From Lacrimispora amygdalina (lineage in GTDB: Bacteria; Bacillota; Clostridia; Lachnospirales; Lachnospiraceae), in contig NZ_QOHO01000114.1 of the NCBI RefSeq assembly GCF_003432035.1, positions 1 through 34,855 on the forward strand: DNA of 34,855 nucleotides, in the 5' to 3' direction. Positions within the stretch are counted from its first letter, which is position 1. Each line of letters opens with the position of its first letter. Of this stretch, positions 1 to 34,855 are shown in pieces. Under the pieces are notes generated by a model. That model made no database searches. It worked only from the letters and a program-made list of their open reading frames with translations, and was not told where the DNA came from. The translations under genes were made by a program, and so were the position numbers.

Positions 1-70
1 TGTGGTTTAGGTAAGAGGAAAGAACGGATGAAGATATATAACAATGTGTGGTTTTGAGGGTATATGTAAT

Positions 71-86
71 AACCTTCAAAAAGGTT
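71..86 (+). other. Hairpin abutting tRNA-Asp
   Basis: A perfect 6-bp inverted repeat (AACCTT, loop CAAA, AAGGTT) ends one base before the first tRNA. It has no T-run, so it is not a terminator. It may be a processing element in a longer tRNA precursor. Nothing else is recognisable in bases 1-87; no gene or 5S rRNA end was identified. Confidence 0.4.
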
Positions 87-87
87 T

Positions 88-161
88 GGCCCGGTGGCTC
101 AGCTGGTTAGAGCGCCGCCCTGTCACGGCGGAGGTCGTGGGTTCGAATCCCATCCGGGTCG
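88..161 (+). tRNA. tRNA-Asp (GTC)
   Basis: Complete cloverleaf. Acceptor GGCCCGG pairs with CCGGGTC, the anticodon stem is CCGCC/GGCGG, and the loop CTGTCAC holds anticodon GTC at 122-124. The T-loop is TTCGAAT. The 3' CCA is not encoded. Confidence 0.97.
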
Positions 162-183
162 TTGTACAACTGAATTTGATTAT

Positions 184-256
184 GGGATCTTAGCTCAGCT
201 GGGAGAGCATCTGCCTTACAAGCAGAGGGTCATAGGTTCGAGCCCTATAGGTCCCA
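184..256 (+). tRNA. tRNA-Val (TAC)
   Basis: Acceptor GGGATCT pairs with AGGTCCC. Anticodon stem TCTGC/GCAGA encloses loop CTTACAA with TAC at 217-219. The discriminator base is A and CCA is not encoded. Confidence 0.97.
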
Positions 257-296
257 TTCTGTATGCAAGTGTTATATCATACATGAGAAGAGTTGT

Positions 297-369
297 GCCG
301 ATGTGGCTCAATTGGCAGAGCAGCTGATTTGTAATCAGCAGGTTATCGGTTCGAGTCCGATCATCGGCT
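297..369 (+). tRNA. tRNA-Thr (TGT)
   Basis: Acceptor GCCGATG pairs with CATCGGC. Anticodon stem GCTGA/TCAGC carries loop TTTGTAA, anticodon TGT. The discriminator base is T and CCA is not encoded. Confidence 0.96.
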
Positions 370-387
370 TGTATCAAAAATAAATAT

Positions 388-469
388 GGATGGGTTCCCG
401 AGTGGCCAAAGGGGGCAGACTGTAAATCTGTTATCGACGATTTCGATGGTTCGAATCCATCTCCATCCA
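388..469 (+). tRNA. tRNA-Tyr (GTA)
   Basis: A class II tRNA of 82 nt with a long variable arm. Acceptor GGATGGG pairs with TCCATCC and loop CTGTAAA gives anticodon GTA. CCA is not encoded. Confidence 0.96.
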
Positions 470-515
470 TTTAGTGATTAAAATTCTAATCACTGCATAT
501 AATATAATTGAATAA

Positions 516-589
<74 letters not shown>

Positions 590-633
590 TTTTTGTTGGT
601 ATTTTTTATGGATAATGTGTTTTTTACACATGA

Positions 634-706
<73 letters not shown>

Positions 707-709
707 TAT

Positions 710-782
710 GGGATACTAGCTCAGGTGGTAGAGCACTTGACTTTTAATCAAGTTGTCCGGGGTTCGAATCCCCGGTGTCTCA
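710..782 (+). tRNA. tRNA-Lys (TTT)
   Basis: Starts only three bases after tRNA-Phe. Acceptor GGGATAC pairs with GTGTCTC using two G-T pairs. Loop CTTTTAA carries anticodon TTT. This is the last tRNA before the terminator at 787-820. Confidence 0.96.
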
Positions 783-786
783 GGAC

Positions 787-820
787 AAGCCTTGGAACAG
801 AGATGTTTCAGGGCTTTTTT
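787..820 (+). terminator. Terminator of the tRNA array
   Basis: A 12-bp stem (787-798 with 805-816, two G-T pairs, otherwise Watson-Crick) with loop AGAGAT runs into six Ts at 815-820. It starts five bases after tRNA-Lys, so the seven tRNAs probably end here as one transcript. Confidence 0.92.
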
Positions 821-850
821 CATGTAAAAAAATATTCGATGAAAGAATTA

Positions 851-1081
851 CTATTCATCGAATTCTACAATTACATAATATCCTCTGTCGTTATGCTTGA
901 TCTCTTTTACAATTCCATGATCTGATTTAAGGCGGTCACGTCCCATATAGCATCCGGACATGGCAACTGCGGGATCTATGATATAACTGTAGCTGCTGGT
1001 ACCTTCCCTTTCGATGATCTGAACTTCATCTCCAGCGGATACAAGACCGGGGCGCTCCATTTTAAATTCTATCAGTCTCAT
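851..1081 (-). CDS. Small conserved-looking hypothetical protein
   Basis: I do not recognise this 76-residue protein. It is acidic, without signal peptide or membrane segment, and reads as a short beta-rich polypeptide: a GDEVQII segment near the N-terminus and a YYVIVEFDE C-terminus, which would suit a small SH3-like or KOW-like barrel (a guess). The ATG at 1079-1081 is chosen over the GTG nine codons upstream because AGGAGA lies about 9 nt before the ATG. A good promoter precedes it (TTTACA, 17 bp, TATAAT). It is divergent from the PLP decarboxylase gene and their -35 boxes overlap. No terminator is evident after its stop; the tRNA-array terminator lies 31 bases further and may serve both strands. 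Confidence 0.75.
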   Translation of the reverse strand: MRLIEFKMERPGLVSAGDEVQIIEREGTSSYSYIIDPAVAMSGCYMGRDRLKSDHGIVKEIKHNDRGYYVIVEFDE

Positions 1082-1111
1082 AATCGGTGTTCTCCTTCCT
1101 ATTTCCACGTT

Positions 1112-1140
1112 ATTATAACCCTGTGAGAAAAAATTGTAAA
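1112..1140 (-). promoter_or_regulatory. Promoter of the small hypothetical gene
   Basis: On the minus strand: -35 TTTACA (1135-1140), 17-bp spacer, -10 TATAAT (1112-1117). It shares five bases with the plus-strand -35 box of the divergent promoter. Confidence 0.8.
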
Positions 1141-1162
1141 GATGTGATAAGAATGATATACT
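1134..1162 (+). promoter_or_regulatory. Promoter of the decarboxylase-gmk transcript
   Basis: -35 TTGTAA (1134-1139), 17-bp spacer, -10 TATACT (1157-1162). The start point would be near 1169, giving a leader of about 50 nt. Confidence 0.75.
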
Positions 1163-1219
1163 AAAAGAGCTGATTTATTAAAACCGATCAGTGAGTCATT
1201 AAGAGAGGCGGTTCGTGAA

Positions 1220-2698
1220 GTGAGTCAAAAAACGGATCTAATAGAGCGACTAAAGAAATATGGAAATTCAGATTTTTATCCGTTTCATATGCCAGGGCAT
1301 AAGAGGCAATGGAAAGAATCGTTTAGTAAGAAATTTACCAATCCTTTTACTATTGACATTACGGAGATTGATGGATTTGATAATCTGCATCATCCTCAGG
1401 GAATATTAAGGGAGTCCATGGAATGGGCTGCGAAGGTATACAATAGCGACAGGACTTATTATCTTGTGAATGGAAGCAGCTGCGGGATATTAAGTGCCAT
1501 AAGCGGCACGGTATCCAGAGACGGCACTATTTTAATGAGCAGAAATTGCCACAAGTCTGCTTACCATGGAGTTTTCCTCAATGATTTAAAAGTAGAATAT
1601 ATTTATCCACAATTGATTGGAGGATTTGGCCTCCAAGGTGGAATACTTCCTGAAGAGATGGAAAAAATGTTGAAAAACCATCCGGAAGTGGAAGCTGTGC
1701 TTGTAGTATCGCCGACTTATGATGGGATAGTATCGGATGTCAGGATGCTTGCAAGTATAGTTCATAAATTTGATTTGCCTTTAATTGTTGATGAGGCCCA
1801 CGGGGCACATTTCTCTTTTGGAAAAGGGGAAGGCTTTCCTGTCTCTGCCCTGGAACTGGGTGCGGATGTGGTAATTCAGAGTTTACATAAGACGCTTCCT
1901 TCTCTTACACAAACGGCAGTCATGCATGTAAAGAGTGGATATGTAAATTTGGACAGGCTGGACCGGTACGTGCATATGTATCAGACAAGCAGTCCTTCTT
2001 ATGTTCTGTTAGCCTCTGTAGATAACTGTATCGGGTTTATGGATGATCAGGGACGGGGCTGTATGAAAGAGTTTTTTGAGAAAATAATGGGATTACGGGA
2101 GAGGCTGAAGGAGCTTTCTTATTTAAAGATTCTGAATGAAGAGGTGAAAGGGCAGTCTGGCGTATATGATGTTGATCTATCGAAACTGATAATATCTACA
2201 AGAGAATCCAGTCTTACAGGAGCTGAACTGAACTGTTTATTAAGGGAAGAGTATCATTTGGAAATGGAGATGTGCGGTCCTGATTATGTAACGGCGATTT
2301 TGACCCTGGCTGATACGAAAGAAGGCTTTGAAAGGCTTTCTGAGGCATTGTTGGATATAGATTCCCGGGCAGGGAAAGAGACCAGGGTATACTCAGGCAG
2401 TATTAATAAAGCTGAAGAGTATGGTGATTTTAAGGTCAGACCGGAATGCCGGGTTACCATAGCACAGGGAATGGATTCATGTAGAAGGAGAGTACCTTTA
2501 AAAGATGCAGCAGATCGAGTTTCGGCGGAATTTGTTTATATCTATCCACCGGGGATTCCGATTATTGCCCCCGGTGAGGTCTTAAAAAAGGAATTGGTCG
2601 ATCTGATTATAGAATATAAGGATATGGAGCTTCCTGTGCAGGGGTTGGAAGATGAAAATGCGGAGTATATTTACATTATGGACGAAGCAGTTAAATAA
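1220..2698 (+). CDS. Orn/Lys/Arg decarboxylase family protein (YaaO-like)
   Basis: A 492-residue fold-type I PLP enzyme of the major-domain Orn/Lys/Arg decarboxylase family, the size of the short Bacillus YaaO/SpeA type. Family marks are HMPGHKR near residues 23-29, DEAHGAH at 191-197, and SLHK at 221-224, where K224 should form the PLP Schiff base. The C-terminal domain carries YPPGIP. It would decarboxylate a basic amino acid to a polyamine precursor in the cytosol; the substrate cannot be read from sequence. The GTG start is taken because no in-frame ATG lies near it and a purine-rich GAGAGGCGG precedes it. The gmk-like gene follows after 20 bases, as yaaO precedes tmk in Bacillus. Confidence 0.9.
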   Translation: MSQKTDLIERLKKYGNSDFYPFHMPGHKRQWKESFSKKFTNPFTIDITEIDGFDNLHHPQGILRESMEWAAKVYNSDRTYYLVNGSSCGILSAISGTVSRDGTILMSRNCHKSAYHGVFLNDLKVEYIYPQLIGGFGLQGGILPEEMEKMLKNHPEVEAVLVVSPTYDGIVSDVRMLASIVHKFDLPLIVDEAHGAHFSFGKGEGFPVSALELGADVVIQSLHKTLPSLTQTAVMHVKSGYVNLDRLDRYVHMYQTSSPSYVLLASVDNCIGFMDDQGRGCMKEFFEKIMGLRERLKELSYLKILNEEVKGQSGVYDVDLSKLIISTRESSLTGAELNCLLREEYHLEMEMCGPDYVTAILTLADTKEGFERLSEALLDIDSRAGKETRVYSGSINKAEEYGDFKVRPECRVTIAQGMDSCRRRVPLKDAADRVSAEFVYIYPPGIPIIAPGEVLKKELVDLIIEYKDMELPVQGLEDENAEYIYIMDEAVK

Positions 2699-2718
2699 TT
2701 AAATTGGAGTAGTGAGCG

Positions 2719-3306
2719 ATGAGCAGGATATTTTATATTATGGGTAAAAGTGCTTCCGGGAAGGATACTATTTATAAAAAACTTCCGGAGAGAATTCCAG
2801 TTTTAAAAACAATTATACCATATACAACAAGACCGATTCGGGATGGGGAAGTAAACGGGGTGGAATATTTCTTTACAAACAGGGAAGAGTTGGAACAATT
2901 CCGGAAAGAAGAAAAATTGATTGAAGAACGTACTTACGAAACCATATATGGACCATGGAGTTATTTTACCGTAGACGATGGGCAGTTTGACCGGTCGGGT
3001 CATGGAATTTATCTTATGATAGGAACGCTGGAGTCTTATGAGAGAACCAGGGATTATTTCGGGAATGAGTATCTGTACCCTATTTATATAGAGGTCGATG
3101 ACAGAGAGCGCTTGCTGCGTTCAATAGAAAGAGAAAGATGCCAGGAAGTGCCTAAATATAAAGAAGTATGCAGAAGATTTCTTGCGGATGAAGAGGATTT
3201 TAAGGAAGAAAATCTCCTTCGATGCGGCATTGAAGTGCGTTTTCGAAATGATGAGCTGGGACACTGCCTGGATGAGATTACAGAACAAATTAAAAAGAAT
3301 ATATAA
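2719..3306 (+). CDS. Guanylate kinase-like nucleotide kinase
   Basis: A 195-residue P-loop kinase with guanylate kinase-like sequence. The P-loop is GKSASGKD at residues 9-16, and a TTRPIRDGEVNGVEYFF stretch matches the GMP-binding segment of Gmk. Two things are unusual: Asp16 follows the P-loop lysine where Gmk normally has Ser or Thr, and the protein occupies the slot held by thymidylate kinase (tmk) in Bacillus. It may be a paralogue rather than the essential Gmk, so no symbol is given. An SD (TGGAG) precedes the ATG. It is probably cotranscribed with the upstream decarboxylase and ends at the bidirectional terminator at 3312-3347. Confidence 0.85.
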   Translation: MSRIFYIMGKSASGKDTIYKKLPERIPVLKTIIPYTTRPIRDGEVNGVEYFFTNREELEQFRKEEKLIEERTYETIYGPWSYFTVDDGQFDRSGHGIYLMIGTLESYERTRDYFGNEYLYPIYIEVDDRERLLRSIERERCQEVPKYKEVCRRFLADEEDFKEENLLRCGIEVRFRNDELGHCLDEITEQIKKNI

Positions 3307-3311
3307 ATAGT

Positions 3312-3347
3312 AAAAAGCTCTCTGAAGTTATTATCAGAGAGCTTTTT
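3312..3347. terminator. Bidirectional terminator between gmk-like and rbsC-like genes
   Basis: A perfect 14-bp inverted repeat (3312-3325 with 3334-3347), arms AAAAAGCTCTCTGA and its complement, with an 8-nt loop. It begins and ends with five A/T, so it has a T-run on both strands. It lies between the convergent gene ends at 3306 and 3353 and serves both. Confidence 0.93.
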
Positions 3348-3352
3348 CATAC

Positions 3353-4354
3353 TTATTTTGCCGCCAGTCTTCTGGCCTTTGCTTCCATGCGGGATCTTGT
3401 TACATCAATAAATACAGCTGCGATAATAACCATACCGATGACGATATATTGAACGGAGCTGGAAGTATTGAGAAGTGTCAGACCGTTACGTATGGTTGAG
3501 ATCATCAGTGCGCCGATTAATGTTCCCCAGATTGTTCCCTTTCCTCCCATGAAGGAGGCACCACCTATAATACATGCTGCAATGGCATCTGTATCATAGG
3601 GAGATATGGCTGCAGATGGATTTGCCACTGCAGAACGTCCTACGATTACCAGACCGGCAATCGCACACATAAAGCCGGATAAGCTGTAAACAAAGATCAG
3701 AACGTTGTCTGAATTAATGCCTGATAAGCGGGCGGCTTCCGGATTTCCGCCTACGCAGTAGATCATTCGGCCCAGTGCTGTTTTATTTAAAAAGAAATGG
3801 TACACTCCATAAATCAATATAAGAACTACAAAACACAGAGGGATTCCGGAAAATCCATCGGCTGATTTGAACAGGTTGGAGGAGCCTAAAAATGTAACGC
3901 CTGCGGGAAAGTCGGAGATGGTTTTTGTTGCTACGACTAAAAGAGCAAGGCCGCAAAGTACATTTTTCATACCCAGAGTCGATACAAAGGGATGAGGAAG
4001 ATGCATTTTTGTCAACAGAAGTCCATTCAAAAAACCAACACAAAGTCCGGTGATGATACAGGCCAGTATCAGGATAAATGGATTTGTGATTCCCAGTGAA
4101 TTTTTGAGCATACCCATTACACAGGCACACAATATGGCATTTGCGCCTACAGACAGATCGATGCCTGCGGTAATCAGTACAACCAGCATGGCTGCGGAGA
4201 TGAGGCCGTTAACCGCCGTCTGTCTTAAGATATTCATCATGTTATTCATTGTTAGAAATTTATCTGTTGCCATTGACAGAATCATAAACAACAGGATCAG
4301 TGCCAACAGCGGAGCTGCCTTACTGACTATGTCTTTCATTTTTTTTGTTTTCAT
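3353..4354 (-). CDS. Sugar ABC transporter permease (RbsC family)
   Basis: A 333-residue, very hydrophobic membrane protein of the BPD_transp_2 family (RbsC/XylH/AraH type), the channel subunit of a type-II-like pentose/hexose importer. Recognisable are a conserved GIDLSVG segment near the end of the second membrane helix, GGNPEAARLSGI (the cytoplasmic coupling loop contacting the ATPase), and GGASFMGGKGT near the C-terminus. Its ATG overlaps the stop of the ATPase gene in an ATGA, implying translational coupling. It is the last gene of the SBP-ATPase-permease operon, ending just before the terminator at 3312-3347. Substrate is unknown; ribose, xylose or galactofuranose-type sugars are typical of the family. 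Confidence 0.93.
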   Translation of the reverse strand: MKTKKMKDIVSKAAPLLALILLFMILSMATDKFLTMNNMMNILRQTAVNGLISAAMLVVLITAGIDLSVGANAILCACVMGMLKNSLGITNPFILILACIITGLCVGFLNGLLLTKMHLPHPFVSTLGMKNVLCGLALLVVATKTISDFPAGVTFLGSSNLFKSADGFSGIPLCFVVLILIYGVYHFFLNKTALGRMIYCVGGNPEAARLSGINSDNVLIFVYSLSGFMCAIAGLVIVGRSAVANPSAAISPYDTDAIAACIIGGASFMGGKGTIWGTLIGALMISTIRNGLTLLNTSSSVQYIVIGMVIIAAVFIDVTRSRMEAKARRLAAK

Positions 4355-5850
4355 TGTATAGCACCTCCCCAGGCAGCTTTCATAATCGTTTCCTGATTCA
4401 GTAAATCACTTTCTCTTGAAAGCTCGCCCATGATTTTTCCTTCTCTCATTATAATGACTCTGTCACTCATTCCGATAATTTCAGGCAGTTCAGAGGAAAT
4501 CATAATCACACATTTACCAGCTTTTATTAAGTTGTTCATGATGTTATAAACTTCAACTTTTGCACCTACGTCAATGCCTCTGGTGGGTTCGTCAAAGATA
4601 TATATATCTGCATTGGTATTAATCCATTTGCCGATTACTACTTTCTGCTGATTTCCTCCGGACAGCTGCCCAACTGCTTCTTTTGAATCTGATATTTTAA
4701 TTTTTAAACCGTCTACATTCTCTCCGGTTAGCTGGTCTATGTGTTTCTCATCCAGAAAGAGTCCTTTTTTACATTTTTTCATGGAACTGAGAATGAGATT
4801 GGTACGTACAGACTGGGTCAGAACAAGGCCCTGGCCTTTCCGGTCCTCTGTTAAAAATGCGATGCCCTGGCGGATTGCGTCCTTTGGAGACTTTATGGTG
4901 GCAGGTTTTTCATTAATATAAATAGTTCCGGAATCGTGATTGTCAGCACCGAATATGGCACGGAACGTTTCTGTACGTCCGGCTCCTACCAGGCCGGCAA
5001 AACCAAGAATTTCTCCATAGTTGGCATGGAAACTCACGTCCTTTAAAACTCCGGTTGAATTTAAATGTTCCACTCTTAAGGCTTCTCTGCCTCTGGTTGT
5101 CTCCATCTTTGGGTATTGGTTATCCAGAGTTCTTCCTACCATGGCGGAGATCAGAGAGTCATTGTCCATCTCTGAAATGTCCTTTGTAAGGATATGCTCT
5201 CCATCTCTCATAACTGTTACCCGGTCGCATAATTCGAAGAGTTCTTCAAGCTTGTGGGAAACAAACAGGATGGATATCCCTTTTTCCTTTAATGAGCGGA
5301 TGGTTTTCATTAATTGGGCAACCTCTTTTTCTCCAAGACTGGAGGTGGGTTCATCCATAATGATCAGCTTTGCATCAATTAAAACAGCCTTTGCTATCTC
5401 AACCATCTGCTGTATTCCCATCCCATAGGAACCACATTCTTTCTTTACATCAATATCCTGTCCCAGTGACAGCATCACATCATGTGCTCTCTCATGCATC
5501 TTGTCATATTCCAGGAACGGGCTGTTCTTCTTTTTCAGCGCTTTATTAATAAATATATTATCTGTCACTGATAGAAGGCGTACAATATTAAGTTCCTGGT
5601 AAACACATGCTATTCCATGGGCGGCAGCCTCCCTGGGATTTTTAAAGGAGACTTCTTTTCCATCCATGATGAGAGTACCTTCCTCCGGGGTATACACCCC
5701 GGTCAGTACTTTAATCAGTGTGGATTTTCCGGCACCATTTTCACCGATCAGTCCATGAATTTCACCTGGTTTAATATCCAGTGACATATTGCGCAGAGCC
5801 ACAACTCCCGGGAAGCGTTTCGTCACATGTTTCAGTTCCATTAAGCTCAT
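4351..5850 (-). CDS. Sugar ABC transporter ATP-binding protein (RbsA family)
   Basis: A 499-residue tandem ABC ATPase. The N-terminal domain has intact Walker A (GENGAGKST), a YQE Q-loop, Walker B followed by DEPT, and the SHK switch histidine. The C-terminal domain has LSGGNQQ and FDEPTRGID but a degenerate P-loop (GLVGAGRTE), which is normal for RbsA/MglA/XylG proteins where only one site hydrolyses ATP. The start at 5850 is preceded by AAAGGG about 10 nt upstream. It powers the RbsC-type permease, with which it overlaps by 4 bases, and follows the lipoprotein gene by 34 bases. It is a useful intact comparison for the dead homologue at 7101-8453. Confidence 0.96.
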   Translation of the reverse strand: MSLMELKHVTKRFPGVVALRNMSLDIKPGEIHGLIGENGAGKSTLIKVLTGVYTPEEGTLIMDGKEVSFKNPREAAAHGIACVYQELNIVRLLSVTDNIFINKALKKKNSPFLEYDKMHERAHDVMLSLGQDIDVKKECGSYGMGIQQMVEIAKAVLIDAKLIIMDEPTSSLGEKEVAQLMKTIRSLKEKGISILFVSHKLEELFELCDRVTVMRDGEHILTKDISEMDNDSLISAMVGRTLDNQYPKMETTRGREALRVEHLNSTGVLKDVSFHANYGEILGFAGLVGAGRTETFRAIFGADNHDSGTIYINEKPATIKSPKDAIRQGIAFLTEDRKGQGLVLTQSVRTNLILSSMKKCKKGLFLDEKHIDQLTGENVDGLKIKISDSKEAVGQLSGGNQQKVVIGKWINTNADIYIFDEPTRGIDVGAKVEVYNIMNNLIKAGKCVIMISSELPEIIGMSDRVIIMREGKIMGELSRESDLLNQETIMKAAWGGAIQ

Positions 5851-5884
5851 AGCAGTTCAACCCTTTCTGTTTCTTACAAGCAGG

Positions 5885-6889
5885 TTATTTTAAATAGCCT
5901 TTCAGTTTTTCTAAATATTCTTTTGCATTATCGGAGGAAATAACTTCACAGCCGGTATCAACAAAGGATTTCACAGTCTCACCCTTTACTGATTTGACTG
6001 CAGTTTCTACTGCTTTATAACCCATAGTATAGGCAGACTGAGCACAGGTAGCGGAAATGGTTCCGTCAATTATATTCTGAACACCGCTCTGATTTCCATC
6101 AAATCCAACAATTACTACATCTTTTAAACCGCTTTGTTTGCAGGCGGTTGCAGCTCCTGCAGCAGTATCATCGTTATGACATAAAACAATCTGAATGTCA
6201 CCGCTCTGGGCAGTAATCATATTTTCCATAACATTGGCAGCGGTATCAGGATTTGACTGGGCATATTGTACGGAAACAATCTCTATTCCGTTTTCTTCCA
6301 TAGCCCGGGTGTAACCGGCCTGTCTGGCATCACTGGTTGCGTTTCCTTCAACACCGCCGATAATAACTGCTTTTGTTCCTTTACCGGCTTTTTCTGCAGC
6401 AAATAATCCGCCCTGATAGGCTGCTTTGTCATTACCGGTTCCCACAAAGGCTACTTTTCCAGGAATCTCAGCATCTGTATCAACGGTAATCACTGGAATC
6501 TTTACATCACCGATTACGCTGGCAACTGATTCTGACTGGAGGGGAGAAATTACAAAGGCATCGATTCCTCCGGCAAGCATGGTTTCAATCATATTGTTCT
6601 GTTCGTCGTATGCGGTTTCTGAAGCAGGTCCCTGAAGATCAACACTAACGCCTAAATCCTTTGAGGCTGCATTTACTCCTGCAGCTACATAGCTCCAGTA
6701 TTCGCTGGACAGTGTTTTTAAGATTACACCAACTTTGATGTCTCCTGTAGAAGCGGAAGCAGAAGCAGAAGCTGAGGTCGTGGCAGCTTCGCTGCTGGCT
6801 GCCGGAGTATCTGCTTTTTTCCCTGCGCAGCCGGTAGCAGATACCAGCAGGGCAGATACTAACATCATGGATAAGATTCTTTTTTTCAT
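5885..6889 (-). CDS. Sugar-binding lipoprotein (RbsB-like, Peripla_BP_4)
   Basis: A 334-residue solute-binding protein of the RbsB/XylF group. A lipoprotein signal peptide is clear: MKKR start, hydrophobic core, lipobox ATGC with lipidated Cys21. A low-complexity Ser/Ala linker (about residues 30-48) tethers the binding domain, which has the family's IKVGVILKT-like opening and a VDTD segment. It should capture a sugar or related ligand (possibly an autoinducer-type furanose) and pass it to the RbsC/RbsA-like pair encoded downstream. It has its own promoter (6916-6943) and a strong SD (AAAGGAG). Expression control by the neighbouring response regulator is plausible but not shown. Confidence 0.95.
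   Translation of the reverse strand: MKKRILSMMLVSALLVSATGCAGKKADTPAASSEAATTSASASASASTGDIKVGVILKTLSSEYWSYVAAGVNAASKDLGVSVDLQGPASETAYDEQNNMIETMLAGGIDAFVISPLQSESVASVIGDVKIPVITVDTDAEIPGKVAFVGTGNDKAAYQGGLFAAEKAGKGTKAVIIGGVEGNATSDARQAGYTRAMEENGIEIVSVQYAQSNPDTAANVMENMITAQSGDIQIVLCHNDDTAAGAATACKQSGLKDVVIVGFDGNQSGVQNIIDGTISATCAQSAYTMGYKAVETAVKSVKGETVKSFVDTGCEVISSDNAKEYLEKLKGYLK
6750..6773 (-). repeat. Hexamer repeat in the lipoprotein linker
   Basis: Four tandem copies of GAAGCN (plus-strand reading) encode the Ser-Ala repeats of the linker. Loss or gain of a unit would keep the frame and alter linker length by two residues. Confidence 0.7.
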
Positions 6890-6915
6890 GTTTTTAATCT
6901 CCTTTCACAACACGT

Positions 6916-6943
6916 ATTATACAAGTTGCATAAAATGATTCAA
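6916..6943 (-). promoter_or_regulatory. Promoter of the rbsB-rbsA-rbsC-like operon
   Basis: Minus strand: -35 TTGAAT (6938-6943), 16-bp spacer, -10 TATAAT (6916-6921), about 27 bases before the lipoprotein ATG. Confidence 0.7.
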
Positions 6944-6982
6944 TGTAATTACTATTTTATAGACAAAAACACAATAAAACAA

Positions 6983-6991
6983 TGGTATAAT
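6983..6991 (+). promoter_or_regulatory. Extended -10 promoter candidate (plus strand)
   Basis: TGGTATAAT is a consensus extended -10 element. No good -35 box is seen at the right distance. It points away from rbsB and towards the terminator hairpin at 7042-7070, so a transcript from it would be short and noncoding. Confidence 0.45.
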
Positions 6992-6997
6992 TTGCGC

Positions 6998-7070
6998 TGT
7001 AAGGGGGTAGATGTTTCGATATCTTACGAAATGCGAGATGAAAAAAAGCCTGACAGAATTAGGCTTTTTT
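6998..7070 (+). ncRNA. Candidate small RNA (about 70 nt)
   Basis: A predicted transcript from the extended -10 at 6983-6991 to the terminator at 7042-7070. The body contains complementary segments (GTAAG near 6999-7003 with CTTAC near 7022-7026, and AGAT with ATCT closer in) able to form a hairpin. No ORF of note lies inside. It matches no RNA family I know. The evidence is only the promoter-hairpin-terminator arrangement. Confidence 0.3.
7042..7070. terminator. Terminator of the regulator operon
   Basis: A perfect 10-bp stem (AAAAAAGCCT with AGGCTTTTTT) and a 9-nt loop. On the minus strand it follows the dead ABC ATPase gene by about 30 bases and has a seven-T tract, so it ends the response regulator-kinase-ATPase operon. 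On the plus strand it could end the candidate small RNA. Confidence 0.88.
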
Positions 7071-7100
7071 ATTGAATAAGACATTGAGAAACGGGAAACG

Positions 7101-8453
7101 TTAATCGGTATATAAACGCCCATTCTCTACTGTGAGATGTTTTCCTTTCATGGTATATGCTTCTGTCATATGATTTGTAATGAGTATAACAGCAATCCCG
7201 GATCTTAATGATTCTTCAAGAAGGCTGATCGTCAGGGAGCGGAGCTGAAAATCAATGGATGAAAATGGTTTGATGCACACCATAACTTTTGGGCGAAGGA
7301 AAATCCATCTGTAGTAAATCAGCTTCAGCTTGCATTCATCACTGACTTTATCCGCTTTCGTTGAAAGTTCTTTTTCCGTAAAAATGCCCTCGGTCATATT
7401 TTTAACCAGTTTTCGATAGGATTTCTTAAACTGAACGCCGGCTTTTTTTTGCATGAGCATAAAGATAAAATTATCCATGATGGTCATATCTGTAAATATC
7501 ATCTCATCCAGGGATCTTGCTTCAATAAAAACAATTTCATTTAAAACGGATCGAAAAATAGTATCATACCTGTTGGAAATAATAGCTTTTGCCGTTATTG
7601 ACCGGCAGTCTTCCAGTATGGAAATGGCATGACTGCATTCAGCGGAATTCACATCAAGTATATTTAACAATTCCCCTCCCTTTATATACCGGGTTAAGGA
7701 GATAACGGGGTTAAGCTTTAAGTCTCTGATGTCATGGTCTTCCGTAATGATTTGTACGTTTGACGACTGAATAAAGTGACTGGGGTTCACACGGCTGATG
7801 GACCTTCCCTTTTTTATGATGGTGATTTCATCAGCATGTTTCCATAAAGAGAAATCACTGCCTGAAATATAGAGAAAAGTCATGCCTTTCATTTTTAATT
7901 TGGCAGACAGATCAAAAAAGTCTTTCATCTCTTCCTCTGATAAATACATCTCCAGATCTGTGATGACTGCCAGCTTTCGCCCCGATACATAAGCACGCAA
8001 AAGCTCAATCTGCTTTTGTCTGCCGTAGTCCAGGGTATGGGCTTTGGGAGTAACAGGCAGAGATAAGTCCAGTTCTTCGAATAGATCCGGAGCCTTCCGG
8101 CAGAGAGCGGCAGCGCGGTTCCACCAGAAAACTCTGCTGTTTGCCACAAATATATTTTCTTCAACACTCAGTTGTGAAAAGACTCCGCGGTTCCTGCCAA
8201 TGAAAGCGGTCTGTTTTCGTATCTGATCCTGAGAACGGAAAGAGTTTAGTTTCTCCCCATTCCAATAGATCCAGCCGGAGTCCGGTTTCAGGGTACCTTC
8301 CAGCAAACTTAGAAAATTCTGCTTCTCGATTAAATTAGGAATTATGGCACAGCAGATTTGTCCCTGAAAGGCACGCAGGCAGAGTCCCTTGAGTAAAGTC
8401 TGATTTCCTTCATAACAGTAGATATTTTCGTATCGCAGTACTTCCTGTTTCAT
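7101..8453 (-). CDS. Degenerate RbsA-like tandem ABC protein (pseudo-ATPase)
   Basis: 450 residues that align end to end with the two-domain sugar ABC ATPases, but the catalytic motifs are lost in both halves. N-half: the P-loop reads IPNLIEKQNF with no glycines, the Q-loop glutamine is replaced (FIGRN), the signature is DYGRQKQ, Walker B reads AVITDLE, and the switch His is Gly (ISGSD). C-half: NSAECSHA at the P-loop position, SDECKLK for the signature, and VCIKPFSSID for Walker B/D-loop. Hydrophobic core and spacing are kept, and there is no frameshift, so it looks maintained rather than decaying. It overlaps the kinase gene (ATGA). I infer a regulatory or adaptor role between transporter and two-component system; ATP hydrolysis is unlikely. 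Confidence 0.85.
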   Translation of the reverse strand: MKQEVLRYENIYCYEGNQTLLKGLCLRAFQGQICCAIIPNLIEKQNFLSLLEGTLKPDSGWIYWNGEKLNSFRSQDQIRKQTAFIGRNRGVFSQLSVEENIFVANSRVFWWNRAAALCRKAPDLFEELDLSLPVTPKAHTLDYGRQKQIELLRAYVSGRKLAVITDLEMYLSEEEMKDFFDLSAKLKMKGMTFLYISGSDFSLWKHADEITIIKKGRSISRVNPSHFIQSSNVQIITEDHDIRDLKLNPVISLTRYIKGGELLNILDVNSAECSHAISILEDCRSITAKAIISNRYDTIFRSVLNEIVFIEARSLDEMIFTDMTIMDNFIFMLMQKKAGVQFKKSYRKLVKNMTEGIFTEKELSTKADKVSDECKLKLIYYRWIFLRPKVMVCIKPFSSIDFQLRSLTISLLEESLRSGIAVILITNHMTEAYTMKGKHLTVENGRLYTD

Positions 8454-9484
8454 GATCCCAGCCTTTCTGTTTCATCAAGTATATAGGGAAGTGTAAGGGA
8501 AACCTCTGTTCCCGCACCGGGAGAACTGAACAGATGAATTCCGTATTCCTCCCCCATAAGAAGGCGTATTCTGGAATTTACATTGTTCAGTGCAATCCCG
8601 CCTTTTTTATCCTCTCTGACGGAGCCATTCCCCCCAGCCATATGCAGCAGCGTATCATTTAAGTGTTCCAGGGCAGCATCGTCAATGCCGATGCCATCGT
8701 CTGATACAGAGATATACAGGATGGTATCGCTGTGGTCAATATCAATGACCACTTTTCCTCCCTCAACTTTTGGCTCTAATCCATGTTTAATTGCATTTTC
8801 TACAATTGGCTGCAGCGTAAGCTTGGGAATTCTGGCCTTTAATAGATCATCTTCCTCCGGCAGCAGGATATCAAGATAAAGCTTTTCCTCAAACCGGTAT
8901 TTTTGAATTATAAAATAATTTTTGACATTGGAAAGTTCCTCTTCCAGCGTAGTCAGGCTTTCCATATTTGAAGTCGTGTAGCGGAAAAAGACGGCCAGTG
9001 CTTCTGCTATTTTTCCAATTTCCGGAACGCCTGCCATAATGGCGTCGGAACGTATGGATTCCAGTACATTATAGAGAAAATGCGGGTTGATCTGATTCTG
9101 TAAAGCCAGGTATCGGGCCTGTTGTTTTGCATTTTCTATCATTTTATCTTTATCCAGACTGGTATGGATTCCAGATAACAATTCATCAAAGCTGGGAGAT
9201 ATGCCTTCCAGACTTTTAAAGAGCTCTGTGAAAATGATTCCGTTATTAAAAAGTTCTGCCTGCTTTTCCATTGAATGCAGGGGTTCCCATATTCGTGCCT
9301 TTCCCCAAAGGAGAATTGAAACTAGTGAAAGGCCCATAAATAGGACCAGGAACAATGCAAGATATGATTCCTGTGTGTGGTTCGCCATAAGAATCAGGAA
9401 AAGCAGAAGGAGAGAAAGAATGTTCCAGGATATCAGTGTACCGATCCATAAATTGAACCGGTTTTTCAGCCATTGCTTTTTCAA
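8450..9484 (-). CDS. YesM-type sensor histidine kinase
   Basis: A 344-residue kinase of the His_kinase (PF06580)/LytS-YesM group. Two membrane helices (about 12-33 and 41-61) are joined by a loop of only some seven residues, so there is no real extracellular sensor. The phosphoacceptor is His135 in QINPHFLYN; the ATP-binding domain shows VENAIKHG (229-236) and SDDGIGI (261-267). It starts with TTG: GGGAGG lies 7 nt upstream and no nearby in-frame ATG exists. It follows the response regulator gene after 15 bases and overlaps the pseudo-ATPase gene. It should phosphorylate the regulator encoded upstream. The missing sensor domain suggests that the signal comes from a membrane or cytoplasmic partner. 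Confidence 0.94.
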   Translation of the reverse strand: MKKQWLKNRFNLWIGTLISWNILSLLLLFLILMANHTQESYLALFLVLFMGLSLVSILLWGKARIWEPLHSMEKQAELFNNGIIFTELFKSLEGISPSFDELLSGIHTSLDKDKMIENAKQQARYLALQNQINPHFLYNVLESIRSDAIMAGVPEIGKIAEALAVFFRYTTSNMESLTTLEEELSNVKNYFIIQKYRFEEKLYLDILLPEEDDLLKARIPKLTLQPIVENAIKHGLEPKVEGGKVVIDIDHSDTILYISVSDDGIGIDDAALEHLNDTLLHMAGGNGSVREDKKGGIALNNVNSRIRLLMGEEYGIHLFSSPGAGTEVSLTLPYILDETERLGS

Positions 9485-9499
9485 TCGGATTCCTCCCAG

Positions 9500-11143
9500 C
9501 TATCGGTTTGTAAATAATTTCCTGTATTCATTGGGCGATACGCCAAGTGTCTTTTTAAACTGTCTGGTGAAAAATTTTATATCATTATAACCGGCCAGCT
9601 CAGCAACCTCGCTGACGCTTCTTTCCTTTTCGGTCAATAGTTTTTTTGCAGTATCAATCCGTACCATTTGGATGTACTCTGATAATGTTTTCCCTGTTTC
9701 TTTTTTGAAAAGAGAGGAGAAATAGGTATAACTGAATCCTGTATTTTTTGCCAGCTCTTCCAGTTTAATATTGATTCCCTTATTTTCTTCTATATAACGC
9801 TTGGCATAGATAACCGGTTTAATTTCTCTGTTTTTCAGGTGATCCATTACATTTTGAAGCGTTTCACAAAGAGTATCTTCTAAAAGGCGGAAGGTCTGTT
9901 CCAGACTTGTACAGTGCTCATACATTTCAGAAAACCATGCTTCCTTTTCGTGTTCTTCCAGGGTGGAATCCAGCTGCTTAAATCCCTTAAGGTAATAGTT
10001 TAAAACCAGCAAAAGATTTTTCTTTACCTGCAGACAGGATGAAATGTCTTCGGCTTTCATAATACGCCTTGCGGCTTCCACACATTTTTTAATCTCAGTT
10101 ATGTCAAAGGCATCTGGTTTGTCCTCCAGCAGTTTAGAGATTCTGGTGTCCACAGATCCTGATTCAGCCGGTTTTGCAGCAGGTGGTTTAATCTCTGAGA
10201 CCGTATTTAAACCTGTGAGAAAGCGGTTTCCTATGGCAATCCGGCTCTCCTTAATCCGGTGTATCAACTGGATAGAGCTGTCAGCCTGCTCGCTGACGAC
10301 AGCATTAAAATAGAGTCTGGGGAACAGATCCTGAAGACTGAGAACCCGCTCTTTTATGTGGTTTATGGATTCCAGCAGCTCTTTCCGGTCCAAAGCATCA
10401 TAAAAAAGAAGAAAGAAGATTCCTTCTCCAGTCACTTCTGATATCCAGATCCAGTTATGGGATGAAAATTCCACTTCTGCTATTTCAAGAGTTTTATCCG
10501 TCAGGAGCTGGTAGCTTTCCTCTGTAAATTCCCTGTAACTGATATTGGGTTTTACTGCAATGCACCGTGCTGAATTTTTCATGATATCAGCAGCATTGAT
10601 TTTCTCAACTTCCTGCAGTATGTTTTCCTCCTGTTCATTTAGCTGTTTCTGTAAAACAGTCTTTAAAAACAGGTGTTTAAATGTTCCGGTATAACTCTTT
10701 AACGTCTCCTCAAGTCGCATATGCGAGGATTGTATGGACATCTGTTCCTGGGTTTCCTTAACCAGCTTTTTTAATGTACGGGTTAAGTCTTCCTGATTAA
10801 TTGGTTTTAACAGATAGTCCCTTACTCCAAATCTCATTCCCTGCTGAGCATACTGAAAGTCCTTATATCCGCTGATGATGATGCATTTGAGAATCTCATT
10901 CTGCATTTTTGCTTCTTCAATCAGACGAAGTCCATCCATTCCAGGCATTCGGATATCTGTAAGAAGAATATCCGGTTTTTTTTCATTGATCAGCTGCAGT
11001 GCAGTTAAACCGTCGTATGCGGTTCCCAGCAGCCGGATGCCAATTTCATCCCAATTAACTAAATATTCGATGAGCTTACAGATCTTTTTTTCATCGTCTG
11101 CAATAACCATTCCTAAAATTGCAATCATCTCCCGTTTTATCAT
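9500..11143 (-). CDS. YesN-type response regulator with AraC DNA-binding domain
   Basis: 547 residues: an N-terminal receiver (IADDE acidic pair, phosphoacceptor Asp63 in LTDIRMPG, then conserved IISGY and the KPI lysine), a long middle region of about 300 residues, and a C-terminal two-helix-turn-helix AraC domain (about 440-547, ending ...GVSPNEYRKLF). It is the cytoplasmic partner of the kinase encoded next and probably activates a sugar uptake operon, most simply the adjacent RbsB/A/C-like one. The start is uncertain: receivers usually begin at the MVIADDE methionine (ATG at 11108-11110), but neither start has a good SD. The first gene of a three-gene operon. Confidence 0.94.
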   Translation of the reverse strand: MIKREMIAILGMVIADDEKKICKLIEYLVNWDEIGIRLLGTAYDGLTALQLINEKKPDILLTDIRMPGMDGLRLIEEAKMQNEILKCIIISGYKDFQYAQQGMRFGVRDYLLKPINQEDLTRTLKKLVKETQEQMSIQSSHMRLEETLKSYTGTFKHLFLKTVLQKQLNEQEENILQEVEKINAADIMKNSARCIAVKPNISYREFTEESYQLLTDKTLEIAEVEFSSHNWIWISEVTGEGIFFLLFYDALDRKELLESINHIKERVLSLQDLFPRLYFNAVVSEQADSSIQLIHRIKESRIAIGNRFLTGLNTVSEIKPPAAKPAESGSVDTRISKLLEDKPDAFDITEIKKCVEAARRIMKAEDISSCLQVKKNLLLVLNYYLKGFKQLDSTLEEHEKEAWFSEMYEHCTSLEQTFRLLEDTLCETLQNVMDHLKNREIKPVIYAKRYIEENKGINIKLEELAKNTGFSYTYFSSLFKKETGKTLSEYIQMVRIDTAKKLLTEKERSVSEVAELAGYNDIKFFTRQFKKTLGVSPNEYRKLFTNR

Positions 11144-11168
11144 TTTAACAGTATTGCCTTTTATGTTA

Positions 11169-11197
11169 AGTATACTTCACGATTGAGATATTCTCAA
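11169..11197 (-). promoter_or_regulatory. Promoter of the response regulator operon
   Basis: Minus strand: -35 TTGAGA (11192-11197), 17-bp spacer, -10 TATACT (11169-11174). The -35 is one arm of a 6-bp inverted repeat. Confidence 0.75.
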
Positions 11198-11424
11198 CAT
11201 AAATAGTGTTGAAAAATGTTGGAAATTGTATAAAACAACACAATATTAAAAAATAACACCCTAATATTATGTAATAATGCTTTTGTGAAAGGCTAAATTC
11301 GTTAAAATTATATCAAATTTGCATAAAAATATTCAAATACATGATTTGATGAATACTGTTCCAAAGGATTTTACTATGATAAATTTGATATTTGGATGGT
11401 GATTATGAGACGGGGTGAATGTCC

Positions 11425-11453
11425 TTGCTATCAATCAGCGGGTTTGGTATATT
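11425..11453 (+). promoter_or_regulatory. Promoter of the membrane AraC regulator
   Basis: -35 TTGCTA (11425-11430), 17-bp spacer, -10 TATATT (11448-11453) with an upstream TG (extended -10). The TATAAT nearer the gene (about 11501) is too close to the SD to be the start of this mRNA. Confidence 0.6.
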
Positions 11454-11520
11454 ATAAATGAGATTTTTTACAGTGAAAAAATGATAGAAAATGTAAGGGG
11501 TATAATAAGGTGATCAAATT

Positions 11521-13704
11521 ATGAATGCTATGGAAGCCCGTAAGAGCAGATTCTTTAAAAATATGTTTTTATCCTACTGTCTGATAATTATTTTAAGCTT
11601 TCTTATATACTCTGTCACAGTAGTTTTTGAAGCTGTGAAGGTGAAGGAAAATCAGGCTGTAAAATATTATGAAACCAAGGCCCAGGCATTTGCCAATGGG
11701 ATGGATCAGCAGATTTACAGCGCCCAGAATATAATAACAAATTTAAATAATTCCTCTTTGATTAATAAACTGTATATGACCGTTCAGATGCAAAATCCGG
11801 TTGATTCTTATCTTTTGTATCAGGTATTGAATGATATTCGTTCTCAGAAAACTGCTGGTGATGATTTTAATATCTCTGATGTCGTCTTGATGCTGAATAA
11901 CTATAATAAGATATATACGAGTGATGAGGTTATTCATTTATCTGACAAAGTTGATTTATCAGTGTGGTCAGCAGACCGTTTGGCAATCACGGATTTAAAT
12001 ACCTGCTTAAACATGAATAACAGCCAGCTGACTTTTTTTAAAAAATATCTGATATACAGCGGAGTCTATCAATATGGATCAGGATCAGAGAGGGGCATCA
12101 TCTGTGTTCTGTTTGATAACCAGAAGATAGAAGGCATGCTGAAATCAGCTTTGGGGGAAGCACGGGGATATGCGGTATACTATAATGGAAAACCCGTTAT
12201 CAAGGCGGGAATAGAGGATGGCAGAATCTTTAAGCAGACTTCTCAGGTAAGCAATTTAATCTCATATGAAATCATAGCAGATAAAGACAAGTTTGGTTTT
12301 GAACTGTCTGATATGGGTTCTTTTGCTTTGCTTTTCGGATTCTTTATCTGTCTGGGGTATCTGATTCTTGCTTATTTTTTTACAAATAAATATTCATCTC
12401 CGTTTGAGAAAATCAGGACTATAGTGGGGAAGGAAAAGAGAGAGGGAAAAAACGAGGTAGAAAAAATTGTCTCCGGAGTTGTTGATTTACTTGGTGAACG
12501 GAATGGATATATGCAGCAGGTTCACAATATGTCGCCCTATGCCAGCCAGGGTATCCTGCACAGTCTTATTCTGGGCAGCGATGGGGAATCAGGCAATAAG
12601 GAGTTTTTAACAGATTTTATTCAGTTAAAACGGGTATTCTTTCTGACTGCAATGGTGGATTTATATTATGGGGAGAGATGGAAAAAGGAAGAAGCTAAGA
12701 AAGCGGTAAAGGCGATTTCATTACTGGCGGAACAGGAGTCAGATCCGGAACTTAAAATTTTGTGTTATGAAAAGGATTCCTTACACGTTTATCTTATTTT
12801 TAACAGCAATAATGGGGAACGTCTGGAAGACAGGCTTTATGAATTTTTTGATAAAATGAAAAAGACCCTGGATTTAACGTGTGTGGTAACTGTTGGTGCA
12901 GATGAAGTAAAAGAAGAGCTGGAAGAGATATCCGTTTCCTGTGATAATGCAATGCTTGCTCTTGAGAAAATTCTATGGGAGGGCAGAGGGTGTATCTATT
13001 TCCATGATCCCCAGTCAGATTGTTCCATGAATTATTATTTCCCTAAGGATGGAATGAAACAGCTGACAAAAGGGATGAAGGACAGGGATCGGGAGAGTAT
13101 CAGCAGCTTCTTTGAGGAGATTGAGAAGAAAAACCAGATGGAATTTGATAATTCTGTCTATGCAGGAAAACTATTACTCAGTGAGCTTTACGTGACGGTT
13201 ATAAAAGCAATGCAGACGGTATGGGAACAGTGCGGCATTCCTTTACGAAGAGTCGACATTTGTCCCCCCTACCGGACCATGGGGGAAGTCATAAGCTATT
13301 ACAGCGGTCTTGTGGAAGAACTTTTTGTTGAGATGGACCGGTCAGAGGAATTGAGAGAGGAATACTTCCAGAATGACATGGAATTAATTGAGTATATTAA
13401 TAAAAATGACAAAAATCCGGACCTTTCTCTTACACAGATAGCGGATCATTTTTCAGTAAGCAGCAAGTATGTTACAGCTTTGGTGAAAAAGCGGTTTGGG
13501 ATGACTTATTTAAAATATGTTCAGGAACGGAGAATTTCCCATGCAACAGATCTTTTAAAGAACTCATCTCTTCCCCTTGAGAAAATAGCAGAGGAATGCG
13601 GCTATACCAATATGCTGACATTCAGAAGAAATTTTAAAGCAATTATGGCATGTAACCCAAGTGACTTCCGGGGAGAGAAAACAGCAGAAGAGGAGTCGTT
13701 ATAA
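11521..13704 (+). CDS. Membrane-bound AraC-family regulator (YesS-like)
   Basis: A 727-residue one-component sensor: a cytoplasmic N-tail, membrane helix about 15-37, an extracellular domain of about 230 residues, a second helix about 267-287, a long cytoplasmic middle region, and a C-terminal AraC helix-turn-helix pair (about 625-720, with LTQIADHFSVSSKYVT and LEKIAEECGYTN). Bacillus YesS has this architecture and lies beside pectin-derived sugar uptake genes. AAGGTG precedes the ATG at a normal distance. It is separated from the transporter genes by a very strong terminator, so it is transcribed alone and probably activates the promoter at 13806-13835. The ligand is inferred to be an oligosaccharide outside the cell. 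Confidence 0.92.
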   Translation: MNAMEARKSRFFKNMFLSYCLIIILSFLIYSVTVVFEAVKVKENQAVKYYETKAQAFANGMDQQIYSAQNIITNLNNSSLINKLYMTVQMQNPVDSYLLYQVLNDIRSQKTAGDDFNISDVVLMLNNYNKIYTSDEVIHLSDKVDLSVWSADRLAITDLNTCLNMNNSQLTFFKKYLIYSGVYQYGSGSERGIICVLFDNQKIEGMLKSALGEARGYAVYYNGKPVIKAGIEDGRIFKQTSQVSNLISYEIIADKDKFGFELSDMGSFALLFGFFICLGYLILAYFFTNKYSSPFEKIRTIVGKEKREGKNEVEKIVSGVVDLLGERNGYMQQVHNMSPYASQGILHSLILGSDGESGNKEFLTDFIQLKRVFFLTAMVDLYYGERWKKEEAKKAVKAISLLAEQESDPELKILCYEKDSLHVYLIFNSNNGERLEDRLYEFFDKMKKTLDLTCVVTVGADEVKEELEEISVSCDNAMLALEKILWEGRGCIYFHDPQSDCSMNYYFPKDGMKQLTKGMKDRDRESISSFFEEIEKKNQMEFDNSVYAGKLLLSELYVTVIKAMQTVWEQCGIPLRRVDICPPYRTMGEVISYYSGLVEELFVEMDRSEELREEYFQNDMELIEYINKNDKNPDLSLTQIADHFSVSSKYVTALVKKRFGMTYLKYVQERRISHATDLLKNSSLPLEKIAEECGYTNMLTFRRNFKAIMACNPSDFRGEKTAEEESL

Positions 13705-13733
13705 TTAAACAAATTAATGCACTGTAAAACATG

Positions 13734-13790
13734 GAATGAATCAAAAAAGGACAATAAATACTGCTTCCTTTTTTGATTCATTCATTTTTT
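13734..13790 (+). terminator. Terminator after the AraC regulator
   Basis: An 18-bp perfect stem (13734-13751 with 13766-13783) around a 14-nt loop, followed by A and a six-T run. It separates regulator and transporter transcripts. Confidence 0.92.
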
Positions 13791-13805
13791 ATTGTTAAAA
13801 TGCCC

Positions 13806-13835
13806 TTGAAAAAAGTGAAACTAGTAAAAAATAAT
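13806..13835 (+). promoter_or_regulatory. Possible promoter of the oligosaccharide transport operon
   Basis: -35 TTGAAA (13806-13811), 18-bp spacer, -10 AATAAT (13830-13835), between the terminator and the first permease gene. The weak match fits an activator-dependent promoter. Confidence 0.5.
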
Positions 13836-13886
13836 GCAATATGTACAATGGATTTATCACTCATCAAATGGAAGGGGATTAAAGAA

Positions 13887-14831
13887 ATGAATGTAAAACT
13901 CTCTAAGGAAGAAAAAAAACTACTTTTTCGAAAAAATGTAAAGAGAGATAAATATCTGCTGCTGATGTTTGCACCGGTTTTGATCTATTATCTGATATTC
14001 GCCTATTTACCCATGACGGGTCTTGTAATGGCGTTTACACAATTTAAGGCGGGCAGCGGGATGATGGGTCTTTATACAGGAACCTTTGTAGGGCTGAAGT
14101 GGTTTATTCAGTTCTTCAACTCGCCTTATGCGTTCAGACTGATTCGTAATACGTTTTTGCTTTCATTTTATTCACTGATATTTGGGTTTCCGATTCCCAT
14201 TATTTTTGCACTGTGCATCACCCAGATAAAAAACAAGTATTTGCAGAAAGGAACTCAGATCATTACATATCTGCCTTATTTTATTTCCACAGTGGTAATC
14301 TGCGGTATGATAACAAACTTTTTATCACCATCAAACGGCATTATCAATCAGTTAATTGTTAAGGCAGGCGGTACAGCGGTAAATTTCCTGGGAGAGCCGA
14401 AGTGGTTTCGGGCTATTTATGTAATATCCGGTTCCTGGCAGAGCTTTGGTTTTAATTCCATTATATTTGTGGCTGCAATTATGGGAGTTGCGCCAGAGCT
14501 TTATGAAGCCATGAAGGTGGATGGTGCCAGCAAGGTCCAGACAATACGCTATCTGGTACTGCCCAGCATTAAACCAACCATAGTGCTTTTGCTCATTATG
14601 TCACTGGGAAATCTACTGAATGTAGGATTTGAGAAAGTTTATCTGCTCTATAATTCCGGAATCTATGAAACAGCAGATGTAATCTCCACCTATGTTTACA
14701 GACAGGGTATTGGAAGCCAGAATTACAGCTATGCCACTGCAGTAGGACTGTTTAATTCTCTCATCGGCTTTGTCATTGTGTTTACGGCAAACAGATTGAG
14801 CAGAAAGCTGACAGAAACATCTGTATGGTAA
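13887..14831 (+). CDS. Oligosaccharide ABC permease (LplB/YteP-like)
   Basis: A 314-residue inner permease subunit of the carbohydrate uptake-1 family. Six membrane helices are expected; the coupling EAA loop is EAMKVDGASKVQTIRYLVLPSIKP. The N-terminus (KRDKYLLLMFAPVLIYYLIFAYLPMTGL) is typical of LplB-type subunits. An upstream in-frame ATG at 13773 lies inside the terminator hairpin; the start at 13887 is chosen because AAGGGG precedes it by 9 nt. It forms the channel with the next gene's product and delivers substrate from the lipoprotein encoded third. The stop is followed 10 bases later by the next ATG, so the genes form one operon. Confidence 0.93.
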   Translation: MNVKLSKEEKKLLFRKNVKRDKYLLLMFAPVLIYYLIFAYLPMTGLVMAFTQFKAGSGMMGLYTGTFVGLKWFIQFFNSPYAFRLIRNTFLLSFYSLIFGFPIPIIFALCITQIKNKYLQKGTQIITYLPYFISTVVICGMITNFLSPSNGIINQLIVKAGGTAVNFLGEPKWFRAIYVISGSWQSFGFNSIIFVAAIMGVAPELYEAMKVDGASKVQTIRYLVLPSIKPTIVLLLIMSLGNLLNVGFEKVYLLYNSGIYETADVISTYVYRQGIGSQNYSYATAVGLFNSLIGFVIVFTANRLSRKLTETSVW

Positions 14832-14841
14832 GGAGGAAGAG

Positions 14842-15753
14842 ATGAATCAGAAAAGTACATGGACGGAATTTAAAAATGAATGTATCACGGATAAATTGTT
14901 TGATATCTGCATCTGGGTTTTAATTGCAATCGCAGTCTGTATTACCCTGTACCCGTTTGTATATGTAGTAAGCATTTCTTTAAGCTCCGGTGAAGCGGTG
15001 AACAAAGGGTTAATAACCCTGCTTCCGGTGGATATCAATCTGGATACGTACCGAATGGTTATGGCTTATAAGGATCTTTGGATTTCTTATGGTAATACGT
15101 TTTATTATACGATTACCGGAACCTGTTTAAATATCGTATTTACCTGTCTGGCAGCATATCCGCTATCCAGAAAACGGTTTTTCTTAAGAAAGAAAATGAA
15201 TTTCCTTCTGGCATTTACCATGTATTTTTCAGGAGGCCTCATACCAAGCTATCTGGTAGTGACCGGACTTGGTCTGTATAACAGCAGACTGGCCATGATA
15301 CTTCCCGTACTGGTCAGCGCTTATAACGTTATGATCTGCCGTTCTGCATTTGAAGGCGTTGCAGAGGAATTGTTTGAAAATGCTTATCTGGAAGGGGCTA
15401 ATGACCTTCAGATTCTGGTGAAAATTGCAATTCCTTTAATTAAACCAACGCTGGCAGTTTTAACCTTGTATTATGCAGTGGCACGTTATAATGATTTCTT
15501 CAGTGCACTGCTTTATATTGGAAAGCAGAATCTCCAGCCGTTACAGCTGTTTCTGCGCAGAATTCTTTTAATGGCTTCTACAGAGATTATGCAGGCTTCC
15601 GGTAATGCAACTGCGGCAAGTGCAGCAGCCCAGTCTACCATTCAGATCAGGTACGTCTGCATTGTTTTATCCATGGTACCAATCGTATGTCTTACTCCCT
15701 TTATTCAGAAATATCTGGTGAAAGGAACAATGCTGGGAGCAGTAAAAGGATAA
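14842..15753 (+). CDS. Oligosaccharide ABC permease (YtcP-like)
   Basis: A 303-residue second permease subunit of the MalG/YtcP type. Six membrane helices; the coupling loop reads ENAYLEGANDLQILVKIAIPLIKPT. The N-terminal SISLSSGEAVNKGLITLLP segment is characteristic of YtcP-like partners of LplB. A strong SD (AAGGAGG) overlaps the end of the previous gene's intergenic space. It pairs with the upstream permease. No ATPase gene is present in this operon, so energy presumably comes from a shared MsmX-type ATPase encoded elsewhere, as is known for Bacillus YtcQ/YesO-type systems. Confidence 0.93.
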   Translation: MNQKSTWTEFKNECITDKLFDICIWVLIAIAVCITLYPFVYVVSISLSSGEAVNKGLITLLPVDINLDTYRMVMAYKDLWISYGNTFYYTITGTCLNIVFTCLAAYPLSRKRFFLRKKMNFLLAFTMYFSGGLIPSYLVVTGLGLYNSRLAMILPVLVSAYNVMICRSAFEGVAEELFENAYLEGANDLQILVKIAIPLIKPTLAVLTLYYAVARYNDFFSALLYIGKQNLQPLQLFLRRILLMASTEIMQASGNATAASAAAQSTIQIRYVCIVLSMVPIVCLTPFIQKYLVKGTMLGAVKG

Positions 15754-15796
15754 TCATGTTTTGATTATATATAATAAAAATGAGGAGGATGTTACA

Positions 15797-17392
15797 ATGA
15801 AAAAGAAGGAATATTGGAAAGCGGCGGTATTATCTGCAATGATAGCTGCAGCGGCATTATCTGGCTGTTCAGGTAAGAGCACCCAGACAGAACCAAAAGA
15901 AGAGAAAGGTAAAGAGGCTGAATTTAATTATACTGGTGCGGCACCGGTTACCAGCACGCCTGATGCAAAGGTCAGTATTCTGGCACAGAATTCCTGGTAC
16001 TCTACGGTGGATTATGCCAACGCGGATATTATTAAGACCATTGCTTCCAATGCGGGAGTGACCATCGACTGGACGCTTGTATCACCCACAAATTATAAGG
16101 ACAGTGTAAGCCCAATGCTTGCATCCGGTTCAGATCTTCCTGATATTGTGGAACTTCCTGATCTGGATGATAACATGACTTATATTACTGCGGGGCTATT
16201 CTATCCATTGGATGAGTATATGAATTATATGCCCAATTACAAAAAGTTTCTTGATAATAACCCTAAAATAAAAGCCAGTCTTACCGCTGAGGATGGACAT
16301 ATTTATTATGTGCCTCAGACGGTTGTAACGGATAACTACCAACCCTGTACCATGATGAATATGCAGTGGTTAGACCAGCTGGGACTGCCTGTACCTTCCA
16401 CATTGGATGAGTTTGTAGAAGCTCTGCGCGCTTTTAAGGATAATGATATGAACGGAAATGGGGATAAAACAGATGAAATTCCGTTAAGCGTTACAGCTAA
16501 GAATCTTCCATATATGTTTGGACCGGCTTTTGGGCTGAACCTGGTGGATGGTTTTTATGCTGATGAAAATGGGAAAGTACACTATGCAGCAGCGGAGTCC
16601 GAGAATTATAAGAGGTATCTGACATTTTTAAATGGTCTTTATAAAGAAGGGCTTTTGGAGGTAGAATATACCTCTCTTACCCGGGACCAGATTACAGAGC
16701 GCTGTGCACGTAATATAACAGGTGCAACGTTTGATTACAGCTGGCAGATGTCACAGCTTTACAGCAAGCAGTATCCGGAGTATACTGGAGATAAGGGAAT
16801 TATGGTTGGAATTCCTCCTCTTTCCGGAGAATCAAAAGGTTACTACCTGGGCAGAAACCCCATTGCCAATATATTCGGAGTCAGCAAGTCGGACCAGGAT
16901 CCGCTTCTAGCTATCAAGTTCTTGGATTATGCAATGAGTGAGGAAGCGCAGAACTATTATGTTTGGGGACTTGAAGGGGAAAGCTATACCGTATCAGCTG
17001 ACGGAAAGAAGGCTTATACGGAGAAGGCTTCTGATAATAACTGGCTTCAGCAGCTTGGCATCAATGCAGGATGTCTCCCTTCCCAGCAGTCTGTAGAGGC
17101 AACGGATGTGCTTCTTCCTAAATGGCATGTTGATAAGGATAAGGAGCTGCAGTCATTTTCCAAGGCACCATGGCCCTTTATCTACTCCACAAAGGATGAG
17201 CAGAATATTATTTCTCAATATCTGGTTGATATCACTACTTATGTAGATGAAATGAATGTGGCATTTATCACAGGAACGACAGATCTTAGCACTTTTGATT
17301 CTTACTTATCTACGCTTGACAGTATGGGATTAAAGGAACTGCTGAAGGTAAAACAGCAGCAGTATGACCGGTTCGTTTCATCGACCAAATAA
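15797..17392 (+). CDS. Oligosaccharide-binding lipoprotein (LplA/YtcQ-like)
   Basis: A 531-residue extracellular solute-binding protein of the large LplA/YtcQ class. The signal peptide ends in lipobox LSGC with lipidated Cys24. The D-x-N-x-N-G-D element DMNGNGDKTDEIP is a calcium-binding-like loop common in these proteins. The start at 15797 follows GAGGAGG at good spacing; the upstream in-frame ATG at 15761 lacks one. It binds an oligosaccharide, probably from plant cell walls (inference from the YesS-like regulator and the pectate lyase in the window), and feeds the two upstream-encoded permeases. A terminator follows 10 bases after the stop. Confidence 0.94.
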   Translation: MKKKEYWKAAVLSAMIAAAALSGCSGKSTQTEPKEEKGKEAEFNYTGAAPVTSTPDAKVSILAQNSWYSTVDYANADIIKTIASNAGVTIDWTLVSPTNYKDSVSPMLASGSDLPDIVELPDLDDNMTYITAGLFYPLDEYMNYMPNYKKFLDNNPKIKASLTAEDGHIYYVPQTVVTDNYQPCTMMNMQWLDQLGLPVPSTLDEFVEALRAFKDNDMNGNGDKTDEIPLSVTAKNLPYMFGPAFGLNLVDGFYADENGKVHYAAAESENYKRYLTFLNGLYKEGLLEVEYTSLTRDQITERCARNITGATFDYSWQMSQLYSKQYPEYTGDKGIMVGIPPLSGESKGYYLGRNPIANIFGVSKSDQDPLLAIKFLDYAMSEEAQNYYVWGLEGESYTVSADGKKAYTEKASDNNWLQQLGINAGCLPSQQSVEATDVLLPKWHVDKDKELQSFSKAPWPFIYSTKDEQNIISQYLVDITTYVDEMNVAFITGTTDLSTFDSYLSTLDSMGLKELLKVKQQQYDRFVSSTK

Positions 17393-17402
17393 TGATTATC
17401 AG

Positions 17403-17437
17403 ACCGGCACAGAGATTCGTTTCTGTGCCGGTTTTTT
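17403..17437 (+). terminator. Terminator with UUCG loop after the binding protein
   Basis: A 13-bp stem (17403-17415 with 17420-17432, one G-T pair) capped by TTCG, a stable tetraloop, and followed by a six-T run. It lies before the hydrolase gene, so that gene depends on read-through or an unseen promoter. Confidence 0.9.
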
Positions 17438-17475
17438 ACTGGTTTAAATATATTTATTTATAGAAAGGTTACGAT

Positions 17476-18570
17476 ATGGAAGATAAGAAAAGAACAATAC
17501 CCATTTCCCGGTTTTATACCTGTGAAGGGCAGCTTATAAAGAGGATGAAGGAAAATGGAAGAAGGAACCGGTTTTGCGCAGAGACAATAACAGAATATGA
17601 AAATTGGAAACAGGAAACAAGAGAGCTGTTAAAAAATCTGATTGGACTGCAGAACATGGAATACTGTCCGTTAAACCCCAGATGTCTGGAACGTGTGGAA
17701 ATAGAAGACGGGATTATACGGGAAAAAATTCTCCTTCAGGTAGAACCGGAAGTGTATATGCCAGTTTATGTTCTGATTCCTCCAAATCGAGGAAAAGAAA
17801 AGCTGAAATGCTTTCTGGCACCACCAGGTCATCAGGGAGCGGGAAAATATTCCGTTGCCGGAGTTCGGGAAATCCCCGCGGTTGCAGACAAAATTGAGCT
17901 GTTTCATTACGATTATGGTCTGATGATGGCAAAACTTGGTTATGCAGCTCTCTGCCCTGACTGCCGGGGATTTGGGGAGAGAAGGGAGGCTGCACTGCAG
18001 GGAGAGGAGGAGAGTGAATTTTTGAATTCAACCTGTTTTCATCTTGCCCATATGGCAGAACCCCTGGGAATGACTGTGATTGGAATGTGTACCTGGGATC
18101 TGATGCGGCTGATTGATTATGTAAAGGAACGGGGAGAATGGGATGAGAAGTCCATAGGATGTGTGGGATTCTCTGGTGGAGGAATGCAGACGCTCTGGCT
18201 TTCTGCTCTGGATGACAGGATTAAAACGGTAATTATAAGCGGATACTTATATGGATATTCGGATTCTCTTTTAAGGCTGAATGGTAACTGCAGCTGCAAT
18301 TATGTTCCTCATCTCTGGGAGCATGTGGATATGGGAGATATTGGGGCACTGCTGGCGCCCAGACCGCTGATGGTACAGTCTGCCCGATCTGATCATTTAA
18401 ACGGATACAGAGGTATGGAAAATGTTCTGGAGCAGCTGGAAGTGATCCGTAAGGCTTATGGTCTGTTTGGAAAAGAGAAAGAAATTTATCATGATGTCTG
18501 GGATGGAGGCCATTGTTTTCATGGAGAAAATCTGGAGAAATTTTTATGCGGCGGTATGGAAATGATATAA
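17476..18570 (+). CDS. Alpha/beta hydrolase, probable esterase
   Basis: A 364-residue cytoplasmic alpha/beta hydrolase of the dienelactone hydrolase/acetyl xylan esterase superfamily (Abhydrolase_7-like layout). The nucleophile elbow is GFSGGG with Ser233, the acid is probably Asp306 (SARSDHLNG) and the base His346 (WDGGHCFHG); an oxyanion-side PPGHQG motif sits at 116-121. No signal peptide is present, so it would act on imported material, for example removing acetyl or other ester groups from oligosaccharides brought in by the upstream transporter. The SD AAAGG precedes the ATG. It lies beyond the terminator at 17403-17437. The substrate is inferred only from context. Confidence 0.88.
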   Translation: MEDKKRTIPISRFYTCEGQLIKRMKENGRRNRFCAETITEYENWKQETRELLKNLIGLQNMEYCPLNPRCLERVEIEDGIIREKILLQVEPEVYMPVYVLIPPNRGKEKLKCFLAPPGHQGAGKYSVAGVREIPAVADKIELFHYDYGLMMAKLGYAALCPDCRGFGERREAALQGEEESEFLNSTCFHLAHMAEPLGMTVIGMCTWDLMRLIDYVKERGEWDEKSIGCVGFSGGGMQTLWLSALDDRIKTVIISGYLYGYSDSLLRLNGNCSCNYVPHLWEHVDMGDIGALLAPRPLMVQSARSDHLNGYRGMENVLEQLEVIRKAYGLFGKEKEIYHDVWDGGHCFHGENLEKFLCGGMEMI

Positions 18571-18614
18571 AGTAATTTTAATTGGATACGACAACATTTG
18601 CCAATACTTCTTTC

Positions 18615-18643
18615 TTGTGGTGAAAAACGTTCTATGCTATAAT
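18615..18643 (+). promoter_or_regulatory. Promoter of the holB-ricT-trmN6-rsmI genes
   Basis: -10 TATAAT (18638-18643) with upstream TG (extended -10), 17-bp spacer, weak -35 TTGTGG (18615-18620). It gives the housekeeping genes their own start independent of the sugar block. Confidence 0.7.
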
Positions 18644-18700
18644 GATACTGGCTGGTTTTTAAGAAAACGGGTCATACAACAGCGATAGGGAGGTGTCTCT

Positions 18701-19690
18701 ATGCCAGGTTTCCACGATATTATCGGTCATGAGAGAATCAAGGAACATTTACAGAAGGCGATTGAATCAAATCATGTATCCCATGCATATATTCTCACTG
18801 GAGAAGCGGGAATGGGAAGAAAATCTCTGGCTAACGCATTTGCCATGACTTTGCTGTGTGAAAAAGGGACCAGTGAGCCGTGTATGCAGTGTCATGCCTG
18901 CAAGCAGGTCATGAGCGGAAATCATCCCGATCTTATTTTTGTCACACATGAAAAAACAGCCGGTATCGGAGTAGATGACATCCGAAGTCAGATACAGGAT
19001 ACAATTATGATACGGCCTTACAGCAGCTATTATAAAATTTATATTGTTGATGAGGCGGAAAAGATGACGGTTCAGGCCCAGAATGCCCTGCTAAAGACCA
19101 TAGAGGAACCGCCCTCCTATGCAGTTATTATGCTTCTTACTACCAACCAGGAGGCATTTTTGCCTACAATTCTATCCAGATGCGTGCAGTTAAAGTTAAA
19201 GCCGTTAAAGGACAGCGTTGTAACGTCCTATCTGACAGGATCGCTGGGTATCAGTGAGAGCAGGGCGGAAGTATACGGGGCATTTGCCAGGGGTAATTTA
19301 GGACGTGCCATTCATCTTGCTGCGTCAGAAGAATTTCAGGCGCTGTATACGGAGTTAATCCATATGCTGAAGCATTTAAAAGATATGGATATCATTGAAC
19401 TCTTAAATTATACCAGGAAGCTGAAGGAACAGGATCCGGATTTATCTGACAGCCTTGATTTTATGCAGGTGTGGTATCGGGATGTTTTAATGTTTAAAGT
19501 AACACAGGATATCAATCTTCTTGTTTTTAAAGAAGAATTTAATACAATGAAGGAGATGAGCGCTGCCAGCTCTTATGAGGGAATCGAGCTGATTCTGCAG
19601 GCCATAGATAAGGCAAGGGTCCGTTTAAATGCCAATGTAAATATGGAACTGGCGATGGAGCTTATGCTGCTTGTTATGAAGGAGAATTAA
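18701..19690 (+). CDS. holB: DNA polymerase III delta' subunit
   Basis: A 329-residue clamp-loader AAA+ subunit that helps open the sliding clamp at the replication fork. A zinc module is formed by Cys53, Cys61, Cys64 and Cys67. The P-loop region GEAGMGRKS is degenerate relative to DnaX (GKTS becomes RKS), as expected for delta', which does not hydrolyse ATP. DEAEK occupies the Walker B position, and the SRC motif at 159-161 supplies the arginine finger to the neighbouring subunit. AGGGAGG precedes the ATG. It is followed after three bases by ricT, the same order as in Bacillus (holB-yaaT). Confidence 0.94.
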   Translation: MPGFHDIIGHERIKEHLQKAIESNHVSHAYILTGEAGMGRKSLANAFAMTLLCEKGTSEPCMQCHACKQVMSGNHPDLIFVTHEKTAGIGVDDIRSQIQDTIMIRPYSSYYKIYIVDEAEKMTVQAQNALLKTIEEPPSYAVIMLLTTNQEAFLPTILSRCVQLKLKPLKDSVVTSYLTGSLGISESRAEVYGAFARGNLGRAIHLAASEEFQALYTELIHMLKHLKDMDIIELLNYTRKLKEQDPDLSDSLDFMQVWYRDVLMFKVTQDINLLVFKEEFNTMKEMSAASSYEGIELILQAIDKARVRLNANVNMELAMELMLLVMKEN

Positions 19691-19693
19691 TTG

Positions 19694-20602
19694 ATGATAA
19701 AAGTTATTGGCGTCAGATTCCGGAATGCAGGGAAGATCTATTACTTTGATCCTGTAAATCTGGAGGTAAAGGCTGGAGATCATGTAATAGTAGAGACAGC
19801 AAGAGGGATTGAGTATGGTTACGTTGTTCTTGGAGCCCGTGAGGTGGAAGATGAGAAGGTGGTACAGCCTTTAAAATCAGTGATCCGTATGGCTACCAGG
19901 GCAGATGATGAAGTGGAGAAAAAGAACCACGAAAAGGAAAAGGAAGCATTTAAGATCTGCAGGGAAAAGATTAAAAAACACGGTCTTTTAATGAAGCTGA
20001 TTGATGCGGAATATACCTTTGATAATAATAAAGTGCTGTTTTATTTTACAGCAGATGGAAGAATTGATTTCAGAGAGCTGGTTAAGGATCTGGCTTCTGT
20101 TTTTAAAACCAGGATTGAGCTGCGCCAGGTTGGCGTCAGGGATGAGACTAAGATTGTGGGAGGTGTGGGTATCTGCGGAAGAACGCTGTGCTGCCACTCT
20201 TATCTTTCTGAGTTTATACCGGTTTCTATTAAGATGGCAAAGGAACAGAATCTTTCTTTAAACCCCACCAAGATCTCCGGTGTGTGCGGAAGGCTTATGT
20301 GCTGCTTAAAGAATGAGGAAGAAACCTACGAGGAGCTTAACAGCAAGCTTCCGGGTGTGGGTGATTTTGTGACCACTGATGACGGATTAAAGGGAGAGGT
20401 TCACTCAGTCAGTGTTCTCAGACAGTTAGTTAAGGTCGTGGTTACGATTAAGGACGAAAAGGAAATCAGAGAATACAAAGTCGAACAGTTAAGGTTTAAG
20501 CCGAGACGCCGCAGAGAGAAAACTCAGGTGACGGATGAGGAGTTAAAGGCTTTGGAAGCACTGGAAAAGAAAGAGGGAAAATCCAAGTTAGATGACAATT
20601 AA
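19694..20602 (+). CDS. ricT: PSP1-domain protein RicT (YaaT)
   Basis: 302 residues of the PSP1/YaaT family. In Bacillus RicT joins RicA and RicF in the Y-complex, which binds iron-sulfur clusters and adjusts RNase Y-dependent mRNA processing, competence, biofilm and sporulation. The characteristic cysteines are present: GICGRTLCC (Cys161, 166, 167) and GVCGRLMCC (Cys198, 203, 204). A lysine-rich acidic tail follows the PSP1 core. A TTG three bases upstream is in frame, but the ATG is better spaced (9 nt) from AAGGAG. It overlaps the methyltransferase gene by 11 bases. No ricA or ricF is in this window. Confidence 0.93.
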   Translation: MIKVIGVRFRNAGKIYYFDPVNLEVKAGDHVIVETARGIEYGYVVLGAREVEDEKVVQPLKSVIRMATRADDEVEKKNHEKEKEAFKICREKIKKHGLLMKLIDAEYTFDNNKVLFYFTADGRIDFRELVKDLASVFKTRIELRQVGVRDETKIVGGVGICGRTLCCHSYLSEFIPVSIKMAKEQNLSLNPTKISGVCGRLMCCLKNEEETYEELNSKLPGVGDFVTTDDGLKGEVHSVSVLRQLVKVVVTIKDEKEIREYKVEQLRFKPRRRREKTQVTDEELKALEALEKKEGKSKLDDN

Positions 20603-21329
20603 GCTTAAAGACAATGAGCGGATTGATGACCTTCAGCGGAACGGTTATCAGATCATACAAAACCGGGACGGTTTCTGCTTTGGAATGGATGCCGTTCTGC
20701 TTTCCGGCTTCGCGAAAGTGAAGCCCGGGGAAAAGGCAGTTGATCTTGGAACCGGAACGGGAATAATTCCTATTCTTTTGGAAGCTAAGAATGAGGGGAT
20801 TCATTATACCGGGCTTGAGATCCAGGAAGATGTGGCCGATATGGCAGCAAGAAGCGTGGCACTGAATCATCTGGAGGATAAAATAACCATTGTCAGAGGA
20901 GATATAAAGGAAGCCAGCCGTTTGTTTGGTGCGGCTTCTTTTGATGTAGTGACATCCAATCCTCCTTACATGAATGATTCCCATGGCTTGAAAAATCCGG
21001 ATCTGCCAAAGGCCATATCCCGCCACGAGGTGCTGTGTACGTTAGAGGATGTGACCAGGGAAGCTGCCAGGCTTCTTCGGCCGGGAGGGCGTTTTTATCT
21101 GGTTCACAGGCCTCACAGGCTGATTGAAATTATAACAGCATTGAAACTTGTGGGATTGGAACCCAAACGAATGAAAATGGTTCATCCTTTTGCTGATAAA
21201 GAGGCCAATATGGTTCTTATTGAAGCTGTGAGGGGCGGGAGATCCATGATTAAGGTGGAGGCTCCGGTCATTGTTTATAAGGAACCGGGAGTGTATACGG
21301 ATGAGATTTATACCATTTACGGGTACTGA
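20592..21329 (+). CDS. tRNA1(Val) adenine-N6 methyltransferase-like protein (YabB/TrmN6 family)
   Basis: A 245-residue SAM-dependent methyltransferase. Motif I is DLGTGTGI (51-58), the acidic loop follows at GLEIQ, and the catalytic NPPY is at 123-126, the signature of N6-adenine or related amino-group methylation. Position between ricT and rsmI matches Bacillus yabB, whose family includes TrmN6 acting on A37 of tRNA-Val. The target is inferred from family and context. Its ATG lies 11 bases inside ricT, so translation is probably coupled. The C-terminus ends in YTDEIYTIYGY. Confidence 0.9.
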   Translation: MTIKLKDNERIDDLQRNGYQIIQNRDGFCFGMDAVLLSGFAKVKPGEKAVDLGTGTGIIPILLEAKNEGIHYTGLEIQEDVADMAARSVALNHLEDKITIVRGDIKEASRLFGAASFDVVTSNPPYMNDSHGLKNPDLPKAISRHEVLCTLEDVTREAARLLRPGGRFYLVHRPHRLIEIITALKLVGLEPKRMKMVHPFADKEANMVLIEAVRGGRSMIKVEAPVIVYKEPGVYTDEIYTIYGY

Positions 21330-21375
21330 CCTTAAATCATTATAAGAATAAAGGAATTTTAACGGGAGCAGGAAA

Positions 21376-22233
21376 ATGGACGAGAAAAAAGGTAAATTAT
21401 ATTTATGCGCCACTCCCATCGGTAATCTTGATGACATTACCCTCCGGGTTTTAAACACGCTGAAGGAAGTGGATTTGATTGCAGCAGAGGATACCCGCCA
21501 CAGCATCAAGCTTCTGAATCATTTTGATATTAAAACACCGATGACCAGCTACCACGAGTACAATAAGGTAGAAAAGGCAGTTTATCTGGTGGAACAGATG
21601 AAACAGGGAGTTATGGTGGCTCTGATTACTGATGCAGGAACTCCGGGGATCTCGGATCCGGGAGAAGAACTGGTAAAACAGTGTTATGAGGCAGGGGTGG
21701 AAGTGACCTCCCTGCCCGGACCAGCGGCCTGTATTACCGCGCTCACCCTTTCCGGACTGGGAACCAGAAGGTTTTGTTTTGAAGCCTTCCTTCCATCAGA
21801 CAAAAAGGAGAAGCAGTGGATTTTAAATGAACTGAAGGATGAGACAAGAACCATGATTCTCTATGAGGCACCTCATCGACTTGTTAAGACTTTGGAAGAA
21901 CTTTATGAGGCATTAGGGGAGCGTAGAATTACCATTTGCAGGGAACTGACAAAGCGGTATGAGACCGCATTCTGCACAACTTTTACCCAGGCATTAAATA
22001 CTTACCGGACAGAGGATCCAAAAGGGGAATGTGTCATAGTAGTGGAAGGCAGGAGCTTTGAAGAGATCCGAATGGAGCAGACAAAGGCATTTGAAGAGCT
22101 TTCCATGGAAGAACATATGGAACGTTATGAAAGCCAGGGAATGGATAAAAAAGAAGCTATGCGTATGGTTGCAAAAGACCGTGGAATCAGCAAGAGAGAG
22201 GTTTATCAGTATCTGCTGAACCGGGAAATATAA
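21376..22233 (+). CDS. rsmI: 16S rRNA (cytidine1402-2'-O)-methyltransferase
   Basis: A 285-residue tetrapyrrole methylase-fold enzyme that 2'-O-methylates C1402 in the decoding site of 16S rRNA. Typical elements are LYLCATPIGNLDDIT at the N-terminus, AAEDTRHS, ITDAGTPGISDPG and LPGPAA; the C-terminal domain (residues about 225-285, ending KREVYQYLLNREI) is the usual RsmI tail. GGGAG precedes the ATG. It follows the methyltransferase gene by 46 bases and ends only 9 bases before the -35 box of the fab promoter, with no terminator between, so some read-through into the fab operon is possible. Confidence 0.96.
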   Translation: MDEKKGKLYLCATPIGNLDDITLRVLNTLKEVDLIAAEDTRHSIKLLNHFDIKTPMTSYHEYNKVEKAVYLVEQMKQGVMVALITDAGTPGISDPGEELVKQCYEAGVEVTSLPGPAACITALTLSGLGTRRFCFEAFLPSDKKEKQWILNELKDETRTMILYEAPHRLVKTLEELYEALGERRITICRELTKRYETAFCTTFTQALNTYRTEDPKGECVIVVEGRSFEEIRMEQTKAFEELSMEEHMERYESQGMDKKEAMRMVAKDRGISKREVYQYLLNREI

Positions 22234-22241
22234 AAAATATC

Positions 22242-22270
22242 TTGACAACAGGCGTTTATTTTAATAATAT
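22242..22270 (+). promoter_or_regulatory. Promoter of the fatty acid synthesis operon
   Basis: A consensus -35 TTGACA (22242-22247), 17-bp spacer, -10 TAATAT (22265-22270). The start point would be near 22277, inside the operator palindrome described separately. Confidence 0.8.
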
Positions 22271-22289
22271 TATTTTGAGATTCAAAATA
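22271..22289. promoter_or_regulatory. FabT-like operator at the fab start site
   Basis: A perfect palindrome with 8-base arms (TATTTTGA/TCAAAATA) around GAT. The core A-N-TTTGA-N3-TCAAA-N-T has the layout of the site bound by the MarR-family repressor FabT of streptococci. It starts directly after the -10 box and covers the expected start point, an effective repression position. A partial second copy (TTTGAGAT then ATAAA) begins 16 bases downstream at 22290. Confidence 0.65.
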
Positions 22290-22378
22290 TTTGAGATATA
22301 AAACAATCCAACGAGGCATGATTTCATTCCAGGCCGGAAGATACCGGAATGGAACAGAAGCATGAATGGGGGAAATTT

Positions 22379-23344
22379 ATGACAACAAAAATTATTGGAA
22401 CAGGTTCGGCAGTTCCGGACCGTGTGGTCACCAATGATGATCTGGCAAAAATTGTGGATACCAGTGATGAATGGATCCAGTCAAGGACGGGAATCAGAGA
22501 ACGACGGATCGCTGAGTCTGAGTCCGGCACCACGGATCTTGCTATAAAAGCAGCAATGGCTGCGTTAAAGGATTCCGGTATATCGGCTGATGAACTGGAC
22601 ATTATAGTTTTGGCCACTTCTTCTCCAGACCGCTGTTTTCCCAGCGGAGCCTGTGAAGTACAGGCCGCTATTGGTGCACATGGAGCAATTGCTTTTGATT
22701 TAAGTGCTGCATGTTCCGGCTTTATCTATGGCTTTCATACAATTTCCGCTTTTTTTCAGGCGGGAATCTATAAAACAGGTCTGATAATCGGTGCGGATAC
22801 GTTAAGCAAGCTGATTGACTGGACGGACAGAGGCACCTGCGTACTTTTTGGAGATGGTGCAGGAGCGGCAGTAGTACGGGCAGAGGATAAGGGAAAACTT
22901 TATATGACCATGGGTGCCGATGGCACAAGGGGAAATGCACTGGAATGTGTATCACGGACAACAGGCAATTTTCTCACTGGTAACAAACCGGAAACTGGCT
23001 ACATGACCATGGATGGACAGGAAGTATTCCGGTTTGCAGTAAAAACGGTACCGGAGGCAATCTTAGAGGTGCTTTCCGAGAGCGGAACGGATTTAAGTGA
23101 AATTAAGTATTTTATCCTGCATCAGGCCAATTACCGGATCTTTGAATCGATTGCAAAGAGATTAAAGGTGCCAATGGAGAAGTTTCCTACCAATTTAGAG
23201 CGTTATGGAAATACGTCGGGAGCATCGGTACCTCTTTTATTAGATGAACTGAACAAGACTGGAAAGCTGCAGCAGGGGGATAAGATTGTACTTGCCGGAT
23301 TTGGGGCAGGACTTACCTGGGGAGCCACTCTTATGGAGTGGTAA
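22379..23344 (+). CDS. fabH: Beta-ketoacyl-ACP synthase III
   Basis: A 321-residue initiation enzyme condensing acyl-CoA with malonyl-ACP. The catalytic triad is complete: Cys112 in SAACSGF, His248 in LHQAN, Asn278 in GNTSGAS. Family length is about 320. The ATG at 22379 is chosen (GGGGGA 6-7 nt upstream, and the protein then begins MTTKIIGTGSAVP as FabH does) over the in-frame ATG at 22349. First gene of the fab operon, behind the palindromic operator at 22271-22289. A 76-base gap holding a second palindrome separates it from acpP. Confidence 0.97.
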   Translation: MTTKIIGTGSAVPDRVVTNDDLAKIVDTSDEWIQSRTGIRERRIAESESGTTDLAIKAAMAALKDSGISADELDIIVLATSSPDRCFPSGACEVQAAIGAHGAIAFDLSAACSGFIYGFHTISAFFQAGIYKTGLIIGADTLSKLIDWTDRGTCVLFGDGAGAAVVRAEDKGKLYMTMGADGTRGNALECVSRTTGNFLTGNKPETGYMTMDGQEVFRFAVKTVPEAILEVLSESGTDLSEIKYFILHQANYRIFESIAKRLKVPMEKFPTNLERYGNTSGASVPLLLDELNKTGKLQQGDKIVLAGFGAGLTWGATLMEW

Positions 23345-23353
23345 ATAATAGGA

Positions 23354-23380
23354 CTAATACTTTGGTAAACAAAGTACTAG
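23354..23380. promoter_or_regulatory. Second FabT-like palindrome before acpP
   Basis: Eleven-base arms (CTAATACTTTG and CAAAGTACTAG) with a single mismatch surround GTAAA. The inner part is A-C-TTTG-N5-CAAA-G-T, the same A-N-TTTG-N5-CAAA-N-T frame as the operator at fabH. A weak promoter (TTGGTA at 23362-23367; TATAAA at 23383-23388, spacer 15) overlaps it. As RNA it would be a hairpin without a T-run, so processing or mRNA stabilisation is the alternative. Confidence 0.5.
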
Positions 23381-23420
23381 CATATAAATTGAATACGATG
23401 AAGCAAAAGGAGATTAGAAG

Positions 23421-23654
23421 ATGTTAGAAAAAATGCAGGAAATTATCGCAGAGCAGTTAAATGTGGAGGCTGGAATCATTAAGCCGGAATCCTCTTTTAA
23501 AGAGGACTTAGGAGCAGATTCCCTTGATTTATTCGAACTGGTTATGGCTCTTGAAGATGAGTACTCAGTTGAGATTCCCTCTGAGGATTTGGAGAAATTA
23601 ACAACAGTTCAGCAGGTTATGGACTATTTAAAAGCAAAGGGCGTGGAAGCGTAA
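23421..23654 (+). CDS. acpP: Acyl carrier protein
   Basis: A 77-residue, strongly acidic four-helix carrier. The phosphopantetheine attachment serine is in the canonical [10 protein letters not shown] motif. Length and charge match bacterial ACP. AAGGAG lies ahead of the ATG. The stop overlaps the fabK start by one base (TAATG), so the two are translationally coupled. Its expected high demand fits the possible extra promoter or mRNA processing site between fabH and acpP. Confidence 0.98.
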
Positions 23655-24577
23655 TGAATACCAGAATCACCCAACTTTTGGGAATTGAATATCCCATCAT
23701 ACAGGGCGGTATGGCATGGGTTGCGGAGCACCATCTTGCAGCAGCTGTATCGGAAGCTGGTGGTCTGGGATTGATCGGCGGAGCCAATGCACCGGGTGAA
23801 GTGGTGCGTGATGAAATCCGCAAAGCAAAGAAGCTGACTAATAAACCAATTGGTGTTAATGTCATGCTTTTGAGCCCTCATGCTGAAGATGTGGCAAAGG
23901 TTATTGTAGAGGAAGGCATTAAGGTGGTAACCACTGGTGCCGGTAATCCGGAAAAATACATGGAGATGTGGAAGGCTGCAGGGATTAAAGTAATTCCAGT
24001 TGTCGCTTCCGTAGCACTTGCAAAGAGAATGGAGCGTTATGGCGCTGATGCAGTTGTTGCAGAGGGCTGTGAATCCGGAGGACACATTGGTGAGCAGACT
24101 ACCATGACGTTAGTTCCCCAGGTAGCAGATGCGGTTTCCATTCCTGTTATAGCAGCGGGCGGAATTGGTGACGGCAGAGGAATCGCAGCAGCATTTATGC
24201 TGGGTGCTGAGGCTGTCCAGATCGGAACCAGATTTGTGGTCTCCAAAGAATCCATTGTACATGACAATTATAAACAGAGAATTATAAAAGCAAAGGATAT
24301 TGATTCCGCAGTTACAGGACGTACACACGGACATCCGGTGAGATCTTTAAGAAACCAGATGACCAGAGAGTATGTGAAGCTGGAGGAAGAAGGAAAATCC
24401 TTTGAAGAACTGGAGTATCTAACCCTTGGAACTCTTCGGAAAGCTGTTTTAGAGGGAGATGTTATTAACGGTACGGTTATGGCCGGACAGATTGCAGGTA
24501 TGATAAGCAAGGAACAGACCTGTAAAGAGATGATTGAAGAAATGATGGAACAGGCCGGGAAGCTTCTTGGCCGTTAA
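23654..24577 (+). CDS. fabK: Enoyl-ACP reductase II (FMN)
   Basis: A 307-residue FMN-dependent TIM-barrel reductase for the last step of each elongation round, the type that replaces FabI in many Firmicutes. Visible: IQGGMAWVAEHHLAAAVSEAGGLG at the N-terminus, GVNVML, VAEGCESGGHIGE with the active-site His of the NMO/FabK superfamily, and AAGGIGDGRG then QIGTRFV for phosphate of FMN. It lies between acpP and fabD, the usual fabK position. It lacks the C-terminal cysteine cluster of the related protein at 31605-32726, which makes the two easy to tell apart. Confidence 0.96.
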   Translation: MNTRITQLLGIEYPIIQGGMAWVAEHHLAAAVSEAGGLGLIGGANAPGEVVRDEIRKAKKLTNKPIGVNVMLLSPHAEDVAKVIVEEGIKVVTTGAGNPEKYMEMWKAAGIKVIPVVASVALAKRMERYGADAVVAEGCESGGHIGEQTTMTLVPQVADAVSIPVIAAGGIGDGRGIAAAFMLGAEAVQIGTRFVVSKESIVHDNYKQRIIKAKDIDSAVTGRTHGHPVRSLRNQMTREYVKLEEEGKSFEELEYLTLGTLRKAVLEGDVINGTVMAGQIAGMISKEQTCKEMIEEMMEQAGKLLGR

Positions 24578-24593
24578 AGAGGAGTTTATGACT

Positions 24594-25511
24594 ATGAGCA
24601 AGATCGCATTTATTTTCCCAGGCCAGGGCGCGCAGTACTGCGGAATGGGCCAGGATTTTTATGAGCAGACAGCAATTGGAAAAGAAATCTATGATATGGC
24701 TTCCGGACTTCTTGGTTTTTCCCTGCCGGAACTCTGCTTTGAGAAGAATGACCGTCTGGACATTACAGAATATACGCAGGCAGCCATGGTGACGACAGGG
24801 ATCGCCATGATGAGGGTGCTGGAAGAAAAAACAGGGATCAGACCGGATGTGACGGCTGGTTTAAGCCTGGGAGAATATTGCGCGCTTGCAGCAGCAGGTG
24901 TGATGAGTGATCCGGATGCTATTTTAACAGTCAGACAGAGAGGAATCCTTATGCAGGAAGCTGTTCCTGCGGGATTGGGAGCGATGTCGGCCGTTCTTTC
25001 TCTGGATGCTGCTGAAATCGAAGAGGTTTTAAGCCGGATTGAAGGAGTTCAGATCGCAAATTATAACTGCCCGGGGCAGATTGTTATATCAGGAAAGAAA
25101 GAAGCGGTTGAGGAAGCCGGTGAGAAGCTTCTGGCAGCAGGAGCGAAGAGAGTCATTGGCTTAAATGTCAGTGGACCTTTCCATTCCGCGATGCTGACTG
25201 GTGCCGGTGAAAAACTGGGAATCGTCCTTGAGAACATAGAAATTCATAAGCCTGTGATCCCTTATGTGGCAAATGTAACAGCCGCTTATGTAACAGAGGC
25301 AGATGAGGTAAAGCCTTTATTAATCCGACAGGTATCTTCTTCCGTACGTTTCCAGCAGAGTGTGGAAACCATGATCAAGGACGGAGTGGATACGTTTATA
25401 GAAATCGGACCTGGAAAAACCCTTGCAGGGTTTATTAAGAAGATAACGAGAGATGCAAAAGTCTTTAATATAGAAAAACTGGAAGATTTGGATAAATTAG
25501 CAGGAATTTAA
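24594..25511 (+). CDS. fabD: Malonyl-CoA:ACP transacylase
   Basis: 305 residues. Loads malonyl from CoA to ACP. FPGQGAQ opens the protein; the nucleophile is Ser91 in GLSLGEY (Leu replaces the more common His of GHSLG), with RQRG at 114-117 and catalytic His197 in GPFHSAM. The ATG at 24594 has GAGGAG nine bases upstream; an in-frame ATG at 24588 is too close to the SD and the TTG at 24567 would overlap fabK. fabG follows after 16 bases. Confidence 0.96.
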
Positions 25512-25527
25512 CGGGGAGGTGACAGAT

Positions 25528-26268
25528 ATGTTAGATGGAAAAATAGCGGTGGTTACTGGTGCCAGCAGAGGAATCGGAAGAGCAGTCGCATTAAGGCTGG
25601 GACTGGAAGGAGCCACTGTAATTGTCAATTATAATGGTTCGGAAGAAAAAGCACTTCAGGTAGTAAAAGAGATTGAAGAAAATGGTGGTAAAGCAGAAGC
25701 AATTGCCTGCAATGTATCGGATTATGAAGCTTCAGGTGCTTTTCTTGACGGAGTAATAAAGAAATACGGAAAGCTTGATATTCTTGTAAATAACGCAGGC
25801 ATTACCAGAGATAATCTTCTTATGAAAATGTCGGAGGATGAGTTTGATGCAGTTATCAGTACGAACTTAAAAGGGGTATTTAACTGTATGAAACATGTTT
25901 CCCGTCAGATGATTAAGCAGAAGGGCGGAAGAATCATCAACATCTCTTCTGTTTCAGGAATTCTTGGGAATGCAGGTCAGGCCAATTACTGCGCAGCTAA
26001 GGCTGGAGTTATCGGCATGACGAAATCATTTGCAAGAGAAGCTGCAACCAGAGGAATAACAGTAAATGCCATAGCACCCGGCTATATACAGACAGATATG
26101 ACGGATGTGCTGTCTGATTCTGTTAAGGAAGCCTCTTTAGACCAGATCCCAATGAAACGTTTTGGAACGCCGGAAGATGTTGCGGATGCGGCTGTATTTC
26201 TTGCATCAGACCAGGCTGGTTATATCACAGGGCAGGTCATCAGTGTGGATGGCGGAATGGCTATGTAA
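25528..26268 (+). CDS. fabG: 3-oxoacyl-ACP reductase
   Basis: A 246-residue short-chain dehydrogenase reducing beta-ketoacyl-ACP with [13 protein letters not shown] (10-17) binds the cofactor, NNAG is at 88-91, and the catalytic set is Ser141, Tyr154 and Lys158 (QANYCAAK). The C-terminal [12 protein letters not shown] is typical. The ATG at 25528 lies eight bases after GGGGAGG; an upstream GTG at 25519 overlaps the SD and is rejected. fabF begins 16 bases after the stop. Confidence 0.97.
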
Positions 26269-26284
26269 AAAGGAGAATAACGGT

Positions 26285-27523
26285 ATGAATAGAAGAGTGG
26301 TAGTAACCGGTATGGGAGCAATAACTCCTATTGGAAATGATGTAGAAAGTTTCTGGAATGGACTGAAAGAAAAAAAGGTGGGAATCGCACCCATTACACA
26401 GTTTGATACAACGGATTTTAAGGCGACACTGGCTGCAGAGGTAAAGGATTTCGATCCTAAGAATTACATGGATATAAAAGCAGCCAAGCGCATGGAGCGT
26501 TTTGCGCAGTTTGCGGTTGCAGCTACAAAGGAAGCTCTTGAAATGTCAGGAATAGATATGGAAAAAGAAGATCCTTATCGCGTGGGCGTTAGTGTGGGTT
26601 CCGGGATTGGAAGCCTGCAGGCCGTAGAGCGGGAACATAAAAAGCTTTTGGAGAAAGGTCCGGGCAGAGTCAATCCTCTTTTGGTTCCCTTGATGATATC
26701 CAACATGGCAGCGGGAAATGTGGGGATTCAGTTCGGATTAAAGGGCAAGTGCATCAATGTGGTTACGGCCTGTGCCACGGGAACCCATTCCATAGGAGAG
26801 GCGTTCCGGTCCATCCAGTATGGGGAAGCGGATGTGATGGTGGCAGGAGGTGCGGAAGCCAGCGTTACGCCGATCGGTGTAGCCGGATTTTCGGCTCTTA
26901 CTGCACTTACTACTTCAGATGATCCGCTCCGTGCTTCCATCCCATTTGATAAGGACAGAAGCGGCTTTGTTATGGGGGAAGGTGCAGGCGTTGTTGTATT
27001 AGAAGAACTGGAACATGCGCTTTCCAGAAATGCCGTTATCTACGGGGAAGTAGTTGGCTACGGGTCAACCTGTGATGCATACCATATTACCTCTCCTGCT
27101 GAGGACGGAAGCGGTGCTGCAAGAGCGATGACAGAGGCTATAAAAGATGCCGGTATTACAGCCAGAGAACTGGACTATGTCAATGCTCATGGAACCAGCA
27201 CGCATCACAACGACTTATTTGAAACCATGGCGATCAAAACTGCTTTAGGCGATCATGCAGAAAAGGTTAAAATCAATTCTACAAAATCCATGGTCGGACA
27301 CCTTCTCGGCGCGGCCGGGGGCGTGGAATTCATTGCCTGTGTAAAAACCATACAGGATGGATTTGTTCATGCCACTGCCGGTCTGGTAGAAGAAGGAGAA
27401 GGCTGTGATTTAAACTATACAAAGGGTGAGGGAGTTTCCTGTGATGTGACTTATGCCATCAGCAATTCCCTGGGCTTTGGTGGTCATAATGCCAGCATTC
27501 TTGTAAAGAAGTTTGAACAGTAG
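26285..27523 (+). CDS. fabF: Beta-ketoacyl-ACP synthase II
   Basis: A 412-residue elongation condensing enzyme. The Cys-His-His triad is Cys163 (TACATGTHS), His302 (NAHGTSTHHND) and His339 (KSMVGHLLGAAGG); NSLGFGGHN near the C-terminus completes the signature. The ATG at 26285 has AAGGAG nine bases upstream; the frame is open further upstream into fabG but without support. In organisms lacking FabB it must also extend unsaturated intermediates, relevant to the FabX-like gene at the operon end. accB follows after 12 bases. Confidence 0.97.
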   Translation: MNRRVVVTGMGAITPIGNDVESFWNGLKEKKVGIAPITQFDTTDFKATLAAEVKDFDPKNYMDIKAAKRMERFAQFAVAATKEALEMSGIDMEKEDPYRVGVSVGSGIGSLQAVEREHKKLLEKGPGRVNPLLVPLMISNMAAGNVGIQFGLKGKCINVVTACATGTHSIGEAFRSIQYGEADVMVAGGAEASVTPIGVAGFSALTALTTSDDPLRASIPFDKDRSGFVMGEGAGVVVLEELEHALSRNAVIYGEVVGYGSTCDAYHITSPAEDGSGAARAMTEAIKDAGITARELDYVNAHGTSTHHNDLFETMAIKTALGDHAEKVKINSTKSMVGHLLGAAGGVEFIACVKTIQDGFVHATAGLVEEGEGCDLNYTKGEGVSCDVTYAISNSLGFGGHNASILVKKFEQ

Positions 27524-27535
27524 GAGGCAGTCATA

Positions 27536-28009
27536 ATGGAAATAAATGATGTGATCAGACTGATGCAGGCCGTTTCAGAACAGGGCCTCACCGGTTTTAA
27601 GCTGGAAGATGGAGACTTTAAGTTATCCATTAAGAAAGAAAAGCAGATGGTTATTGCCACAGAAGGGGATTATGTTCAGAGAAGTCTGGAAATGCCTGCA
27701 TATGCCGGACAGGAAACGAAAGCACCGGTAATGGAGGAGGGAGCGGACACTGTGAAGGCGGAAGCGCTCTCTACCGATAAGATTGTATCATCTCCTCTGG
27801 TAGGAACCTTTTACAATTCTTCTTCACCGGACAGTATGCCGTTTGTTAAGGCAGGAGATACCGTTAAGAAGGGGCAGACACTTGGTATCATCGAAGCCAT
27901 GAAGCTGATGAATGAGATTGAATGTGAATACGATGGTGTGGTAGAAGCCGTTCTGGTTGGAAATGAAGATGTGGTGGAATACGGTCAGCCTCTGTTCCGT
28001 ATCCGGTAG
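27536..28009 (+). CDS. accB: Biotin carboxyl carrier protein of acetyl-CoA carboxylase
   Basis: A 157-residue carrier: N-terminal helical segment, flexible middle, and a C-terminal biotinyl domain (about 82-157) with Lys123 in the EAMKLMNE biotinylation motif. SSPLVGTFY opens the domain as in other BCCPs. AGGAGG precedes the ATG by 8 nt. A strong hairpin at 28025-28052 lies between it and fabZ. Confidence 0.97.
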   Translation: MEINDVIRLMQAVSEQGLTGFKLEDGDFKLSIKKEKQMVIATEGDYVQRSLEMPAYAGQETKAPVMEEGADTVKAEALSTDKIVSSPLVGTFYNSSSPDSMPFVKAGDTVKKGQTLGIIEAMKLMNEIECEYDGVVEAVLVGNEDVVEYGQPLFRIR

Positions 28010-28024
28010 GTTATTGTAAAATCT

Positions 28025-28054
28025 AAGAGAGGTCCAGGGTCGGACCTCTCTTTT
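28025..28054 (+). terminator. Hairpin between accB and fabZ (weak terminator or processing site)
   Basis: A perfect 11-bp stem (28025-28035 with 28042-28052) with loop AGGGTC, followed by only four Ts in total before AAAA. It probably attenuates or protects mRNA rather than ending transcription, since fabZ and the acc genes follow at once. Confidence 0.6.
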
Positions 28055-28070
28055 AAAATAAGGAGAGAGC

Positions 28071-28496
28071 ATGATGTTAGGTATAAAAGAAATTCAGGAA
28101 ATTATTCCTCACAGACACCCGTTTTTGCTGGTAGACTGTATTGAAGAGCTGGAGCCCGGGGTAAGGGCTGTCGGGTATAAATGTGTCACTTATGATGAAT
28201 CCTTCTTCCGGGGACATTTTCCTGAGGAACCGGTTATGCCGGGTGTTTTAATCATTGAGGCTCTGGCTCAGGTTGGGGCGGCTGCAATATTAAGCATGGA
28301 AGAGAATAAGGGAAAGATCGCTTATTTCGGAGGCATTGATAAGGCTAAATTTAAAAAGAAGGTAATTCCAGGAAGCAAGTTAAAACTGGAATGTGAAATT
28401 ATAAAAAGAAAGGGTCCGGTAGGAGTTGGGAAAGCGGTTGCCACCGTAGATGGCAAAATCGCTGCCAGCGCAGAACTGACATTTATGATTGGATAG
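28071..28496 (+). CDS. fabZ: 3-hydroxyacyl-ACP dehydratase
   Basis: A 141-residue hotdog-fold dehydratase forming trans-2-enoyl-ACP. The family motifs are HRHPFLLVD (14-22), catalytic His49 in [12 protein letters not shown] and Glu63 in LIIEALAQ. Two adjacent ATGs (28071, 28074) are possible; AGGAG is 5 or 8 nt upstream. It is the only dehydratase in the operon; no FabA is seen, so FabZ alone would not explain unsaturated fatty acids. accC starts 10 bases after its stop. Confidence 0.97.
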
Positions 28497-28506
28497 GTGG
28501 AGATCG

Positions 28507-29859
28507 ATGTTTGATAAGATTTTAATTGCCAACCGCGGTGAAATTGCGGTAAGAATCATAAGAGCATGCAGGGAAATGGGGATTAAAACGGTTGCCGTAT
28601 ATTCGGAAGCGGACCGGGAAAGCCTTCATACCCTTCTGGCGGATGAAGCCATCTGCATCGGTCCTGCACCGTCGACTCAGAGTTATTTAAATATGGAACG
28701 GATCCTTACAGCCACCGTTGCCATGAAAGCGGATGCAATTCATCCTGGGTTTGGATTTCTTTCTGAGAATGCAAGGTTTGCAGAACTCTGTGAAAAATGC
28801 AGCATCACCTTTATCGGACCTGACGCCGGAATCATCAATAAAATGGGAAATAAATCAGAAGCCAGAAAAACCATGATGGAAGCAGGAGTTCCGGTAGTGC
28901 CGGGCGGGAAAGAAGCCGTTCACCATGTAGAAGAAGCCAGGGAAATGGCAGAGCGGATCGGATTTCCTGTTATGATCAAGGCCTCATCAGGAGGCGGCGG
29001 TAAAGGAATGCGTATTTCAAGAAGTCTGGATGATTTTGATTCCAATTTTAAGAATGCCCAGATGGAATCGGTAAAAGGATTTTCCGATGATACCATGTAC
29101 ATTGAGAAATACATTGAAAAACCCAGACACATTGAGTTTCAGATACTCGCAGATCAGATGGGCAATGTGATCCATCTGGGAGAACGTGACTGTTCCATCC
29201 AGAGACGGCACCAGAAGGTTCTGGAGGAATCCCCTTCTGCAGCAATATCAGAAGAACTGCGCCACCAGATGGGAGAGGTTGCAGTCCGTGCTGCTAAGGC
29301 CGTTGGTTATGTAAATGCAGGAACCATTGAATTTTTGCTGGATAAAGATAAGAATTTCTATTTTATGGAAATGAATACAAGGATTCAGGTGGAGCATCCG
29401 GTTACGGAGATGGTAACCGGCCTGGATCTGATAAAGGAACAGATCCGGATTGCAGCAGGAGAACCGCTGAGTGTGGCACAGGATGATGTTAAAATCGCGG
29501 GTCATGCCATTGAATGCAGAATTAATGCCGAAAATCCGGCGAAAAATTTCATGCCATGTCCAGGTCTTATTAAAAACGTTCACGTGCCGGGAGGTAACGG
29601 AGTACGAATTGATACTCATATTTACAACGATTATAAGGTTCCGGCAAATTATGACTCCATGCTGATGAAGCTGGTGGTTCATGGGAAAGACCGAACGGAA
29701 GCGATTGCAAAGATGAGAAGCGCCCTTGGGGAACTGATTATCGAAGGAATAGAAACCAATGTTGATTTTCAGTTTGATATCTTGAGCCATGAAGCATATC
29801 GTGACGGTGATATAGATACAGACTTTATTCCTAAATTCTTCCCGGATTATGTCCGGTAA
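28507..29859 (+). CDS. accC: Biotin carboxylase subunit of acetyl-CoA carboxylase
   Basis: A 450-residue ATP-grasp enzyme that carboxylates biotin on Acc[17 protein letters not shown] opens the protein; [12 protein letters not shown] is the glycine-rich ATP loop, [12 protein letters not shown] and [14 protein letters not shown] are the active-site segments. The ATG at 28507 follows GTGGAG closely and gives the standard [11 protein letters not shown] start; a TTG six codons upstream is unlikely. It is followed 21 bases later by the carboxyltransferase fusion. Confidence 0.97.
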
Positions 29860-29880
29860 ACAGGGAGAGGAGCAGATCTT

Positions 29881-31605
29881 ATGTTAAGAGACATGTTTAA
29901 GAAAACTTATACCCTGATTGACAGCAAATACAGGACGGTGGAGAAAACCGGGGAACCCAATATTCCGGAAGGACTTTGGAAGAAGTGCAACAAATGCTGT
30001 CAGCCAATCTATGCGGAGGACGTAAGGAACAGTCATTACGTATGTCCGAAGTGCAAGGGATATTTCAGGGTTCACGCCTTTCAGAGAATCGAAATGACGG
30101 CAGATGCGGGAACCTTTGAAGAGTGGGATAAGGAGATTGAATTTGAGAATCCTCTTGATTTCCCCGGATATGAAAAAAAGATTGCGGCAGCCAGAGAAAA
30201 GACAGGACTTTCAGAGGCAATTGTAACCGGTGTCTGTGAAATTAACGGTCAGAAAGCGGTACTTGGTGTCTGTGATGCAGGCTTTATTATGAGCAGCATG
30301 GGGCATGCAGTAGGAGAAAAGATTGCCAGAGCTGTGGAGCGTGCGACGGAAGAAAAGCTTCCTGTTATTTTATTTGCCTGTTCCGGCGGAGCCAGAATGC
30401 AGGAGGGAATCGTGTCCTTAATGCAGATGGCAAAAACTTCGGCAGCATTAAAGCGCCACCATAAAGCCGGGCAGCTTTATGTTAGTGTTCTTACAGATCC
30501 CACAACGGGCGGTGTCACTGCAAGCTTTGCAATGCTTGGAGATATCATTCTTGCAGAGCCGGGAGCTTTAATTGGTTTTGCAGGTCCCCGGGTTATTGAG
30601 CAGACGATTGGTCAGAAACTGCCGGAAGGTTTCCAGAGGGCAGAATTTTTACTGGAACATGGCTTTGTTGATAAGATCGTTCCAAGAGAAGAGATGAAGG
30701 ATACATTAACTGCTGTCTTAAAACTCCACAATCCCCACAATAAGGAAAGCTTTTGTGTGGATAACCAGGAAACAGATGAAAGCATCTGTGGAAAAAAGAA
30801 CGGGTTCTGGTTTAAGAAGAATAAACGAAGCCCCTGGGATACTGTACAACTGTCAAGAAGTGCTGACCGTCCTGTAGCCTCCGATTATATTCATCAGCTC
30901 TTTGATGATTTTATGGAGTTTGCCGGAGACCGTTATTTTAAAGATGACGGAGCGATTATAGGCGGAATTGCATCCTTTCACGGGATGCCTGTTACAGTAA
31001 TCGGTCAGGAAAAGGGTAAGAATACAAAGGATAACATCAGGCGGAATTTTGGTATGCCGTCACCGGAAGGATATAGAAAAGCCTTAAGGCTGATGAAGCA
31101 GGCGGAGAGTTTCAAACGTCCGGTCATCTGCTTTGTGGATACGCCTGGCGCGTTCTGCGGTCTCGAGGCAGAGGAGCGGGGACAGGGAGAAGCCATTGCC
31201 AGAAACTTATTTGAAATGGCAGACTTAACAGTACCGGTTCTTTCCATTGTGATCGGAGAGGGCGGAAGCGGAGGAGCTCTTGCCATGGCAGTGGGCAATG
31301 AAGTCTGGATGATGGAAAACTCCATTTATTCCATTCTTTCTCCGGAAGGCTTTGCCTCCATTCTGTATAAAGACAGCAAAAAAGCCAATGATGCAGCCAG
31401 AGTCATGAAGATCACCGCAAAGGACTTAATGGATCTTGGACTCATTGAGCGGGTAATACCGGAAGAAGAGCCTGCCTGTGCAGAAAATCTTCCGGAGATT
31501 GCGAAGGAAATGGACCGGGCCATGATAGAATTCTTTTCCGATTTCCTTACCATGACAGAAGAAGAACTTGCAAATCAAAGATATGATAGATTTAGGAGAA
31601 TGTGA
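29881..31605 (+). CDS. accDA: Fused acetyl-CoA carboxylase carboxyltransferase beta-alpha (AccD-AccA)
   Basis: 574 residues in one uninterrupted frame. Residues 1 to about 285 are AccD: zinc ribbon Cys36, Cys39, Cys55, Cys58, then the crotonase-like core with SGGARMQEG (168-176). Residues about 317-574 are AccA, beginning RSPWDTVQLSR and carrying GEGGSGGALA (459-468). A linker of about 30 polar residues (NKESFCVDNQ... to KKNKR) joins them, and the helical N-terminal segment that separate AccA proteins carry is missing. No start codon with SD exists at the junction, so it is a true fusion. It transfers the carboxyl group from biotin to acetyl-CoA, giving malonyl-CoA. GAGGAG precedes the ATG. 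Confidence 0.95.
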   Translation: MLRDMFKKTYTLIDSKYRTVEKTGEPNIPEGLWKKCNKCCQPIYAEDVRNSHYVCPKCKGYFRVHAFQRIEMTADAGTFEEWDKEIEFENPLDFPGYEKKIAAAREKTGLSEAIVTGVCEINGQKAVLGVCDAGFIMSSMGHAVGEKIARAVERATEEKLPVILFACSGGARMQEGIVSLMQMAKTSAALKRHHKAGQLYVSVLTDPTTGGVTASFAMLGDIILAEPGALIGFAGPRVIEQTIGQKLPEGFQRAEFLLEHGFVDKIVPREEMKDTLTAVLKLHNPHNKESFCVDNQETDESICGKKNGFWFKKNKRSPWDTVQLSRSADRPVASDYIHQLFDDFMEFAGDRYFKDDGAIIGGIASFHGMPVTVIGQEKGKNTKDNIRRNFGMPSPEGYRKALRLMKQAESFKRPVICFVDTPGAFCGLEAEERGQGEAIARNLFEMADLTVPVLSIVIGEGGSGGALAMAVGNEVWMMENSIYSILSPEGFASILYKDSKKANDAARVMKITAKDLMDLGLIERVIPEEEPACAENLPEIAKEMDRAMIEFFSDFLTMTEEELANQRYDRFRRM

Positions 31606-32726
31606 TGGGAACATTAAAACCATTGGTAATAGGAGATCTGGTGGCAAAATATCCGGTAATTCAGGGTGGAATGGGAGTCGGAATCAGTCTTTCCTCTCTT
31701 GCGGGAGCTGTTGCAAAAGCAGGAGGAGTCGGTATCATTTCTACGGCACAGATTGGCTTTAAACAGCCTGATTTCCTTAAGAATCCCTTAGAGGCTAATT
31801 TGCGTGCTATCGGGGAGGAAATGAAAAAAGCCAGGGAAATCGCTCCTGATGGAATTATTGGCTTTAATATTATGGTTGCCACCAAAAATTATGCAAGCTA
31901 TGTAAAAAAGGCGGTATTAGCAGGGGCTGATATAATCATCTCCGGAGCAGGGCTTCCCGTAAGTCTTCCGGAGTATGTGGCGGAAGCGGCAGAAGAAGCA
32001 GGAATTAAACTGAAAACAAAAATTGCCCCAATTGTCTCTACTGTGAAGTCCGCTATGGTTATCTGCAAAATGTGGGACCGCAAATTCCATCAGGCTCCGG
32101 ATCTGGTTGTGGTGGAAGGACCCTTAGCCGGCGGACACCTGGGCTTTTCCAGAGATGATTTATCGGAACTGGGCGTTGATACCGAGGATGTGGAACACAC
32201 CTTCCGTCAGGCGGATTATGACGAGGAGATAAGAGGTATTATCCGTCTTGTACGGGAATATGGGGAAAAGTATAATAAAGTGATACCGGTAGTAACTGCC
32301 GGAGGAATATACACCCATGAGGATGTAATGCATCAGATTGATCTGGGTGCTGACGGTGTTCAGGTTGCAACCAGGTTTGTGACAACTGAGGAATGTGATG
32401 CTCCCCAGGAGTTTAAAGATGCCTACATTCAGTCATCAAAGGAAGATATCGTCATTACGAAAAGCCCGGTAGGAATGCCGGGAAGAGCAATAAAAAATCC
32501 GTTTTTAAATCATGTAGCTGATACCCCGTTCCGGCTGGAGCACTGCTACGACTGTCTGGAGAAATGTGACAAAAAGACCATACCCTACTGCATTACCAAA
32601 GCACTGATTTCATCGGCAGAAGGAAGAACCGAAGAAGGTCTGGTATTTTGCGGAAGCAATGCTTTCCGGGCAGAGAAGATGGAAACGGTTGATGAAGTAA
32701 TGAAGGATCTGGTTTTCGGAAAATAA
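31605..32726 (+). CDS. NMO-family flavoprotein with cysteine cluster, FabX-like candidate
   Basis: A 373-residue TIM-barrel flavoprotein of the nitronate monooxygenase/FabK superfamily: IQGGMGVGISLSSLAGAVAKAGG, the PLAGGHLGFS active-site histidine (His178), and TAGGIYTHED for FMN phosphate. It differs from FabK by a longer sequence and a C-terminal Cys cluster C314-x2-C317-x3-C321-x7-C329 (CYDCLEKC...YC), suited to an iron-sulfur cluster. Helicobacter FabX is an FMN and [4Fe-4S] member of this superfamily that makes the double bond of unsaturated fatty acids. The ATG overlaps the accDA stop (TGATG) with its SD inside accDA, so it is coupled to the fab operon. FabX function is inference; an accessory enoyl reductase or true NMO is possible. 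Confidence 0.8.
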   Translation: MGTLKPLVIGDLVAKYPVIQGGMGVGISLSSLAGAVAKAGGVGIISTAQIGFKQPDFLKNPLEANLRAIGEEMKKAREIAPDGIIGFNIMVATKNYASYVKKAVLAGADIIISGAGLPVSLPEYVAEAAEEAGIKLKTKIAPIVSTVKSAMVICKMWDRKFHQAPDLVVVEGPLAGGHLGFSRDDLSELGVDTEDVEHTFRQADYDEEIRGIIRLVREYGEKYNKVIPVVTAGGIYTHEDVMHQIDLGADGVQVATRFVTTEECDAPQEFKDAYIQSSKEDIVITKSPVGMPGRAIKNPFLNHVADTPFRLEHCYDCLEKCDKKTIPYCITKALISSAEGRTEEGLVFCGSNAFRAEKMETVDEVMKDLVFGK

Positions 32727-32729
32727 CAG

Positions 32730-32763
32730 AAGGCTGCAGGAGATATGTCCTGCGGCCTTTTTT
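32730..32763 (+). terminator. Terminator of the fatty acid operon
   Basis: A 12-bp stem (32730-32741 with 32748-32759, one G-T pair), loop GATATG, followed by a T-run to 32763. It lies directly after the FabX-like gene, which places that gene inside the fab transcript. Confidence 0.93.
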
Positions 32764-32838
32764 GACGAAAAGATCATTTCATAATCTCTGCCTTTGCAGA
32801 ATAGGATAAAAAGAAAACAATGAAATGTGGATTGACGG

Positions 32839-33456
32839 ATGTTAAATTATCTCTGGGCATTTATGATATTGACAGGAGTCATCTGGGGAGCGCTTCATGG
32901 TAATTTAAGTGCTGTAACTGATGGCGCAATTACCTCTGCAAAGGAGGCGGTTATGCTGTGCATTACCATGCTTGGAATTATGTCTTTCTGGACCGGACTA
33001 ATGGAAATTGGAAGAAAGTCGGGGCTTATTGAGCGGTTGTCTTCAAAAATGGGGCCAGTGCTTCATTTTCTGTTTCCCAAGATTCCTGATAAACATCCCT
33101 CTCTGGAATATATTTCTACCAATATTATTGCAAACATTCTGGGGCTGGGCTGGGCGGCTACGCCTGCCGGGCTGAAAGCCATGGAGTCTTTAAAAGATCT
33201 GGAGGAGACCAGGAGAAAGGATTATTCTCAGGGGAAGAAAACCTACAAACCGGTTTCGGAAGGAACAGCCAGTAATGAGATGTGTACTTTTATGATTATT
33301 AATATATCGTCACTCCAGCTGATTCCCGTCAATATGATCGCATACAGAAGCCAGTACGGCAGTCCGGATCCGACGGCGATTGTAGGGCCGGCTATCGCAG
33401 CAACGCTGTTCTCTACGGTAATAGGAGTGGTTTTGTGTAAGCTGCTTGACCGGTAA
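32839..33456 (+). CDS. spmA: Spore maturation protein A
   Basis: A 205-residue membrane protein of the SpmA (nucleoside recognition/Gate domain) family, involved in dehydration of the spore core in Bacillus and Clostridium. MLNYLWAFMILTGVIWGALHGN at the N-terminus, SFWTGLMEIGRKSGL, and NIIANILGLGWAATPAGLKAMESL are characteristic; several membrane helices are present. The SD is weak. No convincing sigma-A, sigma-E or sigma-G promoter was recognised in the 75 bases upstream; a 5-bp hairpin (TCTGC/GCAGA) is the only structure there. The partner gene spmB, normally next to it, is absent: the next gene is convergent. Confidence 0.92.
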   Translation: MLNYLWAFMILTGVIWGALHGNLSAVTDGAITSAKEAVMLCITMLGIMSFWTGLMEIGRKSGLIERLSSKMGPVLHFLFPKIPDKHPSLEYISTNIIANILGLGWAATPAGLKAMESLKDLEETRRKDYSQGKKTYKPVSEGTASNEMCTFMIINISSLQLIPVNMIAYRSQYGSPDPTAIVGPAIAATLFSTVIGVVLCKLLDR

Positions 33457-33467
33457 AAGCTGACATG

Positions 33468-33513
33468 ACAAAAAACATGCCGGTTCTCCAATCAATGGGA
33501 GGACCGGCGTGTT
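33468..33513 (-). terminator. Terminator of the pectate lyase gene
   Basis: A stem of about 14-16 bp with two G-T pairs (33474-33489 with 33498-33513) and an 8-nt loop. On the minus strand it is followed by a six-T run, so it ends the pectate lyase transcript. On the plus strand the T-run is poor, but it may still help stop spmA transcription. Confidence 0.85.
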
Positions 33514-33517
33514 GAAT

Positions 33518-34540
33518 TTATTTTGTATTGAAAGAACAATTGACTACTGTAGCACCGACGATAACGTCTTTGCCGGCACCACCGCTTGAGATACAGTCTG
33601 AAAACTTATGAGTTCCTGATTTAGGAGCTTTTGGGAAGTAGAAATTAACATTGTTATTCTTTCCTGTGCAATTTTTGAGGGTGATAAAACCGGTGTTATT
33701 ATTCTGGTCATACCCTCTTTTTTTGTTGCCAATGGCAATACAGCCTTCCAGATAATGGTTATCGCTGGTATAATTTCCCCCTACTTTAAACCCTTGTCCG
33801 TTTCCATCGCCTTTTCCATTGTAAGAAGCCTCGCAGTTGTATAATTTAACTGCATTACCGGCGGAATAGAAATCAAATCCGTCATCAGAGTTGTTAAGTG
33901 CGATACAGTTTCTGAATACGTTACCGCTTCCGATGCTTAATTTAGCAGCAAAACCATCTGCATTCTCACCATTAGTCTTGGAATCGTAGTTATAGGTAGA
34001 GGTGACTCTGGTTATCTCATTATTGAAGGCGCCATTACTCATCTGAAGACCGGTGTCACCGCATTTTGTAATGAAGCAGTCCAGTATCCGGTTATTGCCG
34101 CCGCTTATATGAATTCCGTTATCTCCTGCATTCTGTATGGTAAGACCGGATATAACCCAGTAGTTTCCTGAAATCTGGAACCCTCTTGAACTGTCGGCAT
34201 ATGGCTGGCTGGAGAAATCAACTACGGGTTTGTGGCCGCTGTAATTCATTATTCTGATGGGCGAGCCGGAGGTACCGCTCTTGCTTAATTTGTATGTAAC
34301 TGATGATTTGTAGGTGCCGTTCATTAAATAAATGGTGGTGCCTGCTGATGCATTGCCCAGCGCTTTATCAATTGTCTTATAAGGCTTGTCTTTTGACTGT
34401 CCGTTATTGGAGTCGCTGCCGTTTACCGAAACATAGTACTCGTTTGAAGCACCATGTGCAGGTGTGGGACTGATGATACATAAACTGGTAACCATAAAGC
34501 AGGTCGTGATGATACTGATGATTCTTTTTCCATTTCTCAT
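33518..34540 (-). CDS. Secreted pectate lyase, polysaccharide lyase family 9
   Basis: A 340-residue secreted right-handed beta-helix protein. A signal peptide (residues 1 to about 31) ends at PAHGAS. It opens with YYVSVNGSDSNNGQSKDKPYKTIDKAL, typical of these lyases. Asp195 (ENADGFAAK), Asp219, Asp220 and Asp223 (NNSDDGFDFY) reproduce exactly the spacing (24, 1, 3) of the calcium-binding aspartates of Pel9A/PelL (209, 233, 234, 237), and Lys252 in GQGFKVGG is the likely catalytic base. It would cleave polygalacturonate outside the cell. Asn-rich turns stack along the helix. Smaller than PelL (about 400 residues). AAAGGGG precedes the ATG. Its own promoter lies at 34613-34641. Confidence 0.88.
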   Translation of the reverse strand: MRNGKRIISIITTCFMVTSLCIISPTPAHGASNEYYVSVNGSDSNNGQSKDKPYKTIDKALGNASAGTTIYLMNGTYKSSVTYKLSKSGTSGSPIRIMNYSGHKPVVDFSSQPYADSSRGFQISGNYWVISGLTIQNAGDNGIHISGGNNRILDCFITKCGDTGLQMSNGAFNNEITRVTSTYNYDSKTNGENADGFAAKLSIGSGNVFRNCIALNNSDDGFDFYSAGNAVKLYNCEASYNGKGDGNGQGFKVGGNYTSDNHYLEGCIAIGNKKRGYDQNNNTGFITLKNCTGKNNNVNFYFPKAPKSGTHKFSDCISSGGAGKDVIVGATVVNCSFNTK

Positions 34541-34569
34541 ATTTTATCCCCTTTCTTTCTATCTGGATT

Positions 34570-34596
34570 CCGGATCAGTTATTTGATCCGGTTTTT
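34570..34596. promoter_or_regulatory. Leader hairpin of the pectate lyase mRNA
   Basis: A perfect 8-bp inverted repeat (CCGGATCA, loop GTTATT, TGATCCGG). It lies between the predicted start point (about 34606) and the SD of the pectate lyase gene, so it is in its 5' leader. On the plus strand five Ts follow, but no plus-strand gene leads into it. It may be an operator or a leader structure. Confidence 0.5.
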
Positions 34597-34612
34597 CCAG
34601 ACCTATAATTAG

Positions 34613-34641
34613 ATACTAAAATAGTAAAAATGCTTTGTCAA
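34613..34641 (-). promoter_or_regulatory. Promoter of the pectate lyase gene
   Basis: Minus strand: consensus -35 TTGACA (34636-34641), 17-bp spacer, -10 TAGTAT (34613-34618). Confidence 0.7.
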
Positions 34642-34826
34642 TAAAAAAGAAGGGGATTTTCAGATTATTCCAAAATGTCATAAATAATACTATAATTAGC
34701 AAAAAAATAATGAATTAAATATGTAAAATTAAAAAGTAACTGTGCAGCTTATTTAATCAAGTACTTCAAAAATCATTATTATAATTTCATCAATTTTTTG
34801 AAAAAAAGATTTAAAACAATAAACAA

Positions 34827-34842
34827 CATACCAATTGGTATG
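34827..34842. promoter_or_regulatory. Perfect 16-bp palindrome, probable operator
   Basis: CATACCAATTGGTATG is fully self-complementary. Half-sites ATACCAAT/ATTGGTAT resemble those of GntR-family uronate regulators such as UxuR, but with a different overlap. The regulated gene may lie beyond the window. Confidence 0.45.
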
Positions 34843-34855
34843 ATCTATGTATTAA

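Follow-up and report, generated by a model that had tools for sequence, protein, structure and literature searches.

The window, the whole 34,855-nucleotide stretch of Lacrimispora amygdalina DNA that was analysed, contains a fab operon in the order fabH-acpP-fabK-fabD-fabG-fabF-accB-fabZ-accC-accDA, with a fabX-like gene as its last member (Table 1). The expected Pfam domains were found in the products of fabH, acpP, fabD, fabG, fabF, accB, fabZ, accC and accDA, with accD and accA fused into a single 574-residue open reading frame that contains both domains. The fabX-like frame is open throughout (31605-32726). The initial annotation had described this gene as overlapping accDA and lying before the operon terminator, and both points hold: the accDA stop codon (31603-31605) overlaps the fabX-like ATG (31605-31607) in a TGATG, and a hairpin with six T residues directly follows the fabX-like stop codon (-24.2 kcal/mol, z -6.6, equalled by 0 of 200 shuffles). 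The hairpin was absent from the output of a simple terminator scan.

Table 1. Features of the fab operon and of its last gene in the window
Feature	Position	Strand	Remarks
Remaining fab operon: fabH, acpP, fabK, fabD, fabG, fabF, accB, fabZ, accC	22349..29859	+	
fabK, enoyl-ACP reductase of the same operon	23654..24577	+	493.2 bits, cut-off 453.1
fabZ	28071..28496	+	Sole FabA/FabZ-domain match in the host genome
accDA, fused acetyl-CoA carboxylase carboxyltransferase, 574 aa	29881..31605	+	
TGATG stop/start overlap, accDA/fabX-like gene	31603..31607	+	Probable translational coupling
fabX-like gene, 373 aa	31605..32726	+	FMN-type TIM barrel (NMO fold) and C-terminal four-cysteine part
GGH, residues 176-178	32130..32138	+	His aligns to FabX H182
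C-x2-C-x3-C-x7-C, residues 314, 317, 321, 329	32544..32591	+	Predicted [4Fe-4S] ligands
Hairpin with six-T run	32728..32761	+	Probable operon terminator

Family membership and the four cysteines

The product of the fabX-like gene (the window protein) had been recognized as a second NMO/FabK-superfamily protein carrying GGH and C-x2-C-x3-C-x7-C. Both motifs were located (residues 176-178 and 314-329), and the protein matches PF03060 with 161.5 bits but the FabK equivalog TIGR03151 with only 110.4 (cut-off 453.1; 493.2 for the FabK of the operon). PF07977 and the crotonase domain PF00378 were absent from its Pfam matches at 1e-3. When solved chains were searched with phmmer, the four best distinct sequences were H. 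pylori FabX (E about 3e-67, residues 2-371). FabK chains ranked after FabX, from 3e-19, and had among them a T. maritima chain filed as a putative nitroalkane dioxygenase (9e-19); the remaining NMO-named chains were at 1e-11 or weaker.

The cluster ligands of FabX are reported as C300, C304, C308 and C320, with H182 as catalytic residue (PMC8626469). Aligned with MAFFT, the window protein shows cysteine in all four ligand columns and histidine at H182. The cysteines singled out in the initial annotation thus correspond to the FabX ligands, with a different spacing (x2-x3-x7 compared with x3-x3-x11). All four, together with the histidine, are present in 59 of 59 clostridial homologues aligned (60 loci less the fragment L079); since the motif is kept in all of them, it is no chance feature. 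In contrast, none of 20 FabKs from the same loci has the four ligand cysteines. The spacing pattern was also seen in all 80 named loci, the 80 best-ranked among at least 578 relatives (77 x2-x3-x7, two x3-x3-x7 and one odd), and in 358 of 360 proteins collected as three lists of nearest relatives (239 x2-x3-x7, 119 x3-x3-x11); the two misses, P0120 and P0165, both have substitutions in the motif.

FMN-site and active-site residues are kept (G22, G23, M24, N99, E175, G180, H182, Q240 and T243 in FabX numbering). At the ACP-contact positions of FabX, K152 and K159 are kept, R164 is replaced by Lys, R160 by Met and T130 by Val. The window protein is 95% identical to a protein named Lacrimispora sp. 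Four-cysteine NMO-family proteins occur in Cupriavidus, Caballeronia and Sphingomonas too.

Predicted structure and phylogeny

The AF2 model of the window protein (pLDDT 94.5) aligns with FabX 7e1q over 347 residues (Z 49.8, rmsd 1.9), compared with Z 34.9-36.3 for FabK chains and 26.8-33.5 for NMO-type chains. In a quick tree of 67 rows, from which the cluster columns had been taken out, 50 four-cysteine proteins (clostridial, Helicobacter and UfaA-type, one cyanobacterial and one from Sphingomonas) lie together on one side of a single branch (length 1.71, SH-aLRT 100). On the opposite side are 14 FabKs and three cysteine-less proteins, which are NMOs by annotation only and form no single group themselves. 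A careful 56-row tree, with the long-branched Sphingomonas row omitted, has 39 four-cysteine rows on one side (bootstrap/SH-aLRT 100/100). These results place the window protein in the FabX/UfaA group, apart from FabK and the cysteine-less NMOs, in line with the FabX parallel of the initial annotation. One-to-one orthology with FabX goes beyond what the tree supports, because clostridial members form a single clade with a support of only 10 (67-row tree).

Public databases name the homologues nitronate monooxygenase or 2-nitropropane dioxygenase, names that would suit a genuine nitronate monooxygenase, or some other flavin oxidase with a detoxifying role, that is only a bystander in the operon. 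Such a role is highly improbable: the trees separate the window protein from the cysteine-less NMO-named proteins, its structural scores to NMOs are lower, the cysteines are kept, and placement in fab operons recurs at varied positions (see below).

Distribution among clostridia

Among 293 genomes of the class, 69 gave a match at 1e-20. In 67 of these the match was seen to carry the four-cysteine motif (58 in the alignment, the host, two more and six with short variants); in the other two the gene is cut at a contig end (G172) or split over two frames (G175). The six short variants are open frames of 319-329 residues, 34-36% identical, with GGH and C-x2-C-x3-C-x4-C, and their matches cover residues 226-370 only. 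They were counted in the genome totals and left out of both trees, the 59/59 count and the Fisher test.

A match is present in 67 of 218 genomes with a FabA/FabZ-domain gene and in 2 of 75 without one. Leaving out the short variants (63 genomes with a match), the split is 61/157/2/73 (Fisher p 4e-7, uncorrected for relatedness), and 52 of the 63 genomes have FabK at 1e-60. The FabX-type gene therefore goes with type II fatty acid synthesis, yet it is absent from most FabZ-positive clostridia. That 151 of 218 such genomes do not have it counts against a role in double-bond formation, and any of them that make unsaturated acids therefore need another route. Among 20 fabZ regions from FabZ-positive, FabX-negative genomes, none matches two crotonases of the host at 1e-4 and no alternative double-bond enzyme was found; the crotonase result says little, because in 11 of these regions fabZ stands without other fab genes.

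The patchy distribution (67 of 218 FabZ-positive genomes) would fit a member of the FabX clade that carries out some other redox step on acyl chains, the real double-bond enzyme being encoded elsewhere. The differing ACP-contact residues and the relatives in Cupriavidus, Caballeronia and Sphingomonas point the same way. We consider this very unlikely, as FabX is reported to be needed for unsaturated acid synthesis (PMC8626469), and so is gonococcal UfaA (as cited in PMC11300592).

Gene neighbourhoods

The neighbourhoods of 63 full-length homologues were compared (60 loci from 59 genomes and three more, giving 62 genomes other than the host). At 22 of these loci, from ten families, fab or acc genes lie in the same stretch; a further locus (L049) has merely accC/accB-like genes (42-45%) and is not among the 22. 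The gene stands after accDA, before accD, between fabK and fabD, between fabG and fabF, adjoining fabD, upstream of fabH or divergent from fabH. By our own arithmetic, a fab neighbourhood would be expected by chance about once in a hundred. The 41 loci with no convincing fab gene nearby, some of them on short contigs, count against a role in double-bond formation, and for the six short variants no convincing fab neighbour was seen out to about 10 kb.

At least 578 relatives were ranked by their similarity to a single Clostridium-type query, and the named loci are the top 80 of that ranking and therefore an uneven sample. By the rule of our script, 42 of these 80 have a fab-type gene (one, L147, through a doubtful SDR match) and 38 have none. 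The initial annotation had raised the question of whether the gene follows accDA in clostridia. This was so in part: accDA is the nearest upstream fab-type gene in 25 of these 80 best loci of at least 578, and in other clostridia the gene lies elsewhere in the operon or away from it. Five of the same 80 have it between fabZ and fabH and one between accC and accD.

In C. tyrobutyricum a MarR-type gene lies between the fabX-type gene and fabH, and a match to it in that position was found at 13 of 24 loci scanned, two of which are from the same genome. Streptococci have the gene order fabM-fabT-fabH, which the fabX-marR-fabH order of some clostridia resembles.

The enoyl-ACP reductase in operons with and without fabK

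Superfamily and operon are common to the window protein and FabK, so it could act as a further enoyl-ACP reductase in support of FabK. In Fusobacterium, overexpression of FabX raised the MIC of a FabK inhibitor to 3.1 μg/ml from 0.4 μg/ml with the empty vector (PMC11091888); by analogy, such partial relief of FabK inhibition hints at reductase capacity. We nevertheless regard a back-up reductase as unlikely. FabKs from the same loci do not have the cysteines, and the cluster domain has been suggested to replace the NAD(P)H-binding motif of FabK (PMC8626469).

Operons without fabK also argue against it. In seven named Lachnospiraceae loci (among the best 80 of at least 578 relatives) acpP stands directly before fabD. 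FabK, FabI and FabV were sought in the genomes of these seven loci (G293-G299), which keep the FabX-type gene without FabK. Their sole FabK match is the FabX-type gene itself (at most 82 bits); matches to E. coli FabI reach at most 57 bits, and the two scanned fit sugar dehydrogenases best. FabV is present in all seven (PF12241, 358-377 bits); two parts scanned against the FabV model gave 365 and 369 bits, the cut-off of 400 being set for the whole protein. None of seven comparators has FabV (five genomes with FabK, the host with FabK, and G305 with FabI, 44%). As the seven genomes were picked for their missing fabK, 7/7 against 0/7 is a pattern and not a random sample. Taken alone, the lack of FabK and FabI would favour the FabX-type gene as a stand-in reductase in fabK-less operons, but FabV in all seven weakens that idea: with either type of reductase the step is already covered. 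The FabX-type gene stays while the type of reductase changes.

Unsaturated fatty acids in the host group

The 5.94-Mb host genome has one FabA/FabZ-domain match, which bears out FabZ as sole dehydratase, with no FabA. No FA_desaturase match was found in it. The claim that FabM is missing stood less fully: the host has three crotonase matches on contigs other than that of the window, although none reaches its NCBIfam cut-off when the matched parts are scanned. Two of them are neighbours of a gene resembling a ketosynthase and of a probable thioesterase gene (named by eye), and the third is within a 163-residue open frame. One of these crotonase genes may do the isomerase job, giving a FabM elsewhere in the genome.

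Lacrimispora makes unsaturated acids, as a FabX-type role would require. Reported for Lacrimispora strains are C16:1 cis 9, C16:1 cis 7, C18:1 cis 9 and C18:1 cis 11 DMA, although the strains were grown on blood plates and some cis-9 C18:1 may be uptake (PMC12578346). C18:1 cis 11 DMA is a major acid of L. brassicae (PMC11316579), and L. sanguinis is an obligate anaerobe according to its description. By our derivation, the cis-9 and cis-11 positions fit insertion at C10, and cis-7 and cis-9 insertion at C12.

How clostridia form the double bond is an old question. Labelling of a clostridium led to the proposal of an anaerobic route to unsaturated acids, C. acetobutylicum is described as having no FabA, FabM or FabN and a FabZ without isomerase activity, and in 2009 the clostridial enzyme was called 'novel and unknown' (all PMC2700279). 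All four cysteines are present in a protein named as C. acetobutylicum (P0299), which is 68% identical to one from C. acidisoli. The general idea of FabX/UfaA-type enzymes in anaerobes is already in print: the title of a 2011 UfaA paper, in the reference list of PMC11300592, mentions 'obligate anaerobes that lack FabA', and FabX homologues of > 50% identity are reported from 1650 species, most of them anaerobes, in 7 phyla (PMC8626469). With 38% identity to FabX, the window protein would fall below the limit of that survey. In the open literature searched (subscription papers lay outside the search) no experimental test of a clostridial FabX was found, nor was fab-operon evidence across clostridia.

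A candidate double-bond enzyme

The gene probably encodes a FabX/UfaA-type flavo-iron-sulfur enzyme that places a cis double bond into acyl-ACP during type II synthesis. The sequence, the predicted fold, the conserved cysteines and histidine, the phylogeny and the repeated placement in fab operons are the basis of this reading, and together with the unsaturated acids of Lacrimispora they support the FabX parallel first drawn in the initial annotation. The window protein would bind FMN and a [4Fe-4S] cluster. Its substrate would be acyl-ACP at the C10 (and C12) stage and its product cis-3-enoyl-ACP, to be elongated to cis-9 C16:1 and cis-11 C18:1 (and to cis-7 and cis-9 acids).

Oxygen use by FabX in vitro (PMC11300592, PMC8626469) counts against such a role in an anaerobe, and oxygen cannot be the oxidant as it is for H. 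pylori FabX because the host group is anaerobic. Activity, cluster and oxygen-free operation are predictions for the window protein, and two routes can be envisaged. It might isomerize trans-2-decenoyl-ACP made by FabZ, with no net redox change, which is the job of FabM; FabZ of the same operon would supply the substrate. Alternatively, it might dehydrogenate decanoyl-ACP, the electrons passing via the cluster to ferredoxin or flavodoxin. The data do not choose between them, and we lean slightly towards isomerization.

For the family as a whole, the balance tips, with modest confidence, towards its being the missing double-bond enzyme of the clostridial anaerobic pathway, acting independently of oxygen as a redox-neutral isomerase or a ferredoxin-linked acyl-ACP dehydrogenase, with a FabM-like place, next to a FabT-like regulator, in some operons of the Clostridiaceae type and the last place of the operon in many Lachnospiraceae. 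It is a strong, testable candidate for this long-missing enzyme. If the assignment is right, it would explain how such anaerobes adjust membrane fluidity and would show oxygen-free working of a FabX-type enzyme. With a single gene, often within the fab operon, and a homologue named as C. acetobutylicum, the question is now experimentally approachable.

Comparison with known systems

The closest characterized relative is H. pylori FabX (HP0773; PDB 7e1q, 9lt5), homologous over the full length and 38% identical over the 347 structurally aligned residues. TIM barrel, FMN-site residues, catalytic histidine and four cluster cysteines are common to both. In the window protein, however, the first cysteine pair is x2 and not x3 and the last gap x7 and not x11, Lys replaces R164 and Met replaces Y277; FabX uses O2, whereas the host group of the window protein is anaerobic.

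The four cysteines and the histidine also align with UfaA of N. gonorrhoeae (NGO1024, which the fetched gene L239 appears to be), which is 33% identical and has a longer cysteine loop. UfaA is essential for anaerobic synthesis of unsaturated acids, its acceptor being unknown (as cited in PMC11300592). Fusobacterium nucleatum, an anaerobe that has FabK too, encodes a FabX homologue with the cysteines (C4N14_08920), 51% identical to H. pylori FabX and in an operon with a hypothetical gene (PMC11091888).

FabK (enoyl-ACP reductase II) shares superfamily and operon with the window protein but does not have the cluster cysteines. Streptococcal FabM belongs to the crotonase family, unrelated to that of the window protein, yet the product proposed for the window protein, cis-3-decenoyl-ACP, is the same as that of FabM.

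Four-cysteine proteins and variation among fab loci

The four cysteines of Helicobacter FabX, its [4Fe-4S] ligands, were found in plasmid proteins of Caballeronia, Cupriavidus and Sphingomonas annotated as 'nitronate monooxygenase' (L242, L243, L245); thus, public nitronate monooxygenase (NMO) names mask likely iron-sulfur members. A shorter four-cysteine variant of the NMO family (34-36% identity), with open frames of 319-329 residues and the spacing C-x2-C-x3-C-x4-C, occurs in six clostridial genomes (L272-L277; G071, G206, G116, G095, G117, G048). Within about 10 kb of these short variants there is no convincing fab gene, and FabK is also present in all six genomes.

fabK is absent from the Lachnospiraceae fab operons L125, L127, L128, L132, L139, L142 and L160, whose genomes carry FabV instead, an enoyl reductase swap. 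In one assembly (G175), the fabX-type gene after accDA is broken across two frames, possibly reflecting a frameshift or an assembly error. At several Clostridium loci the accDA match comes in two pieces; in the window, accD and accA form a single ORF.

Positions of individual features
Feature	Location	Position
accDA, accD and accA fused in a single 574-aa ORF	window	29881-31605
Split fabX-type gene	L079 (G175)	about 9.2-10.2 kb
Two adjoining crotonases, L249 and L250	host contig C96	about 27-32 kb

These two host crotonases are accompanied by a gene resembling ketosynthase III, together with a probable thioesterase, and this group looks like a portion of a polyketide cluster.
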